From the NCBI RefSeq assembly GCF_009602705.1, contig NZ_VSWH01000001.1:3720001-3784000 (forward strand): 64,000 bases of DNA. Reading direction: 5' to 3'. This document shows positions 1 to 64,000 of this stretch, one piece after another. The position numbers and the translations under genes are program-made. Origin of the DNA: Chryseobacterium vaccae (GTDB lineage Bacteria > Bacteroidota > Bacteroidia > Flavobacteriales > Weeksellaceae). The notes beneath the pieces were generated by a model, which was not told the origin of the DNA, did no database searches, and was given only the letters and a program-made list of their open reading frames with translations. The stretch's first letter is position 1, and each line of letters opens with the position of its first letter.

Positions 1-239
1 AAGCCTTCCCCAATTTGTGTTTCAGGGTATATCTGGAATCCATATTTGATTTGATAATGTCTTAAAATAAACTTCCAGAAAATTCCTGAAACAGGGTTCT
101 TTCCGTGTTGCTGGGCTTTTCTGAGAATATAGATAAAATGAAGATTCGGATTGATGCATTTTTTCCAGATCTGAAAACGGGACAGCCATTGTCCGCTTTC
201 CCGGTAAAAATCTTTTTGAATAATAGAACGCTCAGCCAT
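1..239 (-). CDS. Serine acetyltransferase-like protein, partial (C-terminus outside window)
   Basis: An open frame starts with ATG at 239 on the minus strand and runs off the left edge, giving about 79 residues. It begins MAERSIIQKDFYRESG and contains the stretch KYGFQIYPETQIGEG, which resembles the entry into the left-handed beta-helix of CysE/EpsC-type serine acetyltransferases. Such CysE-like proteins are common in polysaccharide loci, where they may acetylate sugars instead of serine. The catalytic histidines and most hexapeptide repeats would lie outside the window, so the substrate cannot be judged. It follows the next glycosyltransferase by 11 bases in the same direction, so the two probably share a transcript. 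Confidence 0.75.
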   Translation of the reverse strand, partial: MAERSIIQKDFYRESGQWLSRFQIWKKCINPNLHFIYILRKAQQHGKNPVSGIFWKFILRHYQIKYGFQIYPETQIGEG

Positions 240-250
240 TGCAGTTGTTT

Positions 251-1399
251 TTATACATTATCAATGATTTCCTGAATATGTTGTACCGATTTTTCCAGTA
301 CAAAAGGAAGTTCTGTAGTACTGATTTCTTTTTTATAGTGTTCAGCAAGGTCTCTGTCCGTAAGGAATTTTTTCATTCCCTCGTAGATTCCGTCTTCAGA
401 ATTTGGGGTAATAATTCCCAGTTTTCCGTTCTGGAGAAGATCTTTAATTCCGGAAATATCCGTTGCTGAAATAGGTTTCTTCAAAATAAGAGCTTCGGCA
501 ATAATGGTTGGATATCCTTCATGCCGGGAAGACATAATATAAAAATCAGATTTTTCCATATAAGGGTACGGATTGCTTTTATAGCCCAGCATTTTGGCTG
601 TTTTCTGTAGACTCAATGCATCCAGCTGAGCCTGGATATTTTCAAGATCATAGCCGTCACCAATAATCAGGAGGTTATGTTTGAAACCTTCATCCAGAAG
701 TCTTTTGTGAACCTGAAGAAGCCTGTCATATCCTTTTTGAGGATAAACCGTTCCTACGGAAACAAAAACAGGATCGCTGCTGTCCGTAAAAGGCATATCA
801 TCAACAGGCATGTGAGCTTTCTCCAAAGTGTCATTTCTGTCAATAGGATTGTAAATTTTTACAATAGATTTCTTCTCAATATCGTTTCGGGCATGCTCCA
901 GCATTCCCTCCTCCAGTTTATTTGAAATAACGAGTATTTTATCAAATTTAAAAAATTCCCGTATCACATCGGGCGTAAATTCTTTTAAACTAAAAATATC
1001 GTTTTGAATCCAGATAATTTTTTTTGAATCTTTTAAAGGGCTGGACAGAATCTCTTTATACATTCCATGAATAGCGCCAATCTCTACATCGTATTTTTTG
1101 TTTTTCAAAACGGATTTATAGAGAAGGCCAGGAAACCACAAAAACATTTTCTGGTAAAGAACACGGAAGGCCTTCACTGGAATTTCGTGTGGCCTGTTGG
1201 TGGTGATCATTTCCCCTTTGATGAGATAATGCAGGTTGACCCAGGATGGAACATCTTTAATATACTGTCCTGAATATAAATTGATCAGTAGGTCAATTTC
1301 ATATTTGTCTGAAGGGATATTTTTCAGAAAATTAATCAGTGCTTTTTCTGCACCGCCATGACGTAAGGAACCAATTCTAATCAATATTTTTTTCTTCAA
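251..1399 (-). CDS. Glycosyltransferase family 4 (GT-B fold)
   Basis: A 382-residue protein with the GT4 layout. The N-terminal acceptor domain opens KKKILIRIGSLRHGGAEKAL, with the glycine-rich GGAEK loop. The C-terminal donor domain contains VFVSVGTVYPQKGYDRLL and the signature SSRHEGYPTIIAEAL (about residues 292-306), whose two glutamates bind the nucleotide sugar in this family. It has no signal peptide or membrane segment, so it should act on the cytoplasmic side during assembly of a lipid-linked glycan. It closely resembles the GT4 at 6220-7380 and lies between GT2 and acetyltransferase genes. The sugar transferred cannot be predicted from sequence. Confidence 0.9.
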   Translation of the reverse strand: MKKKILIRIGSLRHGGAEKALINFLKNIPSDKYEIDLLINLYSGQYIKDVPSWVNLHYLIKGEMITTNRPHEIPVKAFRVLYQKMFLWFPGLLYKSVLKNKKYDVEIGAIHGMYKEILSSPLKDSKKIIWIQNDIFSLKEFTPDVIREFFKFDKILVISNKLEEGMLEHARNDIEKKSIVKIYNPIDRNDTLEKAHMPVDDMPFTDSSDPVFVSVGTVYPQKGYDRLLQVHKRLLDEGFKHNLLIIGDGYDLENIQAQLDALSLQKTAKMLGYKSNPYPYMEKSDFYIMSSRHEGYPTIIAEALILKKPISATDISGIKDLLQNGKLGIITPNSEDGIYEGMKKFLTDRDLAEHYKKEISTTELPFVLEKSVQHIQEIIDNV

Positions 1400-1409
1400 A
1401 GCAATAAAA

Positions 1410-2387
1410 TTATGTGTTTAAAAATCTTTTAAGTTTTAGCAATAAACGGAATTGCCCGGTCTTAAGAAACAAAAATAGAACTTTTCGGTAATAGCCGGTG
1501 TATAAAAAATGATCTGTACCAATAGATTTCCTGATTTTATTAAGATACAGATCTGATTCTTCCTTCTTTAAATCTCTTCCGATTATTCCCTGGTCTATTG
1601 AGGATTCAATAAAATCCCAGTCGAATTGATAAAGATATTTTTTGGCCGCTTTATCTTCCCGTTTCTGAAATGTAATAAAATCGATTACCGCAGTGTGGAG
1701 GGTGAATAATGAGGTAAAAGAATGTTTTATCCTGCTCAGGGATCCGTCCGTAAATTCATAATGGTAGAGAGCTTCGTCCAGAATTTTTATGGAATGGATT
1801 TGTTTAATATATTCCATGAAAAACATCAGATCTTCACCATAGCTAACTTCCTTGTTAAAGCTGAGGTTGTGCTTTACAATGATGTCTCTTTCAAAAAATT
1901 TAGCACAGGGTCCTCCAAAATAGAGGAGGTTATTTCTGACCAACAGTTCAGTGAAGTCGGCCTGTATGTTATACGTTTTACAAAGCAGGTCCCTCGGTTT
2001 TCCGCGGATGATGTTCTGAATCAGCAGGACACCGGGTGATTCATACTGCTCTGTAAAAACCTGAAGATAATTGCTTTCTACCCAGTCATCAGAATCGATA
2101 AAGCATATATTTCTCCCTTTTGCATGGGCAATACCTGTATTCCTGGTATCGCTTACTCCGCTGTTTTTAATTTTATCAATTACTTTAACTCTTCTGTCTT
2201 TTTCAGCAAAAGAATTCATGATCTCCAGAGAATGATCTGAAGATCCGTCGTTGATTAAAATGAGTTCAAAATTGGAGAAAGTCTGGTTGAGAACAGAACT
2301 AACACATTTCTGCAGGGAGGCCGCTGAATTATATACCGGGATAATAACAGATATATGGATCCCGTTGTCTAAAGTAGCTCTTTCCAT
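1410..2387 (-). CDS. Glycosyltransferase family 2
   Basis: A GT-A type family 2 glycosyltransferase. The nucleotide-binding start is IHISVIIPVYNSAASLQKC and the metal-binding DxD-like motif is FIDSDDWVESNY; a basic C-terminus follows. I chose the ATG at 2387 (325 residues) because the conserved domain begins shortly after it. An upstream ATG at 2414 would add nine residues and lengthen the overlap with the preceding GT4 gene. Even with the shorter start the two genes overlap by 19 bases, which indicates translational coupling. It should add one sugar to the growing repeat unit; donor and acceptor are unknown. Confidence 0.85.
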   Translation of the reverse strand: MERATLDNGIHISVIIPVYNSAASLQKCVSSVLNQTFSNFELILINDGSSDHSLEIMNSFAEKDRRVKVIDKIKNSGVSDTRNTGIAHAKGRNICFIDSDDWVESNYLQVFTEQYESPGVLLIQNIIRGKPRDLLCKTYNIQADFTELLVRNNLLYFGGPCAKFFERDIIVKHNLSFNKEVSYGEDLMFFMEYIKQIHSIKILDEALYHYEFTDGSLSRIKHSFTSLFTLHTAVIDFITFQKREDKAAKKYLYQFDWDFIESSIDQGIIGRDLKKEESDLYLNKIRKSIGTDHFLYTGYYRKVLFLFLKTGQFRLLLKLKRFLNT

Positions 2388-3499
2388 TGCTGTACTATTT
2401 TTTCCTTTCTCCATTTTTTGGATTCTTCGAAAGACGATTTCATAAGGTTGTTCAGGAGCTCGGGATCATGAATAAGGTGTCCAAGCTTTTCTGCAAACAT
2501 TTTTCTGTCATGTAAAGGAATTAAAAACCCATTTTTTTCATTGATGATATCTGCCGGACCAAATTCGCAGTCATAAGAAATGATGGCGTTGCTGCAGAAC
2601 ATAGCTTCCACAAGAACCAGCCCGAAAGCTTCGCTTAAAGACGTGAAGATAAAGATTTTTGACTTTTGGAGCAATTCAGCCACTTCTTCAGGGGCTTTTC
2701 CTCCAAGAAGAAGAACCTGGTCTTCAAGTTGGTTGCTTTTGATGTATTCTGCAATATTTTCTTTTTCCGGTCCATCGCCAATGATCTGTAGTTTCCAATC
2801 CGGAGGTTTGGGCGTTTCATGAAATATTTGGACAAGTTCTATAGCATTTTTCGTTTTGTCCAGTCTGCCCGCAAAGCTGATGAGGTTTTCTTTTTTTTCC
2901 GGAGGGGTGAATTCCAGCTTTTCATATATTCCGTCCGAAAGATTAGAGATGAAAAAAGTTTTATTGAACCTTTCGTAATACTTTACTGAGGGTTTGTTGA
3001 TGGAAACGACCGCTTTTAACTTTTTATAGTTTCTTCTCAGCATTTTGTCATAAACCACACCACCTATCCGGAAAGAAGAATGTTCCCAGGCAATGGTCTT
3101 TTGGCTGATCTCCTTTTCAAAAGAAAGCATGGTAGACAGTTTGTACCAACAGGTTACAATTGTTTCATAGCGGTGGTGGTTTTCCCTGATCCACTCTCTT
3201 AGTACTCTGTAGGAGCCCCAGTCATAGAGATAGGAATATATGGTGTAGATCTTGGGAAAAGAGCTGTATTTTTTATTAATATGCGTGGCAAACTTCGAAT
3301 ACTTGTCTGCAAACGAATTGATGTAATGTTTTTTAATTTTGGGATTTATCTTGTAAAAATCAGGCCGGGGAGCCATCAGAAATAGAATCTCTATATCGTA
3401 GCCTTCATCTGCCAGTTCCGAGGTAAGATTGGCCAGTACTTTGGCAACACCGCCAATTTTTATATTCTGATAATAGACAAATAGTATTTTTTTTTTCAT
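2369..3499 (-). CDS. Glycosyltransferase family 4
   Basis: A 376-residue GT-B enzyme. The N-terminus KKKILFVYYQNIKIGGVAK holds the GG loop of the acceptor domain. The second domain has ISFAGRLDKTKNAIELV, QIIGDGPEKENI and the donor-binding signature TSLSEAFGLVLVEAMFCSN (about residues 287-305). This arrangement is typical of retaining GT4 enzymes in O-antigen and capsule loci. No membrane segment is evident. It is the middle gene of a minus-strand group with the GT2 downstream and the hexapeptide acyltransferase about 100 bases upstream. Specificity is not predictable. Confidence 0.9.
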   Translation of the reverse strand: MKKKILFVYYQNIKIGGVAKVLANLTSELADEGYDIEILFLMAPRPDFYKINPKIKKHYINSFADKYSKFATHINKKYSSFPKIYTIYSYLYDWGSYRVLREWIRENHHRYETIVTCWYKLSTMLSFEKEISQKTIAWEHSSFRIGGVVYDKMLRRNYKKLKAVVSINKPSVKYYERFNKTFFISNLSDGIYEKLEFTPPEKKENLISFAGRLDKTKNAIELVQIFHETPKPPDWKLQIIGDGPEKENIAEYIKSNQLEDQVLLLGGKAPEEVAELLQKSKIFIFTSLSEAFGLVLVEAMFCSNAIISYDCEFGPADIINEKNGFLIPLHDRKMFAEKLGHLIHDPELLNNLMKSSFEESKKWRKEKIVQQWKELL

Positions 3500-3601
3500 T
3501 TGGTTTTTAATTCGTCAGGAAGTGACTATTGCAAAAATATAAAAAAGAACTTAGCGGAGGGGTGGGGAACTGTAGTCTTTTAAGAGACCTGCCTCTGTAT
3601 G

Positions 3602-4171
3602 CTATTTAATTCTTCTTGCCTTTTTAAATTTATAAGGAAGATTGGTCTTAATATATTCATCCAGTTTTTTCCTGTCTTTTTCCAATTCCCGTGGGTACTC
3701 GGGGTTGTTTTTTAGAACAATGTCACCATAGTCTTCTATCGTGCAGAGAAACTGTGCCGGATTGCCTATAAATACGGTGTTGTCAGGCATAGATTGTGAT
3801 AAAACGGAGTTGGCTCCCAAAATACAATTGTTTCCCATCTGCACATCCTGCATGATTACACAATTGAGGCCGATAGTACAATTGTTTCCGATTTTTATCC
3901 TCCCGAAAATTCTTGCATCTTCATAGCCGGGGAGTCTTCTCAGAAGGGTTGTGGTTCCTCCATGATTTACAAACCTTACGTTTGCTGCGATATTCACATG
4001 ATCTCCAATTTCAATAAGGTAGGGCTCGGTTCCAAAATAAATTTTGTCCGGCATATTGAAACTTTTACCCACCTTCATACCACGGAATTTTGCTGCTTCA
4101 AGGCTGGCCTTGTTCAGAAATGCATGGTAGGCGGAATGTATTTTTAATACTATTCTGAATATGAGGATCAT
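3602..4171 (-). CDS. Hexapeptide-repeat O-acyltransferase (LbH family)
   Basis: The central part shows repeated hexapeptides of a left-handed beta-helix, for example IKIGNNCTIGLNCVIMQDVQ and ILGANSVLSQSM, with a histidine in NVRFVNHGGTT that matches the catalytic position of sugar O-acetyltransferases. I place the start at ATG 4171 (189 residues, MILIFRIVLKIHSAYHAFL). A longer in-frame extension to 4237 would read through the divergent KASIII promoter and the beginning of that gene, so it is unlikely. It probably acetylates a sugar of the surface glycan in the cytoplasm; the acceptor is unknown. Confidence 0.8.
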   Translation of the reverse strand: MILIFRIVLKIHSAYHAFLNKASLEAAKFRGMKVGKSFNMPDKIYFGTEPYLIEIGDHVNIAANVRFVNHGGTTTLLRRLPGYEDARIFGRIKIGNNCTIGLNCVIMQDVQMGNNCILGANSVLSQSMPDNTVFIGNPAQFLCTIEDYGDIVLKNNPEYPRELEKDRKKLDEYIKTNLPYKFKKARRIK

Positions 4172-4189
4172 TATTGTAAATTTGTTTTT

Positions 4190-4197
4190 TACTTTTG
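4190..4197 (+). promoter_or_regulatory. Bacteroidetes -7 promoter box for the KASIII-ACP-reductase operon
   Basis: TACTTTTG matches the TAnnTTTG -7 consensus of the Bacteroidetes primary sigma factor and lies 23 bases before the chosen start at 4221. No TTG at the usual spacing is evident. Its position supports transcribing this plus-strand island independently of the flanking minus-strand genes. Confidence 0.55.
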
Positions 4198-4220
4198 CAA
4201 AGAAAAAGAATTTATTTAAT

Positions 4221-5195
4221 ATGATAAAAGTTTCCAAAATAGAATATTATTTGCCGGAGCTGGTTCTTACCAATGAGGATTTGGAAAAAGAGTTCCCTGA
4301 ATGGAGTTCCGAAAGGATCCATGAAAAAATAGGCATCAGGCAGCGCCATATTTCCTCAGACAATGAGACGGTATTAGAGCTTGCCGTAAAGTCTTCTGAA
4401 AAGCTTTTTGAGGGCTATGACAGGAACAAAGTAGACTTTATTCTTTTCTGTACTCAAAGTCCGGATTATTTCCTTCCCACTACAGCATGTCTTCTTCAGG
4501 ACAGACTTGGCCTCAGAAAAAATATCGGAGCGATGGATTTCAATCTCGGATGTTCCGGTTTTGTATACGGAATGGCTTTTGCTAAAGGATTAATAGCCGC
4601 AGGAATTGCAGAAAGTATTCTGTTGATCACTGCGGAGACCTATACAAAGCATATTAACCCGAAGGATAAGGCCAACCGTAGTATTTTCGGAGATGCTTCG
4701 GCATCAATCATTATTGAAAAGGATGCAGATGCCAAAGATTACAAATTCTGTCTGGGTACAGACGGAAGCGGTGCGGAAAATCTTATCGTAAAAAAAGGCG
4801 CGTTCAGAACAGATTTTAAACTGAATCCTGAAAATGAATTTGATCCTGAAAATCTTTACATGAACGGTCCTGAGATCTTTAACTTTACCATTGAAAATAT
4901 TCCGGGGCTGGTAAAAGAAACATTAGAAACAAATGGTCTGACGATGGATGATATCGATCACTTTGTTTTTCATCAGGCCAACTCTTTTATGTTGAATTAT
5001 TTAAGGAAAAAGACAAAAATACCGGCAGAAAAGTTCTATATTGACATGGAGAATACAGGAAATACGGTGTCAGCTACCATTCCGATTGCTCTGAAAGATA
5101 TGATGAATAAAGGAACGCTGAAAGAAGGAGACCGCGTACTGATGGCTGGTTTTGGAGTTGGATATTCCTGGGGAGCTACCATTATTGAAATTTAA
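4221..5195 (+). CDS. 3-oxoacyl-ACP synthase III family protein (KASIII-like)
   Basis: A 324-residue thiolase-fold condensing enzyme. The full FabH-type triad is visible: Cys111 in NLGCSGFVYG, His251 in VFHQANSF and Asn281 in TGNTVSATIP. It also has the C-terminal FGVGYSWGA loop. Family members join an acyl-CoA to malonyl-ACP. I chose ATG 4221 (MIKVSKIEYYLP) because the -7 promoter box lies at 4190, so the in-frame ATG at 4161 would be upstream of transcription. A dedicated ACP and ketoreductase follow at once, and the genes sit inside a glycan locus. It is therefore more likely to make an acyl chain for sugar decoration than to serve housekeeping fatty-acid synthesis. It is similar to the second copy at 25154-26122. 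Confidence 0.88.
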   Translation: MIKVSKIEYYLPELVLTNEDLEKEFPEWSSERIHEKIGIRQRHISSDNETVLELAVKSSEKLFEGYDRNKVDFILFCTQSPDYFLPTTACLLQDRLGLRKNIGAMDFNLGCSGFVYGMAFAKGLIAAGIAESILLITAETYTKHINPKDKANRSIFGDASASIIIEKDADAKDYKFCLGTDGSGAENLIVKKGAFRTDFKLNPENEFDPENLYMNGPEIFNFTIENIPGLVKETLETNGLTMDDIDHFVFHQANSFMLNYLRKKTKIPAEKFYIDMENTGNTVSATIPIALKDMMNKGTLKEGDRVLMAGFGVGYSWGATIIEI

Positions 5196-5227
5196 TTATA
5201 ACATAAGCCATAAAATAAAAAAAATAT

Positions 5228-5461
5228 ATGAAGACATCCGTTTTTTTAGAAAAATTACAGGAAGAATTAGAAGAAGATGAAACACTTACGCTTGATACCA
5301 ATTTGAAAGAGCTGGAAAGCTATGACTCTATCAGCCTGCTTTCTGTGATTGCATTTGTAGATGAAAATTTTAATAAGAAAATTGATACAAAGCAGTTTAA
5401 AGATATAGAAAAAGTATCTGATCTTGTCAATATTATTGGTAAAGAAAACTTCGAAGATTAA
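5228..5461 (+). CDS. Dedicated acyl carrier protein
   Basis: A 77-residue acidic, helical protein with the phosphopantetheine attachment motif as SYDSISLLSV, the carrier serine being about residue 34. The usual DSL is DSI here, as often seen in specialised ACPs. It lies 32 bases after the KASIII gene, and its stop codon overlaps the start of the next gene (TAATG), indicating tight coupling. It should carry the growing acyl thioester between the condensing enzyme, the ketoreductase and a sugar acyltransferase. It is unlikely to be the main AcpP, since it lacks the canonical sequence and sits in an accessory locus. Confidence 0.85.
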   Translation: MKTSVFLEKLQEELEEDETLTLDTNLKELESYDSISLLSVIAFVDENFNKKIDTKQFKDIEKVSDLVNIIGKENFED

Positions 5462-6219
5462 TGAATCAGTTTTCATTAAAAGATAAGATAATTCTAATTA
5501 CAGGGGCTTCTTCCGGGATCGGGAGAAGCTGTTCTGTAGAATGTAGTAACGCAGGTGCAGATCTTATCCTTATTGCAAGGAATGAAGAAGAGCTTCAAAA
5601 AACAGTATCTATGCTTTCTCCTGAGGCTAAGGCAGAGATGATTATTGCAGATATTACCCAAGGTGAAAGCCTGGAAGAATTAATTGCTGAAAAAGTTGCT
5701 GTTTTAGGAAAGATATCAGGATTTATCCACTGTGCAGGAATAGAGAAAACATTGCCTCTTAAAAAGCATACACCTCAGTTGTACCATGATATTTTTGCGG
5801 TCAATGTGATTTCCGGTTTTGAGATTGCTAAAATTCTTTCCCTTAAAAAATATAAGACCGAAACTTCAGCTTTTGTATTCATTTCTTCAGTTGCCGGAAT
5901 GGTTGGAGAAATTGGGAAAGCCGCTTATTCTGCCAGCAAAGGTGCAGTGGTTTCCGGAGCTCGTTCTCTGGCAATGGAACTTTCAAGAAACGGAATAAGA
6001 GTAAACAGTATCAGTCCTGCCATGGTAGATACTCCTATTTTAGAGAAAATGTTCGAAAATATCGGAGAGGAAGCTGCAGAAGAGATCCTGAAAAAACATC
6101 CGCTGGGTATAGGAAAACCTGAAGATGTGGCCAATGCCTGCATTTTCCTGCTTTCAGATGCCGCAAAGTGGATTACAGGGACTAATCTGGTAGTAGATGG
6201 TGGCTATTCAGCCCAATAA
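5461..6219 (+). CDS. SDR-family 3-oxoacyl-ACP reductase-like protein
   Basis: A 252-residue classical short-chain dehydrogenase. The Rossmann motif TGASSGIG is at about residues 14-21, the catalytic serine in FISSVAG (about 142-143) and the YSASK pair Tyr156/Lys160. The C-terminus ITGTNLVVDGGYSAQ is typical of FabG-like members. The structural NAG motif reads CAG here. Its start overlaps the ACP stop by one base, so it probably reduces the beta-keto group on that ACP to a 3-hydroxyacyl group. Its stop abuts the stop of the opposing GT4 gene with no spacer. The precise chain length is unknown. Confidence 0.87.
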   Translation: MNQFSLKDKIILITGASSGIGRSCSVECSNAGADLILIARNEEELQKTVSMLSPEAKAEMIIADITQGESLEELIAEKVAVLGKISGFIHCAGIEKTLPLKKHTPQLYHDIFAVNVISGFEIAKILSLKKYKTETSAFVFISSVAGMVGEIGKAAYSASKGAVVSGARSLAMELSRNGIRVNSISPAMVDTPILEKMFENIGEEAAEEILKKHPLGIGKPEDVANACIFLLSDAAKWITGTNLVVDGGYSAQ

Positions 6220-7380
6220 TTATTTTTTCACAAGATTTTCGATAATTTTTTCTACGGCATCAAAAATTTTCTGATTGTCAAACTGGCTCTCTATGGTTTC
6301 AAGGTTGGTCTTGATTTTTGTAATGAGCTCAGGATTGGTCAGAAAGACTTTCATGGCTTCATACATTTCATTTGTATCATAGTTGATGAGGTATCCGGTT
6401 TCACGATCTTTGATCATCACACCCACATCTCCGGTATCGGTAGCGATAATTGGTTTTTGCAGAATTAATGCTTCGGCGATTACCAATGGCCATGCCTCGG
6501 ATTCGGAGGGAAGAATAAAGTAATCCGCATTTTTAATGTAAGGATACGGATTCATTCTGTTCCCGCTTAAAATAAAAGTATTCTGAACATTATTGGCCTG
6601 AATTTGTTCAGTCAGATTTTTCATCTCCTCACCGTTGCCAAGGATGAGAATGCTGTGATGAAACCCTTCGTCAATAAGCCTCTTGTGAGCATCAATGAGT
6701 TTATGGTAACCTTTTCTGCCGTGAAGGCGGCCTACGGAAACAAAAACAGGACCTTGAGGAAGGTCTACAATTTTTTCTTCAGCTTTATTTTTAATCTCTT
6801 CTATAGGAATGGCATTAATTACTACGCTTTCAGCCGGATAAGATAAGTCAGGGTGTGACTGATGCATGATATCTTTGATTTTCTGGGAACAGTAGATCAT
6901 ATGATCAAACTGTGGGAAATTTTCAAGAATATCCGGAACCAGAGGTTGCATTCCCGGAATATTGATCTCCGAGTGAAACCATCCTATTTTTTTCGAATCT
7001 TTATTACTGGAATTGATGACGGATGAAAAAGCCGAATAGGTAGGAGCAATTTCCACATCAAATTTTTTATGTCCTAAAAGACGATCAGTTATTGTATGAT
7101 TTTTCTGAGCTTTGGCAAGTTTAAGTCTTCTGCGGATCAGCTGCAGTTTGTGGATTAACGGATTTTGAGAAAAATCTTCTCTCCCGTCTGTAAGATATAC
7201 TTTTCTGACATGTTTGGGGAATTCATTTCTAAGCTCACCCTGATTAAGATTCAGACATACCGTAATGTCGAATTTTTCAGGATTGAGATTCTTGATGATG
7301 CTGAGAATCACCTTTTCTACTCCGCCCATTTCCATGGAACGATGCCTGAAAAGGACTTTTATTTTTTTATTTTCAGACAT
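6220..7380 (-). CDS. Glycosyltransferase family 4
   Basis: A 386-residue GT-B protein similar along its length to the GT4 at 251-1399. The acceptor domain opens VLFRHRSMEMGGVEKVIL. The donor domain has VFVSVGRLHGRKGYHKLI, LILGNGEEMKNL and the signature LPSESEAWPLVIAEAL with the paired glutamates. It ends immediately beside the opposing reductase gene. Its start region overlaps the upstream GT2 by 22 bases, so it is probably translated in concert with it. It should act at the cytoplasmic face; the donor sugar is unknown. Confidence 0.9.
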   Translation of the reverse strand: MSENKKIKVLFRHRSMEMGGVEKVILSIIKNLNPEKFDITVCLNLNQGELRNEFPKHVRKVYLTDGREDFSQNPLIHKLQLIRRRLKLAKAQKNHTITDRLLGHKKFDVEIAPTYSAFSSVINSSNKDSKKIGWFHSEINIPGMQPLVPDILENFPQFDHMIYCSQKIKDIMHQSHPDLSYPAESVVINAIPIEEIKNKAEEKIVDLPQGPVFVSVGRLHGRKGYHKLIDAHKRLIDEGFHHSILILGNGEEMKNLTEQIQANNVQNTFILSGNRMNPYPYIKNADYFILPSESEAWPLVIAEALILQKPIIATDTGDVGVMIKDRETGYLINYDTNEMYEAMKVFLTNPELITKIKTNLETIESQFDNQKIFDAVEKIIENLVKK

Positions 7381-8183
7381 GCTAGTTTTCTTACAATTTT
7401 TGAAATGAATGTATTTTGTTTCCCGAAAATGAAGGTAGGAAGGTTTTCAATATCCTCTATGTTCTTATCATAGAGCTTTTGTATATGCCTTCTTTTAAGA
7501 GTGTTATACAATACGATATGCCAGTTTTTATACAGTTTTTCCTTTTTTCCTTTATCCTGAGAAACTCCCTGTGTGTGAATTCTGTAAAGGTAAAGCTTTT
7601 TGGTTATGAAAAACAGATCTCCCTTTTCATAGAGTTTCAGGTAGAGGTCCTGATCTACAGATGAACTGATGGTTTCATCTATTTTTTCAGTGGAAAGATA
7701 AGTATCTTTCCTGAATGTGAAAAAATGGGCAATTTCAAACTGTGTGTTCAGGAACTTTTTTTGTCCATTCCGGATCTTTTTAGAATAAGGGAACGTTTTC
7801 GTAACTGAGAGATTTTCATCACACATATAAAACTGGGAATAAGTACCAATAATATTCGTGGATGTGTATGCTTTTATGCTTTCCTCCAGAGCATTGGGGG
7901 TTAAGGCATCGTCAGGATCTACAAAGCCGCAGATGGTACCCGTTGCAAGTTCCGCACATTTCTTTTTGGTATAGCCCACCCCCTTGTTGGCTTCATTTTC
8001 ATACAGAAAGAAGCGGGGATCGCCGGAAATTAATTCTCTGAGAGATTCTTTTTCTGATTCTTCAGAGCAGTCATCCACAATAATGACTTCCCAGTCGGAG
8101 TAGGTTTGTTTAATGATACTCTCAAAACAGTCTCTGAAAAAAATAGCATTATTATAGTGAGCAATTAATATCGAAAACTTCAT
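7359..8183 (-). CDS. Glycosyltransferase family 2
   Basis: A 274-residue GT-A enzyme. It begins MKFSILIAHYNNAIFFRDC, and the metal/donor motif is GFVDPDDALTPNALE, preceded by the NKGVGYTKKKC segment. It overlaps the acetyltransferase upstream by 4 bases (ATGA-type coupling) and the GT4 downstream by 22 bases, so the three form one operon from the promoter near 8764. It is shorter than the other GT2 proteins in the cluster, ending soon after the catalytic domain with a basic tail. Specificity cannot be inferred. Confidence 0.87.
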   Translation of the reverse strand: MKFSILIAHYNNAIFFRDCFESIIKQTYSDWEVIIVDDCSEESEKESLRELISGDPRFFLYENEANKGVGYTKKKCAELATGTICGFVDPDDALTPNALEESIKAYTSTNIIGTYSQFYMCDENLSVTKTFPYSKKIRNGQKKFLNTQFEIAHFFTFRKDTYLSTEKIDETISSSVDQDLYLKLYEKGDLFFITKKLYLYRIHTQGVSQDKGKKEKLYKNWHIVLYNTLKRRHIQKLYDKNIEDIENLPTFIFGKQNTFISKIVRKLACLKIKK

Positions 8184-8725
8184 TCTCTTGCCTTAAAAAT
8201 TAGTTCTTGTTCATTTACTACTGTTGTATTCTCAGGAACATCTTTATAGATTGTGCACCCGGCTCCAATAATACAGTTGTCGCCAATGGTTACGCCTTTC
8301 AGTACGGTAACATTGCTTCCGAGCCAGCAGTTGCTTCCGATGGTTATGGGAGCTTTTGTAAATTCTGATGTATGTACTTTGAAAATGGGAGAGGTTTCAT
8401 AAGTGTGATTATGATCATATAGCTTTACATTTTCTCCGAATAATGTATTCTCACCTATTGAAATGCGTTCCAAGCAGTTGATAGAGCAGAAATTGTTCAT
8501 AAAGAAACGGTCTCCGATTTCTAACGTGGCATTTTTCAGGACAAGCATACAGGTGTAATTTCTAAATTCTACAGACTTTCCGATGCTTACTTTTTTTAAA
8601 TCCTTGTCCAGAACAAAGCGTCCGCCAGCACCTAGTTTGATATTTTCAAAAAATACGCCGGGGTGCTTTTTCAGGATAGAAAGCTGCTGTTTTCTGTATA
8701 TTTTTTCGAAAAAATTGTAGAACAT
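8180..8725 (-). CDS. Hexapeptide-repeat acetyltransferase (LbH family)
   Basis: A 181-residue protein with left-handed beta-helix repeats such as ITIGSNCWLGSNVTVLKGVT and IGDNCIIGAGCTI. The loop KLYDHNHTYETS carries the histidine used by the maltose/galactoside and O-antigen acetyltransferases of this family. It is the first gene of a three-gene minus-strand operon with the GT2 and GT4 that follow. The likely role is O- or N-acetylation of a glycan sugar with acetyl-CoA. Within the operon it could modify the sugar that the next enzyme adds. Confidence 0.85.
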   Translation of the reverse strand: MFYNFFEKIYRKQQLSILKKHPGVFFENIKLGAGGRFVLDKDLKKVSIGKSVEFRNYTCMLVLKNATLEIGDRFFMNNFCSINCLERISIGENTLFGENVKLYDHNHTYETSPIFKVHTSEFTKAPITIGSNCWLGSNVTVLKGVTIGDNCIIGAGCTIYKDVPENTTVVNEQELIFKARE

Positions 8726-8763
8726 ATCTGAGTTTTATTTTTTTTCATTTCACTTGAGTATCA

Positions 8764-8771
8764 CAAATATA
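8764..8771 (-). promoter_or_regulatory. -7 promoter box for the acetyltransferase-GT2-GT4 operon
   Basis: On the minus strand the sequence reads TATATTTG, an exact TAnnTTTG match, about 38 bases upstream of the acetyltransferase start at 8725. It is back to back with the plus-strand box at 8804-8811. Confidence 0.55.
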
Positions 8772-8803
8772 ATCGGTTTTTAGATAAATGAAAAAAAAAT
8801 ATT

Positions 8804-8811
8804 TATTTTTG
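8804..8811 (+). promoter_or_regulatory. -7 promoter box for the methyltransferase gene
   Basis: TATTTTTG matches TAnnTTTG and ends 19 bases before the GTG start at 8831, predicting a leader of only about a dozen bases. This supports the GTG as the true start, because little transcript would lie upstream of it. Confidence 0.55.
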
Positions 8812-8830
8812 CGGTATTAAAGACAACACA

Positions 8831-9601
8831 GTGAGCGAAATAACAAGAGTTCTCAAAACATTTATAGGGTATCTGAAAAGACCCGACCTTTATCCGGAGC
8901 TTGGCCGGAAAATCATTAAAAATACAGTAAACAGAAGCAATGCATTCAAGGGAAAGGAAAAAACCAATTCCTGGGCTGCTGCGAAAGCTGTTTCTCAAAA
9001 AGAAGCTGTTTTAAAGCTGTTCGGGATTGATATTGATCCCTTCCGTACCGATTACCGAGAAGCATTAGCGGCTGCAGAACATAAGGAGAGTGTGTGTCCT
9101 GTGAAAATGGGCGGTCCCGGAGCACTGGAACTGATCTATTATGCCTGTGAATTTACCAATGCTAAAAATGTGGTAGAAACAGGCGTTGCTTATGGATGGT
9201 CATCACTGGCTTCACTTTTATCGCTGGTAAAAAGAGAGGGTACATTGTACAGCTCAGATATGCCGTATCTGGCGCAGGATGGCGATCAGTATGTAGGATA
9301 TGTGGTTCCGGAGCAACTTAAAAACCACTGGAAGCTGTTTCGTTTTGCAGACAGGGAGTCACTTCCAAAAATCTTTTCCGAAAATCAGGTTTTTGATGTA
9401 CTGCATTATGATTCGGATAAAAGCTATAACGGAAGAATGTGGGCTTATGGCGAACTTTATCAGCATTTGAGAAAAGGAGGGGTATTTATCAGTGATGATA
9501 TTGGTGATAACTCTGCCTATCAGGATTTTTGTGAGAAAAATAATATAGAAACCACTGTGGTAGAATATGAAGGAAAGTATATTGGTGTTTTTATCAAATA
9601 A
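8831..9601 (+). CDS. Class I SAM-dependent methyltransferase
   Basis: A 256-residue protein with a GTG start placed just downstream of a -7 promoter box. The motif NVVETGVAYGWSSLASLLSL (about residues 113-132) matches the SAM-binding motif I (E/DxGxxxG) of class I methyltransferases. FDVLHYDSDKSYNGRMWAYG and FISDDIGDN match the acidic motifs of the Methyltransf_24-like group found in polysaccharide loci. It begins the plus-strand island that continues with acyltransferase genes, so sugar O-methylation is the likeliest role. Methylation of a non-sugar substituent cannot be excluded. Confidence 0.78.
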   Translation: MSEITRVLKTFIGYLKRPDLYPELGRKIIKNTVNRSNAFKGKEKTNSWAAAKAVSQKEAVLKLFGIDIDPFRTDYREALAAAEHKESVCPVKMGGPGALELIYYACEFTNAKNVVETGVAYGWSSLASLLSLVKREGTLYSSDMPYLAQDGDQYVGYVVPEQLKNHWKLFRFADRESLPKIFSENQVFDVLHYDSDKSYNGRMWAYGELYQHLRKGGVFISDDIGDNSAYQDFCEKNNIETTVVEYEGKYIGVFIK

Positions 9602-9663
9602 ACTTCCGGAAGGTATTTTTTATCTAACTAAAAATAGGAGAGGCTGTTGAACAGTTTTCATGA

Positions 9664-10683
9664 ATGAAGATAAGTCAGATCACTTTTACCCGGTTCCTGG
9701 CAGCTATGGCGATTGTTATTTCCCATTTCAATAAAGATATGTTTCTGTATAAGATTGATTATATTTCAAACATCTTTCTGAAAGCCAATGTAGGGGTAAG
9801 CTATTTTTTTATCCTGTCCGGATTTATTATGATCATAGCTTATCATAAGAAGGAGAAGATAGAATATATTGACTATTACAAAAACAGATTTGCCCGGATT
9901 TATCCGTTATATGTGCTTGGATTGCTGCTTTATCTGGTAACCCGGTTTTCGAAATTTAACATACCCGACAGCTTTCTGTATCTTTTTGGATTGCAGAGCT
10001 GGATTCCAGGTAAAGCAATGATTCTGAATTTCCCGGGATGGTCTATTTCTGTGGAGTTTTTATTTTATCTGCTCTTTCCTCTGCTGTATAATCACTTTTA
10101 TTCAAAAAAGAATAAAACCATTTGGGTGGCTGCCGGAGTGATCTGGATTGTAAGTCAGGTGTTTTCTCATCTTTATGAAGCTTCCCCTTCCTATAAAGGC
10201 CCTCATACCGAAAGTCATGAATTTCTGTATTATTTCCCTCTGATGCATATTAACGAATTTCTTGTAGGAAACCTTGCAGGTATTCTCTTTGTCAGGAATT
10301 TTAAACAGAAAAATTATGATATTCCGGTAATTCTGATTTTTACAGCCATTCTTCTTACTATGATTTTTGTTCCGCTTTTTTATCATAACGGATTAATGGC
10401 CCTGCTTTTCATCCCTCTTATTATTCTAATATCCGGAAACAATGGCTTTCTGACAAAGCTGTTTTCTTTAAAGCCACTGGAATATCTGGGTGAAGCAAGT
10501 TATGCCGTTTATATTACCCACATCCCGGTATTGTATATTCTGAGAGATATTCTGAGAACATATTATCTGGACAGCGATACTATATTCCTGATTTATATTC
10601 CCGTTCTTATCATAACTTCAATGTTGTTTTATCAATTTATTGAAAAACCTTTGAGAGATTATCTGAAAAGATTGGAAATCTGA
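9664..10683 (+). CDS. Acyltransferase family 3 membrane protein (OafA-like)
   Basis: A 339-residue integral membrane protein with about ten hydrophobic segments. The N-terminus ITFTRFLAAMAIVISHFN contains the conserved Arg and His of acyltransferase 3 (OafA/NodX). The loop segment FPGWSISVEFLFYLLFPLL is also a family hallmark. These enzymes transfer acetyl or other acyl groups to extracytoplasmic sugars of O-antigens or exopolysaccharides. It lies 62 bases after the methyltransferase and probably shares its transcript. The start is ATG 9664; an ATG at 9660 is followed at once by a stop in its frame. Confidence 0.9.
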   Translation: MKISQITFTRFLAAMAIVISHFNKDMFLYKIDYISNIFLKANVGVSYFFILSGFIMIIAYHKKEKIEYIDYYKNRFARIYPLYVLGLLLYLVTRFSKFNIPDSFLYLFGLQSWIPGKAMILNFPGWSISVEFLFYLLFPLLYNHFYSKKNKTIWVAAGVIWIVSQVFSHLYEASPSYKGPHTESHEFLYYFPLMHINEFLVGNLAGILFVRNFKQKNYDIPVILIFTAILLTMIFVPLFYHNGLMALLFIPLIILISGNNGFLTKLFSLKPLEYLGEASYAVYITHIPVLYILRDILRTYYLDSDTIFLIYIPVLIITSMLFYQFIEKPLRDYLKRLEI

Positions 10684-10705
10684 ACGATATCTTTATAAAA
10701 AAACA

Positions 10706-10713
10706 TATTTTTG
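10706..10713 (+). promoter_or_regulatory. -7 promoter box upstream of the MBOAT operon
   Basis: TATTTTTG is an exact TAnnTTTG match between the acyltransferase 3 gene and the MBOAT gene. It lies 23 bases before a possible GTG start of a very small frame at 10736 and about 150 bases before the MBOAT start. Confidence 0.45.
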
Positions 10714-10735
10714 TGTAAACCGAAAAAAAATTACA

Positions 10736-10849
10736 GTGATTGAAATAGCCCATATTCCCTCAAAAAATAATAGAAATCTTAGAAATAATCCCATAGGCAG
10801 AAGCTTTAGCGTTTCAGAAGAGGAAAAAGTATGCATCCATAACTTCTAA
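10736..10849 (+). CDS. Possible small protein of 37 residues (unrecognised)
   Basis: A short open frame starts with GTG and encodes 37 residues beginning MIEIAHIPSKNNRN, polar and basic, with an acidic segment SEEEK near the end. It has a good -7 promoter box 23 bases upstream and ends 9 bases before the MBOAT start codon. It may be a genuine leader peptide or small protein, or simply the untranslated leader of the MBOAT operon. I do not recognise a family. Only its position relative to the promoter and the next gene argues for it. Confidence 0.25.
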   Translation: MIEIAHIPSKNNRNLRNNPIGRSFSVSEEEKVCIHNF

Positions 10850-10858
10850 ATACGCCAT

Positions 10859-12292
10859 ATGTTATTCAATTCAATAGGATTTCTGATCTTTTTGCCCATC
10901 GTATTTTGTCTTTACTGGTTTGTTTTCAATAAGAAATTTCAGCATCAGAACAGACTTCTGCTTCTCGCGAGTTTTTATTTTTATGCTTGCTGGGACTGGA
11001 GATTTCTTTTCTTATTGATGTTTTCAATAGGTCTGGATTATGTATCCGGAATTAAAATAGAGAACAGCAAAAATAATAGAGAAGCCAAGTTCTGGCTTAC
11101 CTTAAGTATTGTGATCAATCTCGGGTTTTTGGGTTTTTTCAAATATTATAACTTCTTTGTTGAAAGCTTTGCTGATCTTTTAAGCAGCTTTGGATTCACT
11201 GTGAATGTCTGGCTTATCAATATCATACTTCCGGTAGGAATTTCTTTTTATACTTTCCATGGGCTTTCCTATGTCATAGATGTTTATAAAAAAAGAATAA
11301 AAGCGGAGCGGAACTTTACAGATTATGCTGTTTTTGTCAGCTATTTCCCCCTTCTTGTTGCGGGGCCTATAGAAAGGGCAACGCATCTTCTTCCCCAAAT
11401 TCAAAGAAAAAGAGTTTTCAATTATGAACAGGCAGTAGACGGAATGCGCCAGATTCTTTGGGGATTTTTCAAGAAAATGGTTATTGCAGATAATTGTGCG
11501 CCTCTGGTTAATGAGATTTTCAATAATTATCAGACGGAAACTCCCGTGAATCTTGCCATAGGAGCTGTATTATTTGCCTTCCAGATTTATGGAGACTTTT
11601 CGGGATACTCTGATATTGCATTAGGGGTTTCAAGATTATTTGGTATCGAATTACTTAAAAACTTTTCATTTCCCTACTTTTCAAGAGATATTGCAGAATT
11701 CTGGAGAAGGTGGCATATTTCGCTTTCTTCTTGGTTCAGGGATTATCTTTATATTCCTTTAGGAGGAAGTAAAGGAGGGCTGCCTATGAAGATCAGAAAT
11801 ACATTTATTATTTTCCTGGTCTCAGGATTCTGGCATGGAGCTAACTGGACTTTTATTATATGGGGAGGGCTCAATGCGCTATATTTTATGCCTTTACTGA
11901 TCATGAATAAAAACCGTCAGAATCTTGAGGTAGCGGCCCAGGGAAGACTTTTGCCATCTGTAAAAGAAATTTTTCAGATCTTAATTACGTTTTCAGTCAC
12001 TTGTATTGCGTGGATATTTTTCAGGGCAGAATCTGTTTCTCAGGCTTATCATTATATTTTAAGAATATGCAGTGTTGAGCTTTATTCTGTGCCCCATAAT
12101 TTGCCTGTGAAAGTATTTGGATTGATCGGCTTTATGATGATTGTGGAATGGATCAACAGAGAGCAGTTTCATGGGCTGGAGATCAAAAGATATATGCCTT
12201 GGGTGAGGCGGATTTTTTATCTTGCAGTTATTTATATTATTCTTCGTTACGCCAACTTCGGGAATAATGAATTCATTTATTTTCAGTTTTAG
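10859..12292 (+). CDS. MBOAT-family O-acyltransferase (AlgI-like)
   Basis: A 477-residue multi-spanning membrane protein. It carries the AlgI/DltB hallmarks: DFSGYSDIALGVSRLFGIEL, AEFWRRWHISLSSWFRDYLY followed by IPLGG, and the active-site His in GFWHGANWTFIIWGG. In AlgI systems the MBOAT protein passes an acyl group across the inner membrane to a periplasmic SGNH partner that acylates the polysaccharide. The next gene encodes a plausible partner of that kind, starting one base after this stop. The length matches the family. Confidence 0.92.
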   Translation: MLFNSIGFLIFLPIVFCLYWFVFNKKFQHQNRLLLLASFYFYACWDWRFLFLLMFSIGLDYVSGIKIENSKNNREAKFWLTLSIVINLGFLGFFKYYNFFVESFADLLSSFGFTVNVWLINIILPVGISFYTFHGLSYVIDVYKKRIKAERNFTDYAVFVSYFPLLVAGPIERATHLLPQIQRKRVFNYEQAVDGMRQILWGFFKKMVIADNCAPLVNEIFNNYQTETPVNLAIGAVLFAFQIYGDFSGYSDIALGVSRLFGIELLKNFSFPYFSRDIAEFWRRWHISLSSWFRDYLYIPLGGSKGGLPMKIRNTFIIFLVSGFWHGANWTFIIWGGLNALYFMPLLIMNKNRQNLEVAAQGRLLPSVKEIFQILITFSVTCIAWIFFRAESVSQAYHYILRICSVELYSVPHNLPVKVFGLIGFMMIVEWINREQFHGLEIKRYMPWVRRIFYLAVIYIILRYANFGNNEFIYFQF

Positions 12293-12293
12293 C

Positions 12294-13211
12294 ATGAAGA
12301 AGTTTTTATTTAAAATAGCACCTTATTTTGCTGTTGTACTTATTGTATTTGCAGTACTTGGATCTTATGCAGATGGAAATACGGATGATGATTATATGCA
12401 CTTCGCAGTTGAAAAACCACAGAATATCATTTTGGGGGATTCCAGAGGAGCACAAGGAATTGTTCCATCGGTTTTGAAAGAAAAACTAGCTGTTCCTTTT
12501 GACAATTTTTCCCTTAATATTGTCTATTCACCATACGGCCAGATTTATTTAAAAGCCTTAAAAAGAAAACTTAATCCTGCTACGAAGAACGGAATTTTTA
12601 TTCTTACCGTAAACCCGTGGAATCTTTCCCTGAATCATATTGTTAAGAAAAAAGAAGATTTTCCTGAAGAAAAATCGCCACTTAAGAATATGTATTTTTA
12701 TGATATGTCGCCCAATTATGAATACCTGTTGAGAAATTATACCAAAAGCTGGTTTAAAATTTATACAGACCGTGAAGAGGCTGGCAGATCCAATACTTTC
12801 CTGCATAAGGACGGCTGGATGGAAGTAGATGTTAATATGAACAAAGATTCTGTAGCCGCACGAACAGCGTTGAAAACAAAGGAATACAGGGATATGATGG
12901 AGAATTATAATCTTTCGGATGAACGGTTAAAGGCTTTGAATGATATCATCAATTACCTTAAAGACAAAGGAACAGTTTATCTGGTACGTATTCCTACCTC
13001 TAAAAATATTACGGAGATAGAAAATGAAAAGTTCCCGGAATTTAATGATGTTATGAAAGAGATTTCACAGAAACATCATTTGAAATATTATAATTTTGCG
13101 GGTCAGTATAATGAGTTCCAATATACAGACGGAAACCATATGTACCGGGATTCCGGTAAAAATCTTAGTGCCCGTATTGGAGATTCTATCCGGTCAGACC
13201 GTAAAAATTAA
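12294..13211 (+). CDS. SGNH-hydrolase-like membrane-anchored protein, putative MBOAT partner
   Basis: A 305-residue protein from ATG 12294 (MKKFLFKIAPYFAVVLIVFA), one base after the MBOAT stop; a longer frame upstream would overlap the MBOAT gene by about 70 bases. One N-terminal membrane segment (about residues 8-25) precedes a periplasmic domain. IILGDSRGAQGI resembles SGNH block I with the nucleophile serine, and YTDGNHMYRDSG near the end supplies a block-V-like Asp-x-x-His. This layout parallels AlgJ/AlgX- and DltD-type partners of MBOAT proteins, so it probably completes acyl transfer to the polysaccharide. The family assignment is by motif and context. Confidence 0.7.
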   Translation: MKKFLFKIAPYFAVVLIVFAVLGSYADGNTDDDYMHFAVEKPQNIILGDSRGAQGIVPSVLKEKLAVPFDNFSLNIVYSPYGQIYLKALKRKLNPATKNGIFILTVNPWNLSLNHIVKKKEDFPEEKSPLKNMYFYDMSPNYEYLLRNYTKSWFKIYTDREEAGRSNTFLHKDGWMEVDVNMNKDSVAARTALKTKEYRDMMENYNLSDERLKALNDIINYLKDKGTVYLVRIPTSKNITEIENEKFPEFNDVMKEISQKHHLKYYNFAGQYNEFQYTDGNHMYRDSGKNLSARIGDSIRSDRKN

Positions 13212-14149
13212 AGCAGATATTTTCTGAAATTAATATTATACAGCCCGGAACGAATACTTGGATAATCTGTAATAAGATATTGTAAGATCATTCCCCACTT
13301 TTTGAAAACAGGTGCATCTGCGATCTGAAAACTCCGGTGCATTCTTCTGATATGAAGTTTTACAGGAGCGGGAATATTATCCTCAGCTGAGGCCCAGTCA
13401 TTAACTTCTTTCCACAGCAATACTTTGGTTTTGGCGGGTTTTACTGCTTTCGCTTCCACTTTTGTGATCCTGTTATCTTCATGAACTCCTCTTATCGCCA
13501 CCGCTTTATCTAAAATACCTGGATAAAGATCAAGGTAAAAAGACAGACGGAACAAAAATTCCGAATCCTGGTGAAGTCTTAAAGTGGTTTTGAACAGCGG
13601 ATTCATTTTTTTCATTAACGACTCTTTTCGGATAGTCAATGTATCAATACTGAATAAACCAAAACTCCCACGCATATGAAGCTGGCCCGGGAAAACATCT
13701 TTCGGATTGTGCTTTTCATAAACAGTTGTTAATTTATCCTTATACAGATTGTAATACTGTTCTTTTGCTTTTTCAGAATAATACTGTACACCAAGAGCGC
13801 CGTAAACTCCTTCTACTTCGGAATTTTTAAAAAGTTCTTTTTCAGCTTCGAATCGGTTAGAAAGATAATAATCATCGGCATCCAAAAATGCAATAAAGTC
13901 TCCGGTGGACTTCTCTATACCCAGATTTCTGCTGGGGCCGGCTCCGTGGTTACCCTTATCCGGATGCTGGAATAATTTTACTTTCTCATATTTATCGGCA
14001 AGCTGTATACATATCGGAAGCACATTGTCGGGAGATTTATCCTCAACAAGAATAATCTCATGTACTTCATCAAGCGGAAGTACAGATTCTACGGCTTGGG
14101 TTATAAACCTTTCCGCATTGTAAACAGGGATAATGACCGAGATTTTCAT
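13208..14149 (-). CDS. Glycosyltransferase family 2 (paralogue A of a tandem set)
   Basis: A 313-residue GT-A enzyme. It starts MKISVIIPVYNAERFITQAV; the donor/metal site is AFLDADDYYLSNRFEAEKE, and an NHGAGPSRNLG segment precedes it. It is strikingly similar to the GT2 at 14463-15407, including the sequences KKMNPLFK/KKMDTLFK and LDLYPGILDKAVA. It also shares the N-terminal half with the GT2 genes at 15848 and 16782. A -7 box at 14171-14178 lies just upstream. Its stop overlaps the opposing SGNH gene by 4 bases. Paralogues may add different sugars or extend the same linkage. Confidence 0.88.
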   Translation of the reverse strand: MKISVIIPVYNAERFITQAVESVLPLDEVHEIILVEDKSPDNVLPICIQLADKYEKVKLFQHPDKGNHGAGPSRNLGIEKSTGDFIAFLDADDYYLSNRFEAEKELFKNSEVEGVYGALGVQYYSEKAKEQYYNLYKDKLTTVYEKHNPKDVFPGQLHMRGSFGLFSIDTLTIRKESLMKKMNPLFKTTLRLHQDSEFLFRLSFYLDLYPGILDKAVAIRGVHEDNRITKVEAKAVKPAKTKVLLWKEVNDWASAEDNIPAPVKLHIRRMHRSFQIADAPVFKKWGMILQYLITDYPSIRSGLYNINFRKYLL

Positions 14150-14170
14150 TTTGTGTTAGTTTTCCAACAG

Positions 14171-14178
14171 CAAATATA
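14171..14178 (-). promoter_or_regulatory. -7 promoter box for GT2 paralogue A
   Basis: The minus strand reads TATATTTG, an exact TAnnTTTG match, 21 bases before the start codon at 14149. It implies that this gene is transcribed separately from the paralogue upstream, from which it is split by the repeat element at 14246-14451. Confidence 0.5.
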
Positions 14179-14245
14179 ATAAAGTAGAGAAGATTATATA
14201 GGGTCTTTATTTTATATTTTGCTATAGAATACTATTTAACCTGAA

Positions 14246-14451
14246 TTAGGGTTAAGGAGTTTAAATATAAAAGGTTGGAAGATGGAAGAAGGAGGCTGGA
14301 AATTACTTTTAGCTATAGATACTGAAAGCCTCTATAAAATCAGATTAGCTAAAAAAGATGACAATTCATTATTGATGACCTTCAGAACCTCCCTCTTTCG
14401 TCTCCCAGCTTCCAAGCTCTATAAATCAAAAATTCTTATCCCGAACCCTGA
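14246..14451. repeat. MITE-like imperfect palindromic element in the intergenic region
   Basis: The 313-base space between two paralogous GT2 genes is almost filled by a nested imperfect inverted repeat of about 205 bases. The outer arms are AGGGTT (14248-14253) and AACCCT (14444-14449). Inner arms begin TTGGAAGATGGAAGA (14275-14289) and end TCTCCCAGCTTCCAA (14401-14415), complementary with a few mismatches. A further pair, TTTTAGCTA near 14307 and TAGCTAAAA near 14345, lies inside. No convincing open frame is present. This is the form of a non-autonomous palindromic repeat; copy number elsewhere in the genome is not visible here. Confidence 0.5.
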
Positions 14452-14462
14452 GGTTATTTATA

Positions 14463-15407
14463 TTATGAAAATAGAGAATGTTTGAAGTTGATGTTGTATA
14501 ATCCGGATTGTATACTCCTGAAATCTGTAAACAGGTATTTTATAACCATTCCCCACTTGTGCGTTCTGGGAGCGTTGGCAATTTTAAAACTCCGCTGCAT
14601 TCTTTTAATGTGAAGTTTTACATGGTCAGGAATGGTATCTTCACTTTGAGACCACCGGCTCACCTCATTCCAAAGAAGTGCTCTTGAAATGGCCGGATCT
14701 ATTATGCCAGTATCCACTTTAGTGATTCTGTTATCTTCATGTACTCCTCTCATGGCAACAGCCTTATCCAGAATACCGGGATAAAGGTCAAGATAGTAGG
14801 ATAATCTAAAGAGGAATTCAGTATCTTCGTGAAGCCTTAGGACTGGTTTAAAGAGCGTATCCATTTTTTTCATTAAAGAGTCCCGCCGAATGGTAAGAGT
14901 ATCTATGCTGAAAAGCCCAAAACTGCCCAGCATATGGATCTGGCCCAGAAAAACTTCATCAGGACTGTGTTTTTTATAAACTGTAGTCAGTCTGTCTCTG
15001 AATAGCTGATAATATTGTTCTTTTGCCTTTTCTGAGTAGTAATGTACACCAAGAGCTCCATAAACCCCTTCTACTTTAGGATCTGTGAAAAGTTCTTTTT
15101 CTGCATCAAATCTGTTGGGAAGGTAGTAATCATCAGCGTCCAGAAAAGCAATGAAATCCCCTGTTGCTTTTGTCATTCCTAGGTTTCTGCTGGGGCCGGC
15201 ACCATGATTTTTCTGATCAGGATGTTGGTAAAGCTTTACTCTGTTATATTTTTTTTCAAGTTCGCGGCATATTTCCAGTGCATTATCCGGAGATTGGTCT
15301 TCAACCAGAATGATTTCATATACTTCCTCGAACTGCAGAGCCGATTCAACGGCATAAGCCACAAATTTTTCTGCATTATAAACGGGAATGATTACTGAGA
15401 TCTTCAT
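14463..15407 (-). CDS. Glycosyltransferase family 2 (paralogue B)
   Basis: A 314-residue GT-A protein, MKISVIIPVYNAEKFVAYAV at the N-terminus and AFLDADDYYLPNRFDAEKE at the donor site. Against paralogue A the similarity runs the whole length, for example GVYGALGVHYYSEKAKEQYY and MLGSFGLFSIDTLTIRR. This marks a fairly recent duplication. It ends about 10 bases from the edge of the palindromic element. No clear promoter box was found directly upstream, though a 440-base gap with a possible tiny gene precedes it. Sugar specificity is unknown. Confidence 0.88.
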   Translation of the reverse strand: MKISVIIPVYNAEKFVAYAVESALQFEEVYEIILVEDQSPDNALEICRELEKKYNRVKLYQHPDQKNHGAGPSRNLGMTKATGDFIAFLDADDYYLPNRFDAEKELFTDPKVEGVYGALGVHYYSEKAKEQYYQLFRDRLTTVYKKHSPDEVFLGQIHMLGSFGLFSIDTLTIRRDSLMKKMDTLFKPVLRLHEDTEFLFRLSYYLDLYPGILDKAVAMRGVHEDNRITKVDTGIIDPAISRALLWNEVSRWSQSEDTIPDHVKLHIKRMQRSFKIANAPRTHKWGMVIKYLFTDFRSIQSGLYNINFKHSLFS

Positions 15408-15460
15408 TTACTCTTGTGGAAATTTGAATGATTTGTGTTTATTTTTCTTATTGGCGGGTA

Positions 15461-15547
15461 TTAGATTCTTTGATGAATAAAAGAGATGTTTTTACAAAAT
15501 AATATAAATAATACCGCAACTGCAACCAGAATAAGTATTTTTAACAT
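15461..15547 (-). CDS. Possible 28-residue single-span membrane protein
   Basis: An ATG-initiated frame on the minus strand encodes 28 residues: a short basic start (MLK), about 15 hydrophobic residues including LILVAVAVLFILF, then CKN and a polar tail ending HQRI. This is the composition of a single transmembrane helix with a short flanking tail, seen in many bacterial microproteins. It is too short for ordinary gene callers. No clear promoter or ribosome-binding site supports it, and function is unknown. Conservation of the frame in relatives would decide whether it is real. Confidence 0.4.
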   Translation of the reverse strand: MLKILILVAVAVLFILFCKNISFIHQRI

Positions 15548-15739
15548 ATGATGCTGGTAATTCTTTTTTTTTCTTCCTTAAAAATAATTAAAAATATTCT
15601 TAAAATTCTCTATTTAATGAAATATTATTTTAACTTTTATGAAATGCTTTAGAATGAAGTCATCTTGATCTTGACTGCTATAGTAGCTTAATACTGTTTT
15701 TTACCAATTATTCAAAATTAGATTATTTATTTTAGAGAT

Positions 15740-15763
15740 AAAATAATGGATATCCATCATTTT
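15740..15763. promoter_or_regulatory. 24-base near-perfect palindrome, possible operator
   Basis: The core ATGGATATCCAT (15746-15757) is a perfect palindrome. It extends to 12-base arms on each side with a single mismatched pair (15745/15758). It lies in a non-coding gap upstream, in the minus-strand sense, of the possible small gene and GT2 paralogue B. Binding by a dimeric regulator is possible, but nothing identifies the protein. Confidence 0.3.
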
Positions 15764-15847
15764 ACAGAGTGAGAAATAGTGATGCATCTTTAATAAACAT
15801 GAGGTTTATAACCATTATCTTCATTGAAAACTGCTGGGAGCCATAGA

Positions 15848-16780
15848 TCAATGGGTATATGTAAATCTGTATTTCGTTTTCAATATTCTTGGATCTTTAA
15901 GAATGGCCATAAAAACACCGGAAATCTTAGATAGTCCTTTTTTTTCTGATAACTCAAACGCTTTTTTCTGGAGTTCAATATGCCGGGCCGCATCTTTATC
16001 CGGCCGCACAGCTTCAGACCATTGAAAAAGGGAGTTCCAGAAAAGAAACTGCCTCTGGTTATACTGAGGAGAATATTTTACAATTTTGGTGATTCTGTTA
16101 TCATCATGCATTCCCCTGATGGCTACGGGCTGATCAATAGTTCCGGATTTCAGATGACAATGATAAGCCAGCTTAATAATAAAATCTGAATCCTGATGCA
16201 GACGCAGACTTTCATTGAAACGCAGGTTCTTAGATTCAATAGAAGATCTTTTTACAGTAAGAGCATCCAATGTGAAAAATGAGCCGAATTTTCTTGGGGT
16301 AAGCCCTAAAAGACCTCTGAAGACCTCCTTCTCCTCTGCTTGGTAATTAACCGTCAAAAGATACTGATCATTAATATTGGATAAGCATTCTTCTTTCCCT
16401 TTTTCCGTGAGATATTCTGTTCCTATGGCATTGAAAACGCCTTCAATTTCAGGATCTTTAAAAATTTCTTTTTCTGCGTCAAAACGATTGGGAAGGAAAT
16501 AGTCATCAGCATCCAGAAATGCAATAAAATCAGAAGAAGCCTTTTTCATTCCCAGATTCCTGCTGGCTCCGGCTCCATGGTTTCTTTGATCAGGATGCTG
16601 GTAAAGCTTTACTCTTTCATATTTCCCGGCAAGTTCCCTGCATACGAGCAGTGCGTTATCCGGAGACCGGTCTTCCACAAGAATAACTTCCTGTACCTCA
16701 TCGAACTGCAGTGCTGATTCTACAGCCTTGGAAACATATTTTTCGGCATTGTATACAGGAATGATTACTGATATTTTCAT
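15848..16780 (-). CDS. Glycosyltransferase family 2 (paralogue C)
   Basis: A 310-residue GT-A enzyme starting MKISVIIPVYNAEKYVSKAV, with AFLDADDYFLPNRFDAEKE at the donor site. The first 125 residues are very close to paralogues A and B. The second half instead matches paralogue D (for example IGTEYLTEKGKEE and AYHCHLKSGTIDQPVAIRGM). The set therefore falls into two pairs, A/B and C/D. It starts 1 base after the stop of paralogue D and belongs to the same transcript. The divergent C-terminal halves suggest different acceptors. Confidence 0.88.
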   Translation of the reverse strand: MKISVIIPVYNAEKYVSKAVESALQFDEVQEVILVEDRSPDNALLVCRELAGKYERVKLYQHPDQRNHGAGASRNLGMKKASSDFIAFLDADDYFLPNRFDAEKEIFKDPEIEGVFNAIGTEYLTEKGKEECLSNINDQYLLTVNYQAEEKEVFRGLLGLTPRKFGSFFTLDALTVKRSSIESKNLRFNESLRLHQDSDFIIKLAYHCHLKSGTIDQPVAIRGMHDDNRITKIVKYSPQYNQRQFLFWNSLFQWSEAVRPDKDAARHIELQKKAFELSEKKGLSKISGVFMAILKDPRILKTKYRFTYTH

Positions 16781-16781
16781 T

Positions 16782-17720
16782 TTATCGGCGATAATAGGTA
16801 AAACGATATCTAGTCTTTAATATCTCAGGGTTTTTCATGGCTTCCAGAAATATGCAGGCATATTTATTTATCCCTTGTTTTAAAGCAAGATCAAATGATT
16901 TATAGATTAGATAAATTCTCTTTTTATATTCATTGGGTAACTTCTTGGATAAAGACCAATTGTAGAGAGAATTCCAGTACAATAGCTGCCGTTGATTGTA
17001 TTCTGGGGTATATCTTACGATTTTGGTAATTCTGTTGTTGTCATGAATGCCTCTCATAGCAATAGCCCGATCTATAATACCTGTTTTCAGATAGCAATGA
17101 TAAGCAAGCCTGATGGTAAATTCTGTGTCCTGATGTAGGCGGAGAGCCGGATTAAAACGTAGTCCGTGGCGGTCCAGAGACTGCTTTTTTATAGTCAGTG
17201 TATTCAGGGGTATTGATGTACCGAAAAATTTAGGTGAAAGCCTTAAAAGGCCCCGGAAGACGTCTTCTCCTTCTGCAGGATAATTTACCGTACTCAGTGA
17301 GACGTTTTGAAATTTAGACTGAAATTCCTGTTTTCCTTTCTCAGTTAAATATTCTGTGCCGATAGCTCCGAATACCCCTTCAATATTGGAGCTTTTAAAA
17401 ATTTCTTTTTCTGCATCAAAACGGTTGGGAAGATAAAAATCATCTGCATCCAGAAAAGTAATAAATTCTTCAGATGCTTTTTCAATACCGAGGTTTCTGG
17501 TGGCTGCGGCGCCTCTGTTTTCTCCGTCAGGATGCTGAAATAACCTGATCCTGGAGTTTTCAGCTGCCAGTTTCCGACAGACCTTCAGAGAATCATCTGT
17601 TGATCCGTCTTCAATAAGGATAATTTCTTTTACTTCTTCTAACTGAAAGGCTGAGGTTACTGCTTTTTCTAAAAGCCCTGCTGCATTATAAACGGGTATG
17701 ATAACGGAAACTTTAATCAT
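16782..17720 (-). CDS. Glycosyltransferase family 2 (paralogue D)
   Basis: Start chosen at ATG 17720 (MIKVSVIIPVYNAAGLLEKA, 312 residues). A longer frame to 17789 would overlap the asparagine synthetase gene by about 65 bases and adds nothing conserved. The donor site is TFLDADDFYLPNRFDAEKE, and NRGAAATRNLG replaces the NHGAG segment of the other three copies. The C-terminal half pairs with paralogue C. It lies 4 bases downstream of the asnB-like gene, so the run asnB-D-C probably forms one operon. Confidence 0.88.
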   Translation of the reverse strand: MIKVSVIIPVYNAAGLLEKAVTSAFQLEEVKEIILIEDGSTDDSLKVCRKLAAENSRIRLFQHPDGENRGAAATRNLGIEKASEEFITFLDADDFYLPNRFDAEKEIFKSSNIEGVFGAIGTEYLTEKGKQEFQSKFQNVSLSTVNYPAEGEDVFRGLLRLSPKFFGTSIPLNTLTIKKQSLDRHGLRFNPALRLHQDTEFTIRLAYHCYLKTGIIDRAIAMRGIHDNNRITKIVRYTPEYNQRQLLYWNSLYNWSLSKKLPNEYKKRIYLIYKSFDLALKQGINKYACIFLEAMKNPEILKTRYRFTYYRR

Positions 17721-17724
17721 TATC

Positions 17725-19521
17725 TTATAATATGGATGCGTTATTATCTGCCCAAAGTGCCAGCTGTAAGATGTTCCAGTGTTTTTCATCCTTATTCAGG
17801 AATTGCTGCACTGCTTTAAAATCTATATAGCTGAAAACTTTATGATTCGGATTTTTCAGCAGATCATCAGAAAGCTGCATCAGATTGTCTTCTGCAAACC
17901 AGTTTTTCACCCCTAATCCAAAGCCCTGCTTGTGTCGTTTTCTGATGGTTTCCGTCCAATAGGAGCCCATTGCTTCACGAAGAATGATTTTATCGTTGGT
18001 ATCATCCAGCTTCAGCTGATCTGGAAGCTGAATACAGAATTCTGCAAAATCCAGATCAAGGAACGGAGTACGTACTTCCAGTGAATTGGCCATAGCCATC
18101 CGGTCTGATTTTACCAGCATATTGGCAGGGACATAATTTTCAAGATCCACTCGCATAATATCATTCAGAGAATCTGTATCAGGGGTGAAACTGAAGTTCT
18201 GGACATAATCAGAAGTAATCCCCAGCAGGCTACGCTCCTGTTTACTGAAGGCATTTCTTACGGAATTCAAATGAAAATCCATGATGGATGAATATTCAAT
18301 GTTTTTCCGGGTAAGATATGAGGTTGTTTTCAACTTCTGATACAGTTTCAGACCAAACTGTGCGACAATATTTTTATAGCTGAAGTGATTTCTTAATTTG
18401 TTTTCAACGGTATAGAAATGATAGCCTCCGAACAATTCATCACCTACATCTCCTGATAATACGACGGTTAATTTTTCCCGGGCATATTTACAGATTTCAT
18501 AATGAGGAATGAATGAAGCATCGGCAAAAGGTTCATCAAAAAAAGGAGAGATTTTTAAAAGTGATGCTGCAAGATCTTCTTTCTTTTCATGAACTTCTAT
18601 ATGATTGGTATTGTATTTATCGGCAATTTCTTTGGCATATTTCAGTTCATTGTCTTTATGATCATATCCGAAACTAATGGTTGTCTGGCGTGGAAGAAAT
18701 TCATCAACTAAAGCGACTACAGATGAAGAATCCAGCCCTCCGCTTAGAAAGCTTCCTACTTCCACATCTGCAATAAGCTGCTTTTTTACTGCATTTTTAA
18801 GCAGGTAAAGAAACTCATCTTTAGCATCGGAAAGACTGATTGTCCTGTCTTTTGCCGGAATGCTGTAATAACGGGAGACTGAAATTTTCCCATCTTTCCA
18901 TATCAGCTGGTGAGCAGGAGGAAGGGTAAATATATTGCTATAAATACTTTGATACGTACTTACATAGCCGTACTGAAGATAGTGGGAGAGTGCATCATTG
19001 CTTACTTTAGGACTTATTAATCCTGAAGCCAGAATCGCTTTGATCTCTGATGCAAAAATAAATTCATTATTATTTCCTATAGCGTAATAAAACGGTTTTT
19101 CTCCAAAACGGTCTCTTGCACAGAAGAGCTGCTGCTTCTGATCGTCCCAGAGTGCAAATGCAAACATACCCGGAAGATCGTGGATGAGGTTTTCCTGTTT
19201 TCTCTGGTACATCGCCAGAATGACCTCCGTATCTGAACCGCCGTGATAAGGATATTCAGCATATTTTCTCTTAAGATACTGGTAGCCGTAAATTTCACCG
19301 TTCAGAACAATACATTCATTTCTTGTATTGGAGAACATGGGCTGTTTTCCATTGTCAGAGAGGTCGATAATGGAAAGCCTGCGGTGCCCCAGAGCGGCGT
19401 GATCATAAAATTCATAGTGTGAAGAGTCGGGACCGCGGTGGATCATAGAGTCGGTCATTCTCCGGATCTCTTCCTGATAATTCCTGGCATTACTGCTTAT
19501 GATTCCTGCTATTCCGCACAT
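17725..19521 (-). CDS. asnB: Asparagine synthase (glutamine-hydrolysing)-like amidotransferase
   Basis: A 598-residue class II amidotransferase. Cys2 follows the initiator Met in MCGIAGIIS and would be the glutaminase nucleophile. The synthetase domain has the PP-loop SFLSGGLDSSSVVALV (about residues 257-272) and VVLSGDVGDELFGGYHFY. The length fits AsnB, which makes asparagine from aspartate, glutamine and ATP. The gene lies between glycosyltransferases, and AsnB-like proteins in O-antigen loci can amidate uronic acids. With Ugd encoded nearby, amidation of a uronic acid residue is a reasonable alternative to asparagine synthesis. Confidence 0.88.
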   Translation of the reverse strand: MCGIAGIISSNARNYQEEIRRMTDSMIHRGPDSSHYEFYDHAALGHRRLSIIDLSDNGKQPMFSNTRNECIVLNGEIYGYQYLKRKYAEYPYHGGSDTEVILAMYQRKQENLIHDLPGMFAFALWDDQKQQLFCARDRFGEKPFYYAIGNNNEFIFASEIKAILASGLISPKVSNDALSHYLQYGYVSTYQSIYSNIFTLPPAHQLIWKDGKISVSRYYSIPAKDRTISLSDAKDEFLYLLKNAVKKQLIADVEVGSFLSGGLDSSSVVALVDEFLPRQTTISFGYDHKDNELKYAKEIADKYNTNHIEVHEKKEDLAASLLKISPFFDEPFADASFIPHYEICKYAREKLTVVLSGDVGDELFGGYHFYTVENKLRNHFSYKNIVAQFGLKLYQKLKTTSYLTRKNIEYSSIMDFHLNSVRNAFSKQERSLLGITSDYVQNFSFTPDTDSLNDIMRVDLENYVPANMLVKSDRMAMANSLEVRTPFLDLDFAEFCIQLPDQLKLDDTNDKIILREAMGSYWTETIRKRHKQGFGLGVKNWFAEDNLMQLSDDLLKNPNHKVFSYIDFKAVQQFLNKDEKHWNILQLALWADNNASIL

Positions 19522-19568
19522 ATTATGTTGTTTTTCATCATTAATCTTTCATTTATGTGTATGCTAAT

Positions 19569-20492
19569 TTACGACAGATTAAGAAAAGTAGCTCCTTTTT
19601 GGGCCACCATATTTCTGAAACTGATCAATTGCTTTTCATCGGAAGAGATTTTTTTATACTTCTGAGATAAGGTTTTATATTGGGCCATGTTGCCAAGGAT
19701 AAAATTCTTGATCATACTCTGTCTGAGCGCTTTTTTTTCGAGATGCACAGCATCAGGAAGATTAGGATTCATAGCATTGATCTCAATCCTGACATTTTCA
19801 AATTTTGTATAATCTATTTTGTCCAGTTTCTGTACTCCGTCATGTACGGCTTTGCTGCCCGGGATCAGTAATACTTTTTTCTGATGAAAATGAATACGGT
19901 TTACAAACTCATTATCTTCACCATAATGGAAAAAATAAGGATTAAAACCTCCTACAGTTTCTATTGTTTTTCTGGGAAGCAGCCAGTGGGCTGCATTCAC
20001 AAATCTGATTTCATAATAGGGTTTCAGGGTTTGAAAATACAGATCAGAGATCATTCTTGTTTTTTCATAGTTGCTGGCAATGTACTGATCCAGAAAAATA
20101 TCGAGATATTTTTCTGAGCCGTCGATATGGATGGGGCTTATAATGCCTATGCTGCTCTGATCTGGATGGACATTATAAACCTCAATCATTTCTTCCATGG
20201 TATCCCGGTACAGCCATGCATCCTGATTCATCAGGTAAAAGAAATCTGCACCTTCTTTGTATGCTTTTTCAATACCGATATTATTAGCCTTTCCGAATCC
20301 AAGGTTGGTTTCTGACTGTGTAAAATCTACTTCAGGAAAATGAGTTCTGATATATTCCTGGGTACCGTCTGAAGATCCGTTGTCTATAACGAAACATTTT
20401 ACGGGAAGTGAAGAATTCCTGAGGCTGGTAAAGCACCTTTCTGCCCATTTCATGGCGTTGTAGGTAACAATAATGATGTGGATCTTTAGCAT
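19569..20492 (-). CDS. Glycosyltransferase family 2 (rhamnosyltransferase-like)
   Basis: A 307-residue GT-A enzyme. It opens LKIHIIIVTYNAMKWAERCF and has NLGFGKANNIGIEKA and the donor motif YLMNQDAWLYRDTMEE. PYFFHYGEDNEFVNRIHFH supplies the downstream acidic ED motif. The NxDxW-type motif together with GEDxE is typical of the WbbL/RfbF rhamnosyltransferase-like branch of GT2. No dTDP-rhamnose synthase genes (rmlC/rmlD) were seen in the window, so the donor may be another dTDP-deoxysugar. The stop is 47 bases upstream of the asnB-like start. Confidence 0.85.
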   Translation of the reverse strand: MLKIHIIIVTYNAMKWAERCFTSLRNSSLPVKCFVIDNGSSDGTQEYIRTHFPEVDFTQSETNLGFGKANNIGIEKAYKEGADFFYLMNQDAWLYRDTMEEMIEVYNVHPDQSSIGIISPIHIDGSEKYLDIFLDQYIASNYEKTRMISDLYFQTLKPYYEIRFVNAAHWLLPRKTIETVGGFNPYFFHYGEDNEFVNRIHFHQKKVLLIPGSKAVHDGVQKLDKIDYTKFENVRIEINAMNPNLPDAVHLEKKALRQSMIKNFILGNMAQYKTLSQKYKKISSDEKQLISFRNMVAQKGATFLNLS

Positions 20493-20551
20493 TTTCAGAT
20501 ATGGATTTTAGGTTCAGTCCGGTTTTATAATAACGTGAATAAGAGATATTT

Positions 20552-21220
20552 TTAAATATACTTTCGGGTTAAAGTTTCCAGATAATCCTGGGGGCTTATT
20601 CCTGTAAAAAATGTACTGATATTTTCATTGAAATCTACCTGATAGAAATCTCCTTCATCAGTTTCCGAATAACTGGCTTCTTGCCCGGTCTGCTTTTCTA
20701 TAGCATTCACAATCTCTTTAAGATCATAATAATAAGGGAAAGCAAGGTTGATAATTTCATTGTGTAAATCCAGACAATGCCTGCTCAGAAATCCCGAAAT
20801 GTCATCAATGTCAAGCAACAGCCTTCTCGCCTTAAGATGCATGGCAAAATCATGGCCGTCAGCGATCTGTTTTTTCAGGAAATTAAAAAGGGTATTTGGG
20901 TTGCCACCTTTTCCTACAATGTTTCCTATTCTCAGGATCAGAAAATTACCGGAATTTTTGATAAGATAATTTTCAGTCACTTTTTTATGCTGAACATATG
21001 GGCTATTCTGTTTCGACTGGTCGTGAATGCTTAATGTAGAAAAATAAACGATCTTTTTTTCTTTGTTTTCTTCGTGAACTGATCTCAGGAGAGACAGCTC
21101 TCTTTCAAATTCTGAGGCTCTTGTTTCCAGAGAATTAGAAACGCCTGAGGCAAAAAAGACAATATCTTCTCTGTCATAAGGCCTTACAGCATTTGCTATG
21201 ATACCATTACCGATGATCAT
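20552..21220 (-). CDS. NAD(P)-dependent epimerase/reductase-like protein (short extended SDR)
   Basis: A 222-residue Rossmann-fold protein beginning MIIGNGIIANAVRPYD, with a GxGxxA-like dinucleotide loop. VYFSTLSIHDQ and SPYVQHKKVTENYLI supply the Ser and the Tyr-x3-Lys pair of the SDR mechanism. It is shorter than typical 300-residue sugar epimerases and lacks much of the C-terminal substrate domain. It could be a compact sugar-nucleotide reductase or dehydratase for this glycan, or a protein with lost activity. Neighbours on both sides are GT2 genes in the same direction. Confidence 0.65.
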   Translation of the reverse strand: MIIGNGIIANAVRPYDREDIVFFASGVSNSLETRASEFERELSLLRSVHEENKEKKIVYFSTLSIHDQSKQNSPYVQHKKVTENYLIKNSGNFLILRIGNIVGKGGNPNTLFNFLKKQIADGHDFAMHLKARRLLLDIDDISGFLSRHCLDLHNEIINLAFPYYYDLKEIVNAIEKQTGQEASYSETDEGDFYQVDFNENISTFFTGISPQDYLETLTRKYI

Positions 21221-21299
21221 GGGTTAAATATTTTCATTAATTGTGTTATGTGCGGGGAACAATACTTCATATCTTTTACGGCACTGATGCCAGGCAGTT

Positions 21300-22226
21300 T
21301 TATTTAAGGTAATCAAAGATATGAAAATAGTATTTCATTTTTATTCCGGCTATCAATCGTTTCAAAGGGGAAAGGCTTTTCATATAATCTTTGTAATACT
21401 GAAGACAGTATTCTTTGTATCCGTCTTTCAGTGAAGGACTCAGTTGAAGGTTTGAAATTGTTTCCTTTACAAAAGTATTTCGCCTGAATACAGAAAAAAG
21501 CGCTTCTCTGGTTATCGGAGGTTTTTCGGAAGCCTTGAGTTTGGAGAATGTGTTAAATCCAATGCTTTGTTTGGGATGAATCCGGTATTCTCCCAGAATA
21601 GCGGTATCTGTTTGTACCGAATTTTTATCGGCAGCCAGCAGCAGCAATTCATAGTCGTGGATAATTACAGGATTTATTTTCTGTAACGGGAGATGTTCTT
21701 TAAGAAAGGTATTCCGGATGGCCATGCTCATTCCGGGGAATATATTTCCCTGAAATAAAATTCTTTTGATGACGTCTTGAGGTCCGGTAAACTGATCTGG
21801 TCTGTTGGTATCAAGATCCCAGTAGGTTATTTCGTCAGTACTGTTTACCGGTTCTCCGAAAAGTTTAATATTATGACAGATGATATTAATTTGTTTCTCA
21901 TTTTTAAAGAGCCGGGTAATGTATTCATTTTTATGAGGATACCAGCGGTCGTCCTGATCACAGAGGAAAACAATGTCACCCGTACACAGGCTCATTGCTT
22001 TTTCAAAATTGCCTACATAGCCTAAGTTTTCGGAATTTTCATAGACTTTGATGAGGTTCGGGTGTTTTTCTGAATAATTTTTCAGGATTTTTACCGTGCC
22101 ATCTGAAGATTGGTCGTCACAGACGATGATCTCGGATACCGGAAGAGTCTGGCTCAGGATGCTGTCCAGTTGTTCGGCAATATAGGTTTCACCATTGTAG
22201 GTGCAAAGGGCTACGGATGAGGTCAT
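21300..22226 (-). CDS. Glycosyltransferase family 2
   Basis: A 308-residue GT-A enzyme. The start SSVALCTYNGETYIAEQLDS and the motif FLCDQDDRWYPHK (DQDD) belong to the GT2 branch often annotated as alpha-L-Rha transferase or WfgS-like. A 14-base gap separates it from the GT2 upstream. The C-terminus is basic and amphipathic (SLSPLKRLIAGIKMKYYF), which could associate with the membrane. Donor sugar is unknown. Confidence 0.86.
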   Translation of the reverse strand: MTSSVALCTYNGETYIAEQLDSILSQTLPVSEIIVCDDQSSDGTVKILKNYSEKHPNLIKVYENSENLGYVGNFEKAMSLCTGDIVFLCDQDDRWYPHKNEYITRLFKNEKQINIICHNIKLFGEPVNSTDEITYWDLDTNRPDQFTGPQDVIKRILFQGNIFPGMSMAIRNTFLKEHLPLQKINPVIIHDYELLLLAADKNSVQTDTAILGEYRIHPKQSIGFNTFSKLKASEKPPITREALFSVFRRNTFVKETISNLQLSPSLKDGYKEYCLQYYKDYMKSLSPLKRLIAGIKMKYYFHIFDYLK

Positions 22227-22240
22227 TTGTGTGTTAGGAA

Positions 22241-23104
22241 TCAGTTCTTTTTTTGAAAAAGGCGGTAATAATATTTTTTTAAAGCCAGGTATCCGGATAC
22301 CGCCCGTCCGCCTGTCACTTTATTGAATTCATTTCTCTGCTGAATGTACTGCTTAGAACGTACTTCTATAATATGATAAACCAGCCTGTCGTGAAGATCA
22401 TCTCCGTACAATTTTTTCAGAATGGGAAATATTCTGATTCTCTGTTGGAGAATTTTATAAAGATCAGAGGACATGCTGTTGTTATTGTCTTCTTTACGGT
22501 AATGGGCCAAAGGCTCATCTACCAGAAGGACTTCGGGGTTGTCTTTGGTGATATGGATCCACATCAGCCAGTCTTCACAGCTTGTTAGTGAAGTGTCAAA
22601 CCAAAACCCTTCCAGAAGTTTCTTGGAAACAAGAGCGCAGTGGATTGGAATGCTGAACTTCAGATCCCATCCGAATACAATCCCTTCAAATGTTAAAAAA
22701 TCCTGTTCAACCCGGTTGTATCCGGAAAGATGTAATCCGTTTTTATAGATGGTGAACTGGCTTACGGCCAGCGGATATTCTTTATCTGTGGAAAGGCTTT
22801 TTGAAAATTTTTCCTTATGAATTGTATCATCAGAATCCAGAAACTGAACATAGTCTCCGGAAGCCTTTTCAAGACCTGTGTTTCTGGTAGAGGATAAGCC
22901 ACCGTTTTCTTTATATACATACTGAAAACGACTGTCTTTTTCCGCCCATTTTTTGGCCACCGTTTCCGTATGATCTGTAGAACCGTCATTCACAATAATG
23001 CATTCCCAGTTCTGATGGGTCTGGTCAAGAACCGACTGCAGGCATTCGTCCAGATAGACGGCCTGGTTGTAGCAGGGAACAATGACGGAGACTTTGGAAT
23101 TCAT
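22241..23104 (-). CDS. Glycosyltransferase family 2
   Basis: Start placed at ATG 23104 (MNSKVSVIVPCYNQAVYL, 287 residues), 1 base after the upstream stop. An ATG three codons earlier would overlap that gene. The donor motif is VQFLDSDDTIHKEKF, preceded by GGLSSTRNTGLEKA. It is part of a closely packed series of three GT2 genes (21300-24002) following the aminotransferase, which could add successive sugars. No membrane segment was seen. Confidence 0.87.
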   Translation of the reverse strand: MNSKVSVIVPCYNQAVYLDECLQSVLDQTHQNWECIIVNDGSTDHTETVAKKWAEKDSRFQYVYKENGGLSSTRNTGLEKASGDYVQFLDSDDTIHKEKFSKSLSTDKEYPLAVSQFTIYKNGLHLSGYNRVEQDFLTFEGIVFGWDLKFSIPIHCALVSKKLLEGFWFDTSLTSCEDWLMWIHITKDNPEVLLVDEPLAHYRKEDNNNSMSSDLYKILQQRIRIFPILKKLYGDDLHDRLVYHIIEVRSKQYIQQRNEFNKVTGGRAVSGYLALKKYYYRLFQKKN

Positions 23105-23105
23105 T

Positions 23106-24002
23106 TTAAACAATTTTATTTAACAGTTTGTACAGCGGAACGGGAAGCCAGTTTTTCAGAGCGAGGTCCAGCCTTTTTATACGAAACGGATACTGATGAT
23201 AAGCACTGATGTATTCTGAAGGAAGCTTTACCCCTGAAAAATAATATTTCTGGGTAAATCCGTTGATCCGATCTTTGACCAGACCTTCTTTATCAAACAT
23301 CATTTGCAGAAGAATAGTTTCCATTTCAATCTTTTCTGCTTTTATTTTGGAAATATTTTCCGGGTGCATCCGGTAATACGCAAGCTTTTCCGGAATGTAG
23401 GCAATCAGATATTTTTCACTGATTTTCAGCCACCGGAAATAATCATCTACAATAAATTTGGTGTCATATTTTCCGGTTTCCCTTAAAGCATGGGTTCTTA
23501 ATAATACCGTGAGGGCAGCAATCCTGTTCCCTCTTATAAGTTCTTTTCTGAAAATAGGAGGATCAATATTTCCTAAAGCATCATAATCCGCAATATCCTG
23601 AATGATAGAGCTGTCGTTGTCTATCGTATGAGTATTGGTAAAAACCATTCCGTATTCTTCACCCAGATTTTCAAGTCTGGAAACGCATTTCTCAATGGCA
23701 TTGGGGTGAAGAAAGTCATCGGCTGCTAAAAGCTTGATGTATTTCCCCTTCGCCAGTGCGATACATTCATTGAGCATGGCTGCCAGACCTGTATTTTGGG
23801 TATGGAAATTCTTTTCAGCGGAATAGCTGTTTTTCTGAAGCCACTGATCAATAACGGCCGCCGAATGATCGGGGGAAGCATCATCACCTACGATCAGCTG
23901 AATGTTTCCGTAGGTTTGATTTTTAATGCTGTCCAGATTTTCCCTGATAAACATGGAATGATTATAGGAAATAACAACGACGGTTACTAACGGCTGCTCC
24001 AT
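23106..24002 (-). CDS. Glycosyltransferase family 2
   Basis: A 298-residue GT-A enzyme, opening PLVTVVVISYNHSMFIREN with donor motif KLLAADDFLHPNAIEKC. The AADD form is the WffR/WfgD-like variant of the DxD site. It begins 3 bases after the DegT aminotransferase stop in the same direction. It could therefore transfer the amino sugar made by the upstream genes, but this is inferred from position only. Confidence 0.87.
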   Translation of the reverse strand: MEQPLVTVVVISYNHSMFIRENLDSIKNQTYGNIQLIVGDDASPDHSAAVIDQWLQKNSYSAEKNFHTQNTGLAAMLNECIALAKGKYIKLLAADDFLHPNAIEKCVSRLENLGEEYGMVFTNTHTIDNDSSIIQDIADYDALGNIDPPIFRKELIRGNRIAALTVLLRTHALRETGKYDTKFIVDDYFRWLKISEKYLIAYIPEKLAYYRMHPENISKIKAEKIEMETILLQMMFDKEGLVKDRINGFTQKYYFSGVKLPSEYISAYHQYPFRIKRLDLALKNWLPVPLYKLLNKIV

Positions 24003-24005
24003 GTA

Positions 24006-25106
24006 TTAAAACTCGTTTACTGCTTTAATGATCGCCTGAATCTCTTCCTCTTCCAATACTGAAGAAATGGGAAGGCTCAGCACTTCTTCGTGCATTTTTT
24101 CGGTAATAGGGAAGGACAGATTATTATATTCTTTATACGCTTCCTGCTTGTGTGGAGGAATAGGGTAGTGAATGATTGTATGAATTCCTTTTTCCGTAAG
24201 GTGGGCCTGAAGTTCATCTCTTTTTTCAGTTCTGATCACGAAAACATGCCATACGTGTTCTTTTTCGTCGGCAGGGTTTTCAGGAAGGATGATTTTCGGA
24301 TTATTGATTTCCGAAATGAATCTTTTAGCTACTTCTCTTCGGGTATCGTTTTCATGACTGATGTATTTCAGTTTTACATCCAGAACGGCAGCCTGCAGCT
24401 CATCCAGCCTTGAATTCAAACCTTTGTAAATGTTTACATATTTTTCGTTTGAACCGTAGTTGGCCAATGCGCGGATGGCTTCATACAGCTCTTTGTCATT
24501 GGTGGTTACCGCTCCTGCATCGCCCAAAGCTCCTAAGTTTTTACCAGGATAGAAGCTGAAACCTGAAGCATCACCAAGATTTCCCGATTTGATGCCGTTC
24601 CATTCTGCTCCGATAGCCTGTGCATTATCTTCTACGATCTTCAGATCATATTTCTGGGCTATATTTTTAAGTTCTTCAGAGAAAACAATTCTCCCCTGAA
24701 GGTGAACGATAAGAATCGCTTTTGTTTTTGGAGTGATCTTTTCTTCGATCTTTAAAATGTCGATATTGTAAGTGCCTGGATCCGGTTCTACGAAAACAGG
24801 AACCAGCCCGTTGTCTGATAAAGCCAGTACAGAAGCGATATACGTATTGGCAGGAACAAGAACTTCGTCACCGGCTTTCATAATGCCCATTTCAATATAT
24901 CCGCGGAAGATAAGACGCAGGGCATCCAGTCCGTTGGCTACCCCTACGGCATATTTTGCCCCGATGTAGTTGGCTAAATTGGTTTCGAAGTTTTTAAGTT
25001 CACCGCCTAGTAAATACCAGCCGCTTCGGAAAACTTCCAGTAATTTGTTCTCTATTTCTTCCTGATACCGTAAATTGATCTTCTGAAGATCAAGAAATTT
25101 TACCAT
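24006..25106 (-). CDS. DegT/DnrJ/EryC1/StrS aminotransferase, probable dTDP-3-keto-6-deoxyhexose aminotransferase (FdtB/QdtB type)
   Basis: A 366-residue PLP enzyme of the sugar aminotransferase family. [15 protein letters not shown] carries the Schiff-base lysine (Lys189), [12 protein letters not shown] the cofactor-binding Asp160, and [13 protein letters not shown] the N-terminal PLP loop. It lies in one operon with an FdtA-like 3,4-ketoisomerase, and rmlA and rmlB are nearby. It should transfer an amino group from glutamate to C3 of the dTDP-3-keto sugar, making dTDP-Fuc3N or dTDP-Qui3N. The choice between those two depends on the ketoisomerase stereochemistry and cannot be read here. Confidence 0.88.
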
Positions 25107-25153
25107 AGTATTATTTTTTTAATGATAACCCCTGAACAGGGAAGTTATGCTCA

Positions 25154-26122
25154 TTATTTTTTTCTTAAACACACTGCGCCCCATGAATAACCTACTCCAA
25201 AGCCTACCAACATGATGTTTTTTAAATCTCTTGCAGTCATTGAATTTTTAAAGGCAATGGGAATTGTTGATGATACGGTATTTCCGTAGTCAAGCATATC
25301 GATCACGAAATTTTCCTGAGGAATGTTAATTCTTTTTCTCAGGAAATCAAGCATGAATGTATTAGCCTGATGGAAGATGAAGGTATCAATATCACTCTTT
25401 TCAAATCCGTTTTTTTCCAGGTTTTCTTTGACAAGGCCCGGAATGGCTTTTGAAGTGAAGTCGAAAATTTTCGGACCGTTCATGTGAAGATAATTGTCTT
25501 TATCCTCTTTATCCTCTGTTTTCTTATTTCTTACGGCACCGTTTTTAACGATGAGGTTTTTGGCGCCTTCTCCGTCAGTTCCTACCGAGAATTTCAGAAT
25601 TTCAAAATCTCCGTTTTCCGAGATCAGGGTTGCTGTAGCGGCATCACCGAAAAGGCTGATGTTTCCTTTATCATCTTCATGAATGTGCTTTGAATAGGTT
25701 TCTGCTGTTATTAAAACCACATTCTTCATCATTTTGGCATCAACAAGTGCGTTGGCAAGAGATAATCCGTAAATATACCCGGAACATCCCTGGTTGATGT
25801 CAATCGCTCCACAGCTTGTATTCAGGCCGGCCTGGGACTGAACGAGACAGGCAGTGGCAGGCAGGAAGTAATCAGGACTTTGTGTACAGACGATAAGATA
25901 ATCAATCTCAGATTTATCAATGCTGTATTCTTCAACAAGTTTGTTGAGGGCTTTCACTGCGATGTCGGAAGTATATTCGTCATCACCGGTAATATTCCTG
26001 TTTCTGATTCCTATTTTTTCAAGAATCTTATCGCTTTCCCAGTCCGGAAATTTAGCTGAAATCTCTTCATTGGAAATAACAGTACCCGGAATGTATGTTG
26101 AAATATGTTTGATAAAGGCCAT
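25154..26122 (-). CDS. 3-oxoacyl-ACP synthase III family protein (second KASIII)
   Basis: A 322-residue condensing enzyme with the full triad: Cys113 in NQGCSGYIYG, His251 in IFHQANTF and Asn281 in YGNTVSSTIP. It is clearly homologous to the KASIII at 4221-5195 (KIGIRNR/KIGIRQR, CTQSPDYFLPAT/CTQSPDYFLPTT) but diverged in the acceptor loop near residues 195-212. It follows an ACP gene by 10 bases in the amino-sugar operon. It probably extends or starts an acyl chain on that ACP for attachment to the 3-amino sugar. Other KASIII family reactions, such as ester formation, are also possible. Confidence 0.88.
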   Translation of the reverse strand: MAFIKHISTYIPGTVISNEEISAKFPDWESDKILEKIGIRNRNITGDDEYTSDIAVKALNKLVEEYSIDKSEIDYLIVCTQSPDYFLPATACLVQSQAGLNTSCGAIDINQGCSGYIYGLSLANALVDAKMMKNVVLITAETYSKHIHEDDKGNISLFGDAATATLISENGDFEILKFSVGTDGEGAKNLIVKNGAVRNKKTEDKEDKDNYLHMNGPKIFDFTSKAIPGLVKENLEKNGFEKSDIDTFIFHQANTFMLDFLRKRINIPQENFVIDMLDYGNTVSSTIPIAFKNSMTARDLKNIMLVGFGVGYSWGAVCLRKK

Positions 26123-26132
26123 TGTTCAGTAT

Positions 26133-26363
26133 TTATTGTTTTTTCTCAGAAACAAATGAATACAAAGCGTTTATAGTATTTAAAGCGGTGATTTGCTCAG
26201 GCTCCATATCAACACCGTATTCGTCTTCAATCATTACTTTGATGACCATTGCCGTAAGGGAATCCCAGTAGCTTTCTTTACTGTATTCTGTTTCAGGGGT
26301 GATCGTTACGTCTGTATTTTCCAGCTGAGACTGAAATTTTTCAATGAATTCGTTAATTGACAT
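26133..26363 (-). CDS. Dedicated acyl carrier protein (second)
   Basis: A 76-residue acidic helical protein with SYWDSLTAMVI holding the DSL phosphopantetheine site at about Ser35. It is distinct from the ACP at 5228-5461, sharing the overall pattern but little exact sequence. It sits between the GNAT gene (4 bases) and the KASIII gene (10 bases), so the three should be co-translated. It probably presents the acyl chain to the GNAT acyltransferase. Confidence 0.85.
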   Translation of the reverse strand: MSINEFIEKFQSQLENTDVTITPETEYSKESYWDSLTAMVIKVMIEDEYGVDMEPEQITALNTINALYSFVSEKKQ

Positions 26364-26367
26364 ATGA

Positions 26368-26895
26368 TTAAATTTTAAATTTTTTAAGAATATCCGGCAG
26401 TACGGAATTAAATGTATCCCTGCTCAGCAGATAGTAATTGTTTTCCTCATCAGTTTTTACCAGTTCGGGTTTGAAAAGCCTATGGTAGCTGTTGACGGAA
26501 GTATTCTGTTTTCTTACTTCAAACTGGACGGTATCAAATTTCAGTTCATTCAGAACATAGTCTTTCACAGCCATGTCTACTTTTATTGAGTTTTTGATGT
26601 TGGCGTAATCCGGTTTTGAAACCCAGCTTCCTATTTCCGGCAGCCCGGATTCTATTTTATAAACTCTGTAAGTTGCGAAATCTTCATTGTTTTCGTCATA
26701 GGCTATAAAATAGTATTCCTTTTGTTCCTGTTCACGCACTTTATAGTTTAAAATCCACTGTTTCTGTGCTTCTACATCCGGAGATGTTTTTGAAATAAAC
26801 CTCGATTTTTTCTCATTATTCCTGATGGAAACGATGAATTCAGCATCGTCCGCATCAACGAGTCTCAGTTTAATTCCTTTATATTCAATGATCAT
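26368..26895 (-). CDS. GNAT-family N-acyltransferase
   Basis: A 175-residue protein of the GNAT (Acetyltransf_3-like) fold. It begins EYKGIKLRLVDADDAEFIV with SIRNNEKKSRFIS, and the C-terminal half has the pattern NSIKVDMAVKDYVLNELKF and VQFEVRKQNTSVNSYHRLF. Its position between the FdtA-like gene and an ACP makes it the best candidate to acylate the 3-amino sugar, possibly using the ACP-bound chain instead of acetyl-CoA. A GNAT that puts hydroxybutyryl on dTDP-Fuc3N is known from Acinetobacter (FdhC), a useful precedent. The actual donor is inferred. Confidence 0.75.
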   Translation of the reverse strand: MIIEYKGIKLRLVDADDAEFIVSIRNNEKKSRFISKTSPDVEAQKQWILNYKVREQEQKEYYFIAYDENNEDFATYRVYKIESGLPEIGSWVSKPDYANIKNSIKVDMAVKDYVLNELKFDTVQFEVRKQNTSVNSYHRLFKPELVKTDEENNYYLLSRDTFNSVLPDILKKFKI

Positions 26896-26907
26896 TTTAA
26901 TGAATTT

Positions 26908-27324
26908 TTATAGGTTTTTACCAACTGTTTCTTTGAAGCTTTCATAATCTCTGAAATAATCTTCTTCGTCATAGATTTCTGAGGCAAGGCAAAGCAATAC
27001 CGCATTATGGGAAAACTGAATATCTCTCCATACCAGTTTTGGGATATACAAACCTTTGGTAGGATGGTCCAGAACAAATGTTTCTTTATTCCCGTCCTTA
27101 TCTTCCGTATTAAAGGTAATAATTCCGGAAACAGCAAATATAACCTGCTGAAGCTCCTTATGAGCATGCCCTCCGCGCGTCACATCATGAGGGGTGAAGT
27201 AGGTCCAATATACACGCTGAATATCAAAAGGAATGTTTTTCTGAGCCTCGGCTATAGTAATGTAGCCCAGCTGTGACGATCCTATTTTATCGAAAGTTAT
27301 GATCTGTGGTTTATTGTTCTCCAT
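26908..27324 (-). CDS. FdtA/WxcM-like dTDP-6-deoxy-3,4-ketohexulose isomerase
   Basis: A 138-residue cupin from ATG 27324 (MENNKPQIITFDKIG). RGGHAHKELQQVIFAVSG carries the conserved histidines of the FdtA/QdtA/WxcM family, and the length fits. The enzyme shifts the keto group of dTDP-4-keto-6-deoxyglucose from C4 to C3 before transamination. The start overlaps the upstream GT61 gene by 14 bases. An in-frame extension to 27357 would deepen the overlap. An open frame in another phase (26892-27167) is a shadow of this gene. Confidence 0.88.
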   Translation of the reverse strand: MENNKPQIITFDKIGSSQLGYITIAEAQKNIPFDIQRVYWTYFTPHDVTRGGHAHKELQQVIFAVSGIITFNTEDKDGNKETFVLDHPTKGLYIPKLVWRDIQFSHNAVLLCLASEIYDEEDYFRDYESFKETVGKNL

Positions 27325-28492
27325 TAATGTATTTGAATAGTTCTTTAAATTCCTCAAAGTTAATTATAAAATTACTATCAGAGTGAAGTCCGTTGTTATT
27401 ATATAGCTGAGTGTAAAAATCTACCTCAAATATATGTCCCAGACTTGAAAAAGCACTGAAAGAAGCTGCATTTTCAGGGGTGAAACATATCGCTTTTGGC
27501 TGATTTCTGCAGAACAGCATATTGGTCCAGGCTGCTCCGGAGATTCCGATGATAAATCTGGCGGTTTTAAAATATCCGGCCTGCTGTGCAAGAGGTATTT
27601 CTTCCAGGCAGACAGCTGTAAATCCGAAATCTTTTAGATAATTTAAAATCTCATCCTGATTGGCTGCCACACGATGGGTATTTTTTCTGTATAAAAATAT
27701 TCTGTCCGGCAGTCCCTCTTCTGTTTTCAGATTATTCAGAATTTCATCTGAAAATCTTCGGGTAATTTCTTTATTATAAAATGTTCCTTCGGCTTTGATC
27801 TCTCCATCGAAGCGGTTAAACTGTACATGGTTGAAATCATTGATATGATACAGCTTTTTCACATGATAAGTTTTTTCCGGGTTTAAGTACTGAATGGTAA
27901 ATTTATCTTTTGCCAGGATTTTCAGGACAGACTGCATGCCGGGAGTTTGCTTTACAATTTCATGAACGAAAATAGTCCGGGTATATTTTTTGTTAAACAA
28001 AAGCAGTTTCGGCATTATTTCAATCAGGAAATGAAACCAGTTCCAGGATCCGTTTCCGCCAAGAAAGAAGCCTTCATCAAGCTGTTCAGTATTTTTTCTG
28101 ATTACCTTGGCATCTTTGCTGTTATGAACAGTTACAAAGCCTTCATTGAGTCTTTCTCCGGAGCTTCTGTAAACAACCAGATTATTTTTGATCCAAAATG
28201 CAGAAGAATTGATGTCTACATAAGCGTTCTCAAACTGGTAAACCGAAATCCCGGGAACCGTATTCTCAACATAACTTTCCTTGATATTCAAACGCTTGGG
28301 AAGATTGCATTTAAAAATACCCGGGGCTGAAATTTTTTCAAGAATATTTTCTCTACAGTTTTCTATATCTTTTATCTTTAAGATTTGTGAGTAAGGTTTA
28401 TAAAAATAATTGTAAAGGGTTTTCCTGACAATATTTGAAAGGGATTCATTGCTTTGTATGTAAGGCGTCAGCTTTTTTAAAACCGCTCCCAT
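27311..28492 (-). CDS. Glycosyltransferase family 61
   Basis: From ATG 28492 (MGAVLKKLTPYIQSN), 393 residues. The C-terminal half matches the GT61 (DUF563) family: a WNWFHFLIEIMPKL segment, then RIFLYRKNTHRVAANQDEI, with FIIGISGAAWTNMLFC near the end. The GISGAAW motif is the family signature. GT61 members add xylose or related sugars in plants and occur in bacterial capsule loci. The start overlaps the ATPase gene by 16 bases; an ATG at 28534 would overlap more. It has no predicted membrane segment. Confidence 0.8.
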   Translation of the reverse strand: MGAVLKKLTPYIQSNESLSNIVRKTLYNYFYKPYSQILKIKDIENCRENILEKISAPGIFKCNLPKRLNIKESYVENTVPGISVYQFENAYVDINSSAFWIKNNLVVYRSSGERLNEGFVTVHNSKDAKVIRKNTEQLDEGFFLGGNGSWNWFHFLIEIMPKLLLFNKKYTRTIFVHEIVKQTPGMQSVLKILAKDKFTIQYLNPEKTYHVKKLYHINDFNHVQFNRFDGEIKAEGTFYNKEITRRFSDEILNNLKTEEGLPDRIFLYRKNTHRVAANQDEILNYLKDFGFTAVCLEEIPLAQQAGYFKTARFIIGISGAAWTNMLFCRNQPKAICFTPENAASFSAFSSLGHIFEVDFYTQLYNNNGLHSDSNFIINFEEFKELFKYINGEQ

Positions 28493-29739
28493 GCGAAATT
28501 TGTTTTGATGAATCCCGGTTCTATTCCCAGCCATTCTCCTAACTCTTTTCCTTTCTCCGCAATTCTGAACGTCAGAATATCTTCTTCATGAAGTACACTC
28601 TCATGGACGTTTCTGATGATATATAAGCTCAGTACGTATTCTCCTACATTAAAAAAATCTTTGGGAATATCACATACCAGTTTGTTGTTACCGGGCTGCA
28701 ACTTTGCTTTTCCGGCATTGGTCATGGTAAAAAGAATATCGTTGTTGAAGTTTTTAACTACATACGAAATGTGATAATCATTGGCCGTATCTTTTATGGT
28801 AATATCGGTAAGCAGATTAAACTTCTGGTCTTCGATGAAATCTGTTTCTTTAGACTGTAAATTTTCATCAACCAAAGAAATGCTTTTAAGTTCAAAAAGG
28901 TTATTGTTGAAATCTTTATTGTCACCAAGGATTACACTGTTGCCAAAAACCTGCTTATCACCGTTATATACGCTCAGTGCTTTTTCTGTAGGGCCGTTAT
29001 AAATGATGTTTCCGTTGGACATTACAATTCCCTGGTTACATAAGGAACGTACAGCCGTCATATTGTGGCTTACGAATAAAATAGTTCTACCCTGATCTTT
29101 GGTTACATCTGACATTTTCGCCAGACATTTCTTTTGAAACTCCGCATCTCCTACAGCCAGTACTTCATCTACGATAAGGATCTCAGATTCCAGATGGGCA
29201 GCAACAGCAAATGCAAGACGTACATACATTCCGGATGAATATCTTTTCACAGGAGTATCTATATACCTTTCAACCCCGGAGAAGTCAACAATCTCATCAA
29301 ATTTCCGTTTGATTTCTTTACGGGTCATTCCTAAAATGGCACCGTTCAGGAAAACATTTTCACGACCTGTCATCTCAGGATGGAATCCCGTTCCTACTTC
29401 TAAAAGAGAAGCAATCCTACCTTGGGTGTAAATTTTTCCAGTGGTTGGTTTGGTTACCTTACTCAAAACTTTCAGTAAAGTTGATTTTCCGGCACCGTTT
29501 CTCCCGATAATTCCTACGGCATCTCCCTGTTCAATTTCAAAATTGATATCACGAAGGGACCAAACGTATTCAGATTCTCCTTTAGTAGTCCTGTCATTCG
29601 CTTCACCAATTTTCAGATAAGGATCTTCTTTTCCTCTCATTTTGTGCCAGAACCTGTTCAGATCATGGGAAAGCGTTCCTGTGCCCACCTGCCCGAGACG
29701 GTATTGTTTTGATATATTTTCTGCTTTTAAAGCCAGCAT
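28477..29739 (-). CDS. wzt: ABC transporter ATP-binding protein, polysaccharide exporter (Wzt-like)
   Basis: A 420-residue ATPase. Walker A is GRNGAGKST (about residues 79-87), the signature RYSSGMYVRLAFAVAAH, and Walker B ILIVDEVLAVGD. After the 250-residue nucleotide-binding domain comes a C-terminal domain of about 170 residues rich in beta-strand, as in Wzt proteins that recognise the capped non-reducing end of the glycan. This implies that a specific terminal modification (methyl, acyl or phosphate) marks chain completion before export. It pairs with the permease 29 bases upstream. Confidence 0.9.
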   Translation of the reverse strand: MLALKAENISKQYRLGQVGTGTLSHDLNRFWHKMRGKEDPYLKIGEANDRTTKGESEYVWSLRDINFEIEQGDAVGIIGRNGAGKSTLLKVLSKVTKPTTGKIYTQGRIASLLEVGTGFHPEMTGRENVFLNGAILGMTRKEIKRKFDEIVDFSGVERYIDTPVKRYSSGMYVRLAFAVAAHLESEILIVDEVLAVGDAEFQKKCLAKMSDVTKDQGRTILFVSHNMTAVRSLCNQGIVMSNGNIIYNGPTEKALSVYNGDKQVFGNSVILGDNKDFNNNLFELKSISLVDENLQSKETDFIEDQKFNLLTDITIKDTANDYHISYVVKNFNNDILFTMTNAGKAKLQPGNNKLVCDIPKDFFNVGEYVLSLYIIRNVHESVLHEEDILTFRIAEKGKELGEWLGIEPGFIKTNFAWERF

Positions 29740-29768
29740 AGTCTTATTAATTTAAAAAGTTAAAAAAA

Positions 29769-30617
29769 TTATACAGTATCCATAAACGTTTTTTCAACCC
29801 TGTTGAAGACCACGATTCCTATCATCAGAAGGATAAGAATGATACCTGTACTGATTCCCAGCATTACCGGAGAGAAATCTCCCACGCCGAGCCATGCGTA
29901 TTTAAAGCATTCAAAAATACCTGTTAAAGGATTGTAATAAGTTAATTTTCTGAATATACCCTGAAGCGAAGATACCGGATATATTACAGGAGTAGCGTAC
30001 ATATATAAGCTTACTCCAAAGCCAAGCAGCATACTGAGGTCCTTGTATTTCGTTGTAAGCGAGGAAAAAATCATTCCTGCGCCTAGTGAGAAAAGTGCCA
30101 TAAGAATTATGAGAAATGGTGTGGCAAGAACCCAGATGTTAGGATGTACTTTTCCCTGAGACCAGTAATAAGCCCAAACGGTAATGAATAAAAGGAACTG
30201 AACTCCGAACCGCATCAGATTGGAAATAACAATAGAAAGCGGTGTAACCAGCCGGGGGAAATACACCTTACCAAAGATTCCGGAGTTTCCCGAAAAAGTA
30301 TAGGAAGTTGCAAGCAATGATCCTGAAAAATAGTTCCAGAGTGTAACTCCTGCCAGATAAAAAAGAAGTGGTGGAGCACCGTCTGTGGGAAGTTTGGCTA
30401 TTCTGCCGAAAATGACAAGATAAACAATAGTTGTTAAAATGGGATTGATAAAAAACCAGATAGGGCCCAGAATAGTCTGCTTGAAGCTGGAGACAAAATC
30501 TCTTTTAACAAACATATAAACAAGATCCTTGTACCTCCAGACCTCTTTAAGCTTAAGGTCGAATAAAGAATGCTCAGCTTCAATCGTTTCTGTCCACTTT
30601 TGCTGTGGTTCGTTCAT
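29769..30617 (-). CDS. wzm: ABC-2 type polysaccharide export permease (Wzm-like)
   Basis: A 282-residue ABC-2 permease with six hydrophobic segments (for example TIVYLVIFGRIA, FLLFITVWAYYW and ISTGIILILLMIGIVVF). The N-terminal VWRYKDLVYMFVKRDFVSSF is typical of KpsM/Wzm proteins. The start is ATG 30617 (MNEPQQKWTE): an upstream TTG at 30635 lies inside a -7 promoter box (30633-30640) and so would not be in the mRNA. With the Wzt-like ATPase it should move the lipid-linked polysaccharide to the periplasm. Confidence 0.92.
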   Translation of the reverse strand: MNEPQQKWTETIEAEHSLFDLKLKEVWRYKDLVYMFVKRDFVSSFKQTILGPIWFFINPILTTIVYLVIFGRIAKLPTDGAPPLLFYLAGVTLWNYFSGSLLATSYTFSGNSGIFGKVYFPRLVTPLSIVISNLMRFGVQFLLFITVWAYYWSQGKVHPNIWVLATPFLIILMALFSLGAGMIFSSLTTKYKDLSMLLGFGVSLYMYATPVIYPVSSLQGIFRKLTYYNPLTGIFECFKYAWLGVGDFSPVMLGISTGIILILLMIGIVVFNRVEKTFMDTV

Positions 30618-30632
30618 TTGTGTAAATTTTTG

Positions 30633-30640
30633 CAAATGTA
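30633..30640 (-). promoter_or_regulatory. -7 promoter box for the wzm-wzt operon
   Basis: The minus strand reads TACATTTG, an exact TAnnTTTG match, 16 bases before the chosen wzm start at 30617. The short leader excludes the TTG at 30635 as a start codon. Confidence 0.55.
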
Positions 30641-30735
30641 AAATATTTAATTCTTATTCGGTTTTTTATATTGATGAATAATTATTCACATAAAACCAAA
30701 AATAACAACTAATATATTGATATTTGTTGTTATGA

Positions 30736-30768
30736 GCAAAAAACTATTGGCCATAAGGCCAATAGTTT
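30736..30768 (-). terminator. Rho-independent terminator after rmlA
   Basis: A perfect 12-base stem AAACTATTGGCC (30741-30752) and its complement (30757-30768) flank an ATAA loop. On the minus strand the stem is followed by a T run, which fits the end of the ugd-rmlB-rmlA transcript. The wzm promoter lies about 100 bases downstream. Confidence 0.75.
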
Positions 30769-30791
30769 GTAAATTTTATAAGATTGTACGT

Positions 30792-31655
30792 TTATTTTTT
30801 GATCAGCTGCTTCAGGTATTCACCGTAACCGCTTTTACCATATTTTGTTGCGGTTTCAAGAAGCTTTTCTTCATTGATGAATTTATTTCTGAAAGCAATT
30901 TCCTCTATACATCCAATTTTGAAACCCTGTCTTTTTTCAATAACGCTTACGAATTCGGAAGCATCATGAAGAGAGTCAAAAGTTCCGGTATCCAGCCAGG
31001 CAGTTCCTCTGTCAAGGACACCTACTTCAAGTTTTCCTTTGCTTAAATATACGTTATTAACGTCGGTGATCTCCAGCTCTCCTCTTGCAGAAGGTTGAAT
31101 GTTCTTTGCGATTTCCACCACTTCGTTATCATAGAAATAAAGTCCGGGAACGGCATAGTTTGATTTAGGCTGTAAAGGCTTTTCTTCAATAGAAACTGCT
31201 TTTAAGTCAGCGTCAAACTCTACAACACCATATCTTTCAGGATCAGAAACGTGATAAGCGAAGACTACTCCTCCGTCGGGATTAGTTTTGTTCTTCAGTA
31301 ATGTTCCCATTTCCGAGCCGTAAAATATATTATCCCCCAGTACCAATGCGGCAGAATCATTTCCTATAAACTGCTCACCCAGAATGAAAGCCTGTGCAAG
31401 TCCGTCCGGGCTTGGTTGTACCACATATTCTATATTACACCCGATCTGGGAGCCATCACCTAATAGTTTAATAAACCCCGGCTGATCATGTGGTGTGGTG
31501 ATAATCAGGATATCTTTGATTCCTGCTAATAATAAGGTGGAAAGCGGGTAATAGATCATAGGTTTGTCATAAACAGGCATCAGCTGCTTGCTCACGGCAA
31601 TCGTAAGAGGGTAAAGTCTGGTTCCGGAGCCTCCGGCTAATATGATTCCTTTCAT
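30792..31655 (-). CDS. rmlA: Glucose-1-phosphate thymidylyltransferase
   Basis: A 287-residue nucleotidyltransferase with the pyrophosphorylase loop [17 protein letters not shown] (about residues 8-24). [10 protein letters not shown] and [13 protein letters not shown] are conserved in RmlA. It makes dTDP-glucose from dTTP and glucose-1-phosphate. The length matches the family. It is the last gene of a ugd-rmlB-rmlA operon and feeds the dTDP-amino sugar branch encoded at 24006-27324. Confidence 0.95.
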
Positions 31656-31742
31656 CTTTTATTTTGTAAGTTGTCCGCTACATTGTCCGTTAAATTCAGA
31701 AAAATAACAGAACGGGCATAGCAGAGCGTGTTTTGTGATGTT

Positions 31743-32822
31743 CTAGTTATATTGATTTTCGTAATACTTCTGGTAGTCACCGCTGGTTACGTTTTCAAGC
31801 CATTCTTTATTTTCAAGATACCAGTCGATGGTTTTACCCAGTCCTTCTTCAAAAGTTACGGAAGGTTTCCATCCTAGGTCCTTGTTAAGTTTGGTGGCGT
31901 CAATAGCGTAACGTTTATCATGTCCCGGTCTGTCTTTTACAAAAGTAATCAGTTTCTCAGAGTGCCCCTCAGGCTTTCCTAATTTAGCATCCATCTGTTT
32001 AATCAGTTCCTTTACAAGATCAATATTCTGCCATTCGTTGAAGCCTCCGATATTATAGGTTTCTCCCGTTTTGGCTTCATTGAAGATCTGGTGGATGGCT
32101 TTGGCGTGATCAATCACAAACAGCCAGTCTCTTGTATATTTGCCGTCACCGTAAATAGGTAAAGGTCTTTCATTAATGATATTGGAAATACAAAGAGGAA
32201 TCAGTTTTTCAGGAAAATGATTCGGACCATAGTTATTGGAGCAGTTGGAAACGATGAACGGCATTCCGTACGTGTTTCCGTAGGCTCTTACCAAATGATC
32301 TGAAGCTGCTTTTGATGCTGAATACGGAGATTGCGGATCATAAGAAGTGGTTTCTAAGAAGAATCCTGTCTCTCCTAAACTTCCGTATACTTCATCTGTA
32401 GAAACATGATAGAATAGATTGGTTCTTTTTTCATCCGGGAATCTTCCATGGGTATGATCAGGATTCAGTGTCCAGAATTCTTTACACAGATTCAGAAGAT
32501 TGGCTGTGCCGTTCACGTTGGTGTTGATGAAGGCCATAGGATCTGTAATGCTTCTGTCTACATGGCTCTCGGCAGCTAAATGGACAACAGCATCCGGATT
32601 GTATTTTTCAAATACTTTTCTTAATTCTTCAGGCTTGGTAATATCAGCCTTTTCGAAAACATAATTAGGTTCATTTTCTATGTCCTTCAGATTTTCCAGA
32701 TTTCCGGCATAGGTAAGTGCATCAAGATTGATGATTGTAGTATCCGGATTGTTTTTTACAAATTCTCTTACGACATGGGAGCCGATAAATCCGGCACCTC
32801 CTGTAATGATTATATTTTTCAT
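31743..32822 (-). CDS. rmlB: dTDP-glucose 4,6-dehydratase
   Basis: A 359-residue extended SDR. The NAD motif is GGAGFIGSHVVREF near the start. VSTDEVYGSLGE supplies the catalytic Thr/Asp/Glu set, and YSASKAASDHL the Tyr-x3-Lys. It converts dTDP-glucose to dTDP-4-keto-6-deoxyglucose, the branch point for the 3-amino sugar pathway. Its start codon abuts the ugd stop with no gap. No rmlC or rmlD follows, so L-rhamnose is not predicted from this operon. Confidence 0.95.
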   Translation of the reverse strand: MKNIIITGGAGFIGSHVVREFVKNNPDTTIINLDALTYAGNLENLKDIENEPNYVFEKADITKPEELRKVFEKYNPDAVVHLAAESHVDRSITDPMAFINTNVNGTANLLNLCKEFWTLNPDHTHGRFPDEKRTNLFYHVSTDEVYGSLGETGFFLETTSYDPQSPYSASKAASDHLVRAYGNTYGMPFIVSNCSNNYGPNHFPEKLIPLCISNIINERPLPIYGDGKYTRDWLFVIDHAKAIHQIFNEAKTGETYNIGGFNEWQNIDLVKELIKQMDAKLGKPEGHSEKLITFVKDRPGHDKRYAIDATKLNKDLGWKPSVTFEEGLGKTIDWYLENKEWLENVTSGDYQKYYENQYN

Positions 32823-34139
32823 CTATTTATTTTCTATGGTCTTTCTTCCTATACTTTTATAATAAAACCCATTTTGTTCCGGAACTTCCAGCGGGTACAT
32901 ATTTCTTCCGTCAAAAATAACTTTATTTTTCATTTTTTTAGCCATGAGCTCAAAATTAGGATTTTTGAATTCCGGCCATTCAGTGGCGATGAATAAAGCA
33001 TCAGCGCCCTCCAAGGCATCATACATTCCTTTTGCATATTGAATGTTGCTGCCTAGAAGTTTCTGAACGTTATTTTCAGCTACAGCATCGTAAGCTACAA
33101 TTTCCGCGCCTTTCTCCAGCAGAAGAGCAATATTGTCTAAAGATGATGCTTCTCTGATGTCGTCTGTATTGGCTTTGAAGGCTAACCCCCACATGGCAAT
33201 CTTTTTACCTTTAATATCTCCTCCGAAATATTTTTCAATTTCTGAAACCAGAATAACTTTCTGTGAAGTATTGACGTTTTCTGTCGCTTCTAGAATCTGG
33301 AAATTAAAATCTTCTTGCTTTCCGGATTTAATCAGCGCTTTCACATCTTTAGGAAAGCAGCTGCCGCCATATCCGATTCCCGGGAATAAAAACCGATGTC
33401 CGATTCTGTCGTCACTTCCCATTCCCAGTCTTACTTTGTCCACATCTGCTCCTACTTTTTCACAATAGTTAGCAATCTCATTCATAAACGTAATTTTTAC
33501 TGCGAGGAATGAATTGGATGCATATTTTGTCAGTTCCGATGATTTTTCATCCATAAAGATGATCGGGATTCCCGTATTGGTAAATGGCTGATAGATTTTA
33601 GACATGATGTCTTTCGCTCTGTCAGAGCTTGCTCCTACAACGACCCTTGATGGGTTCATAGAGTCTTCTACCGCAAAACCTTCCCTTAAAAATTCGGGAT
33701 TGGAAACTACATCAAAAGGAATGTTGGTTTTTGAGGAAATTACTTCTCTTACTCTATCGGCAGTTCCAACAGGAACGGTACTTTTATTAACAATTACTTT
33801 ATATTCTGTCATCAACTCTCCAATGTTGTTCGCAACATGAAGTACATAGGAAAGATCTGCGGAACCGTCTTCTCCCGGAGGGGTAGGCAATGCCAGATAA
33901 ACAACTTCGCTTTTGTCTAAAGCTTCTTTGAGATTGGTGGTGAAAAACAACCTTTCAGACTGTATGTTCCTTAAGAACATTTCTTCAAGGTTCGGCTCAT
34001 AGATGGGAACAATGCCGTTTTTCATACCTTCTACTTTTTTTTCATCAATATCAACACAGTATACTGAATTGCCGAGTTCTGCCAGGGTAGTTCCTGTAAC
34101 CAGCCCAACATAACCCGTTCCTACAATCGTTATATTCAA
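32823..34139 (-). CDS. ugd: UDP-glucose 6-dehydrogenase
   Basis: A 438-residue UDP-glucose/GDP-mannose dehydrogenase. The NAD-binding motif VGTGYVGLVTG lies at the N-terminus and the catalytic cysteine in GYGGSCFPKDVKAL. It oxidises UDP-glucose to UDP-glucuronate, so an acidic sugar is expected in the product. I take the TTG at 34139, giving a start at NITIVGTG as usual for the family. A GTG at 34166 lies within the -7 promoter box (34166-34173) and would not be transcribed. It heads the ugd-rmlB-rmlA operon. Confidence 0.93.
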   Translation of the reverse strand: MNITIVGTGYVGLVTGTTLAELGNSVYCVDIDEKKVEGMKNGIVPIYEPNLEEMFLRNIQSERLFFTTNLKEALDKSEVVYLALPTPPGEDGSADLSYVLHVANNIGELMTEYKVIVNKSTVPVGTADRVREVISSKTNIPFDVVSNPEFLREGFAVEDSMNPSRVVVGASSDRAKDIMSKIYQPFTNTGIPIIFMDEKSSELTKYASNSFLAVKITFMNEIANYCEKVGADVDKVRLGMGSDDRIGHRFLFPGIGYGGSCFPKDVKALIKSGKQEDFNFQILEATENVNTSQKVILVSEIEKYFGGDIKGKKIAMWGLAFKANTDDIREASSLDNIALLLEKGAEIVAYDAVAENNVQKLLGSNIQYAKGMYDALEGADALFIATEWPEFKNPNFELMAKKMKNKVIFDGRNMYPLEVPEQNGFYYKSIGRKTIENK

Positions 34140-34165
34140 AATGTATGTTTTTAAAAATTCTGTCA

Positions 34166-34173
34166 CAAAAGTA
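34166..34173 (-). promoter_or_regulatory. -7 promoter box for ugd-rmlB-rmlA
   Basis: The minus strand reads TACTTTTG, an exact TAnnTTTG match. Its last G would be the first base of an in-frame GTG, which rules that codon out and points to the TTG at 34139 as the ugd start. Confidence 0.55.
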
Positions 34174-34249
34174 ATAAAAATACCTTCATCCGCTTTCTTA
34201 ATTTCCTGTAATAAAATTTTTGTGTTATTTGCTTGATAATAAGTTCATT

Positions 34250-34280
34250 TTGTATTTATAGAAAAAAATACGTATATTTG
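34250..34280 (+). promoter_or_regulatory. Promoter of the rimP-nusA-infB operon
   Basis: TTG at 34250-34252, a 20-base spacer and TATATTTG at 34273-34280 give a complete Bacteroidetes-type promoter. It lies about 75 bases before rimP, leaving room for the hairpin in the leader. Confidence 0.7.
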
Positions 34281-34305
34281 CACTGGATTTACGGAAAAAA
34301 ATGGG

Positions 34306-34330
34306 AAGGCTTCGGAAGAAAGCCTTTTTT
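34306..34330 (+). terminator. Terminator-like hairpin in the rimP leader (possible attenuator)
   Basis: AAGGCTT (34306-34312), a 7-base loop, then AAGCCTT (34320-34326) runs directly into further T residues. A second pairing of upstream A residues with the T run is possible. The structure sits between the promoter and rimP, so it could stop transcription early or be an anti-terminator target. NusA, encoded in this operon, is itself a termination factor. Confidence 0.5.
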
Positions 34331-34355
34331 CGTACGGGTAAATCAGATCAATAAT

Positions 34356-34823
34356 ATGGAGTTTAGAAAAAGAATTGAAGAATTATTAAATGAATTCCTC
34401 GAAACCAGAAAAGATTTATTTCTTATTGATTTAAAGATTTCTGCAGGGGATGATATTACTGTGATTTTAGATGGAGACAATGGAGTTACCCTGCAGGACT
34501 GTCTTGATGCAAGCCGTGCAGTAGAATTCAATATGGATCGTGAAGAGCATGACTTTAGTCTTCAGGTGATGTCTGCGGGATTAAGTGAACCACTGTCTGC
34601 TCCAAGACAGTTTAAGAAAAATATAGGAAGAGAAATTGAAGTGCTTTTAGCAGATTCTTCCAAAATTGAAGGCGAACTTGCCAAAGTGGATGATGATAAA
34701 ATCACCCTTATTTTACGCTACCGAAAGCCGAAAGATATCGGAAAAGGGAAAGTGGATGTAGAGGAGGAAAAAGAAATTCCTTACTCTGAGATAAAGAAAG
34801 CATTAGTAGTAATTAAATTTTAA
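34356..34823 (+). CDS. rimP: Ribosome maturation factor RimP
   Basis: A 155-residue protein from ATG 34356 (MEFRKRIEELLNEF). A longer frame back to 34233 runs through the promoter and hairpin and is not likely. The domain with DCLDASRAVEFNMDREEHD and LQVMSAGLSEPL matches the RimP N-terminal fold (LEVSSPG-like motif). RimP assists 30S subunit assembly. It lies immediately upstream of nusA and infB, the classical order, with only 15 bases to nusA. Confidence 0.92.
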   Translation: MEFRKRIEELLNEFLETRKDLFLIDLKISAGDDITVILDGDNGVTLQDCLDASRAVEFNMDREEHDFSLQVMSAGLSEPLSAPRQFKKNIGREIEVLLADSSKIEGELAKVDDDKITLILRYRKPKDIGKGKVDVEEEKEIPYSEIKKALVVIKF

Positions 34824-34838
34824 AAGAAAAAAGAATAG

Positions 34839-36074
34839 ATGGATAATATAGCGTTGATTGAATCCTTTGGTGATTTTAAAGACGAAAAAGGGATCAGTAA
34901 GATTGATCTTATGGCAATTATTGAAGATTCACTGAAAACTCTTTTGAGAAAGAGATTTGATTCAGATGATCACTTTGATGTAATTGTAAACCCGGATAAA
35001 GGAGATTTTCAGATATTTTTAAATAAAACCATCGTAGAAGACGAAATGTCTGAAGACGATGATCTTGAAATTGAAATCTCTGAAGCAAAGAAAATCGATC
35101 CTACTTTTGAAGTAGGTGAAGATTTTACCATGGAGATTCCTGTTGCTCAGTTAGGAAGAAGAAATATCCTTACCCTTAAGCAGATTTTAGCTACAAAACT
35201 TCAGGAGCATAACAATGCCATGCTTTATGAGCAGTTTAGAGATAAAATCGGGGAAATTGTTGTAGGAGAGATCCACCACATCCGTCACAAACATGTGATC
35301 TTATTGGATGATGAGGGGAATGAATTCATTTTGCCAAAAGAAAACCAGATCCCATCCGATTTCTTTAAAAAAGGAGAAAATATCAGAGCTATTGTAGAAA
35401 CAGTAGATTTTAAAGGATCTAAGCCGCAGATCATTATTTCCAGAACCGCTCCTAAATTCCTGGAGAAATTATTAGAGCTGGAAATTCCTGAAATTCAGGA
35501 CGGAACCATCATGCTTAAAAAAGTAGTGAGAATTCCGGGTGAAAAAGCGAAGATCGCAGTAGATGCTTATGACGACAGAATTGACCCTGTTGGTGCTTGT
35601 GTGGGTGTTAAAGGATCCAGAATTCATGGCGTTGTAAGAGAGTTGAGAAATGAAAACATCGATGTTATTCAATGGTCTAAAAATCCAGAGATCTTAGTAA
35701 AAAGAGCTTTAGGAAACGTTACGATCAATAAGATTGATATCAATGAGGAGCAGAACTATGCATTAGTATATACTCCGGTTGAAGAGATCTCTAAAGTGAT
35801 TGGTAAGCAGGGACAGAATATCAGACTGGCTTCTTGGTTGACAGGTTATGAAATTGATGTATACAGAGAGTCCAGCGAGGATGACGACGTTGAATTGAGA
35901 GAATTTAATGACGATATCGAGCAGTGGATTTTGGATGAATTTAAGAAAGTAGGTCTTACTACTGCGAAATCAGTATTGGATAAAGATACCGAGAGTCTTT
36001 TAAATATGGTTGACCTTGAAGAGGAGACAATTGAAGAGGTAAAACGTATTCTGAGAGAAGAATTTGAAGATTAA
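34839..36074 (+). CDS. nusA: Transcription termination/antitermination protein NusA
   Basis: A 411-residue protein with the NusA order: N-terminal RNA-polymerase-binding domain, S1 domain (about 130-200, EIVVGEIHHIRHKHVILLDD) and tandem KH domains (GACVGVKGSRIHGVVRELRN and VIGKQGQNIRLAS). It ends with an acidic tail. It modulates pausing, termination and antitermination. It follows rimP and precedes infB in the usual operon. It lacks the long C-terminal repeats of E. coli NusA, as is common outside proteobacteria. Confidence 0.96.
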   Translation: MDNIALIESFGDFKDEKGISKIDLMAIIEDSLKTLLRKRFDSDDHFDVIVNPDKGDFQIFLNKTIVEDEMSEDDDLEIEISEAKKIDPTFEVGEDFTMEIPVAQLGRRNILTLKQILATKLQEHNNAMLYEQFRDKIGEIVVGEIHHIRHKHVILLDDEGNEFILPKENQIPSDFFKKGENIRAIVETVDFKGSKPQIIISRTAPKFLEKLLELEIPEIQDGTIMLKKVVRIPGEKAKIAVDAYDDRIDPVGACVGVKGSRIHGVVRELRNENIDVIQWSKNPEILVKRALGNVTINKIDINEEQNYALVYTPVEEISKVIGKQGQNIRLASWLTGYEIDVYRESSEDDDVELREFNDDIEQWILDEFKKVGLTTAKSVLDKDTESLLNMVDLEEETIEEVKRILREEFED

Positions 36075-36153
36075 GATTTTAAATAAATTTTAATAAAACA
36101 GTAAAAAGGAAATACTTTAATTTTAAGAATTAAAAAAATACGTAAATATATAG

Positions 36154-39111
36154 ATGCCAAAAATAAGATTAAATAAAGCGGTTAAGGAATTCAACATTTC
36201 GATGTCCAGATTAGTAGAGTTTTTACAATCAAGGGGTTTCGAGGTTGAAAGCAATCCTAACGCTCAATTAGAAGAAGCGGCATATTCTGCATTGGAGGCT
36301 GAGTTTGCCAAAGACGGTGAACAGCGTAAAGCTTCCCATGAGGTGGTAATAACTAAAGTTCCGGAAGAAAAACTGGAAATTGAAGAAAAGAAAACCCCTG
36401 AAGTAATAAGAGCTAAAGCTAATAAACCAGAAACTAAAATTTTAGGTAAAATAGATCTTGATTCTGCAAAACCTGAAGTGGAAGAAACTCCTGAAATTCC
36501 AGCAGCAGCTCCGGCACCAGCGCCAGTTGAAGAAAAGAAAGAAGAAGTTGTAGCTGAACCGGAAGTGAAAGCAACCCCTGAGAAGCAGGAATTTAAAGTT
36601 CTGGATAAAATTGATTTGTCTCAGATAGAATCCAGGAACAGACCAGTGAAAAAAGACAAACCAAAAATGGAGGAGAAAAAAGAAGAGGAAAAACCTGCAG
36701 AACCAGTAAAAGAAACTCCTAAACAGGCTGAACCTGTTGCTGAAGTAAAGCCTGCAGAACCTCAAAAAACTGAGCCAGAGTCTCAGGAACCTCAAAAAAT
36801 TGAGACTGTTTACCAAAAATTAGACGGTCCTAAAATTGTGGGTGAAAAAATTGACTTAACTCAATTTGCACCAAAACCAGGCTCCGGAGCTAAAAAGAAA
36901 AGAAAGAGAATTGAGAAACCAGGTGGGCAGAATAATCAGCAAGGCCAGGGGAATAATCAAAACTCAGGAAATAATAACAACCAGGGAGGGCAGGGTAACC
37001 GTCCTCAAGGCCAAGGAGGTCCGGGCGGAAACCGTCAGGGGCAGGGAGGCCAAGGCAACCGTCCTCAAGGTCAGGGAGGTCCGGGTGGAAACCGTTTTGG
37101 CGGAAACCAGGGCAATCGTCCGGGAGGCCAAGGTGGTGGCGGATTCAAGAAAGGTGGTCAGAATAACAGACCTGGACAAAGAGTAATGCCTGTAGAGCTT
37201 ACTGATGAGCAGGTTAAAAACCAGATCAAAGAAACGCTTGAAAAATTGACCAATAAAGGTGGTAAATCGAAATCTGCTAAACACAGAAAAGATAAAAGAA
37301 CCTTCCGTAGAGAGCAGGATGAGCGTCAGCAGGAGCTTGAAGCACAAGACAGAACACTTAAGGTGACAGAATTTATCACAGTGGGTGAACTGGCGAGTTT
37401 GATGAATGTCTCTCCTACTGAAGTAATCTCTGCATGTTTCTCACTAGGGGTAATGGTTACCATGAATCAAAGATTGGAAGCCGATACCTTATTATTGGTA
37501 GCAGATGAATTCGGGTATAAAATTGAATTCTCTGACGCTGATCTTGAAGATACAGATTCAGAAGATGAAATCGATACTGAAGAGAGCTTAGTATCAAGAG
37601 CTCCTGTAGTTACTGTAATGGGGCACGTTGACCACGGTAAAACTTCATTACTGGATTATGTTAGAAAAACTAACGTAATTGCGGGTGAATCCGGAGGTAT
37701 TACGCAGCACATCGGTGCTTATAATGTGAAATTGGAAAACGGTCAGAGAATTACATTCTTAGATACTCCTGGTCACGAAGCCTTTACGGCAATGAGAGCA
37801 AGAGGTGCGCAAATCACAGATATTGCAATTATTGTAATTGCTGCCGATGATGACGTAATGCCACAGACGAAAGAAGCTATTGCTCACGCTCAGGCTGCAC
37901 AGGTACCGATGATTATTGCTATCAACAAGGTTGATAAGCCAAATGCAAACCCAGACAATATTCGTCAACAGCTTTCAGGTCTAAACCCTCCGGTTTTAGT
38001 GGAAGAATGGGGCGGAAATGTTCAGGCGCAGGAGATTTCAGCTAAGTTTGGTAATAATGTAGACGTATTATTGGAGAAAGTTTTATTACAGGCTGAAATG
38101 CTTGAATTAAAGGCGAATCCTGATCGTGCAGCAAATGGTGTTGTTATTGAAGCATCTCTTGATAAAGGTAGAGGTTATGTTGCTACCATGTTGGTGCAAA
38201 CCGGAACATTAAGAGTGGGAGACTACGTAGTGGCAGGTAAAAATCACGGTAAAGTAAAAGCTTTGCTTGATGAAAGAGGGAAAAATCTTGCGGAAGCAGG
38301 TCCTTCAATTCCTGCAACAATCTTAGGTTTAGACGGAGCGCCGACAGCTGGTGATAAATTCCGTGTATATGCAGACGAAAGTGAAGGTAAAGCCATTGCC
38401 AATAAGAGAGAGCAGCTTCAGAGAGAACTTTCTATCAGAACGAAAAAACATACAACGCTTGAAGAATTGGGCAGACGTATTGCTTTAGGAGAATTTAAAG
38501 AATTGAATATTATCCTTAAAGGTGACGTGGATGGTTCTGTGGAAGCACTTTCTGATCAGTTACAAAGATTGTCAACAGAGGAAATCAGCGTGAAAATTCT
38601 TCACTCAGGGGTAGGACAGATCACTGAATCTGATATCAACTTAGCGGCAGCATCAGATGCCATTATCATTGGATTCAACGTGAGAGCTGGTGCAAACGCA
38701 AAAGAACTTGCAGACCGTGAGGAAATTGAAATTAGAACCTATTCTGTAATCTATAAAGCAATTGATGAAGTAAAAGAAGCAATGGAAGGAATGCTTTCTC
38801 CGGAAATTCAGGAGCAGGTAATTGGTAATGTTGAGATCCGTGAGGTATTTAAGATTTCTAAAGTAGGAACTATTGCAGGATGTATGGTTCTTACCGGAAA
38901 AGTTACAAGACAGTCGAAAGTACGTTTGTTGAGAGACGGTATTGTTAAATTCGATGGTGAACTTGAAAGCTTAAAACGTTTCAAAGATGATGTGAAGGAA
39001 GTAACAAAAGGTTACGAATGTGGTCTGAACCTGAAAGGGTACAATGATATTGAAACTGGAGATATTCTTGAAGTCTACGAAGAAGTAGCTGTTAAGAAAA
39101 AATTGAAATAA
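36154..39111 (+). CDS. infB: Translation initiation factor IF-2
   Basis: A 985-residue GTPase. The N-terminal IF2_N motif [19 protein letters not shown] is followed by a long Pro/Glu/Lys-rich linker and a Gly/Gln/Asn-rich stretch (about residues 255-345) with repeated [13 protein letters not shown] units. The GTPase core has G1 GHVDHGKTS (about 489-497), G3 DTPGHEAF and G4 [10 protein letters not shown]-2 places initiator tRNA on the 30S subunit. The Gly/Gln region is encoded by two near-identical stretches (36997-37035 and 37057-37095). A strong terminator follows the gene. Confidence 0.96.
36997..37095 (+). repeat. Direct repeat within infB encoding the [12 protein letters not shown] linker
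   Basis: Two copies of a 39-base unit starting AACCGTCCTCAAGG occur at 36997 and 37057, 60 bases apart, differing only at a few third positions. They encode identical [13 protein letters not shown] peptide. Such repeats could vary in copy number between strains by slippage or recombination. Confidence 0.7.
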
Positions 39112-39129
39112 TAGATTTCATATAAATGA

Positions 39130-39158
39130 AAGCTGTCTCATTTGAGGCAGCTTTTTTT
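39130..39158 (+). terminator. Rho-independent terminator of rimP-nusA-infB
   Basis: AAGCTGTCTCA (39130-39140) pairs with TGAGGCAGCTT (39143-39153) across a 2-base loop with one G-U pair, then a run of T follows. It begins 18 bases after the infB stop. Confidence 0.85.
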
Positions 39159-39739
39159 ATGTCTATCCCTTTGTATTCTCTGTTTTTGTAGCCGAAAAAA
39201 TAGTTGAATTTTCTATTTTAAAAAAAATGAAATTATAATTATTGTTAATTCACATTTTTATGACGTAATATTTGTTAGAAAATGAAATTTATTTTGTTGT
39301 AAGTTATTTAATTGCCTGTATTGATAATTTGTAAGTTATGAAAATAATTTGAGGATATTAAAATGCAAGTATTGCGCTAAGTAGGTAATCTTACCGCTGA
39401 ATTGTTTATCGATTTTAAACTCGTTTTAATCAGCTAAAGCAAGGAATAGTATGTTTTGATAGTTAAAATAAAAACCAAATTTTATCTTATAAATAGGTGG
39501 AATTCACATTTTTATCAATGTCTTTTTTTTAGGATGAATTATATTTTTATAATTTATATTAATTCTAAATAATATTTTTTGCATTAACAATAATGCGTTA
39601 AAAAAAAATACAGACGTAAAAAATTTGTATTTTATGAAATAAAAATTAAGTATTATTGTTAAATCCTATTTGTTTAGCGTAATTTTTATATTAAAATGTA
39701 AAAAAAAGTATTGCATAGACTGTTGAAAAACTTGCAAGT

Positions 39740-39763
39740 GTTAATATTTATTAACATATTTGC
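39740..39763 (+). promoter_or_regulatory. Dyad and near-consensus -7 box upstream of susC
   Basis: GTTAATA-TT-TATTAAC (39740-39755) is a perfect 7-base dyad. The near-consensus -7 sequence CATATTTG (one mismatch from TAnnTTTG) begins at its right-hand edge. The dyad could be an operator controlling the promoter of the SusC/SusD pair, about 30 bases before the start codon. Confidence 0.4.
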
Positions 39764-39791
39764 CCATTAAAATATATTAAAATTTGTTAAT

Positions 39792-42647
39792 ATGAATGTT
39801 AAACTACGTGTATTAAGTGCTGGAGCATTGTTCTTCATGGGACAGGCTGCTTTTGCACAGCAACAAGCAAAAAAGGATACAGCTACTAAATCAACTCAGA
39901 TTGAAGAGGTGGTAATGGTTGGGTTCGGGCAGAAAAAGGCTGTAAAAGAAATTACAGGATCTGTAGGTACGTTAAAAGCAGATAAGCTTAATGACCTTCC
40001 GATCGCTTCTCCTGAAGCTGCATTAATGGGAAGAGTAGCGGGTGTTCAGGGAGGTATTTCTTCAGGTCAGCCGGGGGGATTTGTAACACTTCGTATTAGA
40101 GGTCAGGCTTCTATCAACGGGAATAACAACCCTATTTATATTATAGATGGAGTAAGAGTAATGTCCGGAGACCCTACTTCGAACAACACTACCGGAAATA
40201 TCCTATCCAGTTTAAATCCTGATGATATTGAATCCATGACAGTACTTAAAGATGCGGTTTCTACGGCGATCTACGGTGCTGATGCAGGAGCAGGGGTAGT
40301 TCTTATTACTACTAAATCAGGAAAGTCTGGAAAGCCAAGATTTAACTTTTCATCATCTTATGGTTTAAACCAGACGGCAATCAAGCAGCCGGGAGTTTTA
40401 AATGGAGAGCAGTTTAAGCAGTATGCAGCAGCTTCATTTGCTAACAGAAATAATATGACTGAAGCGGCAGCTCTTCAATATCTTACAGATAATGTATGGG
40501 GATCTGATTTCGTAAACAATAATACAGACTGGAGAAACATCGTTCAGAGAGGAAGTGCTATCCAGCAGGATATGAACTTTACTGCATCAGGAGGAAGTGA
40601 TAGATTTAAATACTATTCTTCTTTCGGTACCTTTGAGCAGGAAAGTGTCTACAGAAACTCTGATTTCAAAAGATTCAGTGCTTCTACTAAGTTAGAATAC
40701 AAAGCAACAGATCGATTAACAATCAATACAGATATCCAGGTTGCTAATACTACTACCAGAACATTGCCTAACGGTGGTGCTTTCGCCAATCCGGTTTTAG
40801 CCCAATATTTCACTGCTCCTTTGGAGCCGGCTTATAATGCTGACGGATCTATTTATTTAGGATCTGTAGATGATGGAACCTATAATGGTCTACCAATCGC
40901 TGGGACTTTCAACCCAGCTGCGATTTTAAAATACAACACGAATAAAGCGAACTCTACCCGTATCTTTGGTAACATAGGAATCGGTTATAACATTCTGAAA
41001 GGATTAAACTACAGATTAAATGTTGCCCCTGAATATGTGGTAACTGAAGAGGATGAATATCTATCTCCTGTATATGGTGATGGGTACAGCACCAATGGTC
41101 GTATGACTTCAGGAACGAACCGTTATTTCAACTTCAACGTATCCAACGTATTGAGCTATGCATTCTCTTTATCTGATGACCATAAATTCAATGCAAGTTT
41201 ATTCCAGGAGGCATATCAGTCTAACACAAGAACTTTAGCAGCTACAGGACAGTCTGTTGCTTTAAGTACTTTGGAGCACCTTTCCAGCTTTGTAGTACCA
41301 ATTGACCACACAGGGGTAAATAACCTTGAAAGTTCAAGATCAGGTTATGGAGCAACTTTAGGATACAACTACAAAGGATACTTAAATATTGACTTATCCG
41401 GAAGAAGAGATGCTGTATCTTATCTTCAGCCAGGCAGCAAAGCAGGTAACTTCTGGTCTGCAGGGGTTGGATTGGATATTGCTAAAATGATTATTCCAGA
41501 AAATGATTACCTGAACTCTTTAAGACTAAGAGCTTCTTACGGTAAAGTAGGTAACAGGGTATCAGTATCTCCTTATGCTACGTATTCTTATACCATCAAC
41601 TACAATGGTTTAGCAGGAGCAAGTTATGCAGGATTTGATAACCCTGGTTTACAGTGGGAAACCGTAAATCCTTTCAACTTAGGGGTTGATTTCAGCTTAT
41701 TCAAAAATAATTTAACGATTACTGCTGAATACTTCAACAAGAAAACGAAAAACCTGATCTATAATATTCCTCTTTCCACTTCTCAGGGGTTAGGAGCTTA
41801 TTTTGATAATGTAGGAGACTTGGTGAACAAAGGTTTCGAATTCACAGCGAATGCTAACATCTTAAGTCCTGTTACTAAAGGAGGATTTGCATTAAGCATG
41901 GATGGTAACCTTTCTTTCTTAAAGAATGAAGTTACTAGCATATATGGAGGAAAAGACGTAATCACAGGTACTACGATCTTAAGAGAAGGAGAAACAGTAA
42001 ACAGCTGGTTCATGAGAAAATGGGCTGGAGTAGATCCAAGCAATGGTAACCCGCTATGGTATAAAAACGGTGTAGACGGAGAAACTACCAGCAACTATGC
42101 AGAAGCGCAGCGTGCGATCCAGGGATCTCGTATTGCTAAAGTATATGGAGGGGTAGGCTTAAATATGTCTTATAAAAACTTCACAGTAAGTGCTCAGGGA
42201 ACTTTCAGTTTCGGAGCTAAGATGTATGATGACTGGGCATTCTATTTACAGGGTGATGGTACCAATTCTCACGTTTATAACAGCTACGCAGATGCTATGG
42301 ATTACTGGACACCAAGCAATCCTAATGCAGAGAATCCAAAACCTTTCCAGGGGATTGGTGCAAGGGGGACAGGATCAACATCTGCTAACAATAGTTCTAC
42401 AAGATTCCTTAGAAAAGCGGACTTCTTAAGACTAAGTAACCTGAAAGTAGCCTATACCTTTGATAAAGACTTCTTAAAAGGAGCTCCAGTAAACAAGGTG
42501 ACTTTATATGTGATGGCCAACAACCTATATACTCACAGATATGACAAGAAGCTGAAGTTTGATCCGGATATGGCTTTGATCGGGACTAGTAACCTGAACT
42601 TACCTGCTATGAAAACCTACTTAGTTGGATTTAATGTTGAATTCTAA
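39792..42647 (+). CDS. SusC/RagA-family TonB-linked outer membrane protein
   Basis: A 951-residue outer-membrane receptor. A signal peptide (about residues 1-22, ending AAFA) is followed by IEEVVMVGFGQKKAVKEITG, a TonB-box-like start of the plug domain, and LRIRGQASINGNNNPIYIIDG. The rest is a beta-barrel with a terminal aromatic (NVEF). The N-terminal carboxypeptidase-like domain found in many SusC proteins is absent. The SusD partner is directly downstream. Together they should bind and import a glycan, peptide or other large nutrient; neighbouring degradative enzymes that would reveal it are lacking. Confidence 0.93.
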   Translation: MNVKLRVLSAGALFFMGQAAFAQQQAKKDTATKSTQIEEVVMVGFGQKKAVKEITGSVGTLKADKLNDLPIASPEAALMGRVAGVQGGISSGQPGGFVTLRIRGQASINGNNNPIYIIDGVRVMSGDPTSNNTTGNILSSLNPDDIESMTVLKDAVSTAIYGADAGAGVVLITTKSGKSGKPRFNFSSSYGLNQTAIKQPGVLNGEQFKQYAAASFANRNNMTEAAALQYLTDNVWGSDFVNNNTDWRNIVQRGSAIQQDMNFTASGGSDRFKYYSSFGTFEQESVYRNSDFKRFSASTKLEYKATDRLTINTDIQVANTTTRTLPNGGAFANPVLAQYFTAPLEPAYNADGSIYLGSVDDGTYNGLPIAGTFNPAAILKYNTNKANSTRIFGNIGIGYNILKGLNYRLNVAPEYVVTEEDEYLSPVYGDGYSTNGRMTSGTNRYFNFNVSNVLSYAFSLSDDHKFNASLFQEAYQSNTRTLAATGQSVALSTLEHLSSFVVPIDHTGVNNLESSRSGYGATLGYNYKGYLNIDLSGRRDAVSYLQPGSKAGNFWSAGVGLDIAKMIIPENDYLNSLRLRASYGKVGNRVSVSPYATYSYTINYNGLAGASYAGFDNPGLQWETVNPFNLGVDFSLFKNNLTITAEYFNKKTKNLIYNIPLSTSQGLGAYFDNVGDLVNKGFEFTANANILSPVTKGGFALSMDGNLSFLKNEVTSIYGGKDVITGTTILREGETVNSWFMRKWAGVDPSNGNPLWYKNGVDGETTSNYAEAQRAIQGSRIAKVYGGVGLNMSYKNFTVSAQGTFSFGAKMYDDWAFYLQGDGTNSHVYNSYADAMDYWTPSNPNAENPKPFQGIGARGTGSTSANNSSTRFLRKADFLRLSNLKVAYTFDKDFLKGAPVNKVTLYVMANNLYTHRYDKKLKFDPDMALIGTSNLNLPAMKTYLVGFNVEF

Positions 42648-42669
42648 AAATTCTAAAAATTTAAAAAAA

Positions 42670-44097
42670 ATGAAAAAATATATTATAGCACTTTCTTTAG
42701 CAACAATGGTAGGTTTTTCACTAACCTCATGTAGCGAAGAATTTATTGATACCGATTTTGGTAACTCTGAACAGGCTGAAACAATCACAAGTGTTGAAAA
42801 ATTACAGTCTTTTGTAACAGGAGCTTATGGATCTATGAGAGCTGTTGGGTATTATGGAGCTCAGTTTCCACTTTTTGCGGAAATCAGAAGTGATGAAATG
42901 TTCACCAGAAGAGCAGCAGGATATTTTACTTCTGTAGGAAACTTATCCATGACTTCTACAGACCAGTATACAACAGGACCTTACAATGCTATGTATGCAG
43001 TAGTAGCAAAAGCTAATATTGTAATCAATTCACCAGATAACCTTACATGGTCTCAAACATTGAATCAGACTACTATTCAGGAGAAAGTGAATAAAGTAAA
43101 AGGAGAAGCTTATGCTATCCGTGCGTTGGCATTCTTCGATTTATTAAGACTTTACGGTCAGCAGTATTCAGGAGGAACAAAAGGAGTAGTAATTCCTACG
43201 AAATATGATCCTAAGGCTAACATGGCAAGAGCAAGTGTAGCTGAAACCCAAGCTCAGATTGAAGCTGACTTCGATAAAGCATTATCTCTATTAAGCGGTA
43301 ACGGATTTACAGATACGGCTAACAGAACTGAATTGAATGAATATTCATTAAAAGCATTAATGTCAAGATATTATCTTTACAAAGGAAATTATGCTAAAGT
43401 TAGACAATATGTTGCTGATGTCGTTGGAGGTGGGGCTTACAATGTAGCTGCTAAAGACTCTTATGTAATCAGCTGGACTTTGAACAATGCATCTACCAAC
43501 TCTATGTTTGAACTTTCTGTAGGTACGGCTAATGCTTATGGTGCTGCAGGGATGAATGCTTATATGAATTTTGGAGGAGCCTATAGAAATATGGGAGTAT
43601 TAGCTGCTACTTACGCATCATATAATGCTGCGGATGTTAGAAGAACTTCTGCTACTTTTGCTACTGCTTCAGGAATTAGATATATTGTTCACAAATATCC
43701 AGACATGAGTGGTGCTGATAACCTTAAGTTAGTAAGATATGAAGAGGTTCTTTTAAATGGTGCTGAAGCTGAATTACCTGCAAATGGAGGATCACAATCT
43801 AATGCAGATAGTTATTATAATGCTGTATCTACAAACAGAGGTCTTGCATCAGCATCTAATGTGACTCTACAGAACGTGAAAGACGAAAGAAGAAGAGAGC
43901 TTCTTGGTGAAGGATTCAGAATGTGGGATTTATTAAGATGGGGTCAGTCAGTTCCTGTATATGGTTCGGCTGGAACAGGTACTCCTGTAACATTGAACAT
44001 CGGAGATACGCGTTTGGCATTCCCTATTCCACAGGCAGAAACAAACGTTTCAGGTACGTTAGTTGCTCCTAACCCTGGTTATGACAACTCACTTTAA
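42670..44097 (+). CDS. RagB/SusD-family nutrient-binding lipoprotein
   Basis: From ATG 42670 (MKKYIIALSLATMVGF), 475 residues; an upstream in-frame ATG (42625) would overlap susC. The lipobox LTSC gives Cys21 followed by acidic SEE, which in Bacteroidetes fits surface exposure. The helical repeat domain contains VKGEAYAIRALAFFDLLRLY and the C-terminal ERRRELLGEGFRMWDLLRWG, both hallmarks of SusD. It would capture the ligand for the SusC channel. A terminator closes the operon. Confidence 0.93.
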   Translation: MKKYIIALSLATMVGFSLTSCSEEFIDTDFGNSEQAETITSVEKLQSFVTGAYGSMRAVGYYGAQFPLFAEIRSDEMFTRRAAGYFTSVGNLSMTSTDQYTTGPYNAMYAVVAKANIVINSPDNLTWSQTLNQTTIQEKVNKVKGEAYAIRALAFFDLLRLYGQQYSGGTKGVVIPTKYDPKANMARASVAETQAQIEADFDKALSLLSGNGFTDTANRTELNEYSLKALMSRYYLYKGNYAKVRQYVADVVGGGAYNVAAKDSYVISWTLNNASTNSMFELSVGTANAYGAAGMNAYMNFGGAYRNMGVLAATYASYNAADVRRTSATFATASGIRYIVHKYPDMSGADNLKLVRYEEVLLNGAEAELPANGGSQSNADSYYNAVSTNRGLASASNVTLQNVKDERRRELLGEGFRMWDLLRWGQSVPVYGSAGTGTPVTLNIGDTRLAFPIPQAETNVSGTLVAPNPGYDNSL

Positions 44098-44142
44098 TAA
44101 GTAAAATCTTCTTCACAGAAGAACACTTATATAAATTTAAAA

Positions 44143-44177
44143 AAGCAGTAACATGGTCACATGTTGCTGCTTTTTTT
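44143..44177 (+). terminator. Rho-independent terminator after the first susCD pair
   Basis: AGCAGTAACATG (44144-44155) pairs with CATGTTGCTGCT (44160-44171) with one G-U pair across a GTCA loop, followed by a T run. It lies about 45 bases after the susD stop. Confidence 0.85.
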
Positions 44178-44304
44178 ATGGAATAAAAATAATGATATAA
44201 AATACTGTTAAAGACACTCATTTAAAAAGTTAATATTTTCAGAAGATTCATTGATCCGTTTAATTAAACTCGAAACTTATATGAATACATTGTAGCAGAT
44301 TTTA

Positions 44305-44312
44305 TATTTTTG
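44305..44312 (+). promoter_or_regulatory. -7 promoter box for the Porin_10 gene
   Basis: TATTTTTG matches TAnnTTTG and ends 16 bases before the start codon at 44329, giving a short leader. Confidence 0.5.
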
Positions 44313-44328
44313 TAGCTTAAATGTTACA

Positions 44329-46266
44329 ATGAGATATTTCATCATCATACTCTTCATATGCTTTAATGTTAAAGCTCAGACAGTCAAAACAGACTCCGGT
44401 AAAATCGTTAAAAAAGCAGAAGATACCCTTGTTATTGATTCAGGGAAAAAAGACTCCCTGAAAATTTTTAAACCTACCATCAATGATTATCTGTATCAGA
44501 ACCAGTTTTCTGAAAAGAAAGTTTTTGATACCGTGATGACTTTTGGTAAGACTCATATCTTTTCCCAATACAATAACAGAGATAATTTTGGAAGAGTACA
44601 GCCTGCTAATATCGGAGCAGGATTCAATCCTCTTATCTATGAAGTGAATGCGGAACAAAACCTGTCTCTTCTGCCTTCCAATAAGGCTTATATGATCTTA
44701 GGAGCAAATGATATTAAATATTATGACGTAAAAACACCCACAGCCTCTTTCATTTACCATACTGCAATGAAAAACGGTGCCGCTCTTAATTCTACCTACA
44801 CTCAGAATATCGGAAAAAGATTCAACTTTGCCATTGAGTATATGGGATTACGTTCTCAGGGATTTTATAGAAATTCACTGGCAGCTAATAATAATACCAT
44901 ATTTTCCGGGCATTATGTTTCCAAAAGCGGGAACTATGAACTCTTTGCCCATTACCTGCATCAGAACGTTAACAATCAGGAAAGCGGAGGGATTGTAGAT
45001 GACGCAAGATTCCAGAGTGGAGACAGCAATTACAAGAACAGGCAGAATGCTCAGGTGAACCTTGCATCGTCCAGCTCACAGTTCTCTTATAGAAGATATT
45101 ACTTAAGCCATCAGTTTACGCCGTTTAATGCAGAGAAATTCCCTTTCAGTATAAGGCATACCGTTTTCCATCAGGGAAATAAATATTATTATAATCAGGG
45201 ACAGCTTGAGCCTTACTGGTATACTGACGCCGCTACTCAGGTAACTAGTGGATTCCCCCTGACAACCAAAAAATATTCAGATAACTTTAGCAATACAGTA
45301 AGTCTTGTTTTTAATAATGAAAAATTCAAGCTTGATGGAGGAGTTCGTTATCAGATGCTGAAATTTGGGGTCAGAGACCTGGCAACGATTAATGGAACCG
45401 CTCTTCCGGGAGAGTTGAAAGAAAATAGAATAGGAGCTGTAGGAAATCTTCAGGTCAAACTTTGGGATAAAATTCAGCTAAAGTCCTTTTTAGAATTTTC
45501 AAATGGGAGCCAGTTCGGAAGTTATCTAAAAACAATCAACAATCTTAAGTTTGAACCTATAAAAGATTATTTTGTTAATGCCAAAGTAAATTTCCAAAGT
45601 GCTTACCCTTCTTTTAATTATTTATTGAATACTTCTGTTTATAATGGGTTCAACTATTATCTTGAGAATGCTAAAAACCAATCTGTAACAGAAATCGGAG
45701 GGAGTGTAAACCTGAAATGGTTCAAAACCGAACTTTTTGCTAACTACTTCAGAATAGAAAATTATACGTATTTTGACAGCAATGCCAACCCAAAACAAAG
45801 CGAAAGCTCACTGAACATTTCTCAGATCGGAGGTGATGCTACCTTCAGCTTTGGTAAATTTCATTTGAACACAAGACTTCATTTCCAGAATACACTAACG
45901 AATAAAGAACTTCTTCCTCTTCCAAGTTTTATCGGTAGAGCTAACTTCTTCTATCAGACTCACGCATTCAAAAAAGCTGCTGAAATTCAGGCCGGATTAA
46001 AAGTGTATTACTTCTCTAAATTTGCCTCAAGAGATTACTTCCCGATCCTGAATGAATATATTCTTCCCAATGCAAATGCATTCTCAATCGGAGGGCAGCC
46101 TATTGCCGATCTTTATATCAATATGAAGGTTAAAAAAATGTTCTTTTACGTAGAAGGACAACAGATTGGAACTGTAATTTCCAGTAATAAAGCTTATGCA
46201 TTTCCACACTATCCGGTTTATGATTTCAGGCTGAACATCGGAATTGTGTGGTATTTGTTCAACTAA
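44329..46266 (+). CDS. Putative porin (Porin_10 family)
   Basis: A 645-residue outer-membrane protein. A short signal peptide ends near VKAQ (about residue 17). A linker rich in Lys/Asp follows, then a long beta-barrel with alternating aromatic residues (for example NFAIEYMGLRSQGFYRNSL). It ends with aromatic-rich VWYLFN, as outer-membrane barrels do. The pattern matches the Bacteroidetes family called putative porin. Transported substrate is unknown. bshC starts 12 bases after the stop and may be co-transcribed. Confidence 0.8.
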   Translation: MRYFIIILFICFNVKAQTVKTDSGKIVKKAEDTLVIDSGKKDSLKIFKPTINDYLYQNQFSEKKVFDTVMTFGKTHIFSQYNNRDNFGRVQPANIGAGFNPLIYEVNAEQNLSLLPSNKAYMILGANDIKYYDVKTPTASFIYHTAMKNGAALNSTYTQNIGKRFNFAIEYMGLRSQGFYRNSLAANNNTIFSGHYVSKSGNYELFAHYLHQNVNNQESGGIVDDARFQSGDSNYKNRQNAQVNLASSSSQFSYRRYYLSHQFTPFNAEKFPFSIRHTVFHQGNKYYYNQGQLEPYWYTDAATQVTSGFPLTTKKYSDNFSNTVSLVFNNEKFKLDGGVRYQMLKFGVRDLATINGTALPGELKENRIGAVGNLQVKLWDKIQLKSFLEFSNGSQFGSYLKTINNLKFEPIKDYFVNAKVNFQSAYPSFNYLLNTSVYNGFNYYLENAKNQSVTEIGGSVNLKWFKTELFANYFRIENYTYFDSNANPKQSESSLNISQIGGDATFSFGKFHLNTRLHFQNTLTNKELLPLPSFIGRANFFYQTHAFKKAAEIQAGLKVYYFSKFASRDYFPILNEYILPNANAFSIGGQPIADLYINMKVKKMFFYVEGQQIGTVISSNKAYAFPHYPVYDFRLNIGIVWYLFN

Positions 46267-46278
46267 AAGAAAAACAAG

Positions 46279-47865
46279 TTGAAAACAATTAATAAAATAT
46301 CATTTAACGACATAGAAAGCATTCCTCAGTTGGTGAAAGATTTTCTGAACCAAAAAATTGAGGGATTTGAAGAAAATACCTTTTCTTTAGAGCATTTCAG
46401 AAACCAGATTCATCTTAAAAAAGACGCTTTTACTCAAGATCAGAGGAATATATTGTCGGATGAACTAAATAAACAGCTGGAAGACTTACATCTTTCTTCA
46501 AGGCAAAAAGAAAATCTGGATAGGCTGAAATTGCCCAATACATTTACCATCACAACCGGACATCAGCTGAACCTGTTCTCAGGACCTGTTTTCTTTGTTT
46601 ACAAAATTTTGCAGACCATCAAAACATGTACATATCTGAAAGAAAATTTTCCGGATTTCAATTTTGTTCCTGTATACTGGATGGCTTCGGAAGATCATGA
46701 TTTTGCAGAGATCAATCATTTCAAAACAGAGAATAATTATTATGAGATCAACGAGAAATCTGGTGGGCCTGTAGGTAGAATCAAAATCAGTGATACCTTT
46801 TTCGTCTCAGAATTTGAGAAAGAGTTCAAAGATTCCGTTTTCGGAACAGAACTGATCCTGATGCTGAAAGAAGCTTATAAAACAGGTAATACGCTTACTC
46901 AAGCGATAAAAATCCTGGTCAACAGACTTTTCTCAGATTTTGGACTGTTAATTATAGACGGAGATTCCAGAGTACTTAAAACACAGATTAAAGAAGTTTT
47001 CAAAAATGAACTTCTGAATTCCAGTCTTTACAATAATTCAAATGAAAAAGTTAATTTTCTAACGGAAAAATATGGCAAAGTCCAGGTCAATCCAAGAGAA
47101 ATAAATCTTTTTTATCTTTCAGAAACAAGAGACAGAATAGATTTTGATGGTCACCGATATAAAATAGTGGATACAGACACCATATTCACACAGGATCAAA
47201 TTCTGAATGAACTGGAAAATCATCCTGAAAAGTTCAGCCCGAATGCCCTGATGCGCCCCGTTTATCAGGAAAAAGTACTTCCCAATCTTGCTTATATTGG
47301 AGGAAATGCAGAAATTATGTATTGGCTTGAACTCAAAGATTACTTTTCAAAACTCAATATTCCGTTTCCCATTTTGATTCCGAGAAACTCAATGCTTTTC
47401 CTTCCGGAAAAAACGCTGGGGAAAGTAGGGAAACTGAATCTTAAGATTGAAGACTTTTTTGGAAGCTTTACCGGCATCACCAATCAGAAAATTTTAGAAG
47501 GCAGCAATGTCTTACAATTACTGGAAGAAAAAGAAGCCCTTTTGGAAAAAAGTTTCTCAGAATTGAAAGCTATTGCGGAAACTACAGAAAAGTCTTTCGG
47601 AAATATGGTGAAAGCAGAAGAAGTAAGACAGCTGAAATCTTTCAAAAGAATGAAAAAGAGACTCCTGCATGCCGAAAAAATAAAACAAAACGAACTGCTG
47701 GAAAGACTGGAAAGACTATTTTTGGATATCCATCCTTCTAAGACCTGGCAGGAGAGGGTATATAACTTCAGCGTATTCTTTTCAGATTACGGGTACTCAT
47801 GGCTTGAAAATTGTTTGGAAGAAATGGTGGTTCAAGAATCCAAATTAATAATTGTTGCCATTTAA
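46279..47865 (+). CDS. bshC: Bacillithiol biosynthesis cysteine-adding enzyme BshC
   Basis: A 528-residue protein with the BshC hallmarks: TITTGHQLNLFSGPVFFVYK and VPVYWMASEDHDFAEINHF, plus a C-terminal coiled coil (about residues 410-475). BshC adds cysteine to GlcN-malate in the last step of bacillithiol synthesis. A TTG start at 46279 gives MKTINKISFND; no ATG is available nearer the domain. Bacillithiol is known in several Flavobacteriia, so its presence here is expected. Confidence 0.88.
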   Translation: MKTINKISFNDIESIPQLVKDFLNQKIEGFEENTFSLEHFRNQIHLKKDAFTQDQRNILSDELNKQLEDLHLSSRQKENLDRLKLPNTFTITTGHQLNLFSGPVFFVYKILQTIKTCTYLKENFPDFNFVPVYWMASEDHDFAEINHFKTENNYYEINEKSGGPVGRIKISDTFFVSEFEKEFKDSVFGTELILMLKEAYKTGNTLTQAIKILVNRLFSDFGLLIIDGDSRVLKTQIKEVFKNELLNSSLYNNSNEKVNFLTEKYGKVQVNPREINLFYLSETRDRIDFDGHRYKIVDTDTIFTQDQILNELENHPEKFSPNALMRPVYQEKVLPNLAYIGGNAEIMYWLELKDYFSKLNIPFPILIPRNSMLFLPEKTLGKVGKLNLKIEDFFGSFTGITNQKILEGSNVLQLLEEKEALLEKSFSELKAIAETTEKSFGNMVKAEEVRQLKSFKRMKKRLLHAEKIKQNELLERLERLFLDIHPSKTWQERVYNFSVFFSDYGYSWLENCLEEMVVQESKLIIVAI

Positions 47866-47884
47866 TTTTAAAGAAGTATTTTTG
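47852..47884 (+). promoter_or_regulatory. Promoter of the LysM protein gene
   Basis: TTG at 47855-47857, a 19-base spacer and TATTTTTG at 47877-47884 match the Bacteroidetes promoter. It overlaps the bshC stop region and separates the LysM gene from the porin-bshC unit. Confidence 0.6.
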
Positions 47885-47903
47885 TAAATTATAATTATCG
47901 AAT

Positions 47904-49832
47904 ATGATAAAGAGGTTTTTTATTCTGTCCAGTTTATGTATGGTTTTGGGGGTGTCTGCTCAAAATTCACACACCGTTGCCAAAGGAGATAATCCTTACA
48001 ATATCGCTAAAAAGTACGGGATAACTGTAGACGAATTGTTAAAGCTGAATCCAAAATTCAAAGATGGGAAGCTGGCTATTGGTGATGTTCTTACAGTAAA
48101 AGCTGAAAAACATACAACTCCGGTTTCTAAACCTGTTTCTGTTGAAAAAGCAAAACCGAATACGGGGCAATCACTAGGTAAAATTGTATTACAGCCAAAA
48201 CAAACCGTTTATGGAATTGCAAAGCAATACCGCATTTCTGAAACAGATCTTCGAAAACTGAATCCTGAATTGGACTCTCATATGAAGATTGGTGACGAAA
48301 TTACACTACCTCTTGAGAGTATAAAGAAATATGGCGGAGGGCAGCAGACTGCTCCTGTGGTGGCTAAACCTGTCGAGGCACCAGCAGAAACACCAGTAAC
48401 TACAGGTTCTTCAGAGAAAGGGACTTATGTTATTCAGCCAAAAGATAATTATTACAGAATTTCAAAACAGTTTGGAGTCAGCCAACAGGAACTTTTTGCT
48501 TTAAATCCTGGATTAGAAGAAAAAGGTCTGAAACCTGGTGATACCATTAATATTAAAAAATCAAATACGGAAACCGCTTCAGAAGCAGTGAATCCGAAAA
48601 CAAAAATAGACTCAGGGAATGAAAGATCTTCAGCCGGATCTGTTGCCGCAGCTGATGATTATGTTACCTATACTGTACTACAGGGAGACACCGTTTTCTC
48701 AATTGTCAACAAGTTTGGAATTTCCATTGATGAGCTGATTGCACTTAATCCTGATCTTTCCCACGGACTGAAAGCAGGAATGGTGTTAAAAATCAAAAAA
48801 CAAGATCCTGCTTACGTAAAGAAAAATGGAGATGCTCTAAGTGTAGTATTAATGCTTCCATTTGGATACAGTACCAATGAAACCCAGTACAGAGGAATGG
48901 CTATGGATTTCCTTACAGGAGCTAAACTTGCTATTGAGAGAAATGCCAGAGGAGGACAAAAGCTGGACATCAAAATCGTGGATTCAGGAAATGAGGCGTC
49001 ATTCAGAAATTCACTAACGCAGATCAACCCGGAGAATACCGACCTTATTATAGGTCCGTTCTTTAAATCCAACGTAATTGATGTTCTTGATTTTACTAAA
49101 AATCAGAAAATTCCTATCGTTGCACCATTTGCCAACTCACCGGAACTGTACAACTACAGCAACCTGATCATTGTAGAAACCAATGACCAGACGTATGCTG
49201 ATAAAATTGTAGAAGAAGTGAAATCTGTTTATTCAGATCAGAAAATATATGTTGTTGCTGACAGCAAAAAAGAAATTGCAGGCTACATCAAAGGCGGGCT
49301 TGAAAAAGCCGTTAAAAATCCAAATGTTATCATCGTGAATTCTCCTGCAGATATCCAGTTGGATCAGAATATGATGACAGGACAGTCTGCACCGGTTATC
49401 GCTATTTTAGCAAGTGATGCAGATGCGGCAGGAGATGCTTTTGCAACTAAAATGATCAGTCTTTCCAAAGAAGTTCAGGGGGTAAAAGCATTCAGTATGT
49501 ATTATTCTCCGGTTTTTGAAAAGAAAGTTGACGAGTTAAGCCAGGCAAGCCTTGTATATTTGATGGACAGAAAAATCAATACCGACGGGAATTTTGAAAA
49601 GGAAATTCTGGCAGCGTATAAAACAAAATATTGTAAGACGCCTCCTAAATATGCTGTTGTAGGTTTTGATGTAGTCAATGATATGCTGACGAGAGAAAAC
49701 AAAAAAGGAGAGATCTTTAAACAGATGAACAAAGTACAGACTCAGCTGGCTACCAAGTTCGAATTTGTAAAATCTAAAGCAAACGGAGCGTATGTAAATA
49801 CAGGTTACCGTGTCATCCGATTGGTACCATAA
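47904..49832 (+). CDS. LysM-repeat protein with periplasmic-binding-like domain
   Basis: A 642-residue exported protein. A signal peptide (about 1-19, ending VSAQ) precedes four LysM units at about residues 23-67, 92-137, 172-217 and 253-298, each with the NP-type core (for example LLKLNPKFKDGKLAIGD). After about 310 comes a domain resembling type 1 periplasmic-binding folds, with LAIERNARGGQKLDIKIVD and DLIIGPFFKSNVIDVL. LysM units bind peptidoglycan, so the protein likely sits in the periplasm on the wall. The ligand of the second domain is unknown. Confidence 0.85.
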   Translation: MIKRFFILSSLCMVLGVSAQNSHTVAKGDNPYNIAKKYGITVDELLKLNPKFKDGKLAIGDVLTVKAEKHTTPVSKPVSVEKAKPNTGQSLGKIVLQPKQTVYGIAKQYRISETDLRKLNPELDSHMKIGDEITLPLESIKKYGGGQQTAPVVAKPVEAPAETPVTTGSSEKGTYVIQPKDNYYRISKQFGVSQQELFALNPGLEEKGLKPGDTINIKKSNTETASEAVNPKTKIDSGNERSSAGSVAAADDYVTYTVLQGDTVFSIVNKFGISIDELIALNPDLSHGLKAGMVLKIKKQDPAYVKKNGDALSVVLMLPFGYSTNETQYRGMAMDFLTGAKLAIERNARGGQKLDIKIVDSGNEASFRNSLTQINPENTDLIIGPFFKSNVIDVLDFTKNQKIPIVAPFANSPELYNYSNLIIVETNDQTYADKIVEEVKSVYSDQKIYVVADSKKEIAGYIKGGLEKAVKNPNVIIVNSPADIQLDQNMMTGQSAPVIAILASDADAAGDAFATKMISLSKEVQGVKAFSMYYSPVFEKKVDELSQASLVYLMDRKINTDGNFEKEILAAYKTKYCKTPPKYAVVGFDVVNDMLTRENKKGEIFKQMNKVQTQLATKFEFVKSKANGAYVNTGYRVIRLVP

Positions 49833-49874
49833 ATGATTTATGTTTCTTTAACAGAATTATTTTAACATTATATT

Positions 49875-49882
49875 TATATTTG
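49875..49882 (+). promoter_or_regulatory. -7 promoter box for fabD
   Basis: TATATTTG matches TAnnTTTG exactly and ends 20 bases before the fabD start. Confidence 0.5.
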
Positions 49883-49902
49883 CATAATATTTAATTCAAT
49901 AC

Positions 49903-50778
49903 ATGAAAGCACTTGTATTTCCTGGGCAGGGTTCTCAGTTTGTCGGAATGGGAAAAGAATTGTATGATTCCAGAAAAGATATCAAAGATCTTATGGAATC
50001 TGCCAATGAAATCTTAGGTTTCGACATTCTTTCCATTATGTTTAACGGAACAGATGGAGATCTTAAGAAAACAGAGGTTACCCAGCCTTCTATATTTATA
50101 CATTCAGTAGCTGCTTTAAAAGCGGTAAATGGTCTTGGAGCTGAGATGGTTGCAGGACATTCTCTAGGAGAATTTTCAGCATTGGTTGCCAATGGAGTTT
50201 TATCTTTTGATGATGGACTGAAATTAGTTTCCGAGAGAGCAAAAGCAATGCAAGAAGCCTGTGATGCCAATCCAAGCTCTATGGCAGCAATTTTAGGTCT
50301 TGAAGATGCTGAAGTTGAGGAAATTTGTGCTTCGATCAATGGGATCGTAGTACCTGCTAACTACAACTGTCCTGGTCAGCTTGTTATTTCAGGGGAGACT
50401 CCGGCAGTGGAAGAAGCTTGTGCAAAACTTAAAGAAGCTGGTGCAAGAAGAGCATTATTACTTCCTGTAAACGGAGCATTCCATTCACCATTAATGCAGC
50501 CGGCACAGGAAAGACTGGCAGCTGCTATTGAAAAAACAAAATTCAGAAAAGCAACCATACCGGTTTATCAGAATATTACCACTACAGCGATTACCAATCC
50601 TGATGAGATCAAGCAAAACCTGATCGCTCAGCTTACGGGGCCTGTGAAATGGACGCAGTCTGTTCAGAACATGATCAAAGACGGTGCCTCTAATTTTGTG
50701 GAAGTAGGTCCGGGAAAAACACTTCAGGGATTGATCAAGAAAATTGATGCGTCTGTGGAAGTGGCTTCAGCAATCTAA
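49903..50778 (+). CDS. fabD: Malonyl-CoA-ACP transacylase
   Basis: A 291-residue acyltransferase. VFPGQGSQFVGMGKELY opens the protein, AGHSLGEFSALVA contains the nucleophile serine (GHSLG, about residue 88), and NGAFHSPLMQPAQ supplies the catalytic histidine. FabD makes malonyl-ACP for fatty-acid synthesis. The same product would supply the ACP-dependent cassettes in the polysaccharide locus. A GHMP kinase follows 10 bases downstream. Confidence 0.95.
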   Translation: MKALVFPGQGSQFVGMGKELYDSRKDIKDLMESANEILGFDILSIMFNGTDGDLKKTEVTQPSIFIHSVAALKAVNGLGAEMVAGHSLGEFSALVANGVLSFDDGLKLVSERAKAMQEACDANPSSMAAILGLEDAEVEEICASINGIVVPANYNCPGQLVISGETPAVEEACAKLKEAGARRALLLPVNGAFHSPLMQPAQERLAAAIEKTKFRKATIPVYQNITTTAITNPDEIKQNLIAQLTGPVKWTQSVQNMIKDGASNFVEVGPGKTLQGLIKKIDASVEVASAI

Positions 50779-50788
50779 TTAAAATCAT

Positions 50789-51694
50789 ATGGGCGAAATA
50801 TTTTCACCGGGAAAGCTTATGCTTACTTCAGAATATTTCGCAATAGACGGAGCTCTTGTTCTGGCAGTACCAACGCTGCTGGGACAAGAGTTTTTTTTTG
50901 AAGAAAAAGACGATGAAAATTCCCTTGTTTTATGGGAAGCTTATCATCAGAACAAATTATGGCTGAAAGCAGTCATCAATTATAAAAACTGGAAGATCCT
51001 CGAAACGAATCTGCCTTCTGCCGCTGAATTTATTCTTAACACCCTTAAAAATGTTCAGCAGCTTTCTGAAACCCGGTTCAAGAGCAATTTTTCTTATTAT
51101 TTAAAGACCAACCTTCAGTTTCCCGCAGATTACGGATTAGGAAGCAGTTCAACATTAATGAACAACCTTGCCGAATGGTCCGGAATTGATCCTTTTCACC
51201 TAAACAGTATCAGTCTTGGAGGAAGCGGATATGATATTGCGGTGGCCAAAGAGAAATCAGCTGTTTTGTTTAAAAGTAAGCCGGAAATCTGGTATGAAAA
51301 AACAGAATTCAGCCCTTCCTTCAAAAATGAGCTTATTTTTATTCATTTAAATCAGAAGCAGGATAGCCGCGAAGGAATTAATCTTTACAAATCAAAAATA
51401 AAGTCTCCGGAAATGATTCGTGAATTTTCGGATTTAACAAAAAAAGTTTTATTATGCAATGAATTGGAAAATTTTTCTGAACTGATGATGATTCATGAGC
51501 ATAAAATTTCCGATTTCATTGGAATTCCTACAGTTAAAGAGAAATTTTTCGCAGATTGCCCGGTTTTTGTTAAAAGTTTAGGGGCTTGGGGCGGAGATTT
51601 TGTAATGAGCGCCAAATTTGAAGGCTTTAAGGACTATTTTTGGGGAAAAGGTTTCACCCGTGTTTTTGAATGGCCTGAAATAATAAACTCGTAA
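50789..51694 (+). CDS. GYDIA-family GHMP kinase
   Basis: A 301-residue protein of the GHMP kinase superfamily. The N-terminal motif GEIFSPGKLMLTSEYF, the ATP loop DYGLGSSSTLMNNLAEW and LGGSGYDIAVAKEKSAVLF fit the subgroup named after its GYDIA motif. Such kinases are conserved in Flavobacteriia and are mevalonate-kinase-like, so a role in isoprenoid precursor synthesis is likely but unproven. It probably shares a transcript with fabD. Confidence 0.8.
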   Translation: MGEIFSPGKLMLTSEYFAIDGALVLAVPTLLGQEFFFEEKDDENSLVLWEAYHQNKLWLKAVINYKNWKILETNLPSAAEFILNTLKNVQQLSETRFKSNFSYYLKTNLQFPADYGLGSSSTLMNNLAEWSGIDPFHLNSISLGGSGYDIAVAKEKSAVLFKSKPEIWYEKTEFSPSFKNELIFIHLNQKQDSREGINLYKSKIKSPEMIREFSDLTKKVLLCNELENFSELMMIHEHKISDFIGIPTVKEKFFADCPVFVKSLGAWGGDFVMSAKFEGFKDYFWGKGFTRVFEWPEIINS

Positions 51695-51778
51695 TCAGTA
51701 ATTTATAATCCTGTTTTTTTATTTGTCATTCTGACTTATATCATTATATTTAAACCACCTTTAACAAATAATTAATAT

Positions 51779-51786
51779 TAATTTTG
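51779..51786 (+). promoter_or_regulatory. -7 promoter box for pckA
   Basis: TAATTTTG matches TAnnTTTG and lies 35 bases before the pckA start. Confidence 0.45.
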
Positions 51787-51821
51787 TTGAACCCAATAAA
51801 GAAATAGAAAATATAAGTAAA

Positions 51822-53438
51822 ATGAAACACGCTAAAATCATCCAGGATTTAGAAAAATTAGGGATTAAAGGAAATTACGAGGTGGTATATAACCCTTCTT
51901 ATGAGGAATTATATCAGGCTGAAGTATCTCCTGAAAATCAAGGCTTTGAGAAAGCTGAGCTTACGGAATCAGGTGCAGTATCGGTAAAAACAGGTATTTT
52001 CACAGGTCGTTCACCTAAAGACAGATATATTGTTCAGGATGATGTTACAAGAGATACGATTTTCTGGGACGGAAAAGTAAATCTTCCTACAACAGCAGAA
52101 ATTTTTGACTCTTGTAAAGGATTAGTGCTGAACCAGCTTGCTGAAGCTAAGAAAATCTATGTTGTTGATGCTTTTTGCGGAACCAACGCAGATACAAGAC
52201 TAAAAGTAAGGTTCATCGTTGAAGTAGCGTGGCAGGCCCATTTCGTTACGAATATGTTCATCCGTCCGTCTCACTACGAGCTTGAGAACTTCGGAGAGCC
52301 TGATTTCACAGTAATCAACGGTTCCAAAACAACCAACCCGAACTGGGAAGCTCAGGGATTAAACTCTGAAAACTTCATCATGTTCAATCTTACGGAAAAA
52401 CTTCAGATTATCGGTGGTACTTGGTACGGTGGTGAAATGAAGAAAGGAATGTTTGCTATGATGAATTACTATCTTCCATTAAAAGGTATGGCATCTATGC
52501 ACTGTTCTGCAAACGTAGGTGAAGAAGGAGATGTAGCTCTTTTCTTCGGTCTTTCAGGAACAGGTAAAACGACTTTATCTGCTGATCCTAAAAGATACCT
52601 TATCGGTGACGATGAGCACGGTTGGGATAACAACGGAGTATTCAACTACGAAGGTGGATGCTATGCTAAAGTAATTGATCTTTCAGAAGAAAAAGAACCA
52701 GATATTTTCAGAGCAATCAAGAGAGATGCACTTTTAGAAAATGTAGTGGTAAATAACGGTGTTGCAGATTATAAAGACGGATCTATCACTGAAAATACAA
52801 GAGTATCTTATCCTATTTATCATATCAATAAAATTGTCCTTCCTTCAAAAGCAGGACATGCTAAAAAGATCGTTTATCTTTCTGCAGATGCGTTCGGAGT
52901 ACTTCCTCCGGTTTCCATCTTAGATGATAATCAGGCACAGTACCACTTCCTTTGCGGATATACTTCCAAGTTAGCCGGAACAGAAAGAGGAATTACTGAA
53001 CCTCAGCCGTCTTTCTCTCCTGCATTCGGAGAAGCATTCCTTACCCTTCACCCGACGATGTATTCTAAGACACTGATCGGTAAAATGAAAGAACATGGAG
53101 CAAAAGCTTACCTTGTTAATACAGGATGGAACGGAACAGGAAACAGAATCTCTCTGAAAGATACAAGAGCAATTATTGATGCGATCATCGATGGTTCTAT
53201 TGATAGTGCGCCTAAAACAAGAGTTCCTATTATGAACCTTGAAATTCCAACTCAGCTTCCAAATGTTTCCGAAGGAATCCTTGATCCTAGAGAAACATAC
53301 AGCAACGCTTCAGAATGGGAAGAAAAAGCAAAAGATCTTGCTGGAAGATATATCAAAAACTTTGAGCAGTATTGTGATACTGAAGAAGGAAGAAAGTTAA
53401 TCGCTTCAGGACCTCAGCTTCAGGAACAGACGATCTAA
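51822..53438 (+). CDS. pckA: Phosphoenolpyruvate carboxykinase (ATP)
   Basis: A 538-residue gluconeogenic enzyme. [16 protein letters not shown] contains the kinase-1a P-loop, and [20 protein letters not shown] the metal-binding kinase-2 motif. [13 protein letters not shown] near the N-terminus binds substrate. It converts oxaloacetate to phosphoenolpyruvate with ATP. The length matches the ATP-dependent family. It is transcribed alone, with its own promoter box and terminator. Confidence 0.97.
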
Positions 53439-53742
53439 TATAATTTAAAATATATTATAATTAAAGCCTCATCATTGATGGGGCTTTTTTATGTGGTTTA
53501 CATTATAACTAGGTTGAAAAATGCAATGCGTTAAGATTTTAAATCATCAGGCTGCTTTTAAGGCGCTAGAAAATCCAAGATTTTCAACAAGTTTTTTGGA
53601 ATGAAAATAGTATGGGTTCAAATTTTATCGGAGATAAAATCATTGCGCCTTATTAATGCAGCATAAAAATATTTTAGCGACTTTGCGTATACCAACACTA
53701 AAAAAATCTGCGTAATTAGCGAGCAAAATAATACATTCAGTA
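53439..53742. other. Intergenic region between pckA and aroQ
   Basis: About 300 bases holding the pckA terminator, a weak inverted repeat (AAGGCGC at 53560-53566 and GCGCCTT at 53645-53651) and the phrase CTGCGTAATTAGCGAG near 53708, which resembles degenerate repeats I associate with flavobacterial intergenic regions. No gene was recognised. Confidence 0.4.
53464..53492 (+). terminator. Rho-independent terminator of pckA
   Basis: AAGCCTCATC and GATGGGGCTT form a stem with one G-U pair around an ATT loop, followed by a T run, about 25 bases after the stop codon. Confidence 0.85.
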
Positions 53743-53749
53743 TTATTTT
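53725..53749 (-). terminator. AT-rich hairpin at the end of aroQ
   Basis: AAAATAATAC (53725-53734) and GTATTATTTT (53740-53749) form a perfect 10-base stem with a 5-base loop that includes the aroQ stop codon. On the minus strand the last arm supplies its own T run. Being AT-rich, it is only a possible terminator. Confidence 0.35.
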
Positions 53750-54150
53750 AAGCTTAAAATGGCTAATCTGTAACCATCCATTCCAAATCCGGACAATACT
53801 GCATCACAATGAGCTGCGGTTACAGATTTCTGGCGAAACTCTTCCCGTTTATAGATATTGCTGATATGCACTTCTATTTTTGGCTTCCTGATATTCTTTA
53901 AACAGTCTGCGATTGCATAGGAATAATGAGTATAAGCTCCCGGATTGATCACCAGCGCATCAAAATCATCTTCCTGCAGCCTGTTGATGATTTCCCCTTC
54001 AATATTAGATTGGTAATAATCCAGTTTGTGGGATGAAAACTCATTTTTCAGTTCTGTAAAGCAGGTTTCCATAGAAATGCTTCCATAGATTTCAGGTTCT
54101 CTTGTGCCCAGAAGATTCAGATTGGGTCCGTTTACGATTAAAACTTTCAT
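53743..54150 (-). CDS. aroQ: 3-dehydroquinate dehydratase, type II
   Basis: A 135-residue protein with the type II signature at the N-terminus: VLIVNGPNLNLLGTREPEIYG. The catalytic Tyr lies in this loop, INPGAYTHYSYAI supplies the lid Asn and Ala-Tyr-Thr motif, and EVHISNIYKREEFR the catalytic His. It removes water from 3-dehydroquinate in the shikimate pathway. It is transcribed on the minus strand between pckA and the second SusC/SusD operon. Confidence 0.95.
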   Translation of the reverse strand: MKVLIVNGPNLNLLGTREPEIYGSISMETCFTELKNEFSSHKLDYYQSNIEGEIINRLQEDDFDALVINPGAYTHYSYAIADCLKNIRKPKIEVHISNIYKREEFRQKSVTAAHCDAVLSGFGMDGYRLAILSLK

Positions 54151-54339
54151 TCTATAAATGTATAAAGTTTAGTTCATTTGACGAACTATTTTTTTTTCTT
54201 CATTCATGTTTTCTTTTTTGAATTATTGATAATGATATTTATCATGTTTGTGAATTTGATAATGATGTAATGCTTTGCTGTAACAGGTTTTAGCTAAAAA
54301 TTAAGTTAATTTTTGAAAATTTTTCATTAAAAATTCATA

Positions 54340-54377
54340 AGTCTACTTGTTTTGTAGACTAATTGTTTTTAGATTTG
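54340..54377 (+). promoter_or_regulatory. Promoter with overlapping dyad upstream of the SAM riboswitch
   Basis: TTG at 54347-54349, a 20-base spacer and TAGATTTG at 54370-54377 form a complete promoter. The -33 TTG lies inside a perfect dyad AGTCTAC-N7-GTAGACT (54340-54360), a plausible repressor site. Transcription would begin shortly before the riboswitch aptamer. Confidence 0.6.
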
Positions 54378-54394
54378 TAGTCATATTTCGATCG

Positions 54395-54490
54395 GCTTAT
54401 AAAGAAAGATGGAGGGAACTGACCCTGTGAAGTCTTAACAACCTGCCCCGGTGCAAGGTGTTACATTCAGCCTTTAAAGGAAAAATAAGC
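54395..54490 (+). ncRNA. SAM-I (S-box) riboswitch
   Basis: The aptamer is closed by P1 arms GCTTAT (54395-54400) and ATAAGC (54485-54490). Between them lie the S-box landmarks in order: AGAAAGATGGAGGGA (54403-54417), the P2 region with CCCTGTGAAG, ACAACC (54438-54443) and the AAGGTGTTACATTCAGC segment. This spacing and sequence are diagnostic of the class that binds S-adenosylmethionine. It precedes a SusC/SusD pair, with a hairpin between as the probable expression platform. Binding SAM should reduce expression. Confidence 0.9.
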
Positions 54491-54514
54491 AATTGGTTAA
54501 TCGTATTTTTCGAT

Positions 54515-54550
54515 GCCCTTTGCTGACTTTTCTGCAAAGGGCAAAATTTT
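54515..54550 (+). terminator. Hairpin downstream of the SAM aptamer (expression platform)
   Basis: GCCCTTTGC (54515-54523) pairs perfectly with GCAAAGGGC (54534-54542), followed by AAAATTTT. It lies 25 bases after the aptamer and 25 bases before the susC start. It would act as the terminator when SAM is bound, although the T run is preceded by A residues. Confidence 0.65.
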
Positions 54551-54574
54551 AATATATGATAAATAAAATTGATT

Positions 54575-57490
54575 ATGATTGGTGAAAGTTTAATTAAATC
54601 TAAAATTTGGATTCCTCCCGTTGCTGTATTTTTCTTAGGGATTGTCAGTGTAAACGCACAGGAAGCCAAACCGAAAAAAGATACGATCCGCGAAAAAGAA
54701 ATTGATGAAGTAGTGGTCGTGGCTTATGGTAAAGCGAAAAGAAACAGTTATACCGGATCTGTAGCTACCATTTCAAGTGACAAGATCAACAACAGACCTG
54801 TAAACAATATTACAAAAGCACTGGAAGGACAGGTTCCGGGAATTCAGGCGGCAAGTGCTTCAGGGCAGCCGGGTTCTACGGCCTCAATTAGAATACGGGG
54901 GATTGGTTCCGTAAGTGCTTCCAGTGATCCGCTTTTTGTGGTAGACGGAATTCCTTTTGATGGAAATATCAATTCCATCAGCCCGAATGATATTGAATCC
55001 ATCAGTGTATTGAAAGATGCTACAGCAAGTGCTTTGTATGGATCAAGAGGTGCCAACGGAATCATTATCATTACGACTAAATCCGGTAAAAAAGGAGAAG
55101 CGAAAATCAACTTCAATATCAGCCAGGGATTTTCCGGAAGAGCCGTTAAAGATTATGAACAGGTGAGTACAGATCAATATTTCCAGCTGCATTGGGAAGC
55201 ATTGAGAAATGGATATAAATCTGATAAAATATCTTCTCAGCAGGCCGCACAGATGGCGTCAGATAACCTCGTTTCTTCTTTGGGGATTAATCCGTACGGA
55301 CCGGGATATCCCAATCCTGTAGGAACAGACGGTAAACTTCTTCCGGGTGCAAAAGCTTTATGGAATGATGACTGGAGAGATGTTCTTCAGAGAATGGCTT
55401 CCAGAAATCAGGTTGATTTTGATGTCAGCGGAGGAAGTGATAAAAGCAATTATTTCTTTTCATTAGGGTATCTGGATGATAAAGGAATTGCGATTCAATC
55501 CGGTTTCAAAAAATACAGTACGCGTTTAAAACTGAATTCAGAAGTGAAAAAATGGCTGAATGTAGGAGTGAATTTAAGCTATACCAACAGTATTCAGCAG
55601 GCTCCGACTTCTTCAGATTCCAAATCAGGCAATGTGATTCAGGCTGCAAGAACAATTCCTTCTTTTTATCCGTATTATGAAAGAAATCCAGACGGAAGCT
55701 ATAGACTGAATGCTGATGGAGAAAGGGTGTTTGATTTCGGAAAATACAGGCCAAGTAATGCGCTTCAGAATCAGAATTTAGCAGCAACACTACCTTTGGA
55801 TAAAAATGAAAACAGAGAAGATAACTTTTCAGGAAAAGGTTTTCTTGATTTTACTTTCCTTCCGGAATTGAAATTTAAATCCAGCTTCTCGGTAGATTTG
55901 GTTAACTACAACGGACATTATTATACCAACCCCATTTTAGGATTGGGGAAAGAAACAGGAGGTTCAGTGAGCCGTTCAAATTCCAGAACACTTTCATATA
56001 CAACGAGTAATATCCTGACGTATGATAAGAAATTCGGACAGCATCATTTCAATATTCTGGCAGGGCAGGAGTTTTATAAATATGATTATCAGACGATTTC
56101 CGGTTCCAGAAGCCAGTTTTCCCTGCCGTATTATTATGAACCAAGTGCAGCAGCTTTGTTAGGAAGTTTTACAGGGAAAAGTGATAAACTGACATTACTG
56201 AGCTTCTTAGGGAAAGCTGAGTATGATTTTAAAAATACGTATTTCCTTTCAGCTTCAGCAAGAACAGACGCCTCGTCCCGTTTTTACGGAGATAACCGAT
56301 GGGGGAAATTCTGGTCGGTAGGGGCTTCATGGAAAGCTTCCAACGAAGACTTTATCAAAGATCTGAACTTCTTCAACCAGCTGACTTTACGTGCGAGTTA
56401 CGGAGGTCAGGGGAATGATAAACTGGGAACACTTTATGCTTATCAGGAACTGTATAAGTTTTACAATAACTTAGGGGAACCCGGAACGGTTCTTACCAAA
56501 ACGGCAACGAACGACGTGAAATGGGAAACCAATCTTAATTTCAATGCCGGACTTGAGTTTACCATTCTTAATAACAGAGTTAAAGGGAATGTAGAGTATT
56601 TTCAACGAAAAAGCCAGGATCTTTTATTCAATATGCCGACGGCTCCGTCTTTGGGAATCAGTGATTTCCCGGCCAACATTGGAACGATCCAGAATACCGG
56701 TTTTGAATTCTCACTTTTCACAACACCCATCAAAAATGATGATTTTGAATGGAATATTGATGTGAATCTGAGTACCCTGAAGAATAAAATCCTGAAATTA
56801 CCTAAAGGAACCGTAATCAGCGGAACAAAACGTATGCAGGAAGGCGGTTCTATCTATGACTTCTTTATTCAGGAATGGAAAGGAGTAGACCCAAGTACAG
56901 GAAAACCGTTGTGGAGATATATTTATCAGGATGAAAACGGAAATACGATAGACGGAACGACTTCAGAATATGGAAAAGCAACCAAAACCCCGCAGGGATC
57001 CGCATTGCCGAAATTAACAGGAGGAGTTACCACAAGTATTGCCTATAAAAACTTTGATTTCTCTGCACTGCTTTCTTTTAGTTTGGGAGGAAAGATCCTG
57101 GATACGGATTATACTTCCCTGATGTATAACGGAAGTTCCGGCGGAAGGGCATGGAGTACTGAAATGCTAAACAGATGGACCCCGGAAAACCCTTATACGG
57201 ATGTCCCTTCATTAAGCACAACCACAAATAACTGGAACTCAAGTTCTTCAAGATTTTTGTATTCCGGATCGTATGCAAGGCTTAAAAACGTCAATCTGGG
57301 CTATACACTTCCTTCAGATTATTTTGAAAAACTGGGACTGAAGAAATTCAGAATTTATATCCAGGCAGAAAACCTGCTGACCTTCTACAAACATAAAGGT
57401 CTTGACCCTGAACAATCACTGGACGGAACGACTTATTTCAGATATCCGGCCATGAGAACGGTAACTTTCGGTCTTCAGGCAACGCTTTAA
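54575..57490 (+). CDS. SusC/RagA-family TonB-linked outer membrane protein under a SAM riboswitch
   Basis: From ATG 54575, 971 residues. A signal peptide (about residues 1-29, ending SVNA) leads to IDEVVVVAYGKAKRNSYTG, the TonB-box/plug start, and IRIRGIGSVSASSDPLFVV. A 22-strand-type barrel follows, ending with VTFGLQATL. As with the first SusC, the N-terminal regulatory-like domain is absent. The riboswitch in its leader suggests uptake of methionine, methionine-containing peptides or another sulfur compound. SusD follows 19 bases downstream. Confidence 0.93.
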   Translation: MIGESLIKSKIWIPPVAVFFLGIVSVNAQEAKPKKDTIREKEIDEVVVVAYGKAKRNSYTGSVATISSDKINNRPVNNITKALEGQVPGIQAASASGQPGSTASIRIRGIGSVSASSDPLFVVDGIPFDGNINSISPNDIESISVLKDATASALYGSRGANGIIIITTKSGKKGEAKINFNISQGFSGRAVKDYEQVSTDQYFQLHWEALRNGYKSDKISSQQAAQMASDNLVSSLGINPYGPGYPNPVGTDGKLLPGAKALWNDDWRDVLQRMASRNQVDFDVSGGSDKSNYFFSLGYLDDKGIAIQSGFKKYSTRLKLNSEVKKWLNVGVNLSYTNSIQQAPTSSDSKSGNVIQAARTIPSFYPYYERNPDGSYRLNADGERVFDFGKYRPSNALQNQNLAATLPLDKNENREDNFSGKGFLDFTFLPELKFKSSFSVDLVNYNGHYYTNPILGLGKETGGSVSRSNSRTLSYTTSNILTYDKKFGQHHFNILAGQEFYKYDYQTISGSRSQFSLPYYYEPSAAALLGSFTGKSDKLTLLSFLGKAEYDFKNTYFLSASARTDASSRFYGDNRWGKFWSVGASWKASNEDFIKDLNFFNQLTLRASYGGQGNDKLGTLYAYQELYKFYNNLGEPGTVLTKTATNDVKWETNLNFNAGLEFTILNNRVKGNVEYFQRKSQDLLFNMPTAPSLGISDFPANIGTIQNTGFEFSLFTTPIKNDDFEWNIDVNLSTLKNKILKLPKGTVISGTKRMQEGGSIYDFFIQEWKGVDPSTGKPLWRYIYQDENGNTIDGTTSEYGKATKTPQGSALPKLTGGVTTSIAYKNFDFSALLSFSLGGKILDTDYTSLMYNGSSGGRAWSTEMLNRWTPENPYTDVPSLSTTTNNWNSSSSRFLYSGSYARLKNVNLGYTLPSDYFEKLGLKKFRIYIQAENLLTFYKHKGLDPEQSLDGTTYFRYPAMRTVTFGLQATL

Positions 57491-57509
57491 CCTTTTTAAA
57501 ATTGAAACA

Positions 57510-59003
57510 ATGAAAAAATTAAAATATTTATCTTTTGCTCTTATCGCAGTATGGTCTCTTACCAGCTGCGAAAGTGAGTTGGAAACGGCTCCAACGGATC
57601 AGGCTAATGGTGCAGAAGTTTTTAAAACCGCTGAAAGTGCAGAAACTGTCATCAACGGAACCTGGGCTAAATTTAATGATGACGGAACAACGTTTGCGAA
57701 CATTGGATATTCAACGGTACTCAGAACCAGCGATGCCATGGGTAGTGATGTTGCGGTGCTGACTAACAAATATGGATTTCCTACGGCCTACGCTTTTGCC
57801 GAAATGGTGAACAATACCGCAGGACGTCCGCAGTTTATCTGGACAATGCTGTATTCCACCATCAACAACATGAATAATGTGATCACCCGTATTGATGGAA
57901 CAGAAGGAAGCCAAGCCAAAAAAGATCAGGTGAAAGGGCAGGCCAAAGCACTTCGTGCATTTTGTTATCTTAATCTGGCCAGCTTTTACCAGTTCAGCTA
58001 CCTTAAAGATAAAACAGCTTTAACAGCTCCGATCTATACAGAACCTTCAACGATAAGTTCCGTTCCGAAGAAAAGAGCAAGTCTTGAAGAAATCTACACT
58101 TTAATCAAAAGTGACCTGACGGATGCTGATAACCTGCTGAAAAACTATAACAGAAATAACAAAGATAAAATCGACAGATCCGTAGTCAATGGTCTTCTGG
58201 CAAGAACTTACCTGAATACAGGAGAGTGGAGTAAGGCTGTTGAAGCGGCAAAAACAGCAAGAAATGGTTTCCCTCTAATGACTCCTGAAAAATATAAGGA
58301 AGGCTTTAATGATATCAGCAATGGAGAATGGATCTGGGGCCACGGACAAACCCAGGAACAGTCAGATGCAGGTTATGCGTTCCATTATCTGGATGTATCT
58401 TCTTCAGGAAGTTATTATTACAGCTTTATGGCAGATCCTTATTTTAAAAATTTATTTGACACAAATGATATAAGATCACAGTTATTTTCCTGGGATGGTC
58501 TTCCGGGAAGAGAAGGGCTGCTGAGATATGCTAAATTTAAATTCAAGGCCAATCTTATCGCAGACATTGTACTGATGAGAGCGGCGGAAATGTATCTGAT
58601 TGAAGCGGAAGGAGAAGCCAGAGCCGGAAATATCACTAACGCCATAGCTGCTTTGAACCAGCTGAAATCAGCAAGACACGCTAATCCTTACAGTGGATCG
58701 CTGGACCAGAATGAAGTGGTAAAGGCCATCCTGATTGAAAGAAGAAAAGAATTATTCGGGGAAGGATTCTCCCTTTCAGACGTAATTCGTACCCAGGGAG
58801 CTGTAGAAAGAAAAGCTTTTGTGGATGATGAAGGAAAACCGATCAAAGTTCAGGTAACCACTCCGGACGGAACGGTAAAAACGGTCAACGGAAGAGGGCA
58901 CTCAGTCCTGAATTTCCCGGATCAAAGCTCTTTTGTCCCGAACAGCAAATATTATCTGTTCAGTATTCCGCAGAAGGAAATAGAGAACAATCCTAACCTG
59001 TAA
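57510..59003 (+). CDS. RagB/SusD-family lipoprotein, partner of the riboswitch-linked SusC
   Basis: A 497-residue surface lipoprotein. The signal MKKLKYLSFALIAVWSLTSC has a lipobox cysteine at residue 20, followed by acidic ESELE. VKGQAKALRAFCYLNLASFY and LIERRKELFGEGFSLSDVIR are the usual SusD helices, and the C-terminus IPQKEIENNPNL is also typical. It should recruit the ligand to SusC. Being in the same transcript, it is predicted to be controlled by the SAM riboswitch. Confidence 0.93.
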   Translation: MKKLKYLSFALIAVWSLTSCESELETAPTDQANGAEVFKTAESAETVINGTWAKFNDDGTTFANIGYSTVLRTSDAMGSDVAVLTNKYGFPTAYAFAEMVNNTAGRPQFIWTMLYSTINNMNNVITRIDGTEGSQAKKDQVKGQAKALRAFCYLNLASFYQFSYLKDKTALTAPIYTEPSTISSVPKKRASLEEIYTLIKSDLTDADNLLKNYNRNNKDKIDRSVVNGLLARTYLNTGEWSKAVEAAKTARNGFPLMTPEKYKEGFNDISNGEWIWGHGQTQEQSDAGYAFHYLDVSSSGSYYYSFMADPYFKNLFDTNDIRSQLFSWDGLPGREGLLRYAKFKFKANLIADIVLMRAAEMYLIEAEGEARAGNITNAIAALNQLKSARHANPYSGSLDQNEVVKAILIERRKELFGEGFSLSDVIRTQGAVERKAFVDDEGKPIKVQVTTPDGTVKTVNGRGHSVLNFPDQSSFVPNSKYYLFSIPQKEIENNPNL

Positions 59004-59024
59004 TAATTAGATTTGATTTTTTTT

Positions 59025-59053
59025 AGCCATCGCTTAGTGTGATGGCTTTTTTA
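59025..59053 (+). terminator. Rho-independent terminator of the second susCD operon
   Basis: AGCCATC (59025-59031) pairs with GATGGCT (59041-59047) across a 9-base loop, then a T run follows. It lies about 20 bases after the stop codon. Confidence 0.85.
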
Positions 59054-59068
59054 TTGAAATGTAATTCA

Positions 59069-59389
59069 TCAATTTGAAGACTCTTTTGCAATAATTTCTT
59101 TACTCCCCAAACATCTCAGTATCGCTGCCAGCTTATAAAGATCGTAATCTATCATGTCTCTTTCTCCACTCATTACTTTCTGTAAAAATTCCCAATCATC
59201 TGTAAGGCTTCCCATTGTCAAACCTACAGGATCTTTATAAGGATCATATAATTCTTCATCAAGTATATTCCAATATAGATCTTTATCCAGAGTTATTGAT
59301 TGGTTGTTGTCCAGACTGTTTAGCTTTGAAAGAAAAATTTCAAACAATATTTTCAGATCAGCTATTTTTATAGGGGTATTATTTTCCAT
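59069..59389 (-). CDS. Hypothetical protein of 106 residues
   Basis: An acidic, probably cytoplasmic protein beginning MENNTPIKIADLKILFEIFL and with DLYWNILDEELYDPYKDP in the middle. No signal peptide, membrane segment or motif I know is present. The composition recalls small DUF proteins of the immunity or barstar-like kind, but no neighbouring toxin is visible, so no function is proposed. A -7 box (TAGTTTTG on the minus strand, 59463-59470) lies about 75 bases upstream. It ends soon after the opposing susD terminator. Confidence 0.7.
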   Translation of the reverse strand: MENNTPIKIADLKILFEIFLSKLNSLDNNQSITLDKDLYWNILDEELYDPYKDPVGLTMGSLTDDWEFLQKVMSGERDMIDYDLYKLAAILRCLGSKEIIAKESSN

Positions 59390-59462
59390 TCAATTGATGT
59401 GTTTTTTCCTCAACAAGGGCTGATGATACCTTTTGTGAAGACAGATAGGGCTTATACAATTA

Positions 59463-59470
59463 CAAAACTA
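59463..59470 (-). promoter_or_regulatory. -7 promoter box for the hypothetical gene at 59069-59389
   Basis: The minus strand reads TAGTTTTG, an exact TAnnTTTG match, upstream of the start at 59389 with a leader of about 70 bases. Confidence 0.4.
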
Positions 59471-59594
59471 TTATTTTTATTGATACAATCCGGAACAATT
59501 TTTGAACAGGTTTTACTCATATATTGATGGATCATTTTCATTGATTATCTGCTTTAATAGAATGAAATTAAAAATCTCATTCATAAAAAATGTT

Positions 59595-59602
59595 TACCTT
59601 TG
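59595..59602 (+). promoter_or_regulatory. -7 promoter box directly upstream of the DUF6660-like gene
   Basis: TACCTTTG matches TAnnTTTG and ends 6 bases before the ATG at 59609. The mRNA is therefore probably leaderless or nearly so. Confidence 0.55.
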
Positions 59603-59608
59603 TATGAT

Positions 59609-59932
59609 ATGAACCTGTTCAGATGGATATTAGCATTCTATTTTATGGCATTGTCACTCATGCCATGCGAAGATGTGCACCGTCCTTCCGGTTCAGAGGA
59701 TGTGAAGCTTACCTTTAATATGGAGGAGTCTCATTCCAAAGACAAAGGAGATATTTGCTCACCGCTTTGTACATGCAGCTGCTGTCAGATCACAGTGTCT
59801 GCTTTTAAAATGCATTCCCTGCTGAAAATTCCGGATCATATTCCGGCCTATTTCTCTAAGAAAATTCTTTTTCAGAAAAACAATTTCGCTTATCAGGTGT
59901 ATGACCACATCTGGCAGCCTCCCAAGATTTAA
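59609..59932 (+). CDS. DUF6660-like small cysteine-rich exported protein
   Basis: A 107-residue protein from ATG 59609. An in-frame TTG at 59600 lies inside the promoter box and is excluded. The N-terminal hydrophobic segment LFRWILAFYFMALSLMPC (about residues 3-20) looks like a signal peptide or anchor. A cluster CSPLCTCSCCQ in the middle could bind metal. Proteins of this type occur beside heavy-metal efflux genes in Flavobacteriia. Here the CzcA-like pump follows about 135 bases downstream, so a metal-sensing or metal-carrying role is inferred. Confidence 0.75.
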   Translation: MNLFRWILAFYFMALSLMPCEDVHRPSGSEDVKLTFNMEESHSKDKGDICSPLCTCSCCQITVSAFKMHSLLKIPDHIPAYFSKKILFQKNNFAYQVYDHIWQPPKI

Positions 59933-60006
59933 TTTTTATTGATAATCAGGAAGTCATGCTTTCTGAGTATATGAACTTTGCAATTTCATTGCAGAGGCCT
60001 TCATGA

Positions 60007-60014
60007 TATATTTG
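60007..60014 (+). promoter_or_regulatory. -7 promoter box for the CzcA-TolC fusion gene
   Basis: TATATTTG matches TAnnTTTG exactly, 53 bases before the GTG start at 60068. The pump gene may therefore be transcribed separately from the small gene upstream. Confidence 0.5.
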
Positions 60015-60067
60015 TACCGGAATACCGTTCCTGTACAGTTATTTATTCATAAAAATTAAAATACATT

Positions 60068-63000
60068 GTGTTAGATAAAATCATAAAATTCAGTATCAAA
60101 AATAAGGTCGTTGTTGGTATCATGACCTTGCTGCTGATTATCTGGGGAGTGTGGAGCGCTACTAAACTTCCCATAGATGCCGTACCGGATATTACCAACA
60201 ATCAGGTGCAGATTATCACAGTCTGTCCTACACTGGCAGGACAGGAAGTAGAACAGCTCGTAACCTTTCCTATTGAGCAGAGCATTGCCAACGTTCCGGA
60301 TATAGAAGAAACAAGAAGTATCTCAAGGTTCGGACTTTCTGTGATTACCGTTGTTTTCAAAGAAAATGTGGATGTTTACTTTGCCAGGCAGCTGGTGAAT
60401 GAGCGCCTGAAACAGGCTGCAGAAGAAATCCCCAAAGGAGTAGGAACACCCGAACTGGCTCCCGTAAGTACGGGACTGGGAGAGGTTTATCAGTATATCC
60501 TCCATCCGAAAAAAGGAAGCGAAAAGAAATACGATGCCAAAGAACTCCGTACCATGCAGGACTGGATCGTTCGCAGGCAGCTTAACGGAACCCCGGGAGT
60601 AGCAGAAGTAAACAGCTTTGGAGGAGAATTAAAACAGTATGAAGTAGCTGTTAATCCGGATCGTCTGAAAGCAATGGGAGTGAGCATCACCGATATTTTT
60701 ACCGCTCTGGAAAAAAACAACCAGAATACGGGAGGCGCTTATATTGATAAAAAACCAAATGCTTACTTTATCCGGGGAATCGGTTTTGTAACATCTCTGG
60801 ACGATATTAAAAGTATTGCTGTAAAAAATGAAACAGGAAGCGTTCCGATCTTTATCAAAGATGTGGCAGATGTACGGCTTGGAAGTGCTGTACGCTATGG
60901 TGCGTTAACCTATAACGGAAAAGTAGACGCTGTAGGTGGCGTTGTTATGATGCTGAAAGGTGCCAACAGTAACGAAGTCGTAAGCAATATCAAAGCTAAA
61001 ATTCCTACCATTCAGAAATCCCTTCCCGATGATGTGTTGATAGAACCGTTCCTGGACAGAACAGATCTGGTAGGAAGAGCCATCAATACCGTAGAAAAAA
61101 ATCTTATTGAAGGCGCATTGATCGTTATCTTCGTTTTGGTAGTCTTTCTTGGAAACTTCAGAGCAGGCCTTATTGTAGCTTCTGCCATTCCGCTGTCATT
61201 GCTTTTTGCTTTGGGAATGATGAATGTATTTGGTGTGAGTGCCAATTTAATGAGTCTCGGAGCTATCGATTTCGGTCTGATCATAGACGGAGCCGTGATT
61301 ATTGTGGAAGCAACCCTGCATCATTTAGGAATTAGGAAATCCGTAGGAAGACTTACCCAAAGTGAAATGGATGAAGAAGTTTTTCTTTCAGCATCCAAGA
61401 TCCGTAACAGTGCCGCATTTGGAGAAATTATCATCCTTATCGTTTACATTCCGATTCTTACCCTGGTGGGAGTAGAAGGAAAAATGTTTACCCCGATGGC
61501 CAAAACAGTAGGATTTGCCATTTTAGGAGCTTTGATCCTTTCACTGACCTATATTCCAATGATGAGTGCCCTGTTTTTGTCTAAAAATATATCCCATAAA
61601 GAAACTTTTTCAGATAAAATGATGAATCGTCTGCAAAAGATCTATCAGCCATTGCTGCAGAGAGCCATCAAAGTAAAATATATCATTGTTTCAGCGACTG
61701 TTTTCATATTCGTCATTACCGCTTTTATTTTCAAAAATATGGGTGGAGAATTTATTCCTCAGCTGCAGGAAGGAGATTATGCCTTCCACTGTATTCTTCC
61801 TCAGGGAAGTTCATTGAGCCAGAGTATAGAAACCTCTATGCAGGCTTCAAGGATCATCAAACAGTTTGATGAGGTGAAAATGGTAGTCGGAAAAACCGGT
61901 TCCGCCGAAGTTCCTACCGATCCCATGCCTCCCGAAGCTACTGATATGATCATCGTTTTGAAACCAAAAAACGAATGGAAATCGAAGAAATCTTATGAAG
62001 AACTGGGAGATGAGATCAGCGAAAAACTGGAAACTATTCCGGGAGTTTTCTTTGAAAAGAACCAGCCGATCCAGATGCGTTTCAACGAGCTGATGACAGG
62101 AATCAGACAGGACGTTGCCGTAAAAATTTTTGGTGAAAACTTAGACTCCCTTTCCATCTATGCAGATAAAGTAGGAAAGATCATTCAGACGGTTGACGGA
62201 GCTACAGCCCCACAGATCGAGAGAGTAAGCGGACTTCCGCAGATCAATGTGGTATACGACAGAACGAGAATGGCCAACTACGGACTGAATATTGAAGATG
62301 TAAACAACGCCGTAAGTACAGCATTTGCAGGAAAAGCAGCAGGTCAGGTTTTTGAAAATGAAAGACGTTTTGATCTCGTAGTCCGTCTCGACAGCCTTCA
62401 CAGAACTAATATCGATGATGTGAATAATCTGATGATCTCAGCCGGTTCAGGAGCACAGATCCCATTGTCTCAGGTGGCTAATATCAGTTATAAGCTGGGG
62501 CCGGCACAGATCAGCCGTGAAGAAGGGAAAAGAAGAATCGTGATAGGTTTTAATGTAAAAGACCGTGATGTACAGAGTGTAGTAAAAGATATTCAGGCAA
62601 AACTGGATAAAGAAATTAAACTGCCTTCAGGATACTACTTTACCTACGGAGGTCAGTTTGAGAATCTTCAGGAAGCAAGCAAGCGTCTGATGATTGCCGT
62701 TCCGGTTTCCTTATTCCTGATCTTTATGCTGCTGTATTTCACGTTCCGTTCATTCAAGCAGGCTGCTTTGATCTTTACCGCTATTCCGATGAGTGCCATT
62801 GGAGGTGTATTCGCCCTTTTGTTAAGAGATATGCCATTCAGTATTAGTGCAGGAATAGGATTTATTGCCCTTTTCGGAGTTGCCGTACTTAACGGGATCG
62901 TTCTGATCGGAACATTCAACCAGCTGGAGAAAGAAGGAGAAACCGATGTGATGAAGAGAGTATATGAAGGCACCAAAACCAGGCTGAGACCCGTTTTAAT

Positions 63001-64000
63001 GACGGCAACCGTTGCTTCATTAGGATTCCTTCCGATGGCTATTTCCACAGGAGCGGGAGCTGAAGTACAGAAACCTCTGGCGACCGTAGTGATCGGTGGA
63101 TTAGTTACCGCAACTTTCCTTACTTTATTCGTTTTACCGATGCTTTATATCATTTTTAATAGCAAGATTTCAGGACGAAACTTCAAAATAAAACCTTCTG
63201 TAACGGTGATCGTATTTGGATTTTTGATGTTCGGACAGTTTTTTAATGCACAGACCCGCCAGATCTCCGTTGAACAGGCGGTAGAAATAGCAACGGAAAA
63301 TAACCTGACTTTAAAATCAAAAGCACTCAGCATACAATCTGCAGAAGCATTGAGAGGAACAGCAAAAGAACTTCCCAAACTCAATTTTGAAGCGCAGCTG
63401 GGACAATATAACAGTCCGAAATTCGATCAGTCATTTGCCATTTCGCAGAGCATTCCTTTTCCAACACTTTTTAAAGCACGAAGAGAGCTGATTAATGAAA
63501 ACGTAAAAAGTCGTCAGATCGATAGGGAAGTTTCAGCCAATGAGCTGGTGAAACAGGTACGGACATATTACTACCAGATTGAATATCTTCAGTACAACCA
63601 GTCAAAGCTGAAAAACCTAGACAGTCTTTACCAGGATTTCATCAGGATTGCTACCGTAAGGTTCAAAGCAGGAGATATTAAAAAGATTGAAATTAATACC
63701 GCCGAAACTCAAAAAGGCGAAATCAACCTGTTACTTAAGCAGAATGAAGTTTATCTGAACAATGCCTATAAAAATTTAAGGACCCTGCTGAATACTCCGG
63801 ATGATTTTGAAGTCCCCTTCAAAAACAGCTATGAGCCTTTAAAAGCCGAAAATATTCTCGACAGTACAGCTGTAGCCAATAATCCGGCAGTGAAAGCTTT
63901 TTATCATGAAATGGAAATAGCAGAGAAAAATAAGAATGTTGAAAAAGCACAGGGACTTCCTGAATTCAGCCTCGGACTAACAAGCCAGTCATTGATTGGG
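60068..64000 (+). CDS. CzcA/CusA-type RND metal efflux pump fused to a TolC-like domain, partial at right edge
   Basis: A frame opens with GTG at 60068 (MLDKIIKFSIKNKVVVGI) and stays open to the window end, 1311 codons. Residues 1 to about 1035 are an RND pump: LPIDAVPDITNNQVQI near the start, the proton-relay segment GAIDFGLIIDGAVIIVE in TM4, and a final membrane block ending LFVLPMLYIIF. The frame then continues without interruption through a hydrophobic VIVFGFLMFGQFFNAQ segment into a TolC/outer-membrane-factor domain (ISVEQAVEIATENNLT onward). Pump and outer-membrane factor are thus one polypeptide, an arrangement seen in other Bacteroidetes. It should export divalent or monovalent metal ions with a separate adaptor. 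Confidence 0.93.
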   Translation, partial: MLDKIIKFSIKNKVVVGIMTLLLIIWGVWSATKLPIDAVPDITNNQVQIITVCPTLAGQEVEQLVTFPIEQSIANVPDIEETRSISRFGLSVITVVFKENVDVYFARQLVNERLKQAAEEIPKGVGTPELAPVSTGLGEVYQYILHPKKGSEKKYDAKELRTMQDWIVRRQLNGTPGVAEVNSFGGELKQYEVAVNPDRLKAMGVSITDIFTALEKNNQNTGGAYIDKKPNAYFIRGIGFVTSLDDIKSIAVKNETGSVPIFIKDVADVRLGSAVRYGALTYNGKVDAVGGVVMMLKGANSNEVVSNIKAKIPTIQKSLPDDVLIEPFLDRTDLVGRAINTVEKNLIEGALIVIFVLVVFLGNFRAGLIVASAIPLSLLFALGMMNVFGVSANLMSLGAIDFGLIIDGAVIIVEATLHHLGIRKSVGRLTQSEMDEEVFLSASKIRNSAAFGEIIILIVYIPILTLVGVEGKMFTPMAKTVGFAILGALILSLTYIPMMSALFLSKNISHKETFSDKMMNRLQKIYQPLLQRAIKVKYIIVSATVFIFVITAFIFKNMGGEFIPQLQEGDYAFHCILPQGSSLSQSIETSMQASRIIKQFDEVKMVVGKTGSAEVPTDPMPPEATDMIIVLKPKNEWKSKKSYEELGDEISEKLETIPGVFFEKNQPIQMRFNELMTGIRQDVAVKIFGENLDSLSIYADKVGKIIQTVDGATAPQIERVSGLPQINVVYDRTRMANYGLNIEDVNNAVSTAFAGKAAGQVFENERRFDLVVRLDSLHRTNIDDVNNLMISAGSGAQIPLSQVANISYKLGPAQISREEGKRRIVIGFNVKDRDVQSVVKDIQAKLDKEIKLPSGYYFTYGGQFENLQEASKRLMIAVPVSLFLIFMLLYFTFRSFKQAALIFTAIPMSAIGGVFALLLRDMPFSISAGIGFIALFGVAVLNGIVLIGTFNQLEKEGETDVMKRVYEGTKTRLRPVLMTATVASLGFLPMAISTGAGAEVQKPLATVVIGGLVTATFLTLFVLPMLYIIFNSKISGRNFKIKPSVTVIVFGFLMFGQFFNAQTRQISVEQAVEIATENNLTLKSKALSIQSAEALRGTAKELPKLNFEAQLGQYNSPKFDQSFAISQSIPFPTLFKARRELINENVKSRQIDREVSANELVKQVRTYYYQIEYLQYNQSKLKNLDSLYQDFIRIATVRFKAGDIKKIEINTAETQKGEINLLLKQNEVYLNNAYKNLRTLLNTPDDFEVPFKNSYEPLKAENILDSTAVANNPAVKAFYHEMEIAEKNKNVEKAQGLPEFSLGLTSQSLIG

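Follow-up and report, generated by a model that had tools for sequence, protein, structure and literature searches.

Gene content of the locus

The window, i.e. the whole stretch of 64,000 nucleotides that was analyzed, contains two cassettes in which a β-ketoacyl-ACP synthase III (KASIII) is encoded beside an acyl carrier protein (ACP). The genes of cassette 2 and the two sugar-nucleotide genes upstream of it are as follows.

31743..32822, minus strand: RmlB-type dTDP-glucose 4,6-dehydratase (PF16363, E 1e-93)
30792..31655, minus strand: RmlA-type nucleotidyltransferase, predicted to supply dTDP-glucose (PF00483, E 9e-74); adjoins FdtA in most of the 15 intact loci of relatives
26908..27324, minus strand: FdtA/QdtA-type dTDP-6-deoxy-3,4-ketohexulose isomerase, for the 3-keto sugar precursor (PF05523, E 1.3e-41; PDB FdtA 2pa7, E 2.6e-26, and QdtA 4o9e, E 7e-26)
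26368..26895, minus strand: GNAT, predicted FdhC-type N-acyltransferase for dTDP-3-amino-3,6-dideoxyhexose (175 aa; PF13302, E 2e-7; FdhC match)
26133..26363, minus strand: ACP2, dedicated acyl carrier protein (76 aa; PF00550, E 2.7e-8; DSL motif)
25154..26122, minus strand: KAS2, A-clade KASIII (322 aa; PF08541, E 3e-26; PF08545, E 2e-21; Cys-His-Asn; clade 100/99)
24006..25106, minus strand: DegT/FdtB-QdtB-type 3-aminotransferase (PF01041, E 8e-104; PDB 7n63, 5u1z and QdtB 3frk at E 5e-138 to 1e-119)

The likely start of FdtA is the ATG at 27324. An earlier note on this DNA had described the KASIII, ACP and GNAT genes as packed with FdtA and DegT genes, and this is confirmed by the Pfam matches and by intergenic gaps of 4 to 47 bases: 12 between FdtA and GNAT, 4 between GNAT and ACP2, 10 between ACP2 and KAS2, and 47 between KAS2 and FdtB. 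The KASIII, ACP, acyltransferase and aminotransferase are thus adjacent, as they are in a cassette of the vioS/acp/vioR/vioB type. Upstream, on the same strand, are the genes for GT61, Wzt, Wzm, RmlA, RmlB and UDP-glucose dehydrogenase, and GT2 glycosyltransferases are found downstream. The best named homologs of KAS2 and of the GNAT are from Chryseobacterium. The polysaccharide block also includes an asparagine synthase-like gene (PF00733 with GATase_7) at 17725-19521.

Conservation of cassette 2 in the genus

KAS2 is present, at 85% identity or more, in 17 of 148 genomes of the genus. In 16 of the 17 (the window and the loci of 15 relatives), FdtA, the FdhC-type GNAT, ACP2, KAS2 and FdtB are contiguous and in the same order, and because this five-gene order recurs so consistently the arrangement is not a matter of chance. 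None of these 16 intact modules has an SDR between FdtA and FdtB that would serve as its own 3-ketoacyl-ACP reductase. The serine motif DSL is found in ACP2 of the window and in all 16 ACP2 copies of the 15 intact relatives' loci, one of which, in genome G012 (L081:10813-11402), has tandem copies, 64% and 79% identical to ACP2 of the window and both with the motif. The exception to the conserved order is genome G065 (L089:9764-11578), where the GNAT is shortened to 122 aa and ACP2 is gone, while KAS2 and FdtA are still open; this module is decaying. Outside this module, the same genome encodes a B-like KASIII (L187).

In the protein database, 16 of 41 GNAT homologs share their longest contig size with a KAS2 homolog among the matches listed, and 9 of these 16 are only 51-61% identical to the GNAT of the window. 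The shared contig size suggests that linkage of KAS2 and GNAT extends to diverged sequences beyond the genus survey.

The GNAT and its predicted sugar substrate

FdhC is the only strong sequence match of the GNAT and also the top match of its predicted fold, with 30-31% identity over nearly the whole length. The best-fitting structure is the FdhC complex with CoA and a 3-[(R)-3-hydroxybutanoylamino] sugar product; the FdhC structures (5kta, 5ktc and 5ktd) are, we take it, those from Acinetobacter nosocomialis. The only NCBIfam match is PseH, at E 0.001 and 27 bits vs a cut-off of 93. FdtA and the 3-aminotransferase are encoded together with the GNAT in 16 of the 17 KAS2 genomes, the exception being G065 with its truncated GNAT. 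The proposal of the earlier note that the GNAT would act on a 3-amino sugar in the manner of FdhC is supported by the sequence and predicted fold matches; the GNAT and a 3-amino sugar are assigned by homology. In an order-level search, which scored at most eight candidates per genome and may have missed some, such a GNAT was found in at least 5 of 395 genomes, four of them in the same genus, including the window's own.

At one diagnostic position the isomerase has Arg, like QdtA and unlike FdtA, which has His; at the other it has Leu, unlike either enzyme. We take these two positions to determine the product. The sugar would be dTDP-Qui3N or dTDP-Fuc3N, and the alignment gives a weak lean towards Qui3N. 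Two FdtA-type genes stand side by side at L090:7888-8698 (G133) and in L092 (G064), so that both Qui3N- and Fuc3N-type precursors are possibly made there.

KASIII enzymes of the two cassettes

Cassette 1 lies on the opposite strand and is made up of three genes.

4221..5195, plus strand: KAS1, A-clade KASIII of cassette 1, not assigned to the cassette 2 pathway (51% to KAS2; ortholog in 71 of 148 genomes)
5228..5461, plus strand: ACP1, acyl carrier protein of cassette 1 (PF00550, E 8e-6; 21% to ACP2)
5461..6219, plus strand: SDR1, FabG-like reductase of cassette 1 (PF13561, E 3e-54; no ortholog in G012)

Judging from alignments, the start of KAS1 at 4221 is preferable to that at 4161. The identities given in the list bear out the observation of the earlier note that the two cassettes have homologous KASIIIs but different ACPs.

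KAS2 keeps Cys, His and Asn at the positions of C112, H244 and N274 of E. coli FabH. Like the other A and B KASIIIs that were compared, it is without Trp32 and Arg249 of FabH, and for this reason acetyl-CoA is not assured as its starter. At 32 positions that we chose to represent the surroundings of the FabH active site (the labels 256 and 307 among them did not match the E. coli letters), KAS1 and KAS2 are identical at 27 and differ at 32, 152, 156, 214 and 257. Shared residues include Leu for Phe87, Tyr for Leu142, Ser for Ile155, Pro for Asn210, Phe for Arg249, Met for Ile250 and Val for Gly306. Agreement with KAS2 is 24-26 positions for other A-clade enzymes, 14-19 for B-clade enzymes, 14 for the housekeeping-type KASIII and 16 for E. 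coli FabH; the 27 of 32 mostly restates clade membership and on its own is a weak argument.

In a tree of KASIII sequences (n=54), KAS1 and KAS2 both belong to clade A (100/99), which is separate from clade B (100/99) and from FabH. The tree was built from 16 of the 80 loci of a B-seeded scan, mostly loci with two KASIII matches though not every such locus, and from loci of the genus; L006, which is 23% identical to the housekeeping KASIII, was left out, as was a copy of that enzyme. The window genome has six KASIII family matches, i.e. KAS1, KAS2, the housekeeping-type enzyme, two outside A and B, and L006, which is not in the tree; no clade B KASIII was found among the six.

Comparison with known acylation systems

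The closest relatives of the predicted transfer step are FdhC of A. nosocomialis and the fdhC/qdhC O-antigen pathways of E. coli O103, Hafnia and Acinetobacter, which have the same GNAT fold and FdtA/FdtB and rmlA neighbors. In the available part of the published account, the genes given for the E. coli O103 and Hafnia pathways are rmlA, fdtAB and fdhC only (PMC4869667). No dedicated KASIII or ACP is named there, whereas both are fixed parts of cassette 2. The short loci of genomes G230 and G064, whose diverged FdhC-like GNATs were the two distant matches of the order-level search, likewise have neither. Since these loci are without a KASIII and an ACP, and the E. coli O103 and Hafnia pathways are described without them, FdhC in itself does not require either. 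In the open-licence PMC literature, we found no description of FdhC with a dedicated KASIII-ACP pair and no Chryseobacterium glycan structure with a 3-hydroxyacyl amino-sugar group.

The viosamine island of Pseudomonas syringae, vioA-vioS-vioB-vioR-acp, encodes one KASIII (VioS), an ACP, a reductase and an acyltransferase for a 3-hydroxybutanoyl amide, as the accessible text of PMC3927599 has it; deletion of vioR abolishes the modified viosamine, the vioA, vioB, vioT, vioR and vioM mutants were checked by mass spectrometry, and VioB is listed as dTDP-viosamine acetyltransferase. To the extent of that text, the island resembles cassette 2 in having one KASIII, one ACP, an N-acyltransferase, an aminotransferase and a dTDP amino sugar. 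The differences are the 4-amino sugar (viosamine), the island's own and needed reductase VioR, and VioB, which we take to be of the left-handed β-helix type and not a GNAT. One of the PDB entries matched by a hexapeptide transferase is named VioB.

In Flavobacterium psychrophilum, two ketosynthases (wfpC and wfpE), an ACP (wfpD), a reductase (wfpF) and a PglD homolog (wfpG) have been proposed to make 3,5-dihydroxyhexanoyl, which is found on N-4 of Qui2NAc4N (PMC6519341, available part). The parallel that the earlier note drew with this system holds for the presence of a dihydroxyhexanoyl group on an amino sugar; it does not hold for the chemistry of attachment, which in that part of the report concerns a 4-amino sugar and a PglD-type enzyme, not a 3-amino sugar and a GNAT. 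Both the wfp genes, as described there, and the window devote a ketosynthase and an ACP to an amino-sugar acyl group within a flavobacterial polysaccharide locus. However, wfpC-G form one cluster with one ACP, and the cassettes of the window have one KASIII each and two ACPs (21% identical), 20 kb apart. No PglD_N domain or second DegT was found among the window genes scanned, at 0.25-39 kb; a GNAT, FdtA and one DegT are found instead.

Paired KASIII loci in other genomes

Contigs of relatives were searched with clade B KASIII as seed, and the best 80 of 466 relatives were considered; F. psychrophilum is not among the matches listed for these. Eighteen loci in the tree have at least two KASIIIs within about 5 kb, 13 of them A+B and five B only (L122 has three KASIIIs); most of the pairs thus combine enzymes of two clades next to a single ACP. 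The absence of A+A pairs from the B-seeded loci proves little, because the search was seeded with B. The fairer test is the KAS2-seeded survey of the genus, in which no adjacent A+A pair was seen by eye.

In L097 (Lacinutrix algicola) the order is KASIII-A, ACP, KASIII-B, SDR, PglD, PglE, PglF, which fits wfpC-D-E-F-G if the letters run in gene order, and this locus served as a stand-in for the F. psychrophilum sequences. In comparison with such stand-ins, rather than with F. psychrophilum's own sequences, KAS1 and KAS2 are both of clade A, vs A and B in the L097-like loci.

Some paired-KASIII modules include a Rieske oxygenase: L065:503-8022 (PF00355/PF00848), and L093, L094, L096 and L172, by BLAST matches to that of L065. 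These modules adjoin PglD/PglE genes, and L065 and L093 have a ferredoxin-reductase-like partner; the oxygenase suggests an oxygenated acyl group. In L070:5361-8836, L103, L106, L112 and many other B-seeded loci, the neighbor of the clade B KASIII is a 528-aa protein, presumably FkbH-like, that matches HAD domains weakly; often there are also a glyoxalase-sized protein (a glyoxalase in L070), an ACP and an SDR. A different starter or extender unit is perhaps used in these loci.

Proposed pathway and its alternatives

We consider it probable that the genes from 27324 to 24006 form a self-contained unit, in which one condensation and a FabG reduction provide an (R)-3-hydroxybutyryl (or similar short 3-hydroxyacyl) group for transfer to dTDP-Qui3N/Fuc3N. 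From the gene assignments we infer the following route. RmlA and RmlB would produce dTDP-4-keto-6-deoxyglucose, FdtA would relocate the keto function to C3, where the DegT enzyme would introduce the amino group to give dTDP-3-amino-3,6-dideoxyhexose. KAS2 would carry out a single condensation with malonyl on ACP2, most likely with an acetyl starter, and the resulting acetoacetyl-ACP2 would be reduced to (R)-3-hydroxybutyryl-ACP2 by the housekeeping FabG, or by SDR1 where present. The FdhC-type GNAT would then move 3-hydroxybutyryl onto the 3-amino group. The acylated sugar would pass to a glycosyltransferase and the Wzm/Wzt exporter for a surface polysaccharide. In flavobacteria, branched units are the main starters of fatty acid synthesis, from which a straight-chain C4 intermediate need not be obtainable; this would make a KASIII and an ACP of the pathway's own worthwhile. 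The P. syringae viosamine island, at least in the available part of its description (PMC3927599), supports this reading as a precedent with one KASIII; so does G012, which keeps cassette 2 without KAS1, SDR1 or any other KASIII of clade A or B. The lack of a reductase in the module weakens it, since the P. syringae island has and needs vioR. Also against it are the FdhC pathways and loci that get by without a KASIII and an ACP, the missing Trp32 and Arg249 of KAS2, and the failure to find a Chryseobacterium glycan with such a group.

The main alternative put forward in the earlier note was two-round chain building, with KAS1, ACP1 and SDR1 making 3-hydroxybutyryl, KAS2 and ACP2 extending it to 3,5-dihydroxyhexanoyl, and the GNAT attaching the product. 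Dual-KASIII acyl-sugar modules do exist, and two ketosynthases have been proposed for the 3,5-dihydroxyhexanoyl group of F. psychrophilum in the available part of PMC6519341. KAS1 is also present in 15 of the 17 KAS2 genomes vs 56 of the 131 others (Fisher p 5e-4), a real association that speaks for two rounds. It is gone, however, among the 71 genomes close by IF2 (15 of 17 vs 45 of 54, p 1.0), a set delimited after the data had been seen: its members have an IF2 row that scores no lower than the 1890 bits of G065, the most distant KAS2 genome, and genomes of split or partial IF2 match fall outside it. The cassettes are also independent in both directions: a KAS1 ortholog (81% or more) occurs without KAS2 in 56 of 71 genomes, and KAS2 occurs without KAS1 in two of 17, the decayed G065 and G012. 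The latter has the whole of cassette 2, yet neither a KAS1 ortholog nor an SDR1 ortholog (best SDR match 32%), and its other four KASIII matches are a housekeeping-type enzyme, 96% identical to that of the window genome, and three outside clades A and B. Where KAS1 and KAS2 are both present, they lie 20-36 kb from each other on opposite strands in 14 of 15 genomes, and on different contigs in the fifteenth. Finally, the two belong to the same clade, with the 27 identical residues noted above, and A+A pairing is seen in 0 of the 18 paired-KASIII loci of the tree, most of which come from the B-seeded selection. Independence, the relatedness control, position and the clade comparisons together disfavor two-round building, which is not supported and which we regard as quite unlikely. 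A slight chance goes to a conditional version, in which KAS1 and KAS2 would cooperate across operons in species that have both cassettes, the GNAT placing 3,5-dihydroxyhexanoyl or a longer group on the 3-amino sugar, and species with cassette 2 only would make the C4 group; glycan acyl length would then depend on a second, separable locus.

Other alternatives concern the acyl group of a single condensation. KAS2 may take propionyl, isobutyryl or another short acyl starter and give a different short 3-hydroxyacyl amide; the Leu, Tyr and Ser in place of Phe87, Leu142 and Ile155 of FabH and the lack of Trp32 would fit this, and natural acyl groups of amino sugars vary, e.g. 3-hydroxy-3-methylbutyryl in Shewanella, but the best-fitting FdhC structure holds a 3-hydroxybutyryl product and we think another starter unlikely. 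Transfer of unreduced acetoacetyl, or its reduction on the sugar, would account for a module without a reductase, and dTDP-N-acetoacetylviosamine is named for the P. syringae vioR mutant in the accessible text of PMC3927599. The FdhC precedent and a FabG-like reductase found even in G012 (32% to SDR1; putative FabG) make this improbable. As a last option, the GNAT would be a plain acetyltransferase using acetyl-CoA, with KAS2 and ACP2 serving something else nearby. Most GNATs are acetyltransferases, and the sole NCBIfam match, below its cut-off, is to PseH; with FdhC as the only strong sequence match and top fold match, and with the GNAT keeping KAS2 and ACP2 as neighbors in 16 of 17 genomes, this option is very unlikely.

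With the preferred reading of one condensation, cassette 2 is a variant of the known 3-hydroxyacyl amino-sugar pathways, and its new part is the KASIII-ACP pair fixed to an FdhC-type GNAT. FdhC is known to add 3-hydroxybutyryl, and the available parts of the published accounts leave the origin of this group to general metabolism. To judge from the fixed KASIII-ACP-FdhC unit, Chryseobacterium probably produces the donor on a carrier protein reserved for it and keeps it there, which resembles the P. syringae flagellin pathway except for the fold of the transferase. The unit also predicts a testable glycan group. A rule may be suggested: a single A-clade KASIII accompanied by its own ACP and transferase would indicate one condensation, and a pair of KASIIIs from different clades next to a single ACP would indicate two. 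Such a rule would make it easier to read from a genome how Bacteroidota acylate their surface glycans.

Surroundings of cassette 1

KAS1-ortholog loci were examined in 13 of the 71 genomes. An LbH transferase gene is beside cassette 1 in all 13, and a DltB-like MBOAT is within the fetched stretch of eight; these are likely cassette 1's own outlets. No SDR1 match adjoins KAS1-ACP1 in three of the 13 loci (L064, L066 and L073). In the window, the genes adjoining cassette 1 at 8831-13211 encode a methyltransferase, a PF01757 acyltransferase, an MBOAT and a protein of 329 aa that belongs to no clear family. The best PDB match of this MBOAT is DltB (E 2.4e-26). The acyl groups that DltB uses come from a carrier protein, and ACP1 might therefore feed the DltB-like MBOAT.
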